A DNA stretch of 64,000 bases from an uncultured Acidimicrobiales bacterium (GTDB lineage: Bacteria > Actinomycetota > Acidimicrobiia > Acidimicrobiales > SHLQ01): assembly GCA_938041035.1 (NCBI GenBank), contig CALHYX010000026.1, forward strand, positions 1 through 64,000, read 5' to 3'. Both the position numbers and the translations under genes were made by a program. The notes beneath the pieces were generated by a model. That model did no database searches and had not been told where the DNA came from. It saw only the letters and a list, made by a program, of their open reading frames with translations. The number at the start of each line of letters is the position of its first letter. Within the stretch, counting starts at the first letter, position 1. Positions 1 through 64,000 of this stretch are shown one piece after another.

Positions 1-26
1 GTCCCCCTTTGCTATTCACCCGCTCC

Positions 27-53
27 GCCGGTGGTGCCGGTGGCACCACCGGC
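27..53 (-). terminator. Inverted repeat downstream of aceA, possible terminator
   Basis: A perfect 12-bp inverted repeat (arms 27-38 and 42-53, 3-nt loop) lies 25 nt past the aceA stop codon in the direction of aceA transcription. It would form a very GC-rich hairpin. No U-tract follows, so it is a plausible but unproven terminator. Confidence 0.45.
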
Positions 54-78
54 TGGCGCCGGTGGGTTCGAGCGGGTT

Positions 79-1365
79 CTAGAACTGCTCTTCTTCGGTC
101 GAGCCCTTGAGGGCCAGCGTCGACGCGGTGCCGCCGGAGATCACCGAGGCGACATCGTCGAAGTAGCCGGCGCCGACTTCGCGCTGGTGGCGGGTGGCGG
201 TGTAACCGTCGCCCTCCATGTCGAACTCGCCCTGCTGAAGCGCAACGTACGCGGTCATGTCCTCAGCGGTGTAGCCGCGGGCAAGGTCGAACGCCGAGGC
301 GTTCAGCGCGTGCCAACCGGCGAGCGTGATGAACTGGAACGCGTACCCCATCGCGCCGAGTTCCTTTTGGAACTTGGCGATGGTTGCGTCGTCCAGTGCG
401 GCCTTCCAGTTGAACGAAGGTGAGCAGTTGTACGACAGCATCTTGCCGGGGAACTCGGCGTGGACGGCGTCGGCAAACTCCTTGGCCTGGTCGAGGTCCG
501 GCGTGCCGGTCTCGCACCAGATCAGGTCGCAGTACGGGGCGTAGGCCAGCGCCCGCTTGATGGGCGTCGCCATGCCGGGCTCGGTGTAGAAGAAGCCTTC
601 GGGGGAACGCTCGCCGGTGAGGAACTCGACATCGCGTTCGTCGACATCGCTGGTCAACAGGTTGGCGGCGAGGGCGTCGGTGCGGGCGATCAGCACCGAC
701 GGGACGCCGAGTACATCGGCGGCCAGGCGGGCGGCGCTCAGGGTACGCACGTGCTGCTGGGTCGGGACGAGCACCTTGCCGCCCATGTGGCCGCACTTCT
801 TCTCGGATGCGAGCTGGTCCTCGTAGTGCACGCCGGCGGCCCCGGCCTCGACCATGCCCTTCATGAGCTCGTAGGCGTTGAGTGCGCCACCGAACCCGGC
901 TTCGGCGTCGGCGACGATCGGCACGAGATAGTCGGTCGACGGGTTGCCGCTGGTCTCGGCCCACTCGATCTGATCGGCCCGGCGAAGCGCATTGTTCAGG
1001 CGCTGCACGACCGAGGGCACGCTGTTGGCCGGGTACAGGCTCTGGTCCGGGTACACCTGGCCGGAGAGGTTGGCGTCGCCGGCAACCTGCCACCCGCTCA
1101 GGTAGATGGCGGGGAGGCCACCCTTGACGTACTGGATGGCCTGGCCACCGGTGAGGGCGCCGAGGGCGTGCACGTAGTCCATGTCATGGAGCAGACCCCA
1201 GAGCTTCTCGGCGCCGTGGCGAGCCATTGAGCACTCGGGCTGGATCGAACCGCGAAGGCGCACCACGTCGGCGGCGCTGTAGTCGCGCGTGACCCCTTCC
1301 CAACGCGGGTTCTCGGCCCAGTCCTTCTCGAGCTCTTCCACCTGTTCTTGGAAGCTCTTGCGCAT
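79..1365 (-). CDS. aceA: Isocitrate lyase
   Basis: Cleaves isocitrate to glyoxylate and succinate, the first step of the glyoxylate shunt. The protein is 428 aa, the usual length of the short actinobacterial isocitrate lyase. The catalytic-cysteine signature KKCGHMGGK is present at about residues 188-196. Other family blocks are [14 protein letters not shown] (residues 82-95) and the metal-site region DAEAGFGG (153-160). The ATG at 1365 gives the family's normal N-terminus. It is transcribed the same way as the malate-synthase-like gene 139 nt upstream, and a RamB-type regulator is divergent from the pair, so acetate or fatty-acid control is likely. Confidence 0.97.
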
Positions 1366-1504
1366 GTTCTAACTCGCTTTCACAGTGATTTCAGTACCCG
1401 CCGGCACGCGGCCGGTCGGGTCGTGGTTGATGGGGGAGTGTCTCGAAAGACGGTTCTCTTGGATGAGATCTCTTCAGTGAGAATGGTTGGTCTGGCTGTC
1501 GCCG

Positions 1505-2593
1505 TTACGCGATGGTCCCGTAGCCGAGGTCGGCGAGGTCGCCGTTGCCCAGACGATCGCGCAGGTCCTCAACCCGCACCGCACCGGCGGCTTCGTCGAG
1601 TTGATGTAGGCGTCCACCCAGCCGTTCGGCTGCGGTCTGAAGGGTGGCGCCAAGCTGGGCCGGATCGGTGATGGTGGCGCCGTCGCAGCCGAGGTCGAGC
1701 ACGGCTCCGGCGTTGCGGTCGCGCCCGCCGAGGGCGTGGACCCCGCGCCGGTGACACGTCGCCACGAGCACATCGAGTGCCTCGTCGTACTCGGAGACGA
1801 GACCGGAGATGTGTTCGCGCAGTTCGTAAAGAATCTCGTCCATCTCGAATGCGGCGAGAAGTGAGCCCACGTTGATGTTGGCCCGAATCGATCCGCGGTC
1901 GATATCGAGCAGGTCCTGGACATAGCAACAGACGTCGTTCCACAGTCGGGCTTCGATGTGGTTCTCGACTTCGGCGAGAAAGAAGTACGGCCCGACGCCC
2001 TGGTCCAGGAGCTCGGTGGCGTTGTGGTAGACGCTGAGGCCGAAGTCGAACAGGGCGGCCGAGACGGCCTGACCGTCGACCACCATGCCGGGTTCGTCGG
2101 ACTCCCAGGAACGGGGGGCGATGAACAGCTTCGTGGCGGTGGCCTCCGCGGTGAGGTCGATGTCAATGCCGTCGGCGTCTCCCGAGGTGAGGTCGCCATG
2201 GACGGCGTCGCGGAGGTTGGAGTGGCCGTCGATCCGATCGGCCCACGTGAGGCTGTGGCGGGCGAAGTCGGCCACGTAGACCGCGGCGCCGCTCGAAAGG
2301 CCGGCGGCGAGGCTGGAGCGTTCGGTGGACCCGAGAAGGGTGACCCGCTGATCGAGCAGCGGCTGGGGTACGGGAGCGCACGTCCATTGACCGGCCCGGA
2401 CGTCGACGGAATCGGCGAGGAGGTCGTCGTGCACGCCATTGGCCCGTTGGGCGGCGCGTTCGCGGCGCGCTTCGAGGAGTTCGGCGCGCCGGGTGCGGAA
2501 TCGGCGTTCGAGTTTGGCGACGAAAGCCACCGCGTCAGCGTCGAGTACGACACCGGCGAGCGGGTAGGGTTCGAGCTCGATTCCAGCTTCCAT
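1505..2593 (-). CDS. Malate synthase A-like protein, shortened and probably lacking catalytic residues
   Basis: The 362-aa product matches malate synthase A from its N-terminus to the barrel (LFDFGLSVYHN, GPYFFLAEVENHIEARLWND, AAFEMDEILYELREH), but normal enzymes are about 530 aa. After LREHISGL the family block with RWDY is absent; the sequence resumes at a match to the TCHRRGxHAxGG block, is shortened again, and ends without the C-terminal domain. The glutamate of the family LIET motif aligns with glycine (NVGS). The arginine of PRGW is kept (PRSW). The reading frame is open throughout, with ATG at 2593 preceded by AAGGGC. It could be a pseudoenzyme, a regulatory relative or a decaying gene; it probably cannot make malate. 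The positional comparison is from memory of the family consensus. Confidence 0.8.
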   Translation of the reverse strand: MEAGIELEPYPLAGVVLDADAVAFVAKLERRFRTRRAELLEARRERAAQRANGVHDDLLADSVDVRAGQWTCAPVPQPLLDQRVTLLGSTERSSLAAGLSSGAAVYVADFARHSLTWADRIDGHSNLRDAVHGDLTSGDADGIDIDLTAEATATKLFIAPRSWESDEPGMVVDGQAVSAALFDFGLSVYHNATELLDQGVGPYFFLAEVENHIEARLWNDVCCYVQDLLDIDRGSIRANINVGSLLAAFEMDEILYELREHISGLVSEYDEALDVLVATCHRRGVHALGGRDRNAGAVLDLGCDGATITDPAQLGATLQTAAERLGGRLHQLDEAAGAVRVEDLRDRLGNGDLADLGYGTIA

Positions 2594-2929
2594 TCGTGTG
2601 CCCTTCTGTGCGGGGGGAGGGATTTGTCCGGGACCTCGGGACCCGTGGATACCCACGGGTAATGAACGGATCAGAAGCCAGTTTGGGGAATGGGGTCACC
2701 CTGATGCCAGGTTCGGCACCAAAAAAGTTCGGCGAACCTTGCCCAAAATCGAAAAATGTCGCAATATTTCGTCTGTGAGCGGGCATTTGAGGTCCGGATT
2801 CGGCATTTTCGGTCCCGAAAACCCAAGAATGGCCGAATAGTTGATCGAGGGCCGTCTTTCTCGAATCTCGAAGCTCGAAGATCCACACGGAAGATCCCTA
2901 CGATCCATACGGAAGAACGGTGAGCCCCG
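2594..2929. promoter_or_regulatory. Divergent control region between the glyoxylate genes and ramB
   Basis: This 336-bp spacer has clearly lower GC than its neighbours and contains no convincing gene. It holds a perfect 8-bp inverted repeat ACCCGTGG/CCACGGGT at 2641-2660, nested repeats ATTCGGC/GCCGAAT (2798-2804, 2832-2838) enclosing TTTTCGG/CCGAAAA (2806-2821), and direct GTTCGGC copies at 2711 and 2727. Such symmetry between a RamB-type regulator and its usual targets suggests operators. The binding sites themselves are inferred. Confidence 0.6.
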
Positions 2930-4417
2930 GTGGCGAACACGGCACGCGAGATCGACGATGAATCCGCCCTCGAACGGCTGGTTCTGGGGCATAGGGTTCG
3001 CCACGCTCGCAAACGGGCGAACCTCACGCTCGCGGAGCTGGGCAAACGGGTCAACAAGCCCGCGCCGTACCTGTCGCAGCTCGAAAACGGCAAGGTCGAA
3101 CCCAAGTTGCGCCTGGTCAACGACATTGCCGGCGTCCTCGAGGCCGAGGTCGCCGAACTGCTCGATCCCGCGCCGCCCGACCGGCGAGCCGAGCTCGAGA
3201 TCGAGCTCGTCCGGGCCCAGGCCGACCCCCGTTACCAGGCGTTGGGGTTGTCGGAGTTGCGGCCTTCGGCAAAGTTGACCGACGAGGTGCTCGAGCACCT
3301 GGTGGCGCTGTATCGAAATCTCCCTCCGGCCGGCGATGGCGGAGCCGAGGGCATTCGGCGCCAGCGGGCCACCGATCGGGCCCGGCTGGCCAACCTCGAA
3401 CTGCGCAACGAGATGCGCGAGTGCAGCAACTATTTCGCCGACATCGAACAAGAGGCCCGCCGAGCGCTCGACGCGGTCGACTATCTCGGTGAGGGTCCGA
3501 TCTCGGAGCGGCTGCTCACCGATCTGGCCGCGCACTACGGGTTCACGGTGGAACGGGTGAAGGGCATGCCGCGCACCGCCCGGTCGGTGACCGACACCCG
3601 GCGCCGCATCATCTACATCCCCCAACGCGACGACCTCAAGGTGCGCGCTGCCCGTTCGATCGTGTTGCAGACACTCGGCCACTTCGCGCTCGATCACAAG
3701 GAAACGCACAACTTCGCGGAGTATCTGCGCCAACGGGTGGAGTCGAACTACTTCACCGGGGCGGTGCTGGCTCCGGAGACGCCGGCGGTGGACTTTTTGC
3801 GGACCGAAAAGGAGGGCCACGATCTGTCGATCGAGGATCTCAAGGAGCGTTTCTACATCTCCTATGAGATGGCGGCGCATCGTTTCACGAACCTGGCGAC
3901 CCGGCATCTCGACATCCCGGTGCATTTCCTGCGCACCGACCCCGACGGCGTGATCACCAAGGCGTACGAAAACGATGGCATCCAGTTCCCCCAGGACGGC
4001 GACGGCGCGCTGGAGGGCGAACGGGTGTCGCGCCGCTGGGGCGCCAGGCAGGCGTGGAATTCCTCGGACACCTTCTTGTTGCATTACCAGTACTCCACGA
4101 CCGACAACGGTGAGTACTGGTGTGTGACCTACATCGAGAACGTCACCGACCGCACGCCGTTCGCGTTAACGCTCGGTACCCGAGCGGAGTTCGCGAAGTA
4201 TTTCCGCGGCGGCGAGACGATCCGCCATTTCATGGCCCGCGAGCAGGACTCCCAACCCGAACCCGCCCTGATGGACAAGTGGGCCGATGTCGCCTGGCCG
4301 TCCGCGGCCGAACGCAGCTTTGTGCTGACCGCCCTGCCCCCGGCGGGGCGCGAGTTCACGCCGTTCCCGGGCGTGGATCTGATCGACGTGTACAAGTTCC
4401 TCGATCGGCAGAGCTGA
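2930..4417 (+). CDS. ramB: RamB-like transcriptional regulator (XRE HTH, IrrE-type domain, DUF2083)
   Basis: A 495-aa DNA-binding regulator. An XRE-type helix-turn-helix occupies residues ~18-80 (LTLAELGKRVNKPAPYLSQL). The middle carries an ImmA/IrrE-like segment in which the usual HExxH zinc motif reads HFALDH, so peptidase activity is doubtful. The C-terminal ~200 residues match the short-chain fatty-acyl regulator (DUF2083) region of RamB/PrpR-type proteins. In Corynebacterium and Mycobacterium RamB controls aceA and aceB, and here it is divergent from aceA and the malate-synthase-like gene. Start is GTG at 2930. The symbol reflects family and context, not proven orthology. Confidence 0.85.
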   Translation: MANTAREIDDESALERLVLGHRVRHARKRANLTLAELGKRVNKPAPYLSQLENGKVEPKLRLVNDIAGVLEAEVAELLDPAPPDRRAELEIELVRAQADPRYQALGLSELRPSAKLTDEVLEHLVALYRNLPPAGDGGAEGIRRQRATDRARLANLELRNEMRECSNYFADIEQEARRALDAVDYLGEGPISERLLTDLAAHYGFTVERVKGMPRTARSVTDTRRRIIYIPQRDDLKVRAARSIVLQTLGHFALDHKETHNFAEYLRQRVESNYFTGAVLAPETPAVDFLRTEKEGHDLSIEDLKERFYISYEMAAHRFTNLATRHLDIPVHFLRTDPDGVITKAYENDGIQFPQDGDGALEGERVSRRWGARQAWNSSDTFLLHYQYSTTDNGEYWCVTYIENVTDRTPFALTLGTRAEFAKYFRGGETIRHFMAREQDSQPEPALMDKWADVAWPSAAERSFVLTALPPAGREFTPFPGVDLIDVYKFLDRQS

Positions 4418-4477
4418 CCGTCTCGGCTCACGGGCGCCAAACGGTGCGCCGCCCGGTTCGAGCGAACGGCGCGAGGG

Positions 4478-4786
4478 CTAGATCTCGATGGTGCTCGGCA
4501 GTTCGCCGTCGACCAGGTCGAGTTCGATCGGCGTGAGGCTCGGGTTGTCGAAGAGCATCTTGGCGGCCTGGAACGGGCCGTTGGCCGCCTCGAGCCGGAA
4601 GCGCAGTTCGCTGTCGATGACCCCGGTTCGGTAGAGGTGCTCGCCGTCGGCCCGGGTCGCTCGCAGCATGACCTCGGCGCCGATGACCTCGTGGTGGTCG
4701 CGGTCGCCGGTGAGATCGATTACCCGGCCGTTGATCATTCCCTCCATGTCCCCATCCTCGTAGTCATCCTCGGCCCCATCCACCAT
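4478..4786 (-). CDS. Small hypothetical protein
   Basis: A 102-aa protein of unknown function, convergent with the ramB-like gene. The first 13 residues are very acidic; the rest looks like a small beta-rich domain (INGRVIDLTGD, AEVMLRATRADGEHLYRTG). An internal ATG at 4747 (product beginning MEGMING) would give an 89-aa version and is a credible alternative start. Codon usage is typical of the window. No recognised family or motif. Confidence 0.6.
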   Translation of the reverse strand: MVDGAEDDYEDGDMEGMINGRVIDLTGDRDHHEVIGAEVMLRATRADGEHLYRTGVIDSELRFRLEAANGPFQAAKMLFDNPSLTPIELDLVDGELPSTIEI

Positions 4787-4916
4787 TCAGCCTGCCACCC
4801 GCTGACGAATTTGGAAACGTGTCATTCGGCCCAAAAAGGGCGCGGCGGGCGTCCCGAGAAACCCCGTGCGGGATCGGTGGTCGGCGATGGCGAGCCGAAG
4901 TGGGCCGGCGAAACGC

Positions 4917-4922
4917 TACGCT
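4917..4922 (+). promoter_or_regulatory. -10 element of tRNA-Gly
   Basis: TACGCT fits the TANNNT pattern and ends 11 nt before the tRNA 5' end. Confidence 0.5.
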
Positions 4923-4933
4923 CGGGGGCTCCC

Positions 4934-5007
<74 letters not shown>

Positions 5008-5123
5008 CCGGCCGGCCTGTGCCGGCGATCCCGACCGGTCTGACCGGACTCTTTCGGTGGCAGCCGAGATCGCCTAAAGTCGGCGCGCGGCTTCTCGGGC
5101 CGCCCCTTGGGATTGGAGCGCTC

Positions 5124-7412
5124 ATGCCCCGCACCGCCATTCGTCTCGTGCTCATCCTGGCCGCCGCGTTCGTGCTCGCGGCCTGTGATCAACCACCTGC
5201 CGATCACTTCTATGCCGTGAACACCACCGCGGATACCGTCGACGTGGCGCCGGGCGACGGGGCCTGTGCCGACGCGGCGGGCGACTGCAGTCTGCGCGCC
5301 GCGGTGATGGAGTCCAACGCCGATGTCGACATCGACCTTGTCGTGTTGTCCGCCGATGCCACCTACGCCCTCACCATTCCCGGCGCCGGCGAAGACCTCT
5401 CGGCCACCGGCGATCTCGACCTGCTCGAATCCACCTACATCCAGACCTTCCCGGCCACGGGCACCCCGGCGGTCATCGATGCCTCCGCAATCGGCGATCG
5501 GGTGGTCGATGTGCGCGGCGGCAACAACTCCCGTCTCGAGCACGTGGAGCTCACGGGTGGATCAGCCGTCGACGGCGGCGCCGTTCGCCACAGCGCCGGT
5601 CTGTTGCGGGTGCTCGCGCACATCACCGGCAACACCGCCACCGGCTCCGGTTCCGCGCTCGTCTCCACCTCCGGTATCGCATCCTTTGATCGATCCACCG
5701 TGGCGAACAACACGGGCCCGTCGGCGGTCGCGGTCGACGGGGGCATCGTGTTCCTCACCGAATCGACCGTGTCGGGTAACTCCGGCGTCGGTATCGATTC
5801 GATCGCCGGCCTCGCCAACGTGTCGTTCACCACGGTCACCAACAACGCCGGCGGCCTCGCCGGCCCGGTGACCCTCGCAGCTTCGATCGTCGCCGACCAG
5901 GCGTCGGGGCCTGACTGCATGGTGGCGCCCACGTCCGACGGCGGCAACGTCGACTCCGATGGCAGCTGCAACCTCACCGCGGCCACCGACCTGTCGTCGG
6001 CGAACCCGCTGCTCGGCCCGCTGCTCGACAACGGCGGTCCGTACCCGACCCACCTCCCCGCCGCCACGTCTCCGGTTCTGCAGCTGGTGCCGTCCTCCGC
6101 CCTCGGCTGCGGCGTCGACGGTCCGGTCGCCGATCACTCCACCGATCAACGCGGGGTCGCCCGTCCCAACGGCGCGGGCTGTGAACCCGGCTCGGTGGAG
6201 GCCGAGGTCGCCGCATGTGTGATCGACGGCCAATCGGTGATCACGTCGCTCCCGCAGATCGAGTGCGACGCCCTGTTCGCCCTGCAGGATGGCAGCTTCG
6301 TGTTCGGGTGGATTCCACAGTTCGGGCCGATCCCCGACCCGTGCACGTGGACCGGGGTCACCTGCGGTAGCGGCCACGTGGTCTCGCTCGACATGCCCGA
6401 GTTCGTGCAGTCGGTCGCCCCCGAAATCGGCGACCTCGACCACCTCGTCACCCTCGATCTGAGCTTCGCCTCGCTGAACACGTTGCCCGCCGAAATCGGC
6501 TCGATGGCGGCGCTGGAAACCCTCACGCTGTACCGGTCCCACAACGGGCCGCTCACCTTGCCCGCGGGTATCGGTACCAGCCCGAGTCTGGTGACGCTGT
6601 CGATCGTCGAGACCGTTCTGGCTCCGCTCCCGGCCTCGATCGGCGACATCGCCACCCTCGAGACGCTCGTCATCGTCGACACCGGGGTGGGCTCGCTGCC
6701 GTCGACGCTTGGATCGTTGACCAATCTCAGGACCCTCACCGCCACCGACAACGCCATCACCTCGTTGCCCGCGACCATCGGCGACCTCTCGGCGCTGCAG
6801 GTTCTGAACCTGTCCGACAACGCGATCACCGCGCTGCCCGCCTCCATCGGCGACCTCGCCGCGTTGCGCGACCTGCGGGTGGAGAGCAACCAGCTCACCG
6901 CGCTGCCCGCCACCATCGGCGACCTCGGCCAGTTGCGCGAGCTGCGCGTCTCGTTCAACCCGATCGCCGCGCTACCCGCCGAGATCGGACAGCTGGTCCT
7001 GCTCCAGGGTCTCCAGGCCCGGTTCATGAACCTCACGGCGCTCCCGCCCGAGATCGGCGACCTCGCCAACCTGCGGGTGCTCAACGTGCAGAACAACTCG
7101 GTGGCCGCGTTGCCCACCGAGATCGGTCAACTCGATGCGCTGCGAACCCTGGCCGTCGACTTCAACCTGTTGACCGCGTTGCCCGACGAGCTGAGCGATC
7201 TCGATTCGCTCACGACGCTCGGCGCCCGGTTCAACAACCTCACCGGTGACATCACCGCACCCATGATCGGGCTCCAGGACACCCTGCAGTTCGGCTGGTT
7301 CGACGACAGCATCGGCAACGCCACCCAAAACAACAACTGTCTCACCGTCACCGATCCACAACTCGATGCGTTCCTCGATGCCTTGCCCGGCGATTGGGAC
7401 TTCTGTCAATGA
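5124..7412 (+). CDS. Surface lipoprotein with CSLREA-type beta-helix and leucine-rich repeats
   Basis: A 762-aa exported protein. The N-terminus is a lipoprotein signal with lipobox LAAC. A CSLREA-like motif (CSLRAAVMESNAD) follows at ~residues 55-67 and opens a parallel beta-helix-like region rich in short NN/TxxNN turns to ~residue 350. A linker with DPCTWTGVTC then leads into roughly 13 leucine-rich repeats of about 23 residues (LPATIGDLSALQVLNLSDN type), ending in a Cys-containing cap. ATG 5124 has GGAG upstream and is the only start that gives a proper signal peptide. Probably a cell-surface binding or adhesion protein; the ligand is unknown. Confidence 0.85.
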   Translation: MPRTAIRLVLILAAAFVLAACDQPPADHFYAVNTTADTVDVAPGDGACADAAGDCSLRAAVMESNADVDIDLVVLSADATYALTIPGAGEDLSATGDLDLLESTYIQTFPATGTPAVIDASAIGDRVVDVRGGNNSRLEHVELTGGSAVDGGAVRHSAGLLRVLAHITGNTATGSGSALVSTSGIASFDRSTVANNTGPSAVAVDGGIVFLTESTVSGNSGVGIDSIAGLANVSFTTVTNNAGGLAGPVTLAASIVADQASGPDCMVAPTSDGGNVDSDGSCNLTAATDLSSANPLLGPLLDNGGPYPTHLPAATSPVLQLVPSSALGCGVDGPVADHSTDQRGVARPNGAGCEPGSVEAEVAACVIDGQSVITSLPQIECDALFALQDGSFVFGWIPQFGPIPDPCTWTGVTCGSGHVVSLDMPEFVQSVAPEIGDLDHLVTLDLSFASLNTLPAEIGSMAALETLTLYRSHNGPLTLPAGIGTSPSLVTLSIVETVLAPLPASIGDIATLETLVIVDTGVGSLPSTLGSLTNLRTLTATDNAITSLPATIGDLSALQVLNLSDNAITALPASIGDLAALRDLRVESNQLTALPATIGDLGQLRELRVSFNPIAALPAEIGQLVLLQGLQARFMNLTALPPEIGDLANLRVLNVQNNSVAALPTEIGQLDALRTLAVDFNLLTALPDELSDLDSLTTLGARFNNLTGDITAPMIGLQDTLQFGWFDDSIGNATQNNNCLTVTDPQLDAFLDALPGDWDFCQ

Positions 7413-7487
7413 CTCGAACGGTTGCGTTCTGCTTCTTCGCGGCGGCGGCCTTCGTGCCGGCCTGGATCCGGGCTGGGGCCGGTGCGA

Positions 7488-8357
7488 CTAACCGAGCTCG
7501 ACCCAGGGCGGGCCCGACAGGTACTTCCACCCGGCGTCGGGTAGCAGCGCGACGGCGGTGCCGCCGTGGTCGGACAAATGGGTGAGTGCGGCGTGCAGGA
7601 TCGCGCCCGATGACGTGCCGATGAAGTGGCCTTCGGCGTCCATCGTCGCCCGGACGGCGGCGAACGCATCGGGTTTGGTGACCTCGTGGCGATCGGTCAC
7701 GAGCGACAAGTCGGCCACCGGCGGCTGGAACGGGTCGTCCTGGCTGCGCATACCGCTGATCGGGTCGTGCACGAACTCTTCCACCGAATGGATGCGGATG
7801 TCGGGGTAGGACTTGCGCAGACCGCGGCTGGTTCCGGTCAGGGTGCCGCCGGTGCCGTAGGCGCAGAAGGCGTGCTCGGGGGGTGCCTCGAGGGGCCAGT
7901 CGCGGATGATCTCGACCGCGGTGCCGAACTCGTGGGACTCGGGGTTGCCCGGGTTGCCGTACTGGTAACACATGTAGCCCTCGCCGTCGGCGACGAGCTG
8001 CTTGGCCACCTCGATCGAGTCGTTGGGGCCGCCGTCGACCTCGATCAGTTCGGCACCGTAGGCCCGGAGCAGTTGCTTGCGTTCGGCGGTGGAGTTGTCG
8101 GGCAGGCAGATCGTCATCGGGTGGCCGTGAATCGCGGCGAGCCGGGCGAGCCCGATGCCGGTGTTGCCCGACGTCGACTCGATCATGGGGCTACCGGGGG
8201 TCAACAAACCGTCCCGCCGGGCGTTTTCGAACATGAACCACGACGCCCGGTCCTTGATCGACCCGGTGGGGTTGTGCCACTCCAGCTTGGCGAAGAGCCG
8301 GGTGCCGTCGGGCGCCAGGTGGCGAAGCTCGACCAGAGGGGTGTTGCCCGGTTTCAT
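7488..8357 (-). CDS. PLP-dependent cysteine synthase family protein
   Basis: A fold-type II PLP enzyme of the CysK/CysM family, 289 aa. The PLP lysine is in NPTGSIKDRAS (~residue 36), the phosphate-binding or substrate loop is STSGNTG (~residues 62-68), and the glycine-rich PLP-phosphate loop is GTGGTLTG. It probably makes cysteine or a related amino acid by beta-replacement, but the exact substrate cannot be read from the sequence. A TTG at 8369 is an alternative start, but the ATG at 8357 leaves room for the AAAGG upstream. It stands alone, convergent with the LRR lipoprotein gene. Confidence 0.88.
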   Translation of the reverse strand: MKPGNTPLVELRHLAPDGTRLFAKLEWHNPTGSIKDRASWFMFENARRDGLLTPGSPMIESTSGNTGIGLARLAAIHGHPMTICLPDNSTAERKQLLRAYGAELIEVDGGPNDSIEVAKQLVADGEGYMCYQYGNPGNPESHEFGTAVEIIRDWPLEAPPEHAFCAYGTGGTLTGTSRGLRKSYPDIRIHSVEEFVHDPISGMRSQDDPFQPPVADLSLVTDRHEVTKPDAFAAVRATMDAEGHFIGTSSGAILHAALTHLSDHGGTAVALLPDAGWKYLSGPPWVELG

Positions 8358-8525
8358 GTTGTGTCGCAACCTTTTGCTGGGGTCCGCAGGCGGTTGATCG
8401 TATTCGCCGTGCTGTGCCGTTCCTCGCGGGCGGACGGTCTCCGCGGCGGTGCAGCCGGTTACAACCGGTCCGCCTCCCGTGGCATTCCGGCGGTGCTCGA
8501 CAGGAGCCCGATCACGCCGACCTGA

Positions 8526-9953
8526 TCACGGCATCCAGAGCAGGGTCTCGCCGTAGAATTGGCTCCAGGCGAACCAGAACGACTGGTGCACCGGCACCGG
8601 TTCACCGTCGGCCATCGCGGTGAGCCCGGAACCGTCGATCGCCAGCGAGATACCGGCGAGCTCGACCGACCCGCCGGCTTCGAGCACCTCGCGTGCGGCA
8701 TCGACCGGGAAGGCCACCGGCTCGCCATCGGCGCCGATGGCGCCGACGACGTTGGTCTGCACGTCGAGGCGAGGGTCGACATCGCCGATGGGGAAGATCG
8801 GCCCGTCGTCGTCGCGGCCGCGGAGCGGGTCGAGCGGGTAGGAGCGGCCGATGCCGCCGTCCTCGGCGACGATGGTGGTGTCGGGGTGGCTGGCTTTCCA
8901 GTCTTCCCAGGTGGAGGTGACCACGGTCGCCTGCTCCAACACCACGCCGGCTTCGCGCAGCGGGCCGGACACGGCCTCGCCGGTGAAGGTGTCGAATACC
9001 GAGCGGGTGTGCAGGTCGAACATCACCTTGTTCGACCGAGACAGGAGTCCAGAGGTCCGCAGCTCGTAGTCATCGAACCCGGATGCGGGCGTGTCGGTGA
9101 AGTACACCTGCGCCGACCCGCACAGCGTGCAGTACGGCATGCCGATTCGGCGCCCGCCGATGGTCATGTTCACCATCTCGTGCACCTCCATGATGTTCTT
9201 CGGGAAGGCGACCGCCTCGTCGCCGATCACCACGCCGAACACAACGCGGTCGTCCGGGTACCAGTCGCCCTCGGCCGCCGGAACCAGCGCCGGGAAGTTG
9301 AGCGCCGGGATGCAACCGTCCGGGCACGGGAACGCAACCTCTTCGATGGGACGGTCGTCGATGCGCACGCCGCCCCAGCTGAGATGGCGCCAGTCGATCG
9401 TGGCGTCGGCGTCGTCGAAGAAGGGCTGCCACCCGGGCTCGAGGGTGGTGAACAGCTCGCCCTTGCGTTCGCGATAGCCCGGAGGGGCGGGCAGATCCCA
9501 CGCGATGAGGCGGTCGGTAGAGGCCCCCCACGCGGATGCGTTGCGGGTGAGCAACGGCTGGCCCGTGAGCTGCTCGAAGGCTCGCACCGTGTCGGTGTGT
9601 ACGGAGCCCGATTGGAAGAATCGCAACATGTCCGAGAGCAACCAGGCCACTCGGACATCCCTGGATGCCCCGATCACGTCGAGGGGTTCGCCCAGGTCGG
9701 TCGTTCGAGCGGACAGTCCGGCCCACAGCTGGTCGACCGCAGCTTCGAGTTCGGGGGCGAGGTCGCCGTCGGGTACGCCCTCCGGGGCGGCGGGGATGGC
9801 GTCGCCGCGCGAGTCGACGAGCGCCCCGGGCGAAGCCTCGACCGCCGGCGGGGTGGCCGCATCGTCGGTGGTGGCGCCGCACGCGGCGGCGAGGAGCGCG
9901 GCGGCGGCCGTGAGGGCGGAGGCCCGAAATATGGCGGGACGGGAAAACTTCAT
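8526..9953 (-). CDS. DUF3179 domain-containing lipoprotein
   Basis: A 475-aa exported protein: a lipoprotein signal peptide with lipobox LAAAC, an Asp/Pro-rich spacer, then a DUF3179 domain marked by MPYCTLCGSAQVYF at ~residues 278-291. The two cysteines of CxxC resemble a metal- or disulfide-forming site, but the family's function is unknown. ATG 9953 is preceded by GGAGG and is the only start giving a signal peptide. It begins 25 nt after the histidine-kinase gene on the same strand and may be co-transcribed with it. Confidence 0.85.
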   Translation of the reverse strand: MKFSRPAIFRASALTAAAALLAAACGATTDDAATPPAVEASPGALVDSRGDAIPAAPEGVPDGDLAPELEAAVDQLWAGLSARTTDLGEPLDVIGASRDVRVAWLLSDMLRFFQSGSVHTDTVRAFEQLTGQPLLTRNASAWGASTDRLIAWDLPAPPGYRERKGELFTTLEPGWQPFFDDADATIDWRHLSWGGVRIDDRPIEEVAFPCPDGCIPALNFPALVPAAEGDWYPDDRVVFGVVIGDEAVAFPKNIMEVHEMVNMTIGGRRIGMPYCTLCGSAQVYFTDTPASGFDDYELRTSGLLSRSNKVMFDLHTRSVFDTFTGEAVSGPLREAGVVLEQATVVTSTWEDWKASHPDTTIVAEDGGIGRSYPLDPLRGRDDDGPIFPIGDVDPRLDVQTNVVGAIGADGEPVAFPVDAAREVLEAGGSVELAGISLAIDGSGLTAMADGEPVPVHQSFWFAWSQFYGETLLWMP

Positions 9954-9978
9954 GAACGCTGAACGCCTCCGGGCCGGT

Positions 9979-11262
9979 CTAAGTTCCCGAATCGGTCGGC
10001 ACCCGTGCGAGGACCGAGGTGCCGTGGCCGGGTGCCGAGTCGACCGTGATGGTTCCGCCGACGGCGGCGATGCGGTCGCGCATGTTGAGCAGGCCGCGCG
10101 AAACCGGTGCATCGGCGGAGTCGAACCCGGGCCCGTCGTCGGTCACGGACAGCTCGAGATCGCCGCCGTCGATGGTCACCGAGAGGGCGACGTCGGCGTC
10201 CGGGGCATGCTTGGTCGCATTGGTGAGCGCTTCGAGCCCGGCGAAGTACAGCGCCGCCTCGATGGCCGGTCCGTGGCGGCCCACATCGTCGGCGGTAAAC
10301 GTCACCGGAGAGGGGGATCGGCGCACGACGGCCCCGAACGCTTCGGCGAGACCGCGCGCTTCGAGGAGCGGTGGGTAGATGCCGTGCGCGAGTTCGCGCA
10401 GCTCCTCGATGGCCAAATCGAGATCGCCGACCAACCCGGCGACGGACCGGTTGACCTCGTCGATCGCAGCCGGTGGGTCCGATGCCGTCCTGGACTCGAG
10501 TAGACGCAGGTGCACGCCGAGTGCCACCAGTCGCTGCTGGGCCCCATCGTGCAGGTCGCGTTCGATCCGGCTGCGTTCCACGTCGGCGGCTCGCACGACC
10601 CGCCGGCGCGAGTCGGCCAGGCGACGCTCGGACTCACGCAGGCTCTCGTTGAGGGCCATCGAGCGGTCGAGCGATCGGCGTTGGAGCTGGTTGTTCTGCC
10701 AGATCACCAACCCGATCGGAACGGTCTGAGCGACCAGCGCCGCCAGGACCAGGGCAAGCTCGAACTCGTCGGCGATGTCTTCGACCATCCCGTCGTCGTC
10801 GCGGAGCAGCCCGACGGCGCCGACACACGCGATCACCACGGCCCCCGACGTCAGAACGAACGCGAGCTCGCGTTTGGCGACGTGGGGGGTGGCGAGCGCG
10901 AGCGGCATCAAGACGTTGAGGGCCATCACCGGCCAGAGGAAGGGAAAGAGGAACGACACGATCAGCGCGATCGACCAGTTGGCGATGCTGATGAGGAGCA
11001 GGCTGCGCAGCATGTCGCCACGCCGAGCGGCGCGGCGCGCCAGGTCGAGCAGCCCGATGAACACCACCAGGATCGGCACCATCACCCAGACGCCGTCCAC
11101 CTGCACAAACAGGGCGTTCGCGACGACGACGAACGCCAGCCCGGCCGCCGCGGCGATCTCGTTGAAGCGGGCGAAGTCGCCGATTTCGGCGGCGGATCCC
11201 GGCCCGCCGGTCACGGCACCGACCGGTTGGATCGCTGTCGCCTGTCGAGGTCCCTCTCCCAT
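9979..11262 (-). CDS. NarL-type sensor histidine kinase
   Basis: A 427-aa membrane kinase. Five to six hydrophobic segments fill residues ~30-190. A coiled segment then leads to the HisKA_3 box with phospho-acceptor His in RIERDLHDGAQQRL. The ATPase part follows with N-box EALTNATKHA and G-box DDGPGFD. No separate periplasmic sensor domain is visible, so the membrane part may sense directly. The likely partner is the LuxR-type response regulator transcribed divergently at 11399. The chosen ATG has a -10-like TAGGCT 8 nt upstream, consistent with a leaderless mRNA; an upstream in-frame start would cover the divergent regulatory region. Confidence 0.9.
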   Translation of the reverse strand: MGEGPRQATAIQPVGAVTGGPGSAAEIGDFARFNEIAAAAGLAFVVVANALFVQVDGVWVMVPILVVFIGLLDLARRAARRGDMLRSLLLISIANWSIALIVSFLFPFLWPVMALNVLMPLALATPHVAKRELAFVLTSGAVVIACVGAVGLLRDDDGMVEDIADEFELALVLAALVAQTVPIGLVIWQNNQLQRRSLDRSMALNESLRESERRLADSRRRVVRAADVERSRIERDLHDGAQQRLVALGVHLRLLESRTASDPPAAIDEVNRSVAGLVGDLDLAIEELRELAHGIYPPLLEARGLAEAFGAVVRRSPSPVTFTADDVGRHGPAIEAALYFAGLEALTNATKHAPDADVALSVTIDGGDLELSVTDDGPGFDSADAPVSRGLLNMRDRIAAVGGTITVDSAPGHGTSVLARVPTDSGT

Positions 11263-11270
11263 GGCCGGCC

Positions 11271-11276
11271 AGCCTA
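11271..11276 (-). promoter_or_regulatory. -10 element of the histidine kinase gene
   Basis: TAGGCT on the minus strand, 8 nt before the ATG at 11262; fits the TANNNT-plus-short-spacer pattern of leaderless genes seen repeatedly here. Confidence 0.5.
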
Positions 11277-11398
11277 AGCCCTTCGCCCCCATCGGCCGTC
11301 CGACGCTCTTGTCAGGTGGCGATGGTGGTGTCTGCACCACCAGAACTTGGGGTGGGGCCACGGTGGGCAGACCGGCGCTGATGGGGGAGGATGAACCC

Positions 11399-12610
11399 AT
11401 GGCTCAACCCGCGAACCCGGCGTATCCGGCGAACTCGACCCAGGCGGCTTCCGACGTTGAGGTCCTCGTGGTGGACGACCAGATGCCCTTCCGACTGGCG
11501 TCATCCGCGGTGGTCGATGCGACGGACGGGTTCCATCTCTGGGGGACCGCGGCCGACGCGGCGGAGGCGGTCGAGATCGTCCTCGGTTCGCCGGTAGCCC
11601 CCGGTTTGATTCTGATGGACGTCAACCTCGGTGAGGTCAGTGGAATCGACGCCACCCGCCAGATCCTCGCCGAGCGCCCCGAGGTCAGCATCGTGCTGGT
11701 GTCGACGATCGCCGAGCCGGACCTGCCGGTCGACGCCTCGACGTGCGGCGCGGCCGGCTATCTGCCCAAGAGTCGGCTGAGCCCGCGGTCCCTGACCGAG
11801 CTCGCCGCCGCGGCCGGACGATCGACGGCCGCGGACCCGGCCGAGCACAATGAGGCGACCCCGGAACCTGACGGTGATGTAACGGCTGCGGCCGGGGGCG
11901 ATGGGTCTACATTTGCTCCGATGGCCACGGCGCGGGAGCACGGCGATGATGAACCGACGCGGCGACGCGTCGTCCTCGCCGACGACAACCTGCTCATCCG
12001 CGAGGGCGTCGCCGCGGTGCTGCGCAGCATCGAGGGCGTGGAGCTGGTGGCCGAGTGTGGCGACGTCGACTCGCTGCTGTCGGCGGTGGCCGAGTCCAAC
12101 CCCGATGTCGTCATCACCGACATTCGGATGCCCCCCACCCACACCGACGAAGGCATCGCCGCCGCGTTGCAGATCCGCGCCGACAACCCCGACCTCGGGG
12201 TGATCGTGCTGTCGCAGTTCTCGGACCCGGCGTTTGTGCTCGCCCTGTTCGAGAACGGCTCGGACGGCCTCGGGTATCTGCTGAAGGAGCGGGTGAACCC
12301 CGACGACCTCGCTCGGGCCATCACCGCGGTGGTCGCGGGGGAGTCGATGGTCGACGCCAAGATCGTCGAGGTGTTGGTGCAGGCCCGCAGCCAGCGCTCG
12401 TCGGCCATCGATCGGCTCACCCCGCGCGAGCGGGAGGTGCTGGGGCTGATCGCCGAGGGGCTCAACAACGCGGCTGTCGCCGAAGCGCTGGTACTCAGCG
12501 ACAAGGCGGTCGCCAAACACATCAACAACATCTTTTCAAAACTCGATCTCGGCGGCGAACCCGATGCCCACCGCCGAGTCAAGGCCGTGTTGCTCTGGCT
12601 CTCCCACTAA
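11399..12610 (+). CDS. Response regulator with two receiver domains and LuxR/NarL HTH
   Basis: One open frame of 403 aa. Receiver 1 (~residues 20-140) has the acidic pair VDD, phospho-Asp LMDVNLGEVSG, Thr LVST and Lys LPKS. A ~50-aa low-complexity linker follows. Receiver 2 (~181-305) has ADD, TDIRMPP, LSQ and LLKE. The C-terminus is a LuxR-type HTH beginning LTPREREVLGLIAEG. ATG 11399 has GGAGG 8 nt upstream. The linker contains an in-frame ATG (11921) with its own -10-like hexamer, so a single-receiver regulator of 229 aa could also be made. Probable partner: the divergent NarL-type kinase. Confidence 0.88.
   Translation: MAQPANPAYPANSTQAASDVEVLVVDDQMPFRLASSAVVDATDGFHLWGTAADAAEAVEIVLGSPVAPGLILMDVNLGEVSGIDATRQILAERPEVSIVLVSTIAEPDLPVDASTCGAAGYLPKSRLSPRSLTELAAAAGRSTAADPAEHNEATPEPDGDVTAAAGGDGSTFAPMATAREHGDDEPTRRRVVLADDNLLIREGVAAVLRSIEGVELVAECGDVDSLLSAVAESNPDVVITDIRMPPTHTDEGIAAALQIRADNPDLGVIVLSQFSDPAFVLALFENGSDGLGYLLKERVNPDDLARAITAVVAGESMVDAKIVEVLVQARSQRSSAIDRLTPREREVLGLIAEGLNNAAVAEALVLSDKAVAKHINNIFSKLDLGGEPDAHRRVKAVLLWLSH
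11908..11913 (+). promoter_or_regulatory. Internal -10 element before the second receiver domain
   Basis: TACATT lies 7 nt before an in-frame ATG (11921) in the inter-receiver linker, a locally AT-rich spot. It fits the leaderless pattern and could produce the NarL-like half alone. Confidence 0.45.
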
Positions 12611-12681
12611 CGATCCCCGTTCGGCGAACGCGGTGAACAAAACCGCCGTGGATCGCTGAGGCGCTTTCGGGGATCGGGCGG

Positions 12682-12687
12682 TACGCT
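12682..12687 (+). promoter_or_regulatory. -10 element of tig
   Basis: TACGCT, 9 nt before the GTG chosen for trigger factor. Confidence 0.45.
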
Positions 12688-12696
12688 GTGCGGTCT

Positions 12697-14082
12697 GTGA
12701 AGAGCACCGTCAGTGAACTCGAAGACAACAAGGTCAAGCTCCTCGTCGAAGTCGATGCATCGGACTTCGAACCCGAGGTGGATGCGGCCTTCAAACGAAT
12801 CGCCCGAGAGGTCAATCTTCCCGGGTTTCGACCCGGGAAGGTGCCCCGCAAGCTGCTGGAGCAGCGGCTCGGCCCGGGCGTCGCCCGAGAAGAGGCGTTG
12901 CGCGAAGCCCTGCCCGGGTATTACGCCGAGGCCGTGCGCGAGCACGACGTCGATGTGATCGACCAGCCCGAGATCGACATCACCGAGGGCCAGGAGGGCG
13001 GCGACGTCGTCTTCGAAGCCGTCGTCGAGGTGCGCCCGATCATCACGGTTGCCGGCTACGACTCGCTGCGCGTCGAAGTGCCGTCGCCCGACGTTTCCGA
13101 CGAAGAGATCGACGAGTACATCGACCGGCTTCGCACCCAGTTCGCCGATGTGGAACCGGTCGAGCGGCCCGCCGAGGACGAGGACCAGGTCACCATCGAT
13201 ATCGCCTGCACCCACGACGGTGAAGAGGTGCCCGGGCTCAACGCCGAGGACTACGCCTACCCGCTCGGGATGGGCGCCGTCGTGCCCGAACTCGACGAGA
13301 ACCTGCGCGGCGCGTCGGCGGGCGACGAGCTGTCGTTCGAGGCCGAACACCCCGACCCGGAGACCGACGGCAAGCTCGAGTTCTCCATCGTGGTGAAAGA
13401 GGTGCAGGCCAAGGTTCTGCCCGAGGTCGACGACGACTTCGTGGCCGAGGCCACCGAGTTCACGACCGTCGACGAACTGCGAAACGACCTCACCACCCGC
13501 ATGGGCGCCACCAAGAAGATGCAGACCCAGATGGCGCTCCAGAACGAGACGGCCACCGCGCTGGCGCAACTCGTCGACACCGATGTCCCCGACGCGTTGA
13601 TCAACGCCGAGATGCAGGGCCGCATTCAGGACTTTGCCATGCGGCTCCAGCAGCAGGGCATGCAACTCGATCAGTACCTCCAGCTCTCCGGTACCTCGAC
13701 CGAGGATTTCACGGAGGAGCTCCGTGAGGGAGCCGACGAGGCCGTTCGGGTCGATCTCGCTCTGCGGGCGGTCGTGGTCGCCGAGAACATCGAGTCCGAC
13801 GAGGCCGAACTCGACGCCGAGATCGCCGGTCTGGCCGGCCAGCTCGGCGAAGACGTCGACACCGTGCGGGAGCGATTGGAACACGCTGACCAGATCCAGG
13901 CGGTACGATCTGATCTTCAGAAGCGCCGAGCCCTCGAATGGCTCGTCGATCAGGCCGAGATCGTCGATCCCGACGGCAACCCCATCGACAAAGATGATCT
14001 CGACGTGCGCGACGAAGCCGAGAGCGACGCCGACGAGAACGCCGAAGATTCCGATTCCGACTCCGTCCCCGAGGAAGGCTGA
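12697..14082 (+). CDS. tig: Trigger factor, ribosome-associated chaperone and prolyl isomerase
   Basis: Binds nascent chains at the ribosome exit tunnel. The 461-aa protein has the ribosome-binding domain with the conserved loop GFRPGKVP (~residues 43-50), a PPIase domain (~150-240) and a long helical C-terminal domain ending in an acidic tail rich in Glu, Asp and Ser. GTG 12697 gives the family's normal N-terminus (beginning [14 protein letters not shown] after the initiator); a GTG at 12688 is an alternative. It heads tig-clpP-clpX, a conserved order coupling folding and proteolysis. Confidence 0.96.
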
Positions 14083-14087
14083 ACCGA

Positions 14088-14723
14088 GTGATCCAACCCC
14101 GGAACTACATGGTTCCAACCGTTGTCGAGCAAACCAATCGCGGTGAGCGAGCGTTTGATCTCTACTCTCGACTGCTCAAGGAGAACATCATCTTCCTGGG
14201 CACGCCGATCGACGACACCGTGGCCAACCTGATCTCGGCGCAGCTGCTGCACCTCGAGTCGGAGAACCCGGACAAGGACATCAGCCTTTACATCAACTCG
14301 CCGGGCGGCGATATCAATGCGCTGTTTGCGATCTACGACACGATGTCATTCATCAAGCCCGACGTGAGCACGATCTGCTTCGGGCAGGCCGCTTCGGCCG
14401 CCGCCGTACTGCTGGCCGCCGGCACGCCGGGCAAGCGCCTCGCCCTGCCCCACGCCCGCATCCTGATCCACCAGCCCTACGCCGGTGCGCAGGGCCAGGT
14501 GTCCGACATCGAGATCGCCGCCAACGAGATCGCCCGGCTGAAGGCGTCGCTCGAGGACGTGCTGGCCCACCACACCGGCCAGACCGCTGAGAAGATTTCC
14601 AAGGACACCGATCGAGACTTCGTGATGACGGCCATCGAGGCCAAGGAATACGGAATCATCGATGAGGTGATCGAGCCCCGGAGCGATGTCGACACGTCGG
14701 GGCCCATCAAGGCCGTCGACTGA
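14088..14723 (+). CDS. clpP: ATP-dependent Clp protease proteolytic subunit
   Basis: Serine peptidase of the ClpXP/ClpCP proteases, 211 aa. The catalytic triad is visible: Ser in GQAASAAA, His in RILIHQP and Asp in KDTDRDFVM. Starts with GTG five nt after the tig stop and 24 nt before clpX, so the three genes probably form one operon. The N-terminus has no obvious long propeptide. Confidence 0.97.
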
Positions 14724-14747
14724 TAGATCGGGAAGGGGAACGGTCGC

Positions 14748-16019
14748 GTGGCGAAGTTTGGTGAGGGTGGCGAACTGCTGAAGTGTTCCTTCTGCGGTAA
14801 GTCCCAAAAACAGGTCAAGAAGTTGATCGCCGGTCCCGGCGTCTACATCTGCGATGAGTGCATCGACCTGTGCAACGAGATCATCGAAGAGGAGCTGGCC
14901 GAGTCGTCGGACCTCAGCTTCGGCGAGTTGCCCAAGCCGCGGGAGATCCATGAGTTCCTGAACGACTTCATCGTCGGCCAGGACTCGGCCAAGAAGATCC
15001 TTTCGGTCGCGGTCTACAACCACTACAAGCGGGTGCAGCAGAACCCGATCGGCGTCGACAACGACGTGGAGTTGGCCAAGTCCAACATCATGTTGATCGG
15101 CCCCACCGGCTGCGGTAAGACCCTGCTGGCCCAGACGCTCGCCCGCATGCTGAACGTGCCGTTCGCGATCGCTGACGCTACCGCCCTCACCGAGGCGGGC
15201 TATGTCGGCGAGGATGTCGAGAACATCCTGCTGAAGCTCATCCAGGCCGCCGACTACGACGTCAAGAAGGCCGAGACGGGCATCATCTACATCGATGAGA
15301 TCGACAAGATCGCACGCAAGAGCGAGAACCCCTCGATCACCCGCGATGTGTCGGGCGAGGGCGTGCAGCAGGCGCTGTTGAAGATCCTTGAGGGAACCAC
15401 CGCCTCGGTGCCGCCACAGGGCGGGCGCAAGCACCCGCATCAAGAGTTCATCCAGATCGACACCACGAACGTGTTGTTCATCTGTGGCGGAGCGTTCGCC
15501 GGCATCGAGAGCATCGTCGAGAATCGGATCGGCAAGAACGGCGTCGGCTTCGGGGCCGACATCCGCAAGCCGGAGGAAAAGGACCTCGGCGCCATCTTTG
15601 CCGAGGTGCTTCCCGAAGATCTCATGAAGTTCGGGCTGATCCCGGAGTTCATCGGCCGGTTGCCGGTGCTCGGCGCCGTCTCGCACCTCGAACGCGACGC
15701 GCTGGTGGAGATTCTCACCGAACCGCGCAACGCCCTGGTCAAGCAGTACCAGAAGTTCTTCGACCTCGAGGATGTCACGCTCGAATTCGAAGACGAAGCA
15801 CTGTACGCGGTGGCCGAGAAGGCGTTGAAGCGGGGCACCGGTGCGCGCGGTTTGCGAGCCATCCTCGAAGAGGTGCTGCTCAACGTCATGTATGACCTTC
15901 CGAGCCGCGAGGACATCGGCACCTGCGTCATCACCCCCGCGGTGGTCAACGATGGTGAAGCGCCGACGCTGCTCGAGCGCGACGAGGCCGACGAGCGGCC
16001 CCGCCGAGCCGCATCGTGA
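14748..16019 (+). CDS. clpX: ATP-dependent Clp protease ATP-binding subunit ClpX
   Basis: AAA+ unfoldase that feeds substrates to ClpP, 423 aa. The N-terminal zinc-binding domain has CSFC (residues 14-17) and CDEC (36-39). Walker A is GPTGCGKT (~120-127), Walker B is [11 protein letters not shown], the ClpP-docking loop region shows IGKNGVGFG, and the C-terminal domain contains GARGLR. The start is GTG at 14748, preceded by the purine-rich GGAAGGGGAA. Confidence 0.97.
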
Positions 16020-16057
16020 TCGGTCCCGGCCGGTCCGGGATCTGAATCGACATACCG

Positions 16058-17347
16058 ATGATGACGTTTGCCGAAGCGATGGCGTTTCTCGAACGCCACA
16101 TCAACCGCGAGGCGGTCGCCGGGGCCTTCGAGGGCTTGTCGCTCGATGTCATGGAGGGGCTGCTCGGCGCCATGGGCGATCCGCATCGCTCCTACCCGTC
16201 GATTCACATCACGGGAACCAAGGGCAAGGGCACGACGGTGCGGTTGGTGGCTGCGCTGTTGGCCGCAAGCGGGCTGACCGCGGGTCAGTACACGAGCCCG
16301 CACGTGTCCTCGATCACCGAACGGTTGGCCCGCAACGACGAGTTGATCTCACCGGAGGCGTTCGGTGCCGTGGTGGGCGACGTCGCCCAGTTCGCCGCCC
16401 TGGTCGAGGGCCCGCCGTCGTATTTCGAGCTGCTGACCGCGGCCGCGTTTCAATGGTTCAGCGATGAAGCGGTCGATGCCGCGGTGGTCGAAGTTGGTTT
16501 GCTCGGCCGGTTCGACGCCACCAACGTCATCGAGTCGTCGGTTCAGGTGATCACGACCATCGGGCTCGACCACACCGATGGCGCCCCGGGCTGGGAAGCC
16601 GATGTCATGGGGGAGAAGGCGGGCATCATCGTGCCGGGCAGCCCGGTCGTGCTGGGACCGATCGATGACTCGCTGATCGGGCTGGTCGAGGCCGAGTCGC
16701 CCTCGGCGATCCATCGACTCGGCGTCGATATCGAGGTGACCGCCAACGACCTTGCGGTGGGGGGACGGCTGACGTCGTTCCACACGCCGTGGGGCGACCA
16801 CGACGACATCTTCGTTTCGCTGCATGGCCGGCATCAGGCCGACAACGCCGCGGTGGCCGTCGCCACGGTAGAGGCCTTTTTCGACCGGCCGCTCGACGAC
16901 GAGGTGATCGTCGAGGCGTTGTCATCGGTGTCGTTGCCCGGCCGCTTCGAGGTGGTCGCGGGTGAACCGATGGTGGTGCTCGATGGGGCGCACAACCCCG
17001 ACAGTCTGAAGACGGTGGCGCGAACGATGCGCGACGACTTCCCGAGCGCGGGCCGCTACCTGGTGGTGGGCATGTTGGGCGGGCGGGACCCGGGCGAACT
17101 GCTCCTGGCCCTGGAGGCGCCGTTGGCCACCATGGTGATCGCGTGCGCTCCGGATTCGGCTCGGGCGATTCCGGCGGCCGACGTCGCCGAGGCGGCGCGA
17201 GCGTTGGGCTGCCAGGTCGAAACCATCGCCCGGGTCGACGACGCCGTCGAGCGGGCGCTGTCGTTGGCCGAGGAACACGACGCCGTGGTCGTGACCGGCT
17301 CGTTCTACACCGTGGGCGAAGCCCGCCGCGCCATCGCCGCCCCGTAG
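16058..17347 (+). CDS. folC: Folylpolyglutamate synthase / dihydrofolate synthase
   Basis: Mur-ligase-like enzyme that adds glutamate to dihydropteroate or folates, 429 aa. The P-loop is GTKGKGTT (~residues 53-60), followed by TSPHVSSITER (folate loop, ~79-89), the central motif GLDHTDG, and the C-terminal motif VLDGAHNPDS. ATG occurs twice in succession at 16058/16061. Located 38 nt after clpX, where many bacteria have valS-folC; valS is not in the window. Confidence 0.93.
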   Translation: MMTFAEAMAFLERHINREAVAGAFEGLSLDVMEGLLGAMGDPHRSYPSIHITGTKGKGTTVRLVAALLAASGLTAGQYTSPHVSSITERLARNDELISPEAFGAVVGDVAQFAALVEGPPSYFELLTAAAFQWFSDEAVDAAVVEVGLLGRFDATNVIESSVQVITTIGLDHTDGAPGWEADVMGEKAGIIVPGSPVVLGPIDDSLIGLVEAESPSAIHRLGVDIEVTANDLAVGGRLTSFHTPWGDHDDIFVSLHGRHQADNAAVAVATVEAFFDRPLDDEVIVEALSSVSLPGRFEVVAGEPMVVLDGAHNPDSLKTVARTMRDDFPSAGRYLVVGMLGGRDPGELLLALEAPLATMVIACAPDSARAIPAADVAEAARALGCQVETIARVDDAVERALSLAEEHDAVVVTGSFYTVGEARRAIAAP

Positions 17348-17404
17348 CGACCGAGACCGTTTCCGCCGACCACGCCACCCGCCGCCGAAATATCGCCCAA
17401 AATT

Positions 17405-17449
17405 ACCCCGCGAACCATCTGGTGCCTGGCACCAGATGGTTCGCGGGGT
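17405..17449. repeat. REP-like palindrome, family A, copy 1
   Basis: A perfect inverted repeat with 22-bp arms and a single T at the centre (17427). The core, CGAACCATCTGGTGCC and its complement, recurs at 35006-35044 and 45414-45450. This copy lies in the 118-bp gap between the convergent folC and ndk genes, where it could also act as a two-way terminator. Confidence 0.9.
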
Positions 17450-17465
17450 GAAAGAATGGTCGTTT

Positions 17466-17876
17466 TTAGGTGAGGTCGGGGAAGAAGATGCCGATCTCGC
17501 GGGCGGCGCTCTCGTTGGAGTCCGAGCCGTGTACGAGGTTTTCGGTGAAGAGGGTGCCGTAGTCGCCCCGGATGGTCCCGGGGGCTGCCTCGGCGGGATT
17601 CGTGGTGCCCATCATCGAGCGAACGATGGCGTAGACGTCGTCGGGGCCCTCGAGCACGAGGGTCAGCGCGGGGGATCGGCTCATGAAGGCCACGAGGTCA
17701 TCGTAAAAGCCCTTGCCGACGTGTTCTTCGTAGTGCCGGGCCAGAATCTCGCCATCCAGGTGGCGTAACTCGGCGGCGACGACTTTGAGGCCCTTGCGCT
17801 CGAAGCGGTCGATGATGGCCCCGGTGAGGCCCCGCTCGACCGCGTCGGGTTTACAGATCACGAAGGTTCGATTCAT
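17466..17876 (-). CDS. ndk: Nucleoside diphosphate kinase
   Basis: Transfers the gamma-phosphate from ATP to other NDPs; 136 aa, the family's usual size. The N-terminal TFVICKPDAVERGL and the catalytic histidine in NLVHGSDS are present. The ATG overlaps the TGA of the PgsC-like gene by 4 nt, so it is the last gene of that operon and may be translationally coupled. A -10-like TACCCT 7 nt upstream, inside the end of pgsC, could give a separate leaderless transcript. Confidence 0.97.
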   Translation of the reverse strand: MNRTFVICKPDAVERGLTGAIIDRFERKGLKVVAAELRHLDGEILARHYEEHVGKGFYDDLVAFMSRSPALTLVLEGPDDVYAIVRSMMGTTNPAEAAPGTIRGDYGTLFTENLVHGSDSNESAAREIGIFFPDLT

Positions 17877-19009
17877 CCGGCGAAGGGTATCGACGTTTCG
17901 TTCGAGGCGGGCGCGTCCGCCGTCGGGAGCGGCGGGGACCAACGGGCGGAAACTCGCGGCCACAACAGCGCCGCCGTGGCGACCACGAGGGCCGGCCCCG
18001 CCCACGGCTCCATCGCCAGACCGTCGACCAGACTGGCCAGCACGATGGTGAGTGACAGCGTCATGGTTCCGGCGATGAGCCCACCGATCGACACCTCGAG
18101 CGGCGATGTGCGTTCCATGTCGTTGGCGAGCAGAGCCGGGATGAATAGCGCGGCGATAGGGAGCCCACCGATGCCGAGCAACGTGGGGTGGACCGACTCG
18201 ACCAAGCTGAGGATCGCCCAGCTGGTGAGCGACCCGAACATCAACATCACCGCGAACTTCCGGCGGCCAAACAGGATCAGCACCCGCTTGAGGCCGTGGT
18301 GAACGCACAGCCACACGAAAACCGCGGTGGCCACGAAATAGAGCAGCTGCATCGGGTGGACGGCGGCGAGACCGAGATACATCGGGCCGACGAAGCCGCC
18401 CGACCGCAGCCCATGGACGTTGTACAGCGTGGCCGAGACACCCGTGCTGATGAGGGCCACGATGGGGAACCAGACGTCACCGACGGCGAGCAGGCCGGTA
18501 GCAACTGGCAGGGCTTTGTCAACCACGCCGGGGGCGACGGCCACTATGAGCAGCGCTGGAAGGGCGGCCAACGCGCCGCTCAACCCAACCGCCACCATCG
18601 TTTTCTTGCTGCCCTGCCGGTTCATGTCGTAGGCGATGAGCGCAGGAATCACGTAGCCGATCGTGTCGAGCAGTGGCAGCGTTGGCCCCGTGACGAACGA
18701 CAGGGCCGGCCCGAGCAGAAGCGTGAGCACGACCGACACGACGATGTTGGCCACGAACCGGGCTCGCCCGAACACCGCCGCGTAGCGAGGCAGCACGCGC
18801 GAAACGAGGACGAACGTGACGCCGGCGTTGATCGCGGTGGCCAGGAGCGCGACCGGGTTGAGTAGTTGGGCGCCGATGTAGCCGGGGATCACCAAACTGC
18901 CAGTAGTGGTGTGAGTTCGTTCGTAGAACATCACACTGACCGCGATGCCGACGATGAACGTCATGCGGACGAGCTCTTCGTCGAAGAGCTGTAACGCGAG
19001 GACGGTCAC
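17873..19009 (-). CDS. PgsC/CapC-like membrane protein with internal duplication
   Basis: A 378-aa multi-spanning membrane protein of the poly-gamma-glutamate PgsC family. Known PgsC proteins are about 150 aa; this one contains two copies. Copy 1 (~1-155) has GSLVIPGYIGAQLLNPVALL, VFGRARFV and IGYVIPALIAYDMNRQ. Copy 2 (~175-345) has the matching GGFVGPMYLGLAAVHPMQLL, LFGRRKFA and IAALFIPALLANDMERT. The GTG start overlaps the pgsB TGA by 4 nt. It presumably forms the membrane part of polymer synthesis or export with PgsB. Confidence 0.85.
   Translation of the reverse strand: MTVLALQLFDEELVRMTFIVGIAVSVMFYERTHTTTGSLVIPGYIGAQLLNPVALLATAINAGVTFVLVSRVLPRYAAVFGRARFVANIVVSVVLTLLLGPALSFVTGPTLPLLDTIGYVIPALIAYDMNRQGSKKTMVAVGLSGALAALPALLIVAVAPGVVDKALPVATGLLAVGDVWFPIVALISTGVSATLYNVHGLRSGGFVGPMYLGLAAVHPMQLLYFVATAVFVWLCVHHGLKRVLILFGRRKFAVMLMFGSLTSWAILSLVESVHPTLLGIGGLPIAALFIPALLANDMERTSPLEVSIGGLIAGTMTLSLTIVLASLVDGLAMEPWAGPALVVATAALLWPRVSARWSPPLPTADAPASNETSIPFAG
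17884..17889 (-). promoter_or_regulatory. Possible internal -10 element for ndk
   Basis: TACCCT on the minus strand, 7 nt before the ndk ATG, inside the 3' end of the PgsC gene. It matches the leaderless pattern but may be fortuitous because it lies in coding sequence. Confidence 0.35.
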
Positions 19010-20265
19010 GCCGCCTCCGAGTGGGAGGCCGGTTCTGTCGTCGACGCTTCGACGTCCTTGAACAACACCTCGGCGGTGTCGGCGCCCTCGAAGAATTCCA
19101 TCAACTGCTCGGCCTGATGGGTGTGGATGTTCACCATGCCGGCGATGAGTACGTGGTCGGTGCCCTGGTCGAGGATCATCTCCTGCACGATCTCGGACCA
19201 CGTGGGGTCGCGTTCGTCGCCCAGATTGATGATCTTGGCGCTCGGCATCCCATTGGCCAGCAAGCGCTCCGTGACCACCCGTTCATAGGCGCCGAACGTA
19301 ACGACTCGGTCGAGCGTGAGGTCCCGGGCGGCGATGTCGGCAAACTGCAATGCTCGGGCCTGGCGGTCGAGACGGTTGTTCAAAATGGCGATCGTGCACG
19401 TTTGCGGTTCGGCCAACCGTTCGACCCGCTTCATCACAGCGATGGTGGATTCGCGGTCGTTGACGGCGAACATGTTGGCCCATGTAACCCGCACGTCGTC
19501 CACCACCGTGTTTTCGATGCGTAGCACGCCGGGGTCGGGTTCGGCGGACCACATGCCGCGCATGGCGACGTCACGCGGGATATCCAGCCGCCTGGCGACC
19601 TCCAGCCCCAGCGAGACGTTTTCCTCGAACTCGATGTAGCTGAACCCGCGCATGTCGTCAGGGGTGACTGTCGAGGGTTCGGCGACGATGAGCTCGCTAC
19701 CGCGCCGCTCGACCTCTTCGCGGATGACCGCGATGATTTCGGGGTCACCCTCCGAGGTCACGAGCAGTCCGTTTTCCGGGCAGGTGTTCAAGAGCGAGCG
19801 GGCGATCTCCGGGCGCGTGTACCCCATCACATCCTGATGGTCCTCGCGCACGTTGGTGAGCAGGCCGATCTGAGACCGAACGATCTGACGCTCGCACACC
19901 CGTTGGTAGTTGGGGTTGATGGCCATGCATTCGATGACCAACGCATCGACGTCGTCGTCAACCCATTCCTTGATGATCGCGAGCTGTTCAAGAATCGTGG
20001 CGGGCCCGGTCCGCACGATCGGGTGGTCGACGCCGAAACGGTCGATGACCACCGCCGCGGAACCGGTGGTCTTCGCGATGGGCGTGTAGCCGGCTTCGCG
20101 CAGGATTCCGGCCGTCAGTCGAGACACCGATGACTTTCCCCGAATACCGTTCACGTGCACCCGCACCGCCAAGGCGTCGACGCGGCGCCGATGCGAGCGC
20201 GTCGCCCGCAGCCAGCCGGATAGCGGCACGAGCAAGAACGCGGCGGCGATGCAGAACTCGAGCAT
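19006..20265 (-). CDS. PgsB/CapB-like poly-gamma-glutamate synthase ligase
   Basis: A Mur-ligase-fold amide ligase, 419 aa. An N-terminal membrane segment (residues ~2-17) precedes the ATP-binding loop NGIRGKSSVSR (~39-49). Family blocks SQIGLLTNVREDHQDVMG and LNNRLDRQARA are present. In Bacillus PgsB polymerises glutamate at the membrane with PgsC and PgsA. Here it lies 1 nt after the BcsB-like gene and overlaps pgsC, so the three are one operon; no PgsA or CapD is visible. The substrate could be glutamate or another amino acid. Confidence 0.88.
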   Translation of the reverse strand: MLEFCIAAAFLLVPLSGWLRATRSHRRRVDALAVRVHVNGIRGKSSVSRLTAGILREAGYTPIAKTTGSAAVVIDRFGVDHPIVRTGPATILEQLAIIKEWVDDDVDALVIECMAINPNYQRVCERQIVRSQIGLLTNVREDHQDVMGYTRPEIARSLLNTCPENGLLVTSEGDPEIIAVIREEVERRGSELIVAEPSTVTPDDMRGFSYIEFEENVSLGLEVARRLDIPRDVAMRGMWSAEPDPGVLRIENTVVDDVRVTWANMFAVNDRESTIAVMKRVERLAEPQTCTIAILNNRLDRQARALQFADIAARDLTLDRVVTFGAYERVVTERLLANGMPSAKIINLGDERDPTWSEIVQEMILDQGTDHVLIAGMVNIHTHQAEQLMEFFEGADTAEVLFKDVEASTTEPASHSEAA

Positions 20266-20266
20266 G

Positions 20267-22573
20267 TTAGTGGGCGTCGGTGACGTCGTCGTTTGCTCGG
20301 GTGCGGCGCAACCACCAAAGGCCGGCGAGGGTAGCGATCGCCAGGCCGAGGACGAGGGCCGTCGCCCGGCGACGATCCCGTTCGGGTTCATTGGCGGCCT
20401 CGATCTGGGCCGCCTGATCGAGCAGCCATTCGTCGTACTCCGCGGGGGTTGGTCCGGCGACGCGGCCATCTTCACCGAACGCGAGCGGTCCCGTCGGCTG
20501 ATCGACGCCCGAGCGGCCGACGGGGACGGCGCCGACGCCGCGGACGGCGTCGCGGCTGACGAGGGCGTACGGGTTGGCCATGTCGTTGACCGCCGACGAC
20601 AAGCCGGCGGCGGCGGCCAGCGCGCTGTCCTGAGCGGTCTCGCCGGTGAACGCCAGATACACGCGACCCGGCTCGAACGGTGACGGGACCGCGGCGACGA
20701 CCGCAACCGAAGCCCCCGGGCGCAAGTACGGCAGGTGAGCGGCGAGCTCGCGTTCACCGGCGGACCCGACGACGACGAGATGGCGGCTGCGATCGGCACC
20801 CGCGTCCGTGATGAGCCGCGGGCTGCCGCCCTGGGACCGGCGACCGAGTTCGGTGATGACGTCCAGCGCGACCTGCAGTTCAGCGGGGTTGGTGGGGTCG
20901 CCGATGGCCACGTCGGTCTGCAAGAAGTCCGACATGGTGGCGAGCGAGAACCGGGCATCCTGGACGCCGATCTGCACCGGCTGGGGTGAGCTGGGTTGTT
21001 CAACGCCGACGGCGCTGTCGTTGGAGACGGTGAACCAATTGGGGGTGTCGCCGCCGGCACAGCCCGTGTTGGCGGCCGATCCGAGTTGGGTCTCGAGCTT
21101 CACGTAGTTGAGGCCGGGGCGCAGATCGGCGGGGGTCACGGTGTGGAGGGCCCGAAGTTGGGCGGTGGTATCGGTGACGGCGACGATCTCCTCGGCGCTT
21201 CCGTTGATGCGTACCGACACGGTCGCTTCGTGTTCGGCGAGCGCCGGGGAGAACGTGCCGAACAACGCGAGGGTGGCCGAGTCGGGCGGGAGGCCGGCGG
21301 GCAGATGCAGGCGGTACACGAGCGCCTGCGTGCCGAAGCCGCGTAACGTCCGGTCGTCGTATCCGGCCGCTTCGAAGGAGAAGACCTCGCTTGGCGGTTG
21401 CACGAGCCCAGCCGGAATTTGGGCCGCTGTTCGCTCGGTGTGGTGGAAGAAGAGGATGCGATCCGGGTCCGCGAGTGCGTGGGCCAGTTCGGCCATTCCG
21501 GTGGGTTGGCCAGACAGGGTCAGCACCGGGCGGTCGGCGATGGTCGTCAGGTCGATACGAGCCGTGGCGTTGCTCGGCCGGATGTGAATCCGGGCTCCCG
21601 GGACCTGCGGCGCGCCGGCTATGGGGAGGTGCCAACCGGCCGGAGTTCCGCCCTGACCAACGGCCGCCACGATCGCGCCAACGGCCTCGAGCGTGCCCGG
21701 CTCGCGTTCGCCCTCGATGGCGAGGGTGATGGGTTCACCGGTGAGCGCCGACACCCGGCCGAGCCCGGCGACCGCTCTCGCGATGTCGAGGTCGCGGGGG
21801 GCGATGGTGGCCCGAACGGTCGGTGCGCCGAGGTCGACCCAGCGGGCGACGTGGTTGGGGTCGAGGCAGGCTTGTTCGTTGATGATCGGTGATGTCGATA
21901 CCGCTTCGATCGAGAAGCCGCCTTCGTCAAACAGTTCGGCGGCGAGGGGGATCGTCAGCGGTCCGGGAGGCTCGGCCGGCGTCCACGCACCCATCGGACG
22001 ACCGTCGACGTCGATGCGGACGCTCGCGTCGGTGCGAGCGATCTCCGACGCGGCGACGTCGGCGCCGAACCGGCCGGTCCCGCGGACTTCCCAGCCCGGC
22101 GGGAGGTCGACATCAAAGCGGGCGTCGGCCCGATAGCCGGACAGGACGGCTGGGTCACCGTCGCTGACCTCCCAGACGGCGAGAAGGCCCCCGGCCGCCA
22201 CCGTCTGCGTCGACGGTGCGGCTGGGGCCGAGGGTGCGGGGGGAATCGATGTAGGGGGTGGTTCGATCGGTGAGCCGTCCAGCGCGTGGGTCGGTGCTGA
22301 GCTGGATGATGCTACGACGACGGTTGTGGCTGGCGAGGAGGTTGGGGCTCCCGGGGTTACCAGCGCCGGTGTAATCGGAGTTGGCGTTGCGGAAATCGGG
22401 GCGGTCGATGCCGGCGAACCGACCCGGGTCTCCTCGGCCGCGAGTACCTCGGCGGTCACAGGTGGATGGCCCTCGGGCCAAGAGACGATGGCGCCTTCAC
22501 CGGCAAAAAGTACGGCAGCGCAAGAAGCGAAGAGCAGGCCCAGGGGCCAAAGGCGGGGAGCGCGGGATGTCAC
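20267..22573 (-). CDS. BcsB-like tail-anchored exoprotein of the surface-polymer operon
   Basis: A 768-aa exported protein with an N-terminal hydrophobic segment (LWPLGLLFASCAAVLF), a Ser/Thr/Pro-rich stretch (~30-120), a large extracytoplasmic region, and one transmembrane segment near the C-terminus followed by an Arg-rich tail. The middle and end resemble the cellulose-synthase partner BcsB: FSPALAEHEATVSVRINGS, DLRPGLNYVKLE, CAGG..NWFTVSNDS, and a later domain with LVVVGSAGERELAAHLPYL. No cellulose synthase is nearby. GTG 22573 is the favoured start; a longer frame back to TTG 22669 is less likely. It probably guides or assembles polymer outside the membrane. Confidence 0.72.
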   Translation of the reverse strand: MTSRAPRLWPLGLLFASCAAVLFAGEGAIVSWPEGHPPVTAEVLAAEETRVGSPASTAPISATPTPITPALVTPGAPTSSPATTVVVASSSSAPTHALDGSPIEPPPTSIPPAPSAPAAPSTQTVAAGGLLAVWEVSDGDPAVLSGYRADARFDVDLPPGWEVRGTGRFGADVAASEIARTDASVRIDVDGRPMGAWTPAEPPGPLTIPLAAELFDEGGFSIEAVSTSPIINEQACLDPNHVARWVDLGAPTVRATIAPRDLDIARAVAGLGRVSALTGEPITLAIEGEREPGTLEAVGAIVAAVGQGGTPAGWHLPIAGAPQVPGARIHIRPSNATARIDLTTIADRPVLTLSGQPTGMAELAHALADPDRILFFHHTERTAAQIPAGLVQPPSEVFSFEAAGYDDRTLRGFGTQALVYRLHLPAGLPPDSATLALFGTFSPALAEHEATVSVRINGSAEEIVAVTDTTAQLRALHTVTPADLRPGLNYVKLETQLGSAANTGCAGGDTPNWFTVSNDSAVGVEQPSSPQPVQIGVQDARFSLATMSDFLQTDVAIGDPTNPAELQVALDVITELGRRSQGGSPRLITDAGADRSRHLVVVGSAGERELAAHLPYLRPGASVAVVAAVPSPFEPGRVYLAFTGETAQDSALAAAAGLSSAVNDMANPYALVSRDAVRGVGAVPVGRSGVDQPTGPLAFGEDGRVAGPTPAEYDEWLLDQAAQIEAANEPERDRRRATALVLGLAIATLAGLWWLRRTRANDDVTDAH

Positions 22574-22775
22574 TCTTGTGGTTTCGGCTTCCCGCCGCAC
22601 AAACCTGAAGAATCCAACGAAAAACCTGGGCTGAACGCCCCGCCGACAGGTTCTGTCCCTGCTTTGCAATCAGGTTACGGAACGCGTCTAAGGTGTCCGA
22701 CGGAGTAGGGGTGAGACCGAACGCGGTCTCCACCCAGGACGATGCCCGCCCGCAGCCCTGGAAGGCTCGAAATCT

Positions 22776-23816
<1,041 letters not shown>

Positions 23817-23823
23817 TCTCCTC

Positions 23824-24735
23824 ATGGCCCTTCCGAACCGTGGTGGGCGGACGCGCTACACCCTCATCGTTCTCGTGTTGAGCGCGGTCACGCTCCTGAC
23901 GTTGGACTTTCGCGGCTTCGGTCCCCTCGAGTCGGCTCAGACCGGGCTGCGCAACATCCTGGCGCCGGCCCAGGAGGGTGCCTCGGCGCTCTTTGAGCCC
24001 CTCACCAACGTGTGGAAAGGGGCGTTCGACTACGACGACGTCGTCGCGGAGAACGCTCGACTCGCCGAGGAGCTGGCCCAGATCAAGGGCAACACGACGG
24101 CCGAGGCGATCGCTCGGGCCGAACTCGAAGAGCTGGCCAAGCAACTCGACCTCGAGTTCCTGGGCGACAACGAACGGGTCGTCGCCCGCGTCGTCGGTGG
24201 CGCGGTCGGAAACTTCAACAGCTACACGGTCGACATCGACAAAGGGTCCGCCGACGGAATGGCCGAGGGGATGCCCGTGGTCACGGGCGCCGGGCTGGTC
24301 GGTCAGCTGGTACGGGTCGATCGCGACCGGTCAACGCTCCAGCTGGTGAGCGACCCCGACTTCAACGTCGCCGTCAAGCTGTCGACGTCGCGCGATGTCG
24401 GCATCGGCCACGGCAACGGGTCCGACGACCGCACCCTCATCATCGACAGCGGCATCGAGGCCGAATCGGTCGTGTCGGTCGGCGACACCGTCTCCACCGC
24501 CGGGGGCGCCAGCCGTTTCCCGGCCGGATTGCCGATCGGGCTGGTGACCGATGTGCAGGCCGGCGAGGCCGCTCTGGGGCAACGGGTGATCGTCAACCTC
24601 GGCGCCAATCTCGATCGTCTCGATTTCGTCACCGTGGTGCTCTACGACCCCGAGGCCCCCGACACCGATGACGCAACCGACCCGCCGGCCGCCGAGATAC
24701 CGCCGGCCACCGTCACCGAGGAGGCCGGCTCATGA
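23824..24735 (+). CDS. mreC: Rod shape-determining protein MreC
   Basis: Bitopic scaffold linking MreB to the elongation PBP, 303 aa. One N-terminal membrane segment (~14-30, YTLIVLVLSAVTLLTL) is followed by a coiled coil rich in Glu/Ala/Leu (~65-105), then the beta-rich MreC domain (VVARVVGGAVGNFNSYTVDI, GMPVVTGAGLVGQL). The C-terminus is Pro/Thr/Glu-rich. Starts 7 nt after mreB and overlaps mreD by 4 nt. Confidence 0.94.
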   Translation: MALPNRGGRTRYTLIVLVLSAVTLLTLDFRGFGPLESAQTGLRNILAPAQEGASALFEPLTNVWKGAFDYDDVVAENARLAEELAQIKGNTTAEAIARAELEELAKQLDLEFLGDNERVVARVVGGAVGNFNSYTVDIDKGSADGMAEGMPVVTGAGLVGQLVRVDRDRSTLQLVSDPDFNVAVKLSTSRDVGIGHGNGSDDRTLIIDSGIEAESVVSVGDTVSTAGGASRFPAGLPIGLVTDVQAGEAALGQRVIVNLGANLDRLDFVTVVLYDPEAPDTDDATDPPAAEIPPATVTEEAGS

Positions 24736-25232
24736 CGGTCCTGCGACTCGGTCTCGTCGCCTTCGTCGCGGTGATCGTGCAATCCACATTGTTCGCCGAG
24801 CTCCGCATCGAAGGGGTCGCCCCCGAACTGCCCTTCCTCCTGGCGGTGCTGGCCGGGTTCACCGCCGGACCCGACCGCGGCGCCATGTTCGGATTCGCCA
24901 TCGGGCTCCTGTACGACGTGTTGTTGCCGAGTCCGCTCGGCGTTGCGGCACTGGCGGCGGCGGTCGTCGCCTACCTCGTCGGTGCCTTCCAGCAGTCGCT
25001 GATGCAGTCGTCGTGGTGGTTGCCCTATGTCGGCAGCGGCCTGATGAGCGCGGCTGCGCTCGGGTTGTTCGCGCTGACCGCCGAGGTCTTTGGCCAGCGG
25101 GGCTACGTCAACGGTGACCTGCCGTTCGTGTTGTTGCTCGTGGGCCTGCTCGGTACGGCGATGAGCCCGATGTGTCGATGGCTCGTCGCCTGGTGTTACG
25201 GCGGCGACGATCTCCGGACGGGAACGGCCTGA
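24732..25232 (+). CDS. mreD: Rod shape-determining protein MreD
   Basis: A 166-aa integral membrane protein with about five hydrophobic segments. The family pattern GLLYDVLLPSPLGVAALAAA is recognisable at ~residues 56-75. ATG overlaps the mreC stop (ATGA), so translation is probably coupled. Partner of MreC in the elongasome. Confidence 0.9.
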   Translation: MTVLRLGLVAFVAVIVQSTLFAELRIEGVAPELPFLLAVLAGFTAGPDRGAMFGFAIGLLYDVLLPSPLGVAALAAAVVAYLVGAFQQSLMQSSWWLPYVGSGLMSAAALGLFALTAEVFGQRGYVNGDLPFVLLLVGLLGTAMSPMCRWLVAWCYGGDDLRTGTA

Positions 25233-25233
25233 C

Positions 25234-27471
25234 GTGGATATCGCAGCCCCCCGTGTCCGCCTCCGCCTGATCGGCATCGTGGCGATCTCGTTGTTCGTCG
25301 CCATGTTCGCCCGGTTGTGGTTCGTGCAGGTGGTCGACGCCGAGACCTATCAGGCCGATGCCGTCGCCAACATTCGCCGCAAGGTCGCCACCCCCGCCCC
25401 GCGCGGTCGCATCATCGATGCGGTGGGACGGGTGTTGGTCGAGAACCGGCTCACCAACGTGCTGGTGATCAATCGTCAGGATTTCCGGCGGGCCCGACTG
25501 AGCGACAAGGAGGCGCAGGCGATGTTCGTGCGCCTCGCCCGCGAGATCAACCGGGCCGGCGGGCTGGTGAAGGCCGACGACCTCGCGGCCGCCGCCGACA
25601 ACAACAACTTCACCGACCTGGAGCGCATCCCCATCTCGTGGGATGTTCCCGACGATCTGCTCGTGGTGGTGGGGGAGCGGCCCGACGAGTTCCCGGGTAT
25701 GGCGGTGGTGCAACAGGCCGTGCGTACCTATCCCTACGGCAACATCGGGGCTCACGTCATCGGTTACGTCGGCGCGATCACGGGTGGTGAACTCGAACGG
25801 TCGAAGGCGTCGTGGGAGGCGCGAGACGAGGAGAACCCAAAGCCGTATCGCCGCCGCGATGAGATCGGTAAGACCGGCATCGAATTGTTGTTCGAGGATC
25901 AGCTGCGAGGCACCCCCGGTCAGCGGGTGTTCGAGGTCGACAACGTCGGCAACATCGTGCGCGAACTGGTCGAGGAACGCCGCGAGCCCGTTCCGGGCAA
26001 CGACATCGTCCTGACCATCGACATCGACGTGCAGGCGCTCGCGGAGGACGAGTTGGCCGAGTCCCTGCGCGAGGCCCGCAAGCAGGAGCCGGATCCCGGC
26101 GAGCCGCAGTTCGCCGCGCCCGCCGGTTCGACCGTGATCGTCGACCCGCGCAACGGCCAGGTGCTGGCCATGGCGTCGTATCCGACCTTCGAGCCGGCCG
26201 ACCTCATCGACGGCGTGTCGGCCGACGAGTGGAAGCAGCTCAACGACAAGGCCAACAATTCACCGATCCTCAACCGGGCGATCCAGTCGACCTACTCGCC
26301 GGGTTCCACCTGGAAGCTGGTCACGTCGTACGCCGCCTTCCTCGACAACATCTACGGCGCGGGCAACGTGCCCTCCATCGGCCAGACCATCCCCGATGAG
26401 TCGGCCTACATCCTCCAGGACTGCGACGAGGAGAGCGGCTCGTGCCGTTTTCAGAACGCGGGCGACACCATCCTGGTCGGCATCAACCTGGTGCAGAGCC
26501 TGGCCGTGTCGTCCGACACCTACTACTACCGAATCGGCGAGGCGTTCGCCCGCCGTGGCTCGTCGCCTGAAGAACACGCCGAGAACCCGGATGGGCTGGT
26601 CAACAAAGACGGCATTCAGGAGACCGCCAAGCTGTTCGGATTCGGCCGCAAGCTCGGCATCGAGCTGCCGAACGAGAAGGCCGGCCTCGTCCCCACGGCC
26701 GAGCTCAAGCAACAGCGCCACGACGCCAACCCCGAGGCCTTCCCGTTCGCCCGATGGTTCGTGGGCGACAACGTCAACCTCGCCATCGGGCAGGGCGATG
26801 TCGGCGTCACCCCGCTCCAACTCGCCAATGCCTACGCCACCTGGGCCAACGGCGGGACCCTGCGGGCGCCGTCGGTCGTGGGGCAGATCGTCGGCCCCGA
26901 CGGCGAGGTGATTCAGGACTTTGGCCCTCGGGTGCTCAGCAGCTTCGAGATCGACCCCGAGCACTACGGCCCGATCACCGACGGGTTGATCGGCGTAACC
27001 CACCAGGGTCCGCCGCAACAGGGCACCGCGTACCCGGCGTTCCATTCTGCCGACGGGGTGCCGTTCCCGCTGGCCGACTTCCCCGTGGCGGCCAAGACGG
27101 GGACGGCCGAGGTCAACGACAAGGCCGACACATCGATCTTCGCCGCGTACGGCCCCGTCGCCCGCCCCGAGATCGGTCTCGTCGATGTCGAGCCCCGATA
27201 CGCGGTCGCCGCCATCCTCGAGCAGGCCGGCTTCGGTAGCCGGGTGGCGGCCCCTATGGTCGCTCGCATCATGTTGGCTCTGGCAAACGGCGAGGTGCCT
27301 CCCGCGGTCACGGCCGATGAACGAACTGCGGCGTACCTCGCCCAACTCGACCCCGACCCGGCGCTGCTCGACCTGTTGCCCGACGACGCCGTGCTAGCCA
27401 CCACGATTCCCCCCGGTGCCGCGGCCGACGACCCGGCGGAAGCCGACGCCGACCCGGTGGGGGAGGGCTGA
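25234..27471 (+). CDS. mrdA: Penicillin-binding protein 2, elongasome transpeptidase
   Basis: Class B PBP that crosslinks lateral-wall peptidoglycan, 745 aa. One N-terminal membrane helix (~11-29) precedes the pedestal domain. The transpeptidase domain has SxxK as STWK (within TYSPGSTWKLV), SSD in place of SxN, and KTG in AAKTGTAEV. The GTG start is one nt past the mreD stop. An insert after SxxK contains a CDEESGSC segment. The C-terminal ~50 residues are Asp/Pro/Ala-rich. Confidence 0.95.
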   Translation: MDIAAPRVRLRLIGIVAISLFVAMFARLWFVQVVDAETYQADAVANIRRKVATPAPRGRIIDAVGRVLVENRLTNVLVINRQDFRRARLSDKEAQAMFVRLAREINRAGGLVKADDLAAAADNNNFTDLERIPISWDVPDDLLVVVGERPDEFPGMAVVQQAVRTYPYGNIGAHVIGYVGAITGGELERSKASWEARDEENPKPYRRRDEIGKTGIELLFEDQLRGTPGQRVFEVDNVGNIVRELVEERREPVPGNDIVLTIDIDVQALAEDELAESLREARKQEPDPGEPQFAAPAGSTVIVDPRNGQVLAMASYPTFEPADLIDGVSADEWKQLNDKANNSPILNRAIQSTYSPGSTWKLVTSYAAFLDNIYGAGNVPSIGQTIPDESAYILQDCDEESGSCRFQNAGDTILVGINLVQSLAVSSDTYYYRIGEAFARRGSSPEEHAENPDGLVNKDGIQETAKLFGFGRKLGIELPNEKAGLVPTAELKQQRHDANPEAFPFARWFVGDNVNLAIGQGDVGVTPLQLANAYATWANGGTLRAPSVVGQIVGPDGEVIQDFGPRVLSSFEIDPEHYGPITDGLIGVTHQGPPQQGTAYPAFHSADGVPFPLADFPVAAKTGTAEVNDKADTSIFAAYGPVARPEIGLVDVEPRYAVAAILEQAGFGSRVAAPMVARIMLALANGEVPPAVTADERTAAYLAQLDPDPALLDLLPDDAVLATTIPPGAAADDPAEADADPVGEG

Positions 27472-28652
27472 TGGCACTCGCCCCCTCGCGTTCGCAGGTG
27501 TATCGCCGGGACCGCCCCGTGCTGTGGCAACACATCGATGTGGGCGTCATCACGATGGTCCTGGGGATCACCGCCATCGGCGTGCTCATGGTGTTCAGCG
27601 CCACCCGGGGCCCCGCGACCGAGCTGGAACCGGCCAACACCTCGTTTCTCGTGCGCCAGATCGTGTTCGCCGTACTCGGCTTCGCCCTGATGGGGGCCGT
27701 CGCAGCGTTCGACTACCGCAAGCTGCGAGCGCTTTCGCCCGTCCTGTACGGCGGCCTTCTCGCCGCCCTCGCACCGCTCACGTTTCTGGCGGTGAGCGGC
27801 GCGGCGGAAAACCTGTTCTTCGCCCCGGAGGTCAACGGCATCCGGGCGTGGTACCGGCTCGCCGGCGCGCAACTTCAGCCGGCGGAGTTCGGCAAGGTCG
27901 TGGTCATCGTCGCTCTCGCCGCCTTCTTGTCATCGACCGCCGACATCGACATGCGCCGCCTCCTGCTCGGCCTCGCCCTCGTCGCCGTTCCCGTCGGCTT
28001 CATCTACCTGCAGCCCGACCTCGGCACCATCCTGGTGTTCATCGCCATCACCGGCGGAATGGTCGTCGTCAGCGGCGTACGGCCCCGTCACCTGGTGGTC
28101 GTGCTCGTACTGCTCGGCCTGCTCGTGGGGGCCGGGCTGGCGTCGAACCAGCTGAAGGCCTACCAATTGGCCCGGTTCACGGCGTTCCTCGATGAGTCAC
28201 CGGAGGATCAGCTGGCCATCGGAGCCCGCGAGAACGTCGAGCAGGCCCAGATCGCCATCGGCAACGGTGGCCTTACCGGCACGGGATTGTTCCAGGGCAC
28301 CCAGACCCGCAGCGAGCTCGTGCCCGAACAACAGACCGACTTCATCTTCAGCGTCGTCGCCGAGGAGCTCGGGTTCATCGGCAGCGCCTCGCTCCTGTTG
28401 CTCTTCGGTCTGTTGTTGTTACGGATATGGCGCATTGCCCACCTGGCGGCCGACACCTTCGGGTTGTTGATCTGTGCCGGGGTGTTTTCGATGCTGCTGT
28501 TCCACATCTTCCAGAGCGTGGGCATGACCCTGGGCATCATGCCCGTCACCGGCATTCCGCTCCCGTTTGTGTCCTATGGCGGCTCGTCGATGCTCACGAT
28601 GTTCGCCGGGCTGGGCCTGGTGCTCAGCGTGCACATGCATCGATTCAGTTAG
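27471..28652 (+). CDS. rodA: Peptidoglycan glycosyltransferase RodA (SEDS family)
   Basis: Polytopic SEDS-family polymerase that pairs with the PBP2 encoded just upstream; 393 aa with about ten membrane segments. Family motifs include NGIRAWYRLAGAQLQPAEFGK, YLQPDLGTIL with the key Asp, EQQTDFIFSVVAEELGF and the C-terminal TGIPLPFVSYGGSSM. The ATG overlaps the mrdA TGA by one nt. Confidence 0.96.
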   Translation: MALAPSRSQVYRRDRPVLWQHIDVGVITMVLGITAIGVLMVFSATRGPATELEPANTSFLVRQIVFAVLGFALMGAVAAFDYRKLRALSPVLYGGLLAALAPLTFLAVSGAAENLFFAPEVNGIRAWYRLAGAQLQPAEFGKVVVIVALAAFLSSTADIDMRRLLLGLALVAVPVGFIYLQPDLGTILVFIAITGGMVVVSGVRPRHLVVVLVLLGLLVGAGLASNQLKAYQLARFTAFLDESPEDQLAIGARENVEQAQIAIGNGGLTGTGLFQGTQTRSELVPEQQTDFIFSVVAEELGFIGSASLLLLFGLLLLRIWRIAHLAADTFGLLICAGVFSMLLFHIFQSVGMTLGIMPVTGIPLPFVSYGGSSMLTMFAGLGLVLSVHMHRFS

Positions 28653-28692
28653 TGAAGGCCATTCGGGGGCCAGGAGCAGGGGTTTTGCCCGG

Positions 28693-28698
28693 TAAGAT
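28693..28698 (+). promoter_or_regulatory. -10 element of the TIGR03960 gene
   Basis: TAAGAT ends 6 nt before the ATG at 28705; a strong fit to the leaderless pattern. Confidence 0.55.
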
Positions 28699-28704
28699 CA
28701 TGCG

Positions 28705-30672
28705 ATGACGTCGATGTGGCCGGCCCTCGAGCCAATCCTGCCCAAGGTGGAAAAACCGGCGCGCTACATCGGCTGTGAGGGCGGCGCCCAGCAGCCGGTT
28801 CACGGCGACGGTCGGGTGGCCTGGTTGTTGACTTACCCCGACACCTACGAGATCGGTCTGCCCAACCAGGGCCTCCAGATCCTTTATGAAATTCTGAACG
28901 AGCGCGACGATGCGGTCGCGGAACGGGCGTATGCGCCCTGGACCGATCTCGAGGCCCAACTCCGGGCTCATGATCTGCCGCTGTTCTCGGTCGACAACCA
29001 TTTCCCGGCGTCGATGTTCGACCTGCTGGCCTTCAACCTTTCGGCCGAGCTCACGTACACGAACCTGTTGAACCTGGTCGACCTCGCCGGCGTACCGGTC
29101 CGGTGCGCCGATCGCACCGCCGAGCACCCGTTCGTGGTCATCGGCGGTCATTGCACCTACAACCCCGAGCCCCTGGCCGACTTTGTCGACCTGGTGGTGC
29201 TCGGCGACGGCGAAGAGGTCATCGGCGAGATCACCGAGGTCATCCACGCATGGAAGGCGTCCGGCGGCCCCACCAGTGGTGCCGTCGACAGTCGGGAAGG
29301 TGTTCTGCGCCAGCTCAGTCGGGTCGAGGGCGTCTACGTGCCATCGCTCTACGAAGCTGAGTTCGACGGCGAACACCTCCGGTCGATCACGCCGCGGTTC
29401 TCCGATGTACCCGAACGGGTCGAGAAGCGCACGGTGGCCGACCTCGCCGACTGGCCCTACCCCAAGAACCAGCTCACCCCGCTCACCGAGGTCGTGCACG
29501 ACCGCCTCAATGTCGAGGTCTTCCGCGGGTGCACCCGCGGGTGCCGTTTCTGCCAGGCGGGCATGATCACCCGCCCGGTGCGCGAACGTCCCGCCGAGCA
29601 GGTGCGCACGATGATCCAGAAGGGTCTCGAGCGCACGGGCTACGACGAGGTGGCGCTCACCAGCCTGTCCACCGCCGACTTCAGCGGCATCAAAGACGTC
29701 GTTACCGAGACCATGGACGACCCCGCCAACCGCGACCAGGTGTCGGTGTCGCTTCCGAGCCTGCGCGTCGACGCGTTCGGCGTCGATATCGCAGCCGAAC
29801 TCAACCGCGGGCGGCGCAGCGGCCTCACCTTTGCTCCCGAGGCCGGCACCTGGCGGATGCGCCAGGTCATCAACAAGTTGATCCGCGAAGAGGACCTCTA
29901 CGAGGCGGTCGAGGGCGCGTACTCACAGGGTTGGCGGCGGGTGAAGCTGTACTTCCTCACCGGCCTGCCCACCGAAACCGACGAGGACACCCTCGGCATC
30001 GCCAACCTCGGCCGCAACTGTGTCGAGATCGGCAAGAAGTACCACAAGAGTGCGTCGGTGACCGTCTCGGTGGGCGGATTTGTCCCCAAGCCGTTCACCC
30101 CGTTCCAGTGGTTCGGGCAAAACACCGTCGCCGAGCTGCAACGCAAGATCTACCTGTTGCGCGACGACGTCAAGCGTTCCCACGGCGTGCAGATGAAATG
30201 GCACGACCCGAAAGCGACGCTGATCGAAGGCATCTGCAGTCGCGGCGACCGCCGGCTCGGCCCGGTCATCGAAGACGTCTGGCGTGCCGGCGGCGTGTTC
30301 CAGGAATGGTCCGAACATTTCGACCAGGACAAATGGACCGACGCCATGGCCCGTCACGGTCTGTCACCGGACTGGTACGCCCACCGGCATCGCACCGAGG
30401 ACGAAGTGCTGCCCTGGGACCACCTGTCCGCCGGCCTGCACAAGGATTTCCTGTGGCAGGACTGGCGTGACGCGCTCGCCGAGGTCGGGCTCGAGGACTG
30501 CCGCTGGACGCCGTGTTATGACTGCGGGGCGTGCACCGGCTACGGCATCGAGCACATCGTCGCTTCGGCCACCCCGCCCGCCGGCGGCAGCCAGGGTACG
30601 GGACAGGATCTGACGACCGGAGGCGAGGTTCCGGTCGTGCTGGGATCCAAGCCCGTGGGAGCCGGCACCTGA
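28705..30672 (+). CDS. B12-binding/radical SAM protein, TIGR03960 type
   Basis: A 655-aa radical SAM protein. The N-terminal part resembles a B12-binding-like domain (TYPDTYEIGLPNQGLQIL). The 4Fe-4S cluster motif CxxxCxxC is CTRGCRFC at ~residues 276-283. A GTE-like motif and LTFAPEAGTWRMR follow. The C-terminal region has CYDCGACTGYG, a possible extra metal site. The family sits next to a TIGR03936 partner and rne/rplU/rpmA in many bacteria, as here. The reaction is unknown; an RNA or ribosomal modification role is a guess from the neighbours. Confidence 0.9.
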   Translation: MTSMWPALEPILPKVEKPARYIGCEGGAQQPVHGDGRVAWLLTYPDTYEIGLPNQGLQILYEILNERDDAVAERAYAPWTDLEAQLRAHDLPLFSVDNHFPASMFDLLAFNLSAELTYTNLLNLVDLAGVPVRCADRTAEHPFVVIGGHCTYNPEPLADFVDLVVLGDGEEVIGEITEVIHAWKASGGPTSGAVDSREGVLRQLSRVEGVYVPSLYEAEFDGEHLRSITPRFSDVPERVEKRTVADLADWPYPKNQLTPLTEVVHDRLNVEVFRGCTRGCRFCQAGMITRPVRERPAEQVRTMIQKGLERTGYDEVALTSLSTADFSGIKDVVTETMDDPANRDQVSVSLPSLRVDAFGVDIAAELNRGRRSGLTFAPEAGTWRMRQVINKLIREEDLYEAVEGAYSQGWRRVKLYFLTGLPTETDEDTLGIANLGRNCVEIGKKYHKSASVTVSVGGFVPKPFTPFQWFGQNTVAELQRKIYLLRDDVKRSHGVQMKWHDPKATLIEGICSRGDRRLGPVIEDVWRAGGVFQEWSEHFDQDKWTDAMARHGLSPDWYAHRHRTEDEVLPWDHLSAGLHKDFLWQDWRDALAEVGLEDCRWTPCYDCGACTGYGIEHIVASATPPAGGSQGTGQDLTTGGEVPVVLGSKPVGAGT

Positions 30673-31376
30673 TGCGCCTGCGGGTTCGCTACACCAAGAA
30701 CGGCAAGATCCGTTTCACCAGCCACCGGGATGTGGCTCGGCTGTGGGAGCGGTCTCTGCGGCGGGCCCATGTTCCGATGGCGTACTCGGAGGGGTTTTCG
30801 CCGCGCCCAAAGCTTGCCTTTGGCCTCGCGCTGTCGACAGGTTATGAAAGCGACGCCGAGTACATCGATCTGGCGCTCAGCGAGACGATCCCCCTCGACG
30901 GGTTGGTCGAACGACTGACCGAGATGTTGCCCGACGGATTGGTGGCCACCGCGGTCGCCGAAATCGACCGAGGCACCTCACTACAACAGGCCATCACCTG
31001 CTGTCGCTGGGAGATCGATATCATCACAGACGATCTCCAGGCCGCGTCGACGGCCGTTGCTCAGGCGAAGGAAGCCGAAGAAATCATGTTCACACGGACT
31101 CGAAAAGGGAAGCCGGTCACCGACGACCTGCGACCCTACGTGTGGGCGCTCGACGTGCTGGGCCCAACCGAAACCGGATGCCGACTGGCAGCCGAGTTGG
31201 GCACCCAACCTCGGGCACTGCGCCCCGCCGAACTCTTGGCGGCGCTCGATCCGGCGTACGAGGCCTTCCTCGTTCGCCGGACACACCAATGGATTACGAA
31301 CGATGACGGCGATCGCAGCGAGCCTTTGCTCGCCGCGCCGGCATCAGCCGTCCCCACCCCGGTGGGGGCGACATGA
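30672..31376 (+). CDS. TIGR03936 (DUF2344) radical-SAM-associated protein
   Basis: A 234-aa protein of the DUF2344 family that typically accompanies or is fused to TIGR03960 proteins. Diagnostic N-terminal blocks are RVRYTKNGKIRFTSHRD and SEGFSPRPKLAFGLALSTG. The ATG shares one nt with the upstream TGA, indicating coupled translation. Probably the partner of the preceding radical SAM enzyme; activity unknown. Confidence 0.9.
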   Translation: MRLRVRYTKNGKIRFTSHRDVARLWERSLRRAHVPMAYSEGFSPRPKLAFGLALSTGYESDAEYIDLALSETIPLDGLVERLTEMLPDGLVATAVAEIDRGTSLQQAITCCRWEIDIITDDLQAASTAVAQAKEAEEIMFTRTRKGKPVTDDLRPYVWALDVLGPTETGCRLAAELGTQPRALRPAELLAALDPAYEAFLVRRTHQWITNDDGDRSEPLLAAPASAVPTPVGAT

Positions 31377-31388
31377 GAAGGGAACGAT

Positions 31389-33161
<1,773 letters not shown>

Positions 33162-33295
33162 CTAGCGGCTCGGGCGCTCGCCGTCAATGGGCGAACGGCC
33201 CAATTGGAAGGGCCAAATGACTTACACAGTTCGCGAGCTTTCGCGCCGATAGCACCTCCATGGCCGACGTTCAGGCCATCCAGGAGGAGCACGCT

Positions 33296-34228
<933 letters not shown>

Positions 34229-34237
34229 GAACACGCT

Positions 34238-34264
34238 CGACGGGCACCCTCGGGGTGCCCGTCG
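34238..34264 (+). terminator. Hairpin after the pilin-like gene
   Basis: A perfect 12-bp stem (34238-34249 with 34253-34264) and TCG loop, 9 nt past the stop codon. No U-tract, but position and stability suggest transcription termination before rplU. Confidence 0.6.
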
Positions 34265-34315
34265 TCGCATTGGGGATTTCTCGGGCTCGAGTGCGCCATT
34301 GTTCGGTTGGTCCGC

Positions 34316-34321
34316 TAGCCT
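34316..34321 (+). promoter_or_regulatory. -10 element of rplU
   Basis: TAGCCT, 9 nt before the rplU ATG; it would give a leaderless or nearly leaderless mRNA. Confidence 0.45.
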
Positions 34322-34330
34322 GATCGGGCT

Positions 34331-34639
34331 ATGTACGCAGTCATTCACACCGGTGGAAAGCAGTATCGGGTCACCGAAGGCCAGACGCTCGAGGTAGAGC
34401 TTCTGGGCGAGGTCGGCACCGAACTCGATCTACGCCCCGTGCTCATCGTCGACGGCGACAACGTGCTCGCCACCCCCGATCAGCTGGGTTCGGCGTCGGT
34501 GTCGGCCAAGGTCGTCGGCGACGTCAAGGGCCCCAAGATCAACGGCTTTACCTACAAGAACAAGTCCAATCAGCGCAAGCGTTGGGGACATCGCCAGTCG
34601 TTGTCCGCCATCGAGATCACCGGCATCAGCGCGGGTTAA
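34331..34639 (+). CDS. rplU: 50S ribosomal protein L21
   Basis: bL21, 102 aa. Family hallmarks are MYAVIHTGGKQYRV at the N-terminus and KRWGHRQ near the C-terminus. It is followed 10 nt later by rpmA, the conserved partner. The usual upstream rne gene is separated from it by the pilin-like gene. Confidence 0.98.
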   Translation: MYAVIHTGGKQYRVTEGQTLEVELLGEVGTELDLRPVLIVDGDNVLATPDQLGSASVSAKVVGDVKGPKINGFTYKNKSNQRKRWGHRQSLSAIEITGISAG

Positions 34640-34649
34640 GGAGTAACCA

Positions 34650-34901
34650 ATGTCGAAGACCAAAGGTGGCGGCTCAACCCGCAACGGCCGTGACTCGAAC
34701 GCCCAGCGCCTCGGGGTGAAGATCTACGCCGGCATGGCGGTCCAGTCGGGCGCCATCATCGTTCGCCAGCGGGGCACCAAGTTCCACCCGGGCGAGAACG
34801 TGGGCCGAGGCGGCGACGACACGCTGTTTGCCACCACCGACGGCATCGTCGAGTTCGGTAAGCGCAACGGTCGCAAGCTCGTACACGTCGTACCGGCCTA
34901 A
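34650..34901 (+). CDS. rpmA: 50S ribosomal protein L27
   Basis: bL27, 83 aa. Conserved blocks are [20 protein letters not shown] and [19 protein letters not shown] lies 6 nt before the ATG. The N-terminus has no cleavable extension of the Firmicutes type. A strong hairpin follows the stop. Confidence 0.98.
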
Positions 34902-34921
34902 ACAGCCCGAACGCACTACTC

Positions 34922-34943
34922 CAGCCGCCCTCCGGGGCGGCTG
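34922..34943 (+). terminator. Terminator of rplU-rpmA
   Basis: CAGCCGCCC pairs with GGGCGGCTG around a TCCG loop, and is followed by TTGTGCGTTTT. Placed 20 nt after the rpmA stop, it is a good intrinsic terminator candidate. Confidence 0.75.
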
Positions 34944-35005
34944 TTGTGCGTTTTGGCGCCCCAGGGCGGTGCGTTTTGGGGCTCAGGGGCCCGCATCTGG
35001 CAAGC

Positions 35006-35044
35006 CCGCGAACCATCTGGTGCCAGGCACCAGATGGTTCGCGG
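35006..35044. repeat. REP-like palindrome, family A, copy 2
   Basis: Arms of 19 bp around a central A (35025), sharing the core of the copies at 17405 and 45414. It sits in the 277-bp spacer between rpmA and the first TadE-like gene. The rest of that spacer holds the rpmA terminator and no convincing gene. Confidence 0.9.
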
Positions 35045-35178
35045 CGGTAGGGGGAAACCGGTTTTTGGGGTCGGTGGGCCGTATGGACCCCGCTATGGGT
35101 CGATCGGATCGTTCCGCTTGAGTCGGCGCGTCGCGGTGCCGAAGAAGCGTTACGGCCGTAAACCCAAGGGACCCGTGC

Positions 35179-35778
35179 GTGCGACCACGAAGAACGACCA
35201 CTAGAGAGCGAGAACGGGGCGCCGTGCTGGTCGAGGCCGCCATGTTGACGCCTCTCGTGTTTCTCCTGGTCTTCGGCGTCTTTGAGATGGGCCTGGGGTT
35301 TCGTACCTACCTGGGCGTCTCCGCCGGCACCAACGACGCCGGACGAGCCGCGTCGACCTTCGCCAACCAGCCCGATGCCGACTTCCGGATGCTCGCCACG
35401 CTCGAGCGATCGATGGAAGCGGTGCCCGACGACCTGATCCGCCACATCGTCGTGTTCAACCCCGGTGCGGCCGGGGCCCAGGGGACGCCCACCGCCGGTT
35501 GCCAGAGCGGCATCCCAAGTTCGGCCCCCGGCGCGGAATGCAACGTGTACACCCCGACCCATTTCGACCAGGCCCTGTGGGCACCGAAGTTCGGATGCTC
35601 GGCCCCGGATTCACCCGACCGGTTCTGGTGCCCGACGAGTCGCGACGCCTCGGCGTCCAGCCTGGGATTCGTCGGCGTGTACATCGCGGTCGATCACAAC
35701 TTTGTGACCGGCATGTTCGGCGACGACTACATCGTGCGCGACACCACCGTGATGCGTATCGAGCCGAGGGAATCCTGA
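35179..35778 (+). CDS. TadE-like pilus assembly/minor pilin protein
   Basis: A 199-aa protein with a basic leader, then RGAVLVEAAMLTPLVFLLVFGVFEMGLGF, the TadE-type N-terminal helix with Glu in the VEA position. The extracytoplasmic part has several cysteines and ends with a block shared with the next gene (SRDA, VTGMF/ITGIF, VMRIEPR/VMRVEPR). GTG 35179 has AAGGGA 7 nt upstream. First of three tightly joined Tad-type genes between rpmA and obgE. Confidence 0.85.
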   Translation: MRPRRTTTRERERGAVLVEAAMLTPLVFLLVFGVFEMGLGFRTYLGVSAGTNDAGRAASTFANQPDADFRMLATLERSMEAVPDDLIRHIVVFNPGAAGAQGTPTAGCQSGIPSSAPGAECNVYTPTHFDQALWAPKFGCSAPDSPDRFWCPTSRDASASSLGFVGVYIAVDHNFVTGMFGDDYIVRDTTVMRIEPRES

Positions 35779-36413
35779 TGCGCCCGCAACGAACGGCTTC
35801 TGGTCCATCACCGCATCCTCGGTCCCGTCGGGGCGAGGACGGTGCCATCTTCACCGAGTTCCTGATCATCTTGCCCCTGCTGCTGGCCATGGTGTTCGGC
35901 ATCGTCGAGTTCGGCATGGTGTTCGACAAGTCGCTCACGGTCTCGAATGCGTTGCGCTCGGGCACTCGGGTGGTCAGTGGTGCTTCCAGCGACACCGACG
36001 CTGACTTCCTGGCCCTGCAGGCGATCTCCTCATCGCTGGGCGAGGTCGATCCCGCATCGGTCGACCGGGTGATCATCTACAAGCCGGCGATCCCCAACGC
36101 CGAACCGCACCCCAACTGTCTGACCGCCGGCGCCCTCGCGGCCGGTGGCGACGTGACCGGGCAGTGCAACGTCTACGACAGTGCCGAGCTGTTTGCGCCC
36201 AACGCGGCCGACTTCACCGGCCCCTGCGATCCGAGCCGCCACGATCATCACTGGTGCGCGACGAGCCGTGATGCCAAGACCACCGGCGGCGTCGACCCGA
36301 TCGCCATCCGTGTCATCGTCGAACACGAATTCATCACGGGCATCTTCCCGTGGGGCAACGTCACCATCACCGACACCCTTGTCATGCGGGTCGAACCCCG
36401 AGGAAACGTATGA
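35778..36413 (+). CDS. TadE-like pilus assembly/minor pilin protein, paralogue
   Basis: A 211-aa paralogue of the preceding TadE-like protein: basic N-terminus, then GAIFTEFLIILPLLLAMVFGIVEFG. The C-terminal region repeats the pattern CNVY, HWCATSRDA, ITGIFPWG and VMRVEPRG. The ATG overlaps the upstream TGA by one nt, and its own stop overlaps the next ATG, so all three genes are probably translated together. It likely arose by tandem duplication. Confidence 0.85.
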   Translation: MRPQRTASGPSPHPRSRRGEDGAIFTEFLIILPLLLAMVFGIVEFGMVFDKSLTVSNALRSGTRVVSGASSDTDADFLALQAISSSLGEVDPASVDRVIIYKPAIPNAEPHPNCLTAGALAAGGDVTGQCNVYDSAELFAPNAADFTGPCDPSRHDHHWCATSRDAKTTGGVDPIAIRVIVEHEFITGIFPWGNVTITDTLVMRVEPRGNV

Positions 36414-37999
36414 GGCCGCTCGCCACCACCCCCGCAGACCAGCGTGTCGATCGCTATGTGCGCCGCGACCGCGGCTACGTGCTGATCCTCGTCGGGTTCC
36501 TGATCATCCCGCTGTTGGGCATGGTCGGCCTGGCCGTCGACGTCGGTTGGTTCTACGTCAAGGCGGCCGAGGTGCAGCGCAGCGCCGATGCCGCCGCCCT
36601 GGCCGGCGTTGTGTACATGCCGAACTTCGTCGACGCCGAGGTCGAGGCCCGAAAGGTGGCTCGCGAGAACGGCTACACCGACGCCCAGATTACGGTCGAG
36701 CCCGCTTCGGCGGAGACCATTCGGGTGATCATCAACGACGATGACGTCGATACGTTCTTCGCCACCATGTTCCTGAGCTCGCCGGTCGAGATCATTCGGT
36801 GGTCGACGGCGGAGTACGTGAGGCCGATCCCCCTCGGCAGCCCACTGTCGTCGTTCGGTAACACCAACCTCGACGGTCCCGGCCAGTCGCCCCTGAACAT
36901 CCCCGGCGACCCGGTCCAGCCGCAGTTCTGGGCGTCGATCCAGGCGCCGTACACCGACCGGTCGTGGGGCGATCCGTTTGCCACCAAGTGCGACGAGGAC
37001 CTCGACACCACGGCGCGCGGCACAGGCTGCACCAGCCTGAACCCCGACTATCGCGACCGTGGGTACTACTACGCCATCGAGATTGGGCCCAGCCAGCTGA
37101 ACCAGGTCATTCAGTTCGACGTCTTCGACGGTGGGTTCTACTGGCGCTACAACACCGACCAGACCGGCGACATCACGTTCCTGGAGGCGGGCGCCACCGT
37201 CTACCCGCTCGAAGGGTCGACGGCCGCGGCCGCCATCCCGGCGCCCACGATCAGCTACAACATCTTCCAGCCCGACGCCACGCCGAACGACTGGACCGAT
37301 AACACCGCGGCAATCAGTGGTTGCGAGAAGGTGATCGCCCCGAACAGCGACGTTGGTGTCTGGAAGAACAAATGGAACATCGTGTGCCAGTTCCTGGCGA
37401 CGCAGCCGGGCGTGTACCCGATCCAGGTGAAGTCGAGCGCCATCGGTGCCAGCCCGGACCTCGGTGCCGGCTACAACCAGTTCTCGCTGCGGGCCTCGGC
37501 CGGCTGCTGGCCGTTGTGCGATCATCCCCGCCTGTACGCACTGGGCGAGATGTCGATTCTGAACAACGCGTCGGGCGTGTCGGAGTTCTTCCTCGCCGAG
37601 GTGCGCGAGAACGCCGGTCGAGGTAAGGAGTTCGTCGTCGAGATGTTCGACGTCGGCGACGGCAGCCAGGGCGACTTCTTCCTCAACCTCATCGACCCGC
37701 AGACCGGTCTCACGGCCGCATCGTGCGACGCAGAACGCGAGGATGGCACCATCAACACCTACTCGCCGTGCCGGGTGCAGACCCGGGTCGAGAACGATCC
37801 GCTCGACGACACCGACGATGTGAACGTGTTCGACGGCGAGTGGCTCAAGCTGACCGTGCCCCTCGACCTCACGTACACCTGCTCGCCGGACTGCTGGTGG
37901 CGGGTGAGCTACGACTTCAGCGATCCGACCGCCCAGCCGATCGACCGCACCGTGTGGCGGGTCACCGTGGTTGGCGATCCGGTCCGCATCATCGAGTAG
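36410..37999 (+). CDS. TadG-like protein (Tad/Flp pilus type)
   Basis: A 529-aa protein beginning with a basic segment and the TadG/TadE-G hydrophobic helix (GYVLILVGFLIIPLLGMVGLAVDVGWFYV). The diagnostic VQRSADAAALAGV follows at ~residues 56-68. The remaining ~450 residues form a large extracytoplasmic region rich in Asp, Tyr and Trp with multiple cysteines; no VWA MIDAS motif is obvious. It probably anchors or caps a pilus-like structure. No Tad ATPase or platform gene lies in the window. Confidence 0.8.
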   Translation: MRPLATTPADQRVDRYVRRDRGYVLILVGFLIIPLLGMVGLAVDVGWFYVKAAEVQRSADAAALAGVVYMPNFVDAEVEARKVARENGYTDAQITVEPASAETIRVIINDDDVDTFFATMFLSSPVEIIRWSTAEYVRPIPLGSPLSSFGNTNLDGPGQSPLNIPGDPVQPQFWASIQAPYTDRSWGDPFATKCDEDLDTTARGTGCTSLNPDYRDRGYYYAIEIGPSQLNQVIQFDVFDGGFYWRYNTDQTGDITFLEAGATVYPLEGSTAAAAIPAPTISYNIFQPDATPNDWTDNTAAISGCEKVIAPNSDVGVWKNKWNIVCQFLATQPGVYPIQVKSSAIGASPDLGAGYNQFSLRASAGCWPLCDHPRLYALGEMSILNNASGVSEFFLAEVRENAGRGKEFVVEMFDVGDGSQGDFFLNLIDPQTGLTAASCDAEREDGTINTYSPCRVQTRVENDPLDDTDDVNVFDGEWLKLTVPLDLTYTCSPDCWWRVSYDFSDPTAQPIDRTVWRVTVVGDPVRIIE

Positions 38000-38039
38000 C
38001 CGCTCACACAATTCGGGAGATAACCGGGGAGCGCCTCGG

Positions 38040-38045
38040 TAGGCT
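38040..38045 (+). promoter_or_regulatory. -10 element of obgE
   Basis: TAGGCT followed by 6 nt and the GTG at 38052; leaderless pattern. Confidence 0.55.
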
Positions 38046-38051
38046 CATTCC

Positions 38052-39290
38052 GTGTCCAACTTCGTCGACGAGTGCGGCATCAACGTCCGCGGCGGCGACG
38101 GTGGTGCGGGGTGCGTGTCCTTCCGTCGGGAGGCCCATGTGTCCAAAGGTGGCCCCGAAGGGGGCGACGGTGGCGATGGTGGCAGCATCTGGTTTGTCGC
38201 CGACCACAACGTGGCGTCGCTGCTGTCGTATCGCGATCACCCGCACCGGCGCGCCGACAACGGCGCCCACGGCAAGGGCAAGGCCAAACACGGCGCCTCG
38301 GGCAACGATCTCGATGTGCACGTGCCCGAAGGGACGACGATCCGTTCGCAGAGCGGCGAAATTCTCGCCGACTTGGTGAACCACGGCGACCGCTACCTGG
38401 GCGCCCGGGGCGGGCAGGGCGGCAAGGGCAACATGCGATTCCTGAGCAACAAGCGGCGGGCGCCGGCGTTTGCCGAGCAGGGCGAGGTGGGGGAGGAGCG
38501 CTGGCTGCGCCTCGAACTCAAGTTGATGGCCGATGTGGCCATCGTCGGGTTCCCCAATGTGGGCAAGTCCACCTTCATCTCCCGCATTTCGGCCGCCAAG
38601 CCCAAGATCGCCGACTACCCGTTCACGACCCTGGAACCCAACCTCGGGGTGGTTCGTATCGACGACCGCACCGAGATGGTGGTGGCGGACATCCCCGGCC
38701 TGATCGAGGGCGCAGCCGAGGGTAAGGGACTCGGGCATCAGTTTCTGCGCCACGTCGAGCGGGCCCGGGTGCTGCTCGTGATGCTCGACCTGGCCCCGTA
38801 CGACCAGACGAGCCCGGAGACCCAACTCGAGGTGCTGCTCAACGAGCTCGGCAGCTACGACCCGTCGTTACTCGAGCGCCCTCGCATCGTGGTGGGTTCG
38901 CGCATCGATCTCGCCCCGGACAGCCCGTTCGAGGGGCTGACCGTGTCCGCGGTGACCGGAGCCGGCCTGCCCCAGGTGGTGGGCGCCATGTCCACCGCGG
39001 TGCTCGAGGCCCGAGCCGAACAGCCCGAAACCGAAGCGCGAGTGATTCATCGACCGGCAGGCGAAGAACTGATGGTCGAGCGCGACGAATACAACGTGTT
39101 GGTCGTGAAGAGCCGGGCCGCACAACGAGCCGTGCTGCTGAGCGACATGACCGACGACGATGCGCTCGAATACGCACGGGACCGCCTGAAACGACTGGGT
39201 GTCAACAAGGCGCTTCGGCGCGCCGGTGCCGTCGAGGGGGAGACGGTTCGCATCGGCGAGCTCGAGTTCTCCTACGAAGACGATCAGTGA
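38052..39290 (+). CDS. obgE: GTPase Obg/CgtA
   Basis: Ribosome-assembly and stress GTPase, 412 aa. The glycine-rich Obg fold covers residues 1-158 (GGDGGAGCVSFRREAHVSKGG). The G domain follows with G1 GFPNVGKST, switch region YPFTTLEPN and G3 DIPGLIEGA. The OCT domain occupies the last ~90 residues. Seven nt before proB, as in many actinobacteria. The GTG start is supported by the -10 element 6 nt upstream. Confidence 0.96.
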   Translation: MSNFVDECGINVRGGDGGAGCVSFRREAHVSKGGPEGGDGGDGGSIWFVADHNVASLLSYRDHPHRRADNGAHGKGKAKHGASGNDLDVHVPEGTTIRSQSGEILADLVNHGDRYLGARGGQGGKGNMRFLSNKRRAPAFAEQGEVGEERWLRLELKLMADVAIVGFPNVGKSTFISRISAAKPKIADYPFTTLEPNLGVVRIDDRTEMVVADIPGLIEGAAEGKGLGHQFLRHVERARVLLVMLDLAPYDQTSPETQLEVLLNELGSYDPSLLERPRIVVGSRIDLAPDSPFEGLTVSAVTGAGLPQVVGAMSTAVLEARAEQPETEARVIHRPAGEELMVERDEYNVLVVKSRAAQRAVLLSDMTDDDALEYARDRLKRLGVNKALRRAGAVEGETVRIGELEFSYEDDQ

Positions 39291-39296
39291 GCTGAC

Positions 39297-40394
39297 ATGA
39301 GCACGATCGTCGTCAAGGTCGGAACATCGTCGGTCACCGACGAAGAGGGCGCGATCGCCGAAGCGGCGGTCGAAAAGCTCAGTGCCGAGGTCGCCGCGCT
39401 CGTCGCCGACGGCCACCGCCCGGTCATCGTGTCGTCGGGCGCTATCGCCGCGGGCCTGCCTCAGCTCGGCCTCGGTGGCGCCTCCCGGCCCGACGACGCC
39501 GTGACCCTCCAGGCGGTCTCCGCCGTCGGGCAGATCGAGTTGCTGCAGGTGTATCGCCGGGCGCTCGGCGCGCACGGTCTGGTCGCCGGCCAGGTACTGC
39601 TGGCGCCGCTCGACTTCGTGACCCGCAGCCAGTACCTGCATGCCCGGGGCACGCTGAACCGACTGCTCGAGCTCGGCGTCGTGCCGGTGGTCAACGAAAA
39701 CGATGCCATCGCCGACGACGAAATCCGGTTTGGCGACAACGATCGCCTCGCCGCGCTGGTGGCCAACCTGGTCGACGCCGAGACCCTGATTCTGCTCACC
39801 GACACCGAGGGGGTGCTGACCGCCGACCCCCGGGTCGACTCGTCGGCCTCGCTCATCGAAGAGATCGTCGAGTTCGACAATCAGATCACCGAGGTCGCCG
39901 GTGGCGCGGGCACCGTCCGGGGCAGTGGAGGAATGGCCTCCAAGCTCACCGCCGCGCGAATCGCTTCGTGGGCCGGGGTGCGGGCGGTCATCGCCCACGC
40001 GGACCGTCCCGGGGTCATCGCCGATGCGGTGGCCGGAACCAGCGTCGGTACGAATGTGGCGCCTCGCCCGCAGGGCCTGTCGGCCCGCAAACTCTGGATC
40101 GCCTTCGCGCTCGGCTCGTCCGGCACGCTGACCGTCGACGAGGGAGCGCGAACCGCGCTCGTCGAGAACGGCCGATCGCTCCTGGCCGCGGGCGTGGCTC
40201 ATCTCGACGGCGAGTTCCGGGCCGGCGACGCGGTTGAAGTCGCCGGGCCCGACGGTCAGGTTTTCGCCAAGGGCCTGGTGCGCCACGACGCAATCGACCT
40301 CGCCGCATTCGCAGGCAAGAACAGCGATGAGTTACCGGCGGGCCGACCGTCGGTCGTGGTGCACCGTGATGATCTAGTGATGATCCCGGGCTGA
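39297..40394 (+). CDS. proB: Glutamate 5-kinase
   Basis: First step of proline synthesis from glutamate, 365 aa. The amino-acid kinase domain begins VVKVGTSSVT and includes VSSGAIAAG, VVNENDAIAD with FGDNDRLAALVA, and GSGGMASKL. A PUA domain covers the last ~85 residues (PRPQGLSARKLWI onward). proA is not adjacent in the window. Convergent with pspA, only 13 nt away. Confidence 0.96.
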   Translation: MSTIVVKVGTSSVTDEEGAIAEAAVEKLSAEVAALVADGHRPVIVSSGAIAAGLPQLGLGGASRPDDAVTLQAVSAVGQIELLQVYRRALGAHGLVAGQVLLAPLDFVTRSQYLHARGTLNRLLELGVVPVVNENDAIADDEIRFGDNDRLAALVANLVDAETLILLTDTEGVLTADPRVDSSASLIEEIVEFDNQITEVAGGAGTVRGSGGMASKLTAARIASWAGVRAVIAHADRPGVIADAVAGTSVGTNVAPRPQGLSARKLWIAFALGSSGTLTVDEGARTALVENGRSLLAAGVAHLDGEFRAGDAVEVAGPDGQVFAKGLVRHDAIDLAAFAGKNSDELPAGRPSVVVHRDDLVMIPG

Positions 40395-40407
40395 CGCCCG
40401 AAACCGG

Positions 40408-41190
40408 TTACCCCTCGGCGACCGTGCCGCCGGCTTCGGGCGCGGCCTGCACCTCGGGCGCCGGGGTCGAATCGATGCCGAGCTGGGCCTTGATCTCGCT
40501 CAACCGGGCCTGAGCCTCGGTGTTGCGGGCGGCCTCTTCGATCTCGGCGATGCTGCCTTCGACAGAGTGCTCGGACAGTTCGGCCGATCCTTTGGCCTTG
40601 GCGTAGCGGCGCTCGATCTTGTCGCGCACCTCTTCCATGCTGGGGACGTCCTGGCCGACCTGCTCGTTGAGCTGGGTCATGGCCTTGTTCATCTGTTCCT
40701 GCATCTTGGCCTGGTCGAGTTGGCCCAGCAGCTTCTGCCGCTCGCTGAGCTTCTTTTGCAGCAGGGCCGAGTTCTGCTGCACGGCGGCTTTGGCCTGATC
40801 GGAGTGGGTGGTCGAGTCGAGGTGCAGCTGCTTGAGGTCCTCGACCTCGGCCTCGAGGGCGATCAACCGGTTGGCGAAGCTCTCGGCGGCCGACGTGTAC
40901 TGCGTGGCCTTGGCGTCGTCGCCGGCCTTGGCGGCATCTTCGGCCATGAGGATGGCCTGACGGGCATTGCCGTTGATCTTTTCGAGTTCTTCCATCTTGC
41001 GGTCGAGCCGCATCTCGGTCTGCTTCTGGTTGGCGATGACGTTCGCCGCCTGCTCCTTGAGCCGTCGGTGCTGCTCCTGGGCCTCGATAATGGCCTGTTC
41101 GAGCTGCACTTTCGGGTCGGCGTTCTCGTTGAATTGACCGGTCAGTTTGGCGGTGAGGTAGCTCCACCAGCGGCGCGCAAGTTTGATCAT
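40408..41190 (-). CDS. pspA: PspA/IM30 family membrane-stress protein
   Basis: A 260-aa, almost wholly alpha-helical coiled-coil protein of the PspA/Vipp1 family that assembles on stressed membranes. The N-terminal amphipathic helix (RRWWSYLTAKL) and AIIEAQEQHRRLKEQAANVI are typical. The C-terminal tail is Ala/Pro/Glu-rich. A -10-like TAAGAT lies 6 nt before the ATG. Confidence 0.9.
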   Translation of the reverse strand: MIKLARRWWSYLTAKLTGQFNENADPKVQLEQAIIEAQEQHRRLKEQAANVIANQKQTEMRLDRKMEELEKINGNARQAILMAEDAAKAGDDAKATQYTSAAESFANRLIALEAEVEDLKQLHLDSTTHSDQAKAAVQQNSALLQKKLSERQKLLGQLDQAKMQEQMNKAMTQLNEQVGQDVPSMEEVRDKIERRYAKAKGSAELSEHSVEGSIAEIEEAARNTEAQARLSEIKAQLGIDSTPAPEVQAAPEAGGTVAEG

Positions 41191-41196
41191 GGATGC

Positions 41197-41202
41197 ATCT
41201 TA
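41197..41202 (-). promoter_or_regulatory. -10 element of pspA
   Basis: TAAGAT on the minus strand, 6 nt before the pspA ATG; leaderless pattern. Confidence 0.55.
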
Positions 41203-41237
41203 TTGAGTCCGCGCCGAAAATTCTGCCCGAGCGAAGA

Positions 41238-42944
41238 TCAGGACCGCCAGAGCAGTCGGCGAACGGGCCGCAATACCAGATCGGCTTCGGTGATCTGTAG
41301 CCGGAAGGCGACCACGACATAGGTCAATCCGGCGAGTCCGAGCGACAGCGCGGTGGCGATGAGCGTCGGCAACGGGTCGGTGACGAGTTTGGCGGTCGCG
41401 GCCACGAGAAAGGCGATTGCACCGGGAACCGCCAGCCTCGCGATCGAGGCGGTGGGCGGCGTGGCGCCCGGAAGGTGTCGGCGCAGCAGCCGTTGCAGGA
41501 GCACCAACTCGACCCAGGCGCCGACGGCGGAACCGACCGCCAGGCCGACGGCACCGAGGCGGAAGACGTCCTCGACGCTGCGGGTTTCACGGGCAAGCGG
41601 GCCCCGCAATCCGACGATCGACCAGAAGTCGACGACCCGTTGGGCCTCGATGAGCACCCGATCGAACTGGAATGCCACCACGAGGCCGACGACGGCGGCG
41701 ACCGCCACGCGGACGAAGGCAATCCGGGCCGGTCCTTTGGTGTCGCCGACGGCGTACAGCGAATTCTGAGTCAGTCGCGACAATCCGTTCGCGGGCAGGC
41801 CCAGGGACCGGGTGGCCAACACGAACCACACCACCATGGTGAGATCGCCGGAGAATGCCCGACTGCGGAATACGAAGCCGGCGAGGCTCTGGTAGAGCGT
41901 GGCGACGATGAGGTCGCCGAGGGCGAAGTAGGCGGCGGCCACGAAGACCAGGAAGAACGCAATCCGCGCCTGGCCCCGACGGGCGCGGGCGACGAGGGCG
42001 TCGGGGTCGCCCGCGAGCCGGGACATCTCCGGGAGTTCCGCCGCCGCCACGCTCATGGCGAAGAGGCTGACCGGCAGCAGGTACAGCACCTGGGCGTAGC
42101 CGAGGACGCTGAGCGCACCCTGCGCAAGGGCGGCGGCCAAAAGCAGGTCGAGGTAGGACGAGAGCTGGACGACACCTCGACCGAGCAGGGTGGGCACGAA
42201 GCGTTCGAACACCTCTTTCACCGCGTCGGTCGAGCGGTCGAGGTTGGGGCGGATCTCCGGGGCGACGGATCGGACGGTGGGCAACTGCACGAGGAATTGC
42301 AGCAGGCCGCCGACTACCACCGCCCAGGCGAGGGCCCGACCGATGTCGAGTTGGGCCCAACCGAGGGTGCCGGTGACCACCAGCGCGACGATCTGGGCCA
42401 GGTTCCACGCCACCGGCGACGCATACGACAGCAGGAACCGGCGGTGGGTGTTGAGCACGCCCAGACACCAGGCGGAAAGCACCAGAAAGCCAATGCCGAC
42501 GGTCATGATCCGCACCAGCGGTACGGCGGCCTCGAAGACGTCGTCGGGCAGCAGCCCCGCGGTCAGTATCCAGATGATGGGCCGGGCCAGGGCGACGCCG
42601 ATTACGACGAGGACCCCGGTGACGGCGGTCAGCAGGCCGAGGACGGCACCGGCGAGCTTCCGGGCTTCGGCGGGCTCGCGTTCTTCGAGCAGGCGCGCGT
42701 ACACGGGGATGAACGAGGCCGACAGCACGCCTTCGCCCAGCAGGTTCTGCAGGAGGTTGGGTATGCGCAACGCGGCCCGGTACGCCTCGGCGGCGGTGCT
42801 CGCCCCCAGGAATGCGCCGATAGCCATCTCCCGCACCAGCCCGGCGACGCGCGAGGCCATAATTCCGGCACCGACGAGCACGGATCCCGAGCGCGCCGAG
42901 CCCGATGCGGTACGCCCGTCATCGGCGGGCGATTCGGGCTTCAC
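41238..42944 (-). CDS. murJ: Lipid II flippase MurJ (MviN)
   Basis: Polytopic flippase of lipid-linked peptidoglycan precursors, 568 aa with about 14 hydrophobic segments. Family signatures are ASRVAGLVREMAIGAFLGAS, RIPNLLQNLLGEGVLSASFIPVYA and AYALGD-like segments later. A short charged N-terminus precedes the first helix. GTG at 42944 is the assumed start. Divergent from the MoxR ATPase gene. Confidence 0.93.
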   Translation of the reverse strand: MKPESPADDGRTASGSARSGSVLVGAGIMASRVAGLVREMAIGAFLGASTAAEAYRAALRIPNLLQNLLGEGVLSASFIPVYARLLEEREPAEARKLAGAVLGLLTAVTGVLVVIGVALARPIIWILTAGLLPDDVFEAAVPLVRIMTVGIGFLVLSAWCLGVLNTHRRFLLSYASPVAWNLAQIVALVVTGTLGWAQLDIGRALAWAVVVGGLLQFLVQLPTVRSVAPEIRPNLDRSTDAVKEVFERFVPTLLGRGVVQLSSYLDLLLAAALAQGALSVLGYAQVLYLLPVSLFAMSVAAAELPEMSRLAGDPDALVARARRGQARIAFFLVFVAAAYFALGDLIVATLYQSLAGFVFRSRAFSGDLTMVVWFVLATRSLGLPANGLSRLTQNSLYAVGDTKGPARIAFVRVAVAAVVGLVVAFQFDRVLIEAQRVVDFWSIVGLRGPLARETRSVEDVFRLGAVGLAVGSAVGAWVELVLLQRLLRRHLPGATPPTASIARLAVPGAIAFLVAATAKLVTDPLPTLIATALSLGLAGLTYVVVAFRLQITEADLVLRPVRRLLWRS

Positions 42945-43032
42945 CGGGGCGCGGGCCCGACGTCGATCACGTCGGTGAGGCTAGTGGCGATCCGGGCGAT
43001 CAATTGATTCAGGTACTCGGGTGAGCGGCCGC

Positions 43033-43038
43033 TAACCT
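43033..43038 (+). promoter_or_regulatory. -10 element of the MoxR gene
   Basis: TAACCT then 6 nt and the ATG at 43045; leaderless pattern. Confidence 0.55.
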
Positions 43039-43044
43039 TTGGGC

Positions 43045-43926
43045 ATGGCAGAGCGTTTCACCGATGTCCCAACCGTGCGTCAACAACTCCGGGAGGTCGA
43101 CTACCTCGCAGACGACGGCATTTCGGGTGTGGTCTTCCTCGCCGACCGGCTCGGCAAGCCGATTCTGGTCGAAGGCCCGGCCGGCACCGGCAAGACCCAG
43201 CTGGCCAAGAGCGTCGCCGAGATGTCGGGTTCGCGGCTCATCCGGCTCCAGTGTTACGAGGGGCTCGACGAGGCCAAGGCGCTCTACGAGTGGAACTACA
43301 AGAAGCAGCTCCTGCGCATCCAGGCCGAACGCAACGCCGACGGGTCGTGGGAAGAGCTCGAGGACGACATCTTCTCCGATGAGTTCCTGCTCACCCGGCC
43401 GCTGCTCGAAGCCATCCAGGCCGACGACCCGGTCGTGCTGTTGATCGACGAGGTCGACCGGGTCGAGGTCGAGACCGAAGCGCTCCTGTTGGAGATCCGG
43501 TCCGACTTCCAGGTGTCGATCCCCGAGCTGGGCACCATCGAGGCAAAGCAGATTCCGCTGGTCTTCCTCACCTCGAACAACACCCGTGAGCTCTCCGAAG
43601 CACTGAAGCGCCGTTGCCTGTACCTCCACGTCGACTACCCGGAGATGGACCGCGAGAAGGAGATCGTGCTCACCAAGGTCCCCGAGATCGCCGAGAACCT
43701 GGCCGACCAGATCGCCCGCGTGGTGCGCTCCATTCGCCAGCTGGAGCTGAAGAAGGCGCCGTCGGTGTCCGAAACCATCGATTGGGCCCGCACGCTCGTG
43801 CTGCTCGGCATCGACAAGATCGATGCCGAAACCGCGACCGAGACGGTCAACGTGTTGTTGAAGTACCAGGCCGACATCGCCAAGGCGGTCAAGGACTTCG
43901 CGTCGAACGACCAGTTGGGATCGTGA
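43045..43926 (+). CDS. MoxR-family AAA+ ATPase
   Basis: A 293-aa AAA+ ATPase. Walker A is EGPAGTGKTQLAK (~residues 43-55), Walker B VVLLIDEVDRVE, sensor-1 region FLTSNN and the arginine-finger region ALKRRCLYLHVDYP. MoxR ATPases act as chaperones that insert cofactors or remodel partners, usually with a VWA-domain protein. The VWA partner follows with a GTGA overlap. It resembles the CoxD-like branch found with CO-dehydrogenase maturation genes, but none of those enzymes is in the window. Confidence 0.92.
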   Translation: MAERFTDVPTVRQQLREVDYLADDGISGVVFLADRLGKPILVEGPAGTGKTQLAKSVAEMSGSRLIRLQCYEGLDEAKALYEWNYKKQLLRIQAERNADGSWEELEDDIFSDEFLLTRPLLEAIQADDPVVLLIDEVDRVEVETEALLLEIRSDFQVSIPELGTIEAKQIPLVFLTSNNTRELSEALKRRCLYLHVDYPEMDREKEIVLTKVPEIAENLADQIARVVRSIRQLELKKAPSVSETIDWARTLVLLGIDKIDAETATETVNVLLKYQADIAKAVKDFASNDQLGS

Positions 43927-45413
43927 CCGACACCGCGGTCGCCGGCGCCGCCGCGCCCGACGGTGAACCATCGCCGCTGCTCGAACTCCTCGCCGGGTTC
44001 ATCATCGAGCTGCGCGAGGCCGGCCTTCCGGTCAGCCTCACCGAAAACCTCGATGCCATGGAAGCGGTACAACACATCCCGATCGAGGATCGCTCCACGT
44101 TCAAGTACGCGCTCGCCGCCACGCTGGTGAAGAACCACGGGCATTGGAAGGCGTTCGAGACGGTCTTCGAGGTGTACTTCTCGATGCGGGGTTCCCAGTA
44201 CTCGATCGACCCGGAGTCCTCGGAGTTCGACTTCGATTTCGACGACGACGATCAACAGGGCCAGGGACAAGGGCAGGGCCAGGGGCAAGGGCAGGGCGGC
44301 GGCCAGGGCATGTCGCCCGAAGAGCTGGCCGAGATGCTCTACAAGGCGCTGCAGTCGGGCGACCGGTCGATGATGCAGGCGATCGCCCGCCAGGCCGTGC
44401 GCCGCTTCGCCGGCATGGAACCGGGTCGCCCGGTGGGCGGCACCTACTACCTGTACCGCACGCTGCGCAACCTCGACCTCGACGGCGTGATGGAACGCCT
44501 GAACTCCGAGTCGAAGCTGGAGAATCCGGAGCAGTCAAGCTTTGACGAACGGCTCCAAAACGATGAGTACAAGGCCCGGGTCAGTGAGCTGAAGAAGGAG
44601 ATCGAGGCCGAGATCCGCCGGATGCTGGTCGCCGATCGTGGCGTGGAGGCCATGGCCAAGACGCTGCGGAAGCCATTGCCCGAAGACGTCGACTTCATGC
44701 ACGCGACCCGCGAGGAGATGGCATCGCTGCGCAAGGCCATCTACCCGTTGACCCGCAAGCTGGCCGCCCGGTTGGCCCGCAAGCGCAAGTTCGGACGCCG
44801 TGGGCCGCTCGACTTCCGGCGCACGGTGCGGACGTCGTTGAGCTACGGCGGCGTCCCGGCCGACCCGAAGTTCCGGCACCCGAAACCGCACAAACCCGAG
44901 ATCTACGTGATTGCCGACATCAGCGGGTCGGTTGCGGCGTTCGCCCGCTTCACGCTGCACCTGGTGTATGCGATCTCCAACCAGTTCACGAAGGTGCGCA
45001 GCTTCGTGTTCATCGATGGGCTCGATGAGGTCACCAGCTACTTCGACAACGTCGACGACATCACCGAAGCCATCCATCGGGTGAACACCGAGGCCGACGT
45101 GGTTTGGGTGGACGGGCACAGCGACTACGGCCACGCCTTCACCGTGTTCTGGGAGAAGTTCGGCAAAGACGTCGGGCCCAAGTCAACGGTGTTGATCCTG
45201 GGCGATGCCCGGAACAACTATCACGCGTCGCAGTCATGGATCATCAAGGAGATCCAGGACAAGGCCCGGCAGGTGCACTGGTTGAACCCCGAACCCCGGT
45301 CCTACTGGGATACCGGCGACTCCATCGTGGGCGAGTACGTCGAGTACTGCGACGCCGTTCACGAGGTCCGGAACCTGCGCCAACTCGAGAACTTCGTCGA
45401 AAAGCTCGTCTAG
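43923..45413 (+). CDS. VWA domain-containing protein, CoxE-like
   Basis: A 496-aa protein. The N-terminal helical region is followed by an acidic patch and a Gln-Gly repeat stretch (~residues 115-128), a helical middle and a C-terminal VWA domain with MIDAS motif DISGSV (DxSxS). GTG 43923 overlaps the MoxR stop by 4 nt. Together they form the usual MoxR-VWA chaperone pair. The target complex cannot be inferred here. The stop codon directly abuts a REP-like palindrome. Confidence 0.9.
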   Translation: MTDTAVAGAAAPDGEPSPLLELLAGFIIELREAGLPVSLTENLDAMEAVQHIPIEDRSTFKYALAATLVKNHGHWKAFETVFEVYFSMRGSQYSIDPESSEFDFDFDDDDQQGQGQGQGQGQGQGGGQGMSPEELAEMLYKALQSGDRSMMQAIARQAVRRFAGMEPGRPVGGTYYLYRTLRNLDLDGVMERLNSESKLENPEQSSFDERLQNDEYKARVSELKKEIEAEIRRMLVADRGVEAMAKTLRKPLPEDVDFMHATREEMASLRKAIYPLTRKLAARLARKRKFGRRGPLDFRRTVRTSLSYGGVPADPKFRHPKPHKPEIYVIADISGSVAAFARFTLHLVYAISNQFTKVRSFVFIDGLDEVTSYFDNVDDITEAIHRVNTEADVVWVDGHSDYGHAFTVFWEKFGKDVGPKSTVLILGDARNNYHASQSWIIKEIQDKARQVHWLNPEPRSYWDTGDSIVGEYVEYCDAVHEVRNLRQLENFVEKLV

Positions 45414-45450
45414 CGCGAACCATCTGGTGCCAGGCACCAGATGGTTCGCG
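45414..45450. repeat. REP-like palindrome, family A, copy 3
   Basis: Arms of 18 bp around a central A (45432), same core as the copies at 17405 and 35006. It begins at the base after the VWA gene's stop codon and ends 10 bp before the convergent anti-sigma gene's stop, so it may also serve as a two-way terminator. Confidence 0.9.
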
Positions 45451-45460
45451 GCGGGGCGCG

Positions 45461-46189
45461 TTAGGCGGTTTTGTCGGCGACGCCGCGCAGGATTGAACGA
45501 CCGGAGTGGGTTTCGTCGCCGTCGTCTTGTTCGATGGAGATATCGACGATCGGGAACTCCTCGGTGGTGACACCGGGCGGAAGGTCGATGGTGCCGTCGG
45601 CGGAAACCCGGCCGAGCGAGTGCATGTCGGTGACGTCGGCGTTGATCACCCACAGTTCGTAGTGGCCATCGACCTCAGGCCATTCCGAGACATCAAGGCG
45701 GATCTGGCGGGAATCGCCGTCGACGATGACCTCGGCGACACCATCGAGCCCGACTCCGGCCGGGTCGAGTTCGTCGTTGACCAGGTTGGCCACGGCGAAT
45801 GGCTCAGGGTCGTCGTCTCCGGTGAGCGCACCGATGCCGACGACGGCACCGACGAACACCGCGGCGGCCGCAGCAGCGGCCATGATGGCCTTGCGCGGTC
45901 GGAACGGGACGACGACACCGTCGTCGCCGAGACCTGCTGGGCTGGGTTCTGCGGCTGCCGCCGGCGCGTCGGGAGCGCCCGTCCCACCCTCGACGGAGCG
46001 GAGGCGAACAGCCGGCTCGTCGGCCGTCGCCGCAGCGGTGGCCTCGCCGGCCAGCTCGGCCTCGATAGAGTCCCACACCGCCGGCGGGGGAGTGGTGAGC
46101 GTGGCGTCTGCTTCGGTCAGGTCCTTGGCCAGCGCCGACAGGCGGGTGAACAGTTCCGCCTCGTCCGGGTCGTCGAAGTGTTCAGTCAT
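45461..46189 (-). CDS. Anti-sigma factor with RskA C-terminal domain
   Basis: A 242-aa membrane anti-sigma factor. The cytoplasmic N-terminal ~115 residues should bind the sigma factor; no zinc HxxxCxxC motif is present. One membrane helix follows (~118-140, Ala-rich), then an extracytoplasmic RskA-type domain (HYELWVINADV, SLGRVSADGTI). Its start overlaps the end of the ECF sigma gene by 8 nt, giving a coupled sigma/anti-sigma pair. Release by membrane proteolysis is typical of the family but not shown here. Confidence 0.88.
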   Translation of the reverse strand: MTEHFDDPDEAELFTRLSALAKDLTEADATLTTPPPAVWDSIEAELAGEATAAATADEPAVRLRSVEGGTGAPDAPAAAAEPSPAGLGDDGVVVPFRPRKAIMAAAAAAAVFVGAVVGIGALTGDDDPEPFAVANLVNDELDPAGVGLDGVAEVIVDGDSRQIRLDVSEWPEVDGHYELWVINADVTDMHSLGRVSADGTIDLPPGVTTEEFPIVDISIEQDDGDETHSGRSILRGVADKTA

Positions 46190-46757
46190 GGGAGGTCTCC
46201 AAATACGTACGGAGTCGACTGAGTCCCCGCCGGATGTCGCTCTTCACTGTTCCCAGCGGAAGGGCGGTCCGATCAGCAATCTGTTGGTGGGTGAGATCTT
46301 CGTAAAAGGCCAGGTGGAGCACCTGCCGGGTGCGATCCGGCAGCTCTCGCATGGCGGAGGCGAGCAGCATCTTGTCGGCGAGCACGCTCGGATTGTCGGG
46401 GTCGTCGCTGCCGTGGTGGTCCAGGGGCGGGCCGGCTTCGTCGACCCGTCGCCCCATCTTGCGGTGATGGTCGATGACTTTGTTCTTGGCGATGCCCATC
46501 AGCCAACCGCCGAGGGTTCCCCGATCGGTGGAGAAACGGTCGCGGGCCCGCCAGGCCGAGAGGAAGACCTCCTGCGTGAGATCGTTCGCGAACTCGGTGC
46601 CGACCGAACGGCGGCAGAAGGTGTAGATCAGCGCCCCGTGAGCGTCGTAGGCCGCCCGGAGGGCCGAGTCGTCGCCGGTGAGGAACAAATGGGTGGCCTC
46701 GTCGACACCATCGAGGTCGGCGGGGGCCACACCGCGGGGTTCGGGGGAGTCAGGCAT
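46182..46757 (-). CDS. ECF RNA polymerase sigma factor, SigK-like
   Basis: A 191-aa ECF sigma factor. Region 2 includes AYDAHGALIYTFCRRSVG and ANDLTQEVFLSAWRARDRF; region 4 has ELPDRTRQVLHLAFYEDLTHQQIADRT in segments and the HTH LPLGTVKSDIRRGLSRLR. ATG 46757 gives a normal length; a longer frame to 46904 is probably untranslated leader. A TACTAT hexamer lies 18 nt upstream. Co-transcribed with its RskA-type anti-sigma factor. The regulon is unknown. Confidence 0.9.
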   Translation of the reverse strand: MPDSPEPRGVAPADLDGVDEATHLFLTGDDSALRAAYDAHGALIYTFCRRSVGTEFANDLTQEVFLSAWRARDRFSTDRGTLGGWLMGIAKNKVIDHHRKMGRRVDEAGPPLDHHGSDDPDNPSVLADKMLLASAMRELPDRTRQVLHLAFYEDLTHQQIADRTALPLGTVKSDIRRGLSRLRTYLETSHD

Positions 46758-46775
46758 CGCCGGGGGCACCGCTCG

Positions 46776-46781
46776 ATAGTA
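46776..46781 (-). promoter_or_regulatory. -10-like element of the ECF sigma gene
   Basis: TACTAT on the minus strand, 18 nt before the ATG. The 240-bp stretch from 46758 to 46997, between the convergently placed sigma start and the DAHP synthase end, shows no other gene. Confidence 0.4.
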
Positions 46782-46997
46782 CCGGAACGAAATCGATGAG
46801 CGCGGGCTCGTGCCGGCGGAGGCGCCGGAGGTTCGCGGGGTTTCGGGGCGCGTTACGTCGTCGGGATCGTGCAGACCTGGTCGTCGACGGAGCGCAATCG
46901 CCATGGAAAGTCCTGGAACGCGGTGGGTGGATGTACCCGGCCTTACGTTCGCTCGTTGCGTTTGGATGCAGGGCGGAGCGCTTTTGGGCGGTTTTTC

Positions 46998-48332
46998 TCA
47001 GGTGCGAAGGAGATCCGAAACCGCGAAGGCCAGATCCACGCTCTGGCGGCCGTTGAGCCGGGGGTCACACATCGTCTCGTAGCGCGAATCGAGGTCCTCG
47101 TCGGCGATTTCCTGGGCGCCGCCCAGGCACTCGGTCACGTCATCACCGGTGAGCTCGACGTGCACGCCGCCCGCCCAGGTGCCGGCGGCATCGTGGGCCG
47201 CGAAGAAACCGGAGATCTCGGCGAGCACATCGTCAAACCGGCGGGTCTTTCGACCGCTGGGCGAGGTGAACGTGTTGCCGTGCATGGGGTCGCACACCCA
47301 GACGACCGGATGGCCGGCATCGTCGACCGCCTTCAGCAGCGGGGTCAGCCGCTCGGTGATGTCCTCGGCGCCCATCCGCGTGATCAGGGTGAGGCGTCCG
47401 GGTACCCGGTCCGGATTGAGGGCCTCGCAGATGCCGAGTACGTCCTCGACGGTGGCGGTGGGGCCCACCTTGCAGCCGAGGGGGTTCTGCACCCCGCGCA
47501 GGAATTCGACATGGGCGCCATCGAGGTCGCGGGTGCGCTCGCCGATCCAGAGCATGTGGGCGGAGCAGTCGTACCAGTTGCCCGTGCGCGAGTCCTGCCG
47601 GGTGAGCGCCTGCTCGAAGCCGAGTAACAGCGCTTCGTGGCTGGTGTAAAGGTCGACCTGGGAAACCGATTGTGATGCGGTATCGATCCCGCAGGCCTCC
47701 ATGAAGCGCAGGGCGTTGTCGAGTTCGGTGGCCAGGGCGGTGTAACGCTGCCCCGCCGGGCTGCTCGCCACGAACTCCTGGTTCCACGCGTGGACCTCGG
47801 ACAGCGCCGCGTAGCCGCCCTTGGTGAAGGCCCGCAACAGGTTCAGGGTGGATGCGGAGTTGTGGTACGCCTGCAGCAGGCGCTGCGGGTTCGCTCGGCG
47901 CTGGCCCTCGGTGAAGCCGGGCTCGTTGACGATGTGGCCGCGAAACGATGGCAGTTCAACGTCGTCGACGGTTTCGGTGTTGCTCGAACGGGGCTTGGCG
48001 AACTGGCCGGCGATACGGCCGACCTTCACCACCGGGACACCGGAGGAATACGTGAGAACGATCGCCATCTGCAAGATGACCTTGAGTCGGTCGCGGATGG
48101 AGTCGGCCGAGCTGTCGAAGGACTCGGCGCAGTCGCCGGCCTGGAGCAGGAACGCTTCGCCGTTGGCGACTCGCCCGAGCTGTTCGGTGAGCTGGTCGGC
48201 TTCGCCCGCAAAGACGAGAGGCGGAAGGTCGCCGAGCGTCTTGAGCGCCTGGTCGAGTTCGGCCTCGTCGGGCCAGTGGGGTTGCTGGCCGGCCGGGAAG
48301 GCCTTCCAGCTGTCGGGACGCCATTGATCCAT
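46998..48332 (-). CDS. aroG: Class II 3-deoxy-7-phosphoheptulonate synthase
   Basis: Joins phosphoenolpyruvate and erythrose 4-phosphate at the entry of the shikimate pathway. The 444-aa protein is of the plant/actinobacterial type II family. Diagnostic segments are LPPLVFAGEADQL, FLLQAGDCAESF with a metal-binding Cys, PVVKVGRIAGQFAKPRS and VVWVCDPMHGNTF. A TAGGCT hexamer lies 8 nt before the ATG. It stands alone downstream of the sigma factor gene. Confidence 0.95.
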   Translation of the reverse strand: MDQWRPDSWKAFPAGQQPHWPDEAELDQALKTLGDLPPLVFAGEADQLTEQLGRVANGEAFLLQAGDCAESFDSSADSIRDRLKVILQMAIVLTYSSGVPVVKVGRIAGQFAKPRSSNTETVDDVELPSFRGHIVNEPGFTEGQRRANPQRLLQAYHNSASTLNLLRAFTKGGYAALSEVHAWNQEFVASSPAGQRYTALATELDNALRFMEACGIDTASQSVSQVDLYTSHEALLLGFEQALTRQDSRTGNWYDCSAHMLWIGERTRDLDGAHVEFLRGVQNPLGCKVGPTATVEDVLGICEALNPDRVPGRLTLITRMGAEDITERLTPLLKAVDDAGHPVVWVCDPMHGNTFTSPSGRKTRRFDDVLAEISGFFAAHDAAGTWAGGVHVELTGDDVTECLGGAQEIADEDLDSRYETMCDPRLNGRQSVDLAFAVSDLLRT

Positions 48333-48340
48333 AGCGCTAC

Positions 48341-48346
48341 AGCCTA
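48341..48346 (-). promoter_or_regulatory. -10 element of the DAHP synthase gene
   Basis: TAGGCT on the minus strand, 8 nt before the ATG at 48332. Confidence 0.5.
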
Positions 48347-48358
48347 CGGCCGGACGCG

Positions 48359-48404
48359 GGAAGGCCCCAATCGTTTTCCCAAAGGAACCCGATCAGGGCC
48401 TTCC
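48359..48404 (-). terminator. Long hairpin between sigma factor and DAHP synthase genes
   Basis: GGAAGGCCC (48359-48367) pairs with GGGCCTTCC (48396-48404) around a 28-nt loop, just past the sigma gene's stop on the minus strand. There is no clear U-tract, so it may be a terminator or another RNA structure. Confidence 0.4.
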
Positions 48405-48435
48405 GACGTTTGTGATTGCGGGTTTGTACCGGCGC

Positions 48436-49266
48436 CTAGGCGGCGTCGACGCGGGTCCCGGCCTGCTCGCGGACCGTGTTCACGGCTCGCTTGACCAGGC
48501 GGCGGGCGGCCTCGGCGGTAACGCCGAGCTCTTCGCCGACCTCGCGGTAGCTGCGCTTGCGGCCGTCGTGCATACCAAAGCGCTGTTCGACGGCGTAGCG
48601 GGCACGGGTGTCGAGCACGTCCAGAAGGTCGGTGACCATCTGGGTTTCGGCTCGGGCCATGACCTCGGCCTCCGGGCCGGCTTTGGCGTCGGGGAGGAGG
48701 TCGACCAGCTCGTTGCTGTCGTCGTCGCCGATCGTGCGATCGAGCGACGTCGGCGTGGTGAGCCGGTGCAGGCGGGCGTGTTCGTCGTCCAGTTCGTCAC
48801 CGTCGCCCGAAACCGCACGAAGTGCGGCGCGCAGGCTGGCCGACCGGTCGCCGGGAAGGCGAACGAGGCTGGCCTTCTGGTCGAGTGCCCGGCCGATGGC
48901 CTGACGGATCCAGAAGGTCGCGTACGTGGAGAACTTGAAGCCTTTGCGCCAGTCGAACTTGTCGACCGCGTGTTCGAGGCCGAGGTTGCCTTCCTGGATG
49001 AGGTCGAGCAGCTCCATGCCCGGGGGCAGGGGGTAGCGGCGGGCGACGCTCACCACGAGGCGAAGGTTCGCTCGGATGAAGCGGTCCTTGGCAATGGCGG
49101 CTTTGTTAATGGCCCGGTCGAGTTCGCGACCGGTTTCACCGTCTTCTTTCTTGGCGCGGGCTTCCGCGCCCTTCTCGATGATCTGCGACAGTTCTCGCTC
49201 TTCTTGTGCGTTGAGCAGAGGAACCATGCCGATCTCGTTGAGGTATTGACCTACTGAATCGCTCAT
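48436..49266 (-). CDS. Sigma-70 family factor, primary-like (group 2/SigB type)
   Basis: A 276-aa sigma factor with regions 1.2 to 4 but no long N-terminal region 1.1. Region 1.2 starts VGQYLNEIGMVPLLNAQEE. Region 2 has NLRLVVSVARRY, LLDLIQEGNLGL and the -10-recognition FSTYATFWIRQAI. Region 4.2 has RSYREVGEELGVTAEAARRL. The short length suggests a stationary-phase or stress factor rather than the principal one. The ATG lies just downstream of the 282-bp spacer rich in inverted repeats. Confidence 0.88.
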   Translation of the reverse strand: MSDSVGQYLNEIGMVPLLNAQEERELSQIIEKGAEARAKKEDGETGRELDRAINKAAIAKDRFIRANLRLVVSVARRYPLPPGMELLDLIQEGNLGLEHAVDKFDWRKGFKFSTYATFWIRQAIGRALDQKASLVRLPGDRSASLRAALRAVSGDGDELDDEHARLHRLTTPTSLDRTIGDDDSNELVDLLPDAKAGPEAEVMARAETQMVTDLLDVLDTRARYAVEQRFGMHDGRKRSYREVGEELGVTAEAARRLVKRAVNTVREQAGTRVDAA

Positions 49267-49548
49267 GTCACCTAGATTCGAAACAGAGTTGCGACGCGCA
49301 ACTCCCAGGGGATGGAAGAAACTTCCTTCCGAGCACCTGTAGGTAACAGGGGCGCGGAGGGTAGCATCTCATTCAACAACATCAACCTGCCTTCGTCTTC
49401 CACTTTCGCTATGACATCCGTCACGGACGCGCACGAACGAGGAGGCAAGTTGTTACTCCACCCGGGCATATGGATAGTCACTCAGACAAGCGAAGTAAAG
49501 CATTTCCGATTCTGCGAAGCCTGAGTATCGGCAGGATTGCGGCGAAAC
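49267..49548. promoter_or_regulatory. Gene-free spacer with several inverted repeats
   Basis: A spacer of relatively low GC between the sigma factor and nadD genes. Near the sigma start it holds AGTTGCG/CGCAACT (49287-49303), GGAAG/CTTCC (49314-49326) and CCTGT/ACAGG (49336-49350). No convincing protein or RNA gene was seen. It probably carries the control sites of one or both divergent genes. Confidence 0.4.
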
Positions 49549-50181
49549 GTGAGTGATTCAGCGGATTCTGGGGCCCAAGAAAAGTCGCCCCGTGAACGCG
49601 TTGGCGTCTTCGGTGGCACCTTTGACCCGCCGCACCTCGGCCACCTGATCACCGCGGTGCACGTGCACGAGGCGCTCGAACTCGATCGACTTTTGCTCGT
49701 CGTGAACCATGTTCCGTGGCAAAAAGTGGGAAAACGCGCCATCACACCGTCGGCGGATCGGCTCGCCATGGTCGAGGCGGCGGTTGCCGATGTCGATGGG
49801 GTCGAGGCCTCGGCGATTGAAATCGAGCGCGGCGGCGAGACCTATTCGGCCGACACCCTCGAGCATCTGGCGGCGCCGAATCGTGACCTCTTCCTCGTCG
49901 TCGGCGGCGATGCCGCAGCCGGACTCGACACCTGGGACCGTCCCCAGGTCATCGCCGAGTTGGCGACGATCGTGGTGGTGGCCCGGCCATCGCGCCCCGA
50001 CGACCGGCCGCCGGAGGGGTGGAACTTCACCCTGGTCGACGTGCCCGATGTCGAGGTGTCGAGCACCGAAATTCGGGCGCGGTTGCGCGGCGGGAAACCG
50101 GTGCACTTCCTGACCCCCGTATCCGTGCTTGACTGCATTGAAGCTCGCCGCCTCTACCGCCCTCCCTCTGGGGATCGATGA
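49549..50181 (+). CDS. nadD: Nicotinate-nucleotide adenylyltransferase
   Basis: Adenylylates nicotinate mononucleotide in NAD synthesis; 210 aa. The nucleotidyltransferase motif GVFGGTFDPPHLGHL (T/HxGH type) is near the N-terminus and the second motif VSSTEIRARL near the C-terminus. GTG 49549 is preferred; a TTG at 49537 is possible. The stop overlaps the next ATG (ATGA). nadD, an LCP-like gene and rsfS form one probable operon. Confidence 0.93.
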   Translation: MSDSADSGAQEKSPRERVGVFGGTFDPPHLGHLITAVHVHEALELDRLLLVVNHVPWQKVGKRAITPSADRLAMVEAAVADVDGVEASAIEIERGGETYSADTLEHLAAPNRDLFLVVGGDAAAGLDTWDRPQVIAELATIVVVARPSRPDDRPPEGWNFTLVDVPDVEVSSTEIRARLRGGKPVHFLTPVSVLDCIEARRLYRPPSGDR

Positions 50182-51455
50182 CCGACCAAATGCTGCGCCG
50201 TCCGCCGGCCGACGAACCCGATGGTGACCGCCAGCCTGCTGTGGTGAGCAGCGAACCGGTGACGACGGGACCCAGGCGTCCCCGCTCCGAGATTGCCGGC
50301 CCGGCCGCGTTCGGGTGGCGCTGGATCTTCCCGCTGGTGATGCTCGGCATCGCCGCCGCCGTTCCCTATCTGGTGATCCAGGGCGGCAACGCGGTGCTCG
50401 ATTCCTCCGGCGGCGTGGTCACCGAAGCCCGCATCGATGACCCGACCGAACCCGGCTATGTCGCGTTCGTGCTGCCCAGCCCAACCGCGCTCACCGTCTT
50501 CGTCGATGGCGACGGCGAGGCGGTCGGTGCCTCCTTTATCGGCCTCGCGGGCGAACGGCAGGGCGGAACGGTCATCCAGCTCCCCGCCGAACTGTTGGTT
50601 CCCACCGAGAACGGCGAGTCCGAGACGATCGCCGCCGCGTACGCCGGTGGCGGAGTCGACCGGGTGGCCGCCGCCATCACCACCCTGTTCGGGGTCGACG
50701 CCGATGAGGTCATCGAGCTCGGTCCGGACGAGATCGTGGCCGAAGTCCTTCCCGGTGAGCCCTACGCGCTGAGTCTCGCCGATCAGCTGGTCGATGTGAG
50801 CGCCTCGGGCGCCGCGCAGGTGCTGTACGAGCGAGGTGTCGTCGACCTCACCGCCGCCGACGTCCCCGCGGTACTCGCGGCGATCGGTCCGTCGGAGGCG
50901 GGGATCAACCGGACCGACCGTCAGTCGGAGTTCTGGCGCACCTGGATTCAACGGATTCGGCGCAGCGATGCCCCGGCGGAGTCGGTACTGGCCGAGGACC
51001 GCGGGCTCGGGCGATACCTTCTGGGTCTGAGCTCGGGCACCTTCACCGTGGAGACGATCGCCGCCGACCAGGGCGCCACGCTGTCGGGCGAGCAGCTCTA
51101 CGAGGTCACCGACGAGGTGGTCGCGGACGCGGTCGCCCGCGCGGTGCCGTTCCCCCGGTTGGTCGACGATGTGCGCCCCTCGGTGCAGGTCGAGAACGGC
51201 AACGGCGATTTCTCCTCGGGTGACATCGTGGCCGAGCTGGTTTCCGACGGTGGCGGGCATCTGACCCTCGTGAGCAACGCCCCGGCCTTCACGGTGCAGA
51301 CCACCACGGTTGAGGTGCACGACGAAAACGACCTGGAGGTCGGCGAGGAGCTGGCTCGACTGTTCGGCGCCGAGGTGGTGCTCCAGGTCGATCCGGAGTC
51401 GAATGTGGCCATTGTCATCACGCTCGGCTCCGACTTCGTCGCCCCGGGCTCATAG
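50178..51455 (+). CDS. LCP/LytR-like membrane protein with apparently degenerate catalytic domain
   Basis: A 425-aa protein with a cytoplasmic N-terminus, one membrane helix (~52-70) and an extracytoplasmic region. The middle (~90-240) follows the LytR-CpsA-Psr outline (AAAYAGGGVDRVAAAITTLFGV), but the IPRD-type arginine segment of active LCP ligases reads LPAEL. The end (~330-420) resembles a LytR_C domain. It may be a non-catalytic partner in wall-polymer attachment. Assignment rests on pattern and on nadD-LCP-rsfS order common in these bacteria. Confidence 0.65.
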   Translation: MTDQMLRRPPADEPDGDRQPAVVSSEPVTTGPRRPRSEIAGPAAFGWRWIFPLVMLGIAAAVPYLVIQGGNAVLDSSGGVVTEARIDDPTEPGYVAFVLPSPTALTVFVDGDGEAVGASFIGLAGERQGGTVIQLPAELLVPTENGESETIAAAYAGGGVDRVAAAITTLFGVDADEVIELGPDEIVAEVLPGEPYALSLADQLVDVSASGAAQVLYERGVVDLTAADVPAVLAAIGPSEAGINRTDRQSEFWRTWIQRIRRSDAPAESVLAEDRGLGRYLLGLSSGTFTVETIAADQGATLSGEQLYEVTDEVVADAVARAVPFPRLVDDVRPSVQVENGNGDFSSGDIVAELVSDGGGHLTLVSNAPAFTVQTTTVEVHDENDLEVGEELARLFGAEVVLQVDPESNVAIVITLGSDFVAPGS

Positions 51456-51468
51456 ACTCATCACCCTG

Positions 51469-51870
51469 GTGACGAGCATCGAACCCAATCCGCCGGAGAA
51501 GCCGGAGCCTGCCGTGGTGGCGATCGACGATGTCGATGTCGCCAAGGCCGCGGCGCGCTCGGCCGCCGACAAACTGGCCGCCGACACCGTCATCATCGAT
51601 GTCGGTGACGTGATCGCCATCACCGGCTACTTCGTCATCACGTCGGGCGCGAGTCGCCGCCAGGTGCGAGCGATCGTCGACGAGGTTGAGGTCGGCGTGA
51701 TCGCCGCCGGCGGACCTAAGCCGATCCGGGTCGAGGGCATCGACCACTACGAGTGGGTGCTCATGGATTTCGGCGACGTGGTCGTGCACGTGTTCGCCGA
51801 GGAACAGCGCGAGTACTACCAACTCGAACGGCTCTGGTCCGACCGCCCGCGGGTCCCCTGGGCGGAGTAG
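51469..51870 (+). CDS. rsfS: Ribosomal silencing factor RsfS
   Basis: Binds uL14 and blocks subunit joining when nutrients are scarce; 133 aa. Family blocks are TVIIDVGDVIAITGYFVITSGASRRQV in segments, EGIDHYEWVLMDFGDVVVHVF and REYYQLERLW. GTG 51469 is used; a TAGACT hexamer overlapping the upstream stop is 10 nt before it. Confidence 0.95.
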   Translation: MTSIEPNPPEKPEPAVVAIDDVDVAKAAARSAADKLAADTVIIDVGDVIAITGYFVITSGASRRQVRAIVDEVEVGVIAAGGPKPIRVEGIDHYEWVLMDFGDVVVHVFAEEQREYYQLERLWSDRPRVPWAE

Positions 51871-51901
51871 CCAAGCCCCGCCGGGCGCGCCCGGCGATCG
51901 T

Positions 51902-53143
51902 TCAGCCGATGGCTTCGCGGAGATAGTCCGAGAAGCCCGCGGCCGACGGCGACGAATTCTGCCGGCGGTAGTCGAGCCAGTGGCGAACCGCCTCGGCTCG
52001 CGTCACTGGCTGCATGCCGGGGTAGGTCCGGCCGACCGCGTCGTGAGCAAGCGTGGATGGGGTTCCGGTTCCCAGACGGCGAACGCCGAGCATCGATGCG
52101 AGCTTGTTCGCGAGTCGCGGATCATGGCCACCTCGAAGCGTCAGGGCAACGAGGGCGGCCTTGGTAACGCCGGCACCATTGACCGTGAGCGCTCGAATCG
52201 CTCGTCGCACCACCCAGTGGGTCCGGTCGATCTCGGCCCCTTGGAGCCACTCGCCGACCAACGACGCCGCCTGCTGCATCGGCCAGTCGAGTTCGGGTAG
52301 GGGTAGCACGACCTCGACCACGAATTCGGCCAACAGCTCCGGCCGCTCGGCGCCGTCGGAACCCGCGGCGGCCACCAACTTCGCCGTGACCGTCTCGGCC
52401 AGCTCGAGGCGGTGTCCGATGTGTTCGTACCGTTCCTCGGCTAGGCCGGTTCGGTACGCGAAGGCCTTCGCCGGCGACAACTCGATGGTGGGTAGCTCCT
52501 TGGCTCGGTTGGTGAGGATCGAGAGGCCGTTCTCCAAGCCGATGTCCGAGGCGCCGGGTCGCACCCACAAGGCCCGTCCGCCGTCGGCGGTTGTCTTGCC
52601 GACGCCGACGACCTCGTCGCCGCCTCGGAGGAGCAACATGGCACGATCGCCATCGAAGACGCGCACCCACCGGAGGTCGGGGTCGTCGGTGATGGCCCAT
52701 CGGTCGATCAGTCGATCGATCTCTTCGGCTGGGCGGTCGACGGCGCGCATCGTGCTGTCGCGATGGGCCTGGAGGCGCCCGGCCAGTTCGAGCGCGACAT
52801 CCTCGGCCGGGTGATCCTCCCGGGCGAAGCGGCGAAGGAGTTCGCCGTCGGCGAGGCGGCGCAGCACCGCTGGCTCATAGATCACCTTTGCTCGCCAGTT
52901 CGTCACATGACGGTGGTCGAGCACGGTGGTCACGAACCGGTTCGATCCCCGATGGCGGCCGACGACGGTGATCTGTTCGCCCCCCATTCCCCAGAAAGCG
53001 GAGTGGAAGTGCACTTTTGCACCGGGGCGGAGCTTCTTCGTGCCCGCCCGAACCTCGCCGGAGGCCCCGACCAGGCGCTCCTCGACGACATTGCCCACCA
53101 CACCCCAGTGCGGTGCAGGGGGTTCGTCTTCGGCGTCGCTCAT
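51902..53143 (-). CDS. Conserved hypothetical protein
   Basis: A 413-aa cytoplasmic-looking protein that I do not assign to a function. The N-terminal ~90 residues form a compact basic domain (HWGVVGNVVEERLVG, AGTKKLRPGAKVHFHSAFWG, ITVVGRHRGSNRFVTTVLDHR) reminiscent of actinobacterial proteins of unknown role. The middle has an Asp/Val-rich domain (WVRVFDGDRAMLLLRGGDEVVGV), and the rest is helical. A TACCGT 6 nt before the ATG supports this start over longer frames that run into the tRNA gene. Confidence 0.75.
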   Translation of the reverse strand: MSDAEDEPPAPHWGVVGNVVEERLVGASGEVRAGTKKLRPGAKVHFHSAFWGMGGEQITVVGRHRGSNRFVTTVLDHRHVTNWRAKVIYEPAVLRRLADGELLRRFAREDHPAEDVALELAGRLQAHRDSTMRAVDRPAEEIDRLIDRWAITDDPDLRWVRVFDGDRAMLLLRGGDEVVGVGKTTADGGRALWVRPGASDIGLENGLSILTNRAKELPTIELSPAKAFAYRTGLAEERYEHIGHRLELAETVTAKLVAAAGSDGAERPELLAEFVVEVVLPLPELDWPMQQAASLVGEWLQGAEIDRTHWVVRRAIRALTVNGAGVTKAALVALTLRGGHDPRLANKLASMLGVRRLGTGTPSTLAHDAVGRTYPGMQPVTRAEAVRHWLDYRRQNSSPSAAGFSDYLREAIG

Positions 53144-53149
53144 CTCCCC

Positions 53150-53155
53150 ACGGTA
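53150..53155 (-). promoter_or_regulatory. -10 element of the 51902-53143 gene
   Basis: TACCGT on the minus strand, 6 nt before the ATG; leaderless pattern. Confidence 0.5.
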
Positions 53156-53223
53156 GGCGGACGAGCTCCTCGGTGATCGGCGGAAAACGACGAAACCCCG
53201 CTCCGAGAGCGGGGTTCGGTACG

Positions 53224-53296
53224 TGGAGCTAAGGAGAATTGAACTCCTGACCTCTTCCATGCCATGGAAGCGCTCTACCAACTGAGCTATAGCCCC
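53224..53296 (-). tRNA. tRNA-Ala (anticodon GGC)
   Basis: Complete cloverleaf on the minus strand: acceptor GGGGCTA/TAGCTCC with the alanine-specific G3-U70 pair, anticodon stem CTTCC/GGAAG, loop ATGGCAT (anticodon GGC at 53261-53263), T-arm AGGAG/CTCCT. CCA is not encoded. It lies between the unknown gene and the AhpD-like gene. Confidence 0.97.
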
Positions 53297-53355
53297 GAGA
53301 TTGCTCCGTAGACGCTACCAGCGCCGCGCTCGGATCAACACCTGTTTTTCTTCGC

Positions 53356-53371
53356 TGCGGCCGAAGCCGCA
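53356..53371 (-). terminator. Hairpin with UUCG loop after the AhpD-like gene
   Basis: TGCGGC-TTCG-GCCGCA on the minus strand, 14 nt past the stop of the AhpD-like gene and upstream of tRNA-Ala. A stable tetraloop hairpin, but followed by purines rather than U residues, so only a weak terminator candidate. Confidence 0.35.
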
Positions 53372-53385
53372 CGGCGCCGGTCGCG

Positions 53386-54426
53386 TCAACCCGTTTGCCC
53401 GGTCAGGCGCTTCGACGTGAATCCCTCGATGCCGAGGTCGGCGCGCAGGTCGTTGGACATAGCCACACTTCGCTCGTCGAGCGGGGTTCCGGTCGCATCG
53501 GCGATACGGGTCATCATGAAGAAGTTGGCGGCGACCGCGGCCGCGTCGACCATGGCCTCGGGTCCAAGTGCGTTGGTCAGGCGAGCTCGAGCGGTCGCCG
53601 CCTCGTCGTCGCCGGCGATGATCGCGTCGACGAACGCGATGAGTTCGGCTCCGTGGGGGACTCCGGCGCCGTCGGCTAGGCGGGCCGGGTCGATTTCACC
53701 GTCGGTCTCCATGCCGCTCAGACCGAGCAGCAGCGCATGGGACGTCGTTCAATAGAAACACTCGTTCACGATGGAGGTGTGGGTGGCGACCAACTCGATC
53801 TGTCGTCGGTCGAGCGTTCCCCGGTCCCAGTTCAGGTCGCCGACGAGGGCGGTTGGGGGGACGTACTGCGCTTCGAGCAGCGTCATCTGGGTCGCCCGGT
53901 CGGACGGGACGGCGCTCAACGCTCGCATCACCTGTGGTCCGCCACCCGTGGTCGGTACCCAGTGCGACGACACGGTTAGGTCGTCACCGCGTTCGCCGGT
54001 CGGTTCACCGGCGCCGCCCGCCGGCAACGGGATGGGTTCGAGAGCCAGAAAGTGCGCGAGTCGATCGATGCCGTTCATCATGGCGGCGATCGCGACCAGT
54101 TCGACGTAGTGCTCCGGCGATGTCAGGCCGGCGACGATTTCGTCGTACCAGTCGCGGGTAAGGGTTCCCGGATGGTTGGTGATGCGCCACACTGCATCGA
54201 TGGCGGCTGCCTCCAGCGGGTGATCGGGGGCAACCATGCCATCGGTCGACGACGGGGTTTGCCACGGCGGGAGATCGGGGCGCTCCATCGCCCGCCGCAC
54301 CTCGGCCGCGATGGCGACGCGCTCCGGCGCCGTCCACGACGCGCCTGGGCGACCGACGGCATCGATCACCTCGCGGTGAGCGTCGGTGAGATCGTCACGA
54401 AGACCGGCATCGAGAATCGTCCCCAT
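53386..54426 (-). CDS. AhpD/CMD-like redox protein, candidate selenoprotein (in-frame TGA read as Sec)
   Basis: An alkylhydroperoxidase D/carboxymuconolactone decarboxylase-like protein of 346 residues if the TGA at 53749-53751 is read through. Residues 1-225 end in [13 protein letters not shown]; the same frame continues after the TGA with [12 protein letters not shown] and 108 more codons from the next ATG. The family redox motif is CxxC(x3)H; here it reads C-F-Y-TGA-T-T-S-H, so the stop replaces exactly the second cysteine. A SECIS-like hairpin follows. ATG 54426 has a -10-like TAGCGT 6 nt upstream. AhpD-like and CMD-domain selenoproteins are known from marine metagenomes. The alternative is a nonsense-mutated pseudogene. 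Confidence 0.82.
53712..53732 (-). promoter_or_regulatory. Candidate bacterial SECIS element
   Basis: On the minus-strand RNA, UGCUGCUC pairs with GAGCGGCA (8 bp, one G-U) around a five-base GGUCU loop. The stem begins 16 nt and the loop 24 nt after the in-frame UGA. Bacterial SECIS elements lie just downstream of UGA and have G residues at the start of the apical loop. As I recall, the E. coli fdhF element also presents GGUCU. Within coding sequence, so chance is not excluded. Confidence 0.72.
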
Positions 54427-54432
54427 GGGTCG

Positions 54433-54438
54433 ACGCTA
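54433..54438 (-). promoter_or_regulatory. -10 element of the AhpD-like gene
   Basis: TAGCGT on the minus strand, 6 nt before the ATG at 54426. An intact start signal argues against a dead gene. Confidence 0.5.
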
Positions 54439-54518
54439 GACCGGTTCCGCCCGCCCTGTCCCGTCTCCGTCGAGCGTTTCTGCGGCACAAAAGCCGCGGC
54501 GCGCTGGGGCGGGGTCGT

Positions 54519-54524
54519 TACCCT
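54519..54524 (+). promoter_or_regulatory. -10 element of leuS
   Basis: TACCCT, 7 nt before the leuS ATG; leaderless pattern. Confidence 0.55.
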
Positions 54525-54531
54525 TGCGCCC

Positions 54532-57015
<2,484 letters not shown>

Positions 57016-57167
57016 GCGGGCGAAACGGTCGGCCCGCGCCATGACGTGGTCCGGCGTCTGCTGAACTGCAAACGGGTGGCACGGCCACGCGACGTGCACG
57101 TAGAGACTGGTGTCAGTTCTGCGTCGATCGCTTGAGCCGTGGCCAGCAGCGCCGATTGGCATAGTTC

Positions 57168-58418
57168 ATGGAAGGCCAGTTCACCGACCCCGGGGCGACG
57201 ACCGTTGGTTCTGCGCGGGCGCGCCGCGTTGCCTTTGCGGCGCTCCTGGTGATGGCCCTGATCGCAGCCGCGTGCGGCAGCAGCGAAGCCGGCGCACCTC
57301 GGCCGTCTCGGCCGGAGCCCACCACCGTGCCGTCGACGTCGGACCCCGCGGGTTCCACCACCACGGTCGAGGATTCCGCGACGACGACCACCGAGCTCAC
57401 CGCTCCGGCTCCAGGCGATTGCATCGGTACCGAACAGCTGGACCGCTCGTGGCTTACGTGGGCCAAGATCGGCCATCTGTGGGCGCTCGATGAGAGCGGC
57501 CGCGCCGTCTGTGTTCTGCGGCTCGGCAACGACGCGGTCACCACCATGAGCTGGTCGCCCGACGGCGACAGTGTGCAGTTCAATGGTCGCACCGCGATTT
57601 CGGTCGAGTCGGTCGGCGCGCTCGACGTCGACGTGCTCGGTTGGTCGGCTCCCACCGGTCGGCGACTGCTGGGTATCGACAACGTGGGCCGGGTGGTCAA
57701 ACAGGCCCCGGGCCAACCGCAGTCGCAGTTGATCTTCGATCCCGGCCTGGTTACCGACGCCGCGTATCACCCCGAAGGGCGTCACGTGTTCGTGGCCGGC
57801 TCCCAAACCGAGGTGGAGGTGGATGGCGATCCGCTCACCTACGGAATATGGCTGGTCGCCAACAACAACAGCGGCGACGTTCAGATCGTGTTCGTCCCCG
57901 AGGAGGTGCGCATCGACGAACTGGTGCCCACCGAAGCCGGCGATGCCCTGATGTTCGTCGCCGAGCACGAGGAGGTGTTCCACCTCCATCGGTACGACTT
58001 GTTGGCGTTCGGGCTGGTCGAGGAGGTTGCCGTCAATGACGAAGGTGCCCTGGCCCAGTTGGTCGAGCAGGAAGATCCGATCGACTCGGTCACCATCGAC
58101 CGGTCGGGCCAACGGATCGCGTTCCGATCGGGCCGCTGCGGAATGACGGCCCGGATCGATGTCGACGATGAAGGGGTGGCCGACGAACCTCGGCTGCTCC
58201 TCGAGCAACCCTCGGAACCGCTGGGGTTCGGCCCGGACGGCGAGCTGGCCGTGTTGTCCCACAGCACCGGCTGCGGCGGGGTGGCCGACGTCTATGTCAT
58301 CGACGACGGCGGTGAACCCGTGCTGGTCGCCTCCGATGTCGACGCCGCGGCGATTCGTCGGCCGCAGCGACCAGCGACGACCGAGGTTCCGTCGTTCGTC
58401 GGAGGCCAGCCTGAGTAG
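57168..58418 (+). CDS. Lipoprotein with beta-propeller-like repeats
   Basis: A 416-aa exported lipoprotein: basic N-terminus, hydrophobic segment ending in lipobox IAAAC (~residue 36), a Thr/Ser/Pro linker (~40-80), then a region with recurring TolB/WD-like strands (MSWSPDGDSVQFNG, DAAYHPEGRHVFVAG, IDRSGQRIAFRSGRCG). No catalytic motif is visible. It probably binds a ligand at the cell surface. The 152-bp gap upstream has only a weak leuS hairpin (57016-57037) and no other gene. Confidence 0.8.
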   Translation: MEGQFTDPGATTVGSARARRVAFAALLVMALIAAACGSSEAGAPRPSRPEPTTVPSTSDPAGSTTTVEDSATTTTELTAPAPGDCIGTEQLDRSWLTWAKIGHLWALDESGRAVCVLRLGNDAVTTMSWSPDGDSVQFNGRTAISVESVGALDVDVLGWSAPTGRRLLGIDNVGRVVKQAPGQPQSQLIFDPGLVTDAAYHPEGRHVFVAGSQTEVEVDGDPLTYGIWLVANNNSGDVQIVFVPEEVRIDELVPTEAGDALMFVAEHEEVFHLHRYDLLAFGLVEEVAVNDEGALAQLVEQEDPIDSVTIDRSGQRIAFRSGRCGMTARIDVDDEGVADEPRLLLEQPSEPLGFGPDGELAVLSHSTGCGGVADVYVIDDGGEPVLVASDVDAAAIRRPQRPATTEVPSFVGGQPE

Positions 58419-58430
58419 GAAACGCTCCGG

Positions 58431-59669
58431 TTACGGCGCCACCTCGACCGGCAGCTTGGACAGACCCCGCAGGTTGATGCGGCCGTTCCACTCCGGGTCG
58501 CCGGCGATGGAAGCGGTGGGGAAGCGGCGCACGAACGAACCGATGGCGAGTTCGGCTTCGAGCTTCGCGAGCGATGCACCCAGGCAGTAATGGGCTCCGC
58601 TGCCGAACGACACGTGTTGGCCCGCCCCGTCGCGGGTGATGTCGAGTTCGTCTGCGGTCGGTCCCCACAGCTCGGGGTCGCGGTTGGCGCTCGCCAGACA
58701 GGCGAGCACGAACGAGCCGGCCGTGATCACCTGGCCGTCGATCGTGTGATCGCTGGTGGTGATGCGCCGACTGAACTGGACAGGAGCGACGAACCGCAGC
58801 AGTTCGTCGACCATGTTGGCGTCGAGGCTCGGGTCGTCGGCCAGTAGCGCCAGCTGGTCGGGGTGGCGCAACAGCTCGTAGAGGCCGGTGCCGATGAGGT
58901 TCACGGTGGTCTCATGGCCGGCGACGAACAACAGGCTCACCTGGTCGCGCAGCTCCCTGCTCGACAAGCGGTCGCCGTCTTCCTCGGCTTCGATCATCGC
59001 GGTGAGCAGGTCGTCGCCGGGGTTCGATCGCTTCCACTCGATCACCTGCTCGATATGGGTGTTCATGTTGACCCCGGCGTGGAACGCGGCCTCGATCTCT
59101 TCGTCGGTGATGATGGGGTCGAGGGTCTTGACCAGGGCTTCGGACCAATCGCGGATCTTGTGTTGATCGGCTTCTGGCATGCCGAGCATTTCGGTGATGA
59201 CGTCGAACGGCAGGGGGAAGGCGAGGTGTTCGATGACGTCGGTGACGCCTTCGGCCTCCATCGTGTCGAGCGCCTCATCGACCAGCGCCTGGATCGAGGG
59301 CCGGAGCTGCTCGATCGATCGCGGGGTGAACGCCTTGGAGACGAGGCGCCGCAGCCGGGTGTGATCCGGCGGGTCGGTGCTGAGCATCGACTGCCGGCTC
59401 TCGTAGTCGGAATCGGCGAACATCTCCTCGAACTTCTGGTAGCGCTCGGTCTCGAGGTTCTCCGGCGCAACGCTGTCGTCGGACACCGACAGCTTCGGGT
59501 CGCGCAGCAACTCGAACACGTCACGGTGGCGAAAGAGGGCCCACGGCCCGACCAGGGTCTGCTGCACGGGCGCGAGCTCGCGCATCTCGGATTGGTGGGT
59601 GTACGGGTCGGCGTCGTAGCCGTCCTGAAGGGGGTTGTAGAACGGTGCTTCGGTGGGGGTTTCGGTCAT
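58431..59669 (-). CDS. Cytochrome P450
   Basis: Heme-thiolate monooxygenase, 412 aa. I-helix oxygen-activation motif AGHETT, ExxR motif within DELLRF, and the heme ligand loop FGSGAHYCLG are all present. Class I bacterial type, needing a separate ferredoxin and reductase that are not in the window. ATG 59669 lies 2 nt after the LLM oxidoreductase stop, so the two may act in one catabolic or steroid/terpenoid pathway; the substrate is unknown. Confidence 0.95.
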   Translation of the reverse strand: MTETPTEAPFYNPLQDGYDADPYTHQSEMRELAPVQQTLVGPWALFRHRDVFELLRDPKLSVSDDSVAPENLETERYQKFEEMFADSDYESRQSMLSTDPPDHTRLRRLVSKAFTPRSIEQLRPSIQALVDEALDTMEAEGVTDVIEHLAFPLPFDVITEMLGMPEADQHKIRDWSEALVKTLDPIITDEEIEAAFHAGVNMNTHIEQVIEWKRSNPGDDLLTAMIEAEEDGDRLSSRELRDQVSLLFVAGHETTVNLIGTGLYELLRHPDQLALLADDPSLDANMVDELLRFVAPVQFSRRITTSDHTIDGQVITAGSFVLACLASANRDPELWGPTADELDITRDGAGQHVSFGSGAHYCLGASLAKLEAELAIGSFVRRFPTASIAGDPEWNGRINLRGLSKLPVEVAP

Positions 59670-59671
59670 GA

Positions 59672-60679
59672 TCAGATCTCCCGTATCTGGTTGACGAGCG
59701 GTGCCCAGGTTTTCGGGTCGGCGTCGTAGGGGGCGTACACCATGACCCGGTCGATCAATCCGCCGAATCGTTCGGCGACCTTGCCGGGGATGTCTTCGGG
59801 TTGGCCCTGGATGGCGAACGCGTCGAGCACATCGTCGGTGATGAGATCGGCCATCTCGACCCACTCGTTGCGCTTGGACATGGCGTTCAGCTGGGGGTGG
59901 AGGTCGTCCCATCCGTGGTGTTCGAGGACCCCTCGGTAGGCGGGCGTCGAGCCGTAGAACGCGATCTGCTGCTTCACGGGCTGGGCCCGCTCGACCCGTT
60001 GGTCGGCGTCGCCGACCACGAGAAACAGCGGCAGGCTGATCTCGACGTCGGCCCGGGTGCGACCGGACAGCTCGAGGCCCTTTCGCAACGCGGGGAGGGT
60101 GGCGGACTCCATGTAGCCGGCGGTGGTGAAGCCGTGGGCGAGGAGACCGTCGGCGACCTCGCCACACACCTGGGTCATGAGCGGCCCGACGGCGGCGAGG
60201 AAGATCTTGGGGTTGCCGTGTGGGTTCGGGCCGGGATTGAACATCGGCGTCATCAGCGTGTGGGTGTAGAACTCGCCCTGGAAGTCGAGCTTGGTGCCGT
60301 CGTTCCACGCCCCCCAGATGGCTTGCAGGGCCTGCACCATCTCGCGCATGCGGGCCGCCGGCTTTGACCACGGCATCGAGAACCGCTTGGTGATGTGGGG
60401 CTTGATCTGCGACCCGAGGCCGAGGATGAACCGGCCGCCGCTGTGGGCCTGGAGGTCATAGGCGGTGTTGGCGAGGGTCATGGGGTTCCGAGCGAAGGCC
60501 ACGGCAATGCCGGTGCCCAGCTCGATGGCTTCGCTTTGTTCCGCGCCGAGCAGCAGGGGCAGGAACGGGTCGCTCTTGATCTCGGCCGTCCATCCGCCGT
60601 CGTAGCCGAGGCTTTCGAGCCGGGCGGCGTCGGCACCGGCGGCCTTGAGGTCGGTGCTGATGCCACCGTCGATCTTCAT
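59672..60679 (-). CDS. LLM-class F420-dependent oxidoreductase (TIGR03617-like)
   Basis: A luciferase-like TIM-barrel oxidoreductase, 335 aa, most like actinobacterial F420-dependent enzymes. Recognisable blocks are ESLGYDGGWTAEI, LGTGIAVAFARNPM, GGRFILGLGSQIKPHI and FLAAVGPLMTQVCGEVADG. AAGGTG precedes the ATG. Its untranslated leader contains the five-copy 10-bp repeat. Paired with a P450. Cofactor assignment to F420 rather than FMN is by family resemblance. Confidence 0.88.
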   Translation of the reverse strand: MKIDGGISTDLKAAGADAARLESLGYDGGWTAEIKSDPFLPLLLGAEQSEAIELGTGIAVAFARNPMTLANTAYDLQAHSGGRFILGLGSQIKPHITKRFSMPWSKPAARMREMVQALQAIWGAWNDGTKLDFQGEFYTHTLMTPMFNPGPNPHGNPKIFLAAVGPLMTQVCGEVADGLLAHGFTTAGYMESATLPALRKGLELSGRTRADVEISLPLFLVVGDADQRVERAQPVKQQIAFYGSTPAYRGVLEHHGWDDLHPQLNAMSKRNEWVEMADLITDDVLDAFAIQGQPEDIPGKVAERFGGLIDRVMVYAPYDADPKTWAPLVNQIREI

Positions 60680-60690
60680 GCTCGCACCTT

Positions 60691-60740
60691 CTTGTTGTGG
60701 CTTGTTGTGGCTTGTTCTGGCTTGTTCTGGCTTGTTCTGG
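60691..60740. repeat. Five-copy 10-bp tandem repeat
   Basis: Two copies of CTTGTTGTGG then three of CTTGTTCTGG, directly head to tail, 11 bp upstream of the LLM oxidoreductase start (minus strand). In the RNA this gives CAAG-rich repeats in the 5' leader. The period matches one DNA helical turn. Confidence 0.95.
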
Positions 60741-60775
60741 TCGTTCTTGTTGCGCGGATGGCGCTGGTGCTCGTG

Positions 60776-60790
60776 CGGGGTCTGACCCCG
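60776..60790. repeat. REP-like palindrome, family B, copy 1
   Basis: CGGGGTCTGACCCCG, a palindrome with a central T, between the LLM and PAC2 genes. Same core as the cluster at 63653-63814. Confidence 0.85.
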
Positions 60791-60799
60791 GGCTGCGAC

Positions 60800-61669
60800 T
60801 CAGTCGGGCTGGTCGCGCAGGAAGGCCTGAAAGTCGGCGGCCAGGTCATCGCCGGACGGCAGTTCGCCCTCGCTGTCGGTCGACCGCGCATCGAACGCCT
60901 TTTCGAGTTCGCTGACGAGCTCGATGTGGTTGGGGTTCTGTTCCACCAGCGCATCGATACGGCTGCGGGTGGTGATGCCCTGCTCGCGCAGCGGGGTGGC
61001 ATCAAAGAACCGGTGGCCGACATCGGCGAGGCCGTTCAGCAGCGCCGCGCTCGCCTCCGGGTACGGCATTCCCGACAGATAGTGCGGCACCTGGGCCCAC
61101 AAACCAATGGAGGGAATGCCGTGGTCGTCGAGGGCGTGTTCGATGGCCGCCTGGGCGCCCGCCGGCACCTCGATCGTCGAGTTGATGAACGGGTGGCGGT
61201 CCAGGAGCTCCGGGGTGGAGGCGGTGGCCGACAGTGCGGCGGGCCGGGTGTGGGGGGCGGCCGCCGGGTAGGCCCCGAGGCCGCACGCCATCGTGACCCC
61301 GAGTTCGATCGACAGGTCGACGACCGCCCGCACGAACGCCTTCCAGCGGTGGTCCGGTTCCGCGCCGTGCAGGAGGAGAACGTCGCGGCCTCGATCATCG
61401 GTCAGGGCCGACATGATGATCCGGGGCCAGGTCAGTTCGGTCGCGACCCCCGCGACGATGTCGAGCACGGGGCGGCGGGCGCGATGATCGAGCAGCTCAT
61501 CGGTGTCGAAGGTGGCCACCGGGAGAAGGTCGGCTTCGGTCAGCTGCGCGGCGGCCGCCGCCGCGGCGCCACCGGCGTCGATCCAGCCGTCGAGGGCCAG
61601 CACGAGTATCGGCTCGTGCAACTCCCGATGGGCATGACGCTCGTAAAGGTCCACGTCAGCGGCCGCCAT
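60800..61669 (-). CDS. PAC2 family protein
   Basis: A 289-aa protein of the PAC2 (proteasome-assembly-chaperone-like) family. Typical features are ILVLALDGWIDAGGAAAAA at the N-terminus, DVLLLHGAEPDHRWKAF and GLGAYPAAAPHTRPAALSATA. Its bacterial function is unsettled. The ATG lies 14 nt inside the end of the phosphotransferase gene, implying translational coupling. Confidence 0.85.
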   Translation of the reverse strand: MAAADVDLYERHAHRELHEPILVLALDGWIDAGGAAAAAAAQLTEADLLPVATFDTDELLDHRARRPVLDIVAGVATELTWPRIIMSALTDDRGRDVLLLHGAEPDHRWKAFVRAVVDLSIELGVTMACGLGAYPAAAPHTRPAALSATASTPELLDRHPFINSTIEVPAGAQAAIEHALDDHGIPSIGLWAQVPHYLSGMPYPEASAALLNGLADVGHRFFDATPLREQGITTRSRIDALVEQNPNHIELVSELEKAFDARSTDSEGELPSGDDLAADFQAFLRDQPD

Positions 61670-62708
61670 CGAGGGTGGTCTTGGCCAGATCGGCGAGAGC
61701 CACCACCCGGTCGCCGAACGACGCGAGGTCCGGTGGAGGTTCGCCCATCACGTTCGCCAGGTAGCGGGAGTACACCCCCTCGAGGATGCACGCCAGGCGC
61801 CAGTAGGAAAAGGCGACGAAGTAGTCGATGTTCGACACATCGCGACCGGTGTCCTCGGCGTACCAGTCGAGCAGCTGCTGGCGCGATGCGAACCCCTCGA
61901 CCGTGGTCGGCGGTGCATCCAGCGGCTGAATCGGGTCGTTCGGTTCGGCCCAGTAGACCAGGAGTAGGCCGAGGTCGGCGCGCACGTCGCCGAGGGTGCA
62001 GAGCTCCCAGTCGAGCACCGCGGCGACCTCGCCGTCGGCGCCGATGATGCAGTTGTCGAGCCGGTAGTCGCCGTGAACGATGCCCGCCGCGCCCTGGTCG
62101 GGAATGGCCGAGGCGAGCGCGTCGTGCACCTCGTCGATCGCCGGCAGGTCGCGGGTCTTGGAGGCGTGGAATTGGCGCTGCCAGCGGCGGAGCTGGCGAC
62201 CGATGTAGTCCTCGCGCTTGGCGAGATCGCCGAGCCCGACGTCGTCGGGGTCGATCGCATGCAGATGGCCGAGCACGGTGGCGATGCTGCGACTGGACCG
62301 TTCGCGGGCGGCCGGATCGGTGGTTTCGGCCACTCGGGCGTTGCGGATGACGGTGCCGTCCACCCAGTCCATCATGAAGAACGGGGCGCCGTTGATCGAG
62401 TCGTCCTCGCAGAGCCCGATCATGGTGGGGACGGGAACCGCGCTGTCGTTCAGCGCGGACATGAGGAGATGCTCGCGACCCATGTCGTGAGCGGTGGCGA
62501 GCACCTGGCCCAGCGGCGGTCGGCGCAGCACCCATCGGCGGTCGCCGTCGGTGACGTCGTAGGTCAGGTTGGAATGGCCCCCCGCGATGGGGTCGAAGCG
62601 AAGTGGCCCGGCCAGCGATCCGACCCGGTCGGTCAACCAGGCGGTTATCGGCCCCGGATCGATACCGGCGACGGCGTCGGAGGGGTCGTTGGCGGCGGAG
62701 GTACTCAT
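61656..62708 (-). CDS. APH-family phosphotransferase (ACAD10/11-like kinase)
   Basis: A 350-aa aminoglycoside/choline-kinase-fold protein. GGHSNLTYDVTD marks the N-lobe, Brenner motif HGDYRLDN the catalytic loop and LDWELCTLGD the metal-binding segment. It resembles the kinase domain that accompanies acyl-CoA dehydrogenases (ACAD10/11) and acts on hydroxy-acyl substrates, more than an antibiotic kinase. A TAGGTT hexamer lies 7 nt before the ATG. Confidence 0.88.
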   Translation of the reverse strand: MSTSAANDPSDAVAGIDPGPITAWLTDRVGSLAGPLRFDPIAGGHSNLTYDVTDGDRRWVLRRPPLGQVLATAHDMGREHLLMSALNDSAVPVPTMIGLCEDDSINGAPFFMMDWVDGTVIRNARVAETTDPAARERSSRSIATVLGHLHAIDPDDVGLGDLAKREDYIGRQLRRWQRQFHASKTRDLPAIDEVHDALASAIPDQGAAGIVHGDYRLDNCIIGADGEVAAVLDWELCTLGDVRADLGLLLVYWAEPNDPIQPLDAPPTTVEGFASRQQLLDWYAEDTGRDVSNIDYFVAFSYWRLACILEGVYSRYLANVMGEPPPDLASFGDRVVALADLAKTTLDGGR

Positions 62709-62715
62709 CGACGTG

Positions 62716-62721
62716 AACCTA
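62716..62721 (-). promoter_or_regulatory. -10 element of the phosphotransferase gene
   Basis: TAGGTT on the minus strand, 7 nt before the ATG; leaderless pattern. Confidence 0.5.
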
Positions 62722-62835
62722 GCGAAGGGGGAGCGGGAGCGCCCTTTCCGGGGTCTAGCCTGAAGGCGGGTGTGCCGTTGGCGTGCGCCCGCAGGACAGG
62801 TGCAGCACTACCGCAGTGCCGTTGGAGGCAAAGAC

Positions 62836-63639
62836 ATGGCTGATGTAACCGACGTCTCGTTCGAGGCCGATGTGATCGAACGGTCCAAGACCGTTCCCGT
62901 CGTCGTCGACCTGTGGGCCCCGTGGTGCGGGCCATGCAAGACCCTGGGACCGATCCTCGACAAAGTGATTGGCGCCACCGGCGGCCGGGTCGAGTTGGCC
63001 AAGGTGAACGTCGACGAGAACCCCGCCGTGAGCCAGGCGTTCAAGGTGCAGTCGATTCCGGCGGTGTACGCCATGCGCGACGGGCAGGTGGTCGATGGGT
63101 TCATGGGGGCCCAGGCCGAGGCCGAGGTGCAGCGCTTCGTCGATGGCCTGTACGACGCCGACGCCCCGGCCCCCGATGGCACCGCCGACGAAGCTGCCGG
63201 CGCCCCGGCCCCAGATGGCACCGCCGACGGCGATGACGGGGCCACGATGAGCGAACCGGAGGCGCCGGCCGATCCAATCGAGGCGTTCCTGGCGGTCGGT
63301 GACGCCGAGTCGCTGTCGAAGGCCCTCGCGTTGGCCCCGGAGGACCCGCGGGTGGTGGCCGCCGCTGCCGAGATGTTGGTCGAGGAAGGGCGCACCGACG
63401 ATGCCCTGGCCCTGCTGGCGAAGATCCCCGAGACGGCCGAGACCCGACGGGTTGCCGCGCTTGCTCGCACCGGCGGTGGGGGTACCGATGAGATCGAGGC
63501 CAAACTCGAGGCGCTGTTGTTGAAGGTGAAGGGCGACGACGAGGCTCGTCAGGAATTCATCGACCTGCTCGAGGTCATGGGCCCGGAAGACCCCCGGACC
63601 GCCGCCTTCCGCAAGCGCCTAACCAGCGCCCTCTACTAG
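62836..63639 (+). CDS. Thioredoxin-TPR protein (CnoX/YbbN-like)
   Basis: A 267-aa protein. The thioredoxin domain (~1-107) has the active site WCGPCK and cis-Pro in SIPAVY. An Ala/Pro/Asp linker (~108-150) contains a duplicated 29-bp stretch (63162 and 63201). The C-terminal ~115 residues resemble the tetratricopeptide-like half of YbbN/CnoX (AEMLVEEGRTDDALALLAKIP). Members protect proteins under oxidative stress as holdase co-chaperones. GGAGG 7 nt upstream fixes the ATG at 62836. Confidence 0.9.
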   Translation: MADVTDVSFEADVIERSKTVPVVVDLWAPWCGPCKTLGPILDKVIGATGGRVELAKVNVDENPAVSQAFKVQSIPAVYAMRDGQVVDGFMGAQAEAEVQRFVDGLYDADAPAPDGTADEAAGAPAPDGTADGDDGATMSEPEAPADPIEAFLAVGDAESLSKALALAPEDPRVVAAAAEMLVEEGRTDDALALLAKIPETAETRRVAALARTGGGGTDEIEAKLEALLLKVKGDDEARQEFIDLLEVMGPEDPRTAAFRKRLTSALY

Positions 63640-63652
63640 CCAACGCTCAAAT

Positions 63653-63700
63653 GAACTCACCGGGGGTCAGACCCTCGAACTCACCGGGGGTCAGACCCTC
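63653..63700. repeat. Two 24-bp tandem units carrying family B palindromes
   Basis: Perfect direct repeat (63653-63676 and 63677-63700), each containing GGGTCAGACCC. Just downstream of the thioredoxin gene. Confidence 0.95.
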
Positions 63701-63703
63701 GAA

Positions 63704-63730
63704 ACCTCAACCTCAGGTAGAGGTTGAGGT
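63704..63730. repeat. 11-bp inverted repeat within the family B cluster
   Basis: ACCTCAACCTC pairs with GAGGTTGAGGT around a 5-nt loop. It could terminate the thioredoxin gene or be part of the repeat element. Confidence 0.6.
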
Positions 63731-63732
63731 CT

Positions 63733-63814
63733 GCGGGGTCTGACCCCGCGAGAGGTCTGCGAGGTCTGCGGGGTCTGACCCCAAGGGGTGTGCCCGGGGC
63801 GGGGTCTGACCCCG
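63733..63814. repeat. REP-like palindromes, family B, three copies
   Basis: Copies of GGGGTCTGACCCC at 63733-63749, 63770-63782 and 63800-63814, all with a central T. With the tandem units just upstream and the copy at 60776 this makes six in 3 kb. The cluster fills the gap between two convergent genes. Confidence 0.9.
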
Positions 63815-63824
63815 TGGGGGTGCG

Positions 63825-64000
63825 CTAGGCGGGGATGCCGGCGGGGGCGAAGAGGGCGGGCCAGCCTCCGGTGTTGATGAAGACGACGTCGTCGGCGGCG
63901 CCGAATCGGCCCTCGGCGGCCATGCCGAGCAGGCCGGAGAGGCCTTTGCCCGAATAGGTGCGATCGACCAACCAGCCGCCGGAGCGAGCGGCCCAGGTCA
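63825..64000 (-). CDS. D-cysteine desulfhydrase/ACC deaminase-like enzyme, C-terminal end
   Basis: Only the last 58 codons lie in the window; the gene continues past 64000. The translation (GWLVDRTYSGKGLSGLLGM, then VVFINTGGWPALF) matches the C-terminus of fold-type II PLP enzymes of the D-cysteine desulfhydrase/1-aminocyclopropane-1-carboxylate deaminase family, where a SGKG segment and HTGG-type loop are conserved. The stop is TAG at 63825-63827. Substrate not determinable. Confidence 0.75.
   Translation of the reverse strand, partial: TWAARSGGWLVDRTYSGKGLSGLLGMAAEGRFGAADDVVFINTGGWPALFAPAGIPA

Follow-up and report, generated by a model that had tools for sequence, protein, structure and literature searches.

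An AhpD-related gene of an Acidimicrobiales bacterium with a UGA codon at its active site: a probable selenoprotein from a catalogued family

The AhpD-related proteins gathered in NCBIfam NF041238 (AhpD_rel_CFYUT, 'alkylhydroperoxidase-related (seleno)protein') are entered in a review as 'AhpD-related protein (hypothetical protein 1, Sargasso Sea metagenome)', with the motif CxxU (PMC13188914). Hypothetical protein 1 itself was introduced in the 2005 Sargasso Sea survey on the basis of four sequences and a predicted SECIS element (PMC1088965); it is again given with CxxU in PMC9312934, and this motif is at odds with the UxxC given for OS_HP1 in PMC2398784. In the portions of these papers available to us, the function of hypothetical protein 1 and of NF041238 is taken no further than a possible redox role. 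Chains made of two AhpD-like halves are known from the sestrins, where, according to the accessible sections of two papers, human Sestrin2 carries its redox site in the N-terminal half at Cys125 (PMC4674687) and the C-terminal half bears a GATOR2-binding acidic hinge (PMC11429811); the latter paper also treats Cys-based bacterial fused AhpD dimers.

The window, a stretch of 64,000 nucleotides, holds a gene of this kind on its minus strand. The reading frame runs from an ATG at 54426 down to 53386: 225 codons ending in VNECFY are followed by TGA at 53751-53749, after which the same frame reopens for 120 codons before a final TGA stop at 53388-53386, so that the frame counts 346 codons including the inner TGA, plus the final stop. 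Under genetic code table 11 the ORF list splits the gene into a 225-residue ORF and a separate 108-residue ORF starting from an internal ATG. The features of the locus are as follows.

53386..54426, minus strand: whole gene, 346 residues if UGA is read as Sec (translation and NF041238 match)
53749..53751, minus strand: in-frame UGA, predicted Sec226 (all 110 loci read share the TGA)
53737..53760, minus strand: active-site motif C223-F-Y-U226-T-T-S-H230 (translation and alignment A3)
53794..53796, minus strand: Glu211, 12 residues ahead of C223 and predicted to serve in a proton relay (invariant in alignment A3)
53713..53731, minus strand: predicted SECIS hairpin (bases 21-39, numbering from the U of UGA)
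53720..53724, minus strand: hairpin loop GGUCU, on a core stem CUC/GAG
54034..54426, minus strand: N-terminal half, with a predicted AhpD-like fold that lacks a Cys pair
53437..53973, minus strand: C-terminal half, which holds the CxxU site in a predicted AhpD-like domain
54433..54438, minus strand: TAGCGT, a -10-like element 6 nt before the ATG (from sequence only)

The predicted protein matches NF041238 at 317.1 bits (cut-off 175), with residues 10-338 aligned to profile positions 2-357 straight across the TGA. The motif that gives the family its name, CFYU with UGA or Cys in last place, is present as C223-F-Y-TGA, and the CxxC(U)x3H signature of the AhpD/CMD superfamily lies within a predicted AhpD-type helical fold; Pfam recognizes only a CMD piece at residues 193-231. 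The coordinates, frame and motif given in an earlier note on this DNA all hold, as do its placement of the TGA at the second active-site position (C-F-Y-TGA-T-T-S-H) and its view that the two halves belong to one family. The same note called the gene a probable new selenoprotein: the Sec reading has gained strong support, whereas 'new' has to be dropped, because NF041238 is a curated family and, in the parts of the papers accessible to us, is entered among the CxxU selenoprotein families in PMC13188914, where it is identified with hypothetical protein 1 of PMC1088965. The gene is a good example of a selenoprotein family that had been catalogued before. Its match is full-length and above the cut-off, with the CFYUT motif and UGA at the same place, and no feature marks it off as a separate family; it does lack the N-terminal CxxC found in 78 of 80 relatives from outside its class. 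The window's genome carries one NF041238 copy.

By sequence and by model, the C-terminal half also resembles single-domain AhpD-like peroxidase-related proteins (TIGR01926; PDB 2prr, 3c1l, 6k40), with which it shares the pattern C-x-Y-C/U-x3-H and a Glu 12 residues before the first Cys. These proteins, whose listed PDB chains are shorter than 200 residues, have Cys at the second site where the window gene has the predicted Sec, and the window gene places an extra predicted AhpD-like half in front; the window protein scores 36.4 against TIGR01926, below the cut-off of 81.8. Across the 32 rows of alignment A3, C223, column 226 and H230 are invariant, and Y225 is replaced by Phe in five. In the available text of PMC4674687, the spacing of Glu74 and Cys86 equals that of Glu211 and C223 here.

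We favour, at a probability of roughly 95%, an NF041238 protein in which a UGA falling on the second active-site position is predicted to specify Sec and the resulting CxxU pair likely takes part in peroxide or thiol redox chemistry. Sequence comparison establishes the position of the UGA, the match to NF041238, the genome's Sec machinery and the conservation of the hairpin; the gene product is very probably a selenoprotein. SelB would bring Sec-tRNA to the UGA by way of the hairpin. During turnover with peroxide or disulfide substrates, Sec226 and Cys223 may form a selenenylsulfide, with Glu211 and His230, joined by Tyr225 where it is present, acting as the proton relay described for AhpD-type proteins. 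When selenium runs short, translation would end at residue 225 and yield a short product without Sec and His. Many predicted-protein sets stop NF041238 proteins at the TGA, so that half of the active site is lost, and NCBI names some of the shortened relatives '(seleno)protein' nonetheless.

The window's genome (4.89 Mb in 113 contigs, 94.6% complete) is equipped for Sec insertion. Its tRNA-Sec, with anticodon TCA, scores 65.3 bits (cut-off 47) and is also found by ARAGORN; selA (388.6 bits, cut-off 267.9) adjoins selB (267.7 bits, cut-off 242.25) on contig C56, and selD reaches 357.7 bits (cut-off 125). The selD gene (L018/L053, C107:4695-5612 in its own genome) has an in-frame TGA in the context GAG-U-GCK, and from its sequence selenophosphate synthetase is likely a selenoprotein itself. 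A formate-dehydrogenase-alpha-like gene (L074, C98:14317-15594) carries an in-frame TGA at about residue 160, in SCNRT-U-HAPSVVGLA; its 426-residue piece scores 515.9 bits against TIGR01591, under the whole-protein cut-off of 666.25, and it is likely a further selenoprotein of this genome.

Machinery and gene also go together across the class. Among 395 class genomes searched, 74 hold an NF041238 match over the cut-off, and 73 of these matches carry one TGA; the remaining one, in genome G247, carries none. At E 0.001 or better, selA was found in 67 of the 73 TGA-form genomes (in 2 of the 67 as a weak piece only) versus 209 of 322 others, a group that includes G247 and genomes with NF041238 matches below the cut-off. 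When only good-quality genomes are counted (completeness of 90% or more and contamination of 5% or less, by rounded table values), the figures are 45 of 46 versus 135 of 222 (Fisher p 3.8e-8, with relatedness ignored). Five of the six TGA-form genomes in which selA was not found are less than 90% complete. Outside the class, 10 genomes from the set of 80 loci were tested and selA was found in eight, seven times over the cut-off and once in part; in the other two it was not found.

The hairpin that follows the UGA is conserved in position and in pairing. In all 30 class members bases 25-27 are CUC, bases 33-35 are GAG and base 29 is G, and base 30 is U in 27. Over 109 sequences the core combinations are CTC/GAG (101), CTT/AAG (5), CTC/GGG (2) and CGC/GAG (1), which leaves the core intact or compensated in 106; each CTT change is paired with a change of base 33 to A, since all five such sequences read CTT/AAG. 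Locus L160 alone lacks the loop G29, which the other 108 of the 109 have, and a downstream hairpin with a conserved loop G, as in selenoprotein genes, is thus found here. At +8, Leu is encoded by CTC in 103 of 109 sequences, as against 951 of 3213 Leu codons (29.6%) elsewhere in the same frames. Standard pairs make up 84.9% of the pair count, and the covariation score, the percentage paired and the number of cells changed on both sides were each matched by 0 of 500 shuffles, which ignore relatedness; two of the five covariation measures were matched by 98 and 244 of the 500. Sliding the hairpin lowers standard pairs to 27-46% of cells, and the +3 slide still scores 0.130 versus 0.161 for the hairpin in place. 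Conservation is weak at the two outer pairs, where 41 and 63 of 107 sequences are unpaired. RNAalifold retained five pairs among the 30 class sequences, none changed on both sides, the window's 71-nt stretch alone folds no better than shuffled versions of itself (z -0.86, equalled by 38 of 200), and an Rfam scan of 52500-55500 did not find a SECIS. Because it is short, fixed in position and compensated across loci of several phyla, the hairpin offers a clean candidate SECIS for reporter work, the window's own class included.

The TGA does break the frame, as it would if a nonsense mutation had struck a dying gene that now yields a 225-residue stub or nothing, its remainder decaying. The earlier note had argued that a random mutation would hardly fall on this codon, and had proposed a search for selA, selB, selD and tRNA-Sec and an inspection of homologues for Cys at the same column and for random stops. 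All of this has come out on the side of Sec: the four components are present over their cut-offs, in the two Cys-form relatives met a cysteine stands where the UGA is here, and the loci read have one TGA in common instead of scattered stops. That TGA occupies the Sec226 codon in 110 of 110 loci read, comprising 30 of 30 from the class, the window's included, and 80 of 80 from outside (called by pattern in 77 and by reading in 3). The outside loci (L082-L161) are the best 80 of 437 relatives from an alignment search of named genome contigs, titled Deltaproteobacteria, Gammaproteobacteria, Alphaproteobacteria, Myxococcota and others; this search may under-count Cys forms, as the query rows themselves ended at the TGA. 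A phylum sample of 296 genomes gave four matches over the NF041238 cut-off, all in the window's own class. The best 120 of 522 homologues include the window's protein itself, and 118 of the remaining 119 stop right after C-F-Y/F. In each of the 77 outside loci measured, the frame beyond the TGA stays open for 114-170 codons, until a stop or the end of the contig. In five of five comparisons, drawn from 29 class relatives, dN is below dS after the TGA, with dS high; pN is 0.28-0.39 and pS 0.48-0.71 downstream against these five, similar to the upstream part. Loss of the gene is already contradicted by these data, and we give it next to no credence.

An open frame would equally be expected whatever the UGA encodes, and a code change or suppressor could insert another residue such as Trp. 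Against this, the gene's own terminator is UGA, the genome has a tRNA-Sec with a TCA anticodon together with SelA, SelB and SelD, the hairpin follows the UGA, and Cys fills the column in both Cys forms met, G247 (codon TGC) and P0101 (CFYC); we regard another residue as very improbable. G247 has CTG as its +8 Leu codon and, by reading, no CTC-NGT-GAG at the hairpin site; its genome has selA, and its Cys is therefore not explained by missing machinery. Somewhat less remote, and in our view still improbable, is a selenium-dependent switch in which both the 225-residue protein (the N-terminal half plus half of the motif) and the full selenoenzyme matter, the N-terminal half doing a job of its own, perhaps in regulation, as in sestrins. 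A stop at the UGA would also remove most of the C-terminal domain, the stub would have to be both made and stable, and Foldseek gives no significant match to sestrins (best E 0.74). Reading of the UGA as Sec in a full-length redox protein remains the account that we prefer.

Predicted models of the full chain and of the N-terminal half alone suggest that one chain consists of two fused AhpD-like halves in a layout resembling that of sestrins. From these models the window protein would share the fused pair with sestrins, and it differs from them in its redox site, which lies at 223-226 in the C-terminal half and not in the N-terminal half; a sequence search to E 10 did not bring a PDB sestrin among its matches. 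An N-terminal CxxC is present in 78 of the 80 outside relatives and in 0 of the 30 class loci. We raise, as a speculation that we ourselves doubt, that NF041238 may be a bacterial equivalent of the sestrin fold built on selenium, in most members of which, outside the window's class, an N-terminal CxxC and a C-terminal CxxU would pass electrons between them, and that the window's branch may have dropped the first centre in a mirror image of sestrins dropping the second. If this two-centre reading were true, it would provide a bacterial system for how fused AhpD domains in the sestrin layout divided labour. In the literature and database listings consulted we found no description of a sestrin-like layout for NF041238 or of an N-terminal CxxC that is present or absent.

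Several smaller observations accompany these results. The -10-like element of the earlier note is present as TAGCGT, and the start is possibly leaderless. The comparison of neighbouring genes gave no conserved neighbour that helped with function: leuS and tRNA-Ala(GGC) adjoin the AhpD-like gene in the window (53223-57015) and, in a different order, in G215 of another family of the same class (L055 1690-5953), and they are not beside the gene in G368 of the window's own family. Two weak AhpD-like matches, at G337:C613:16238-16810 and G371:C45:1043-1594, each contain a pair of in-frame TGAs, which may perhaps represent UxxU or stem from an error in assembly. Many genomes of genus g89 (G005, G053 and G077 among them) contain frames of about 190 codons that match NF041238 weakly and have one in-frame TGA; these shorter frames may form a further family of AhpD-like selenoproteins, one that is common in the small genomes of the class.
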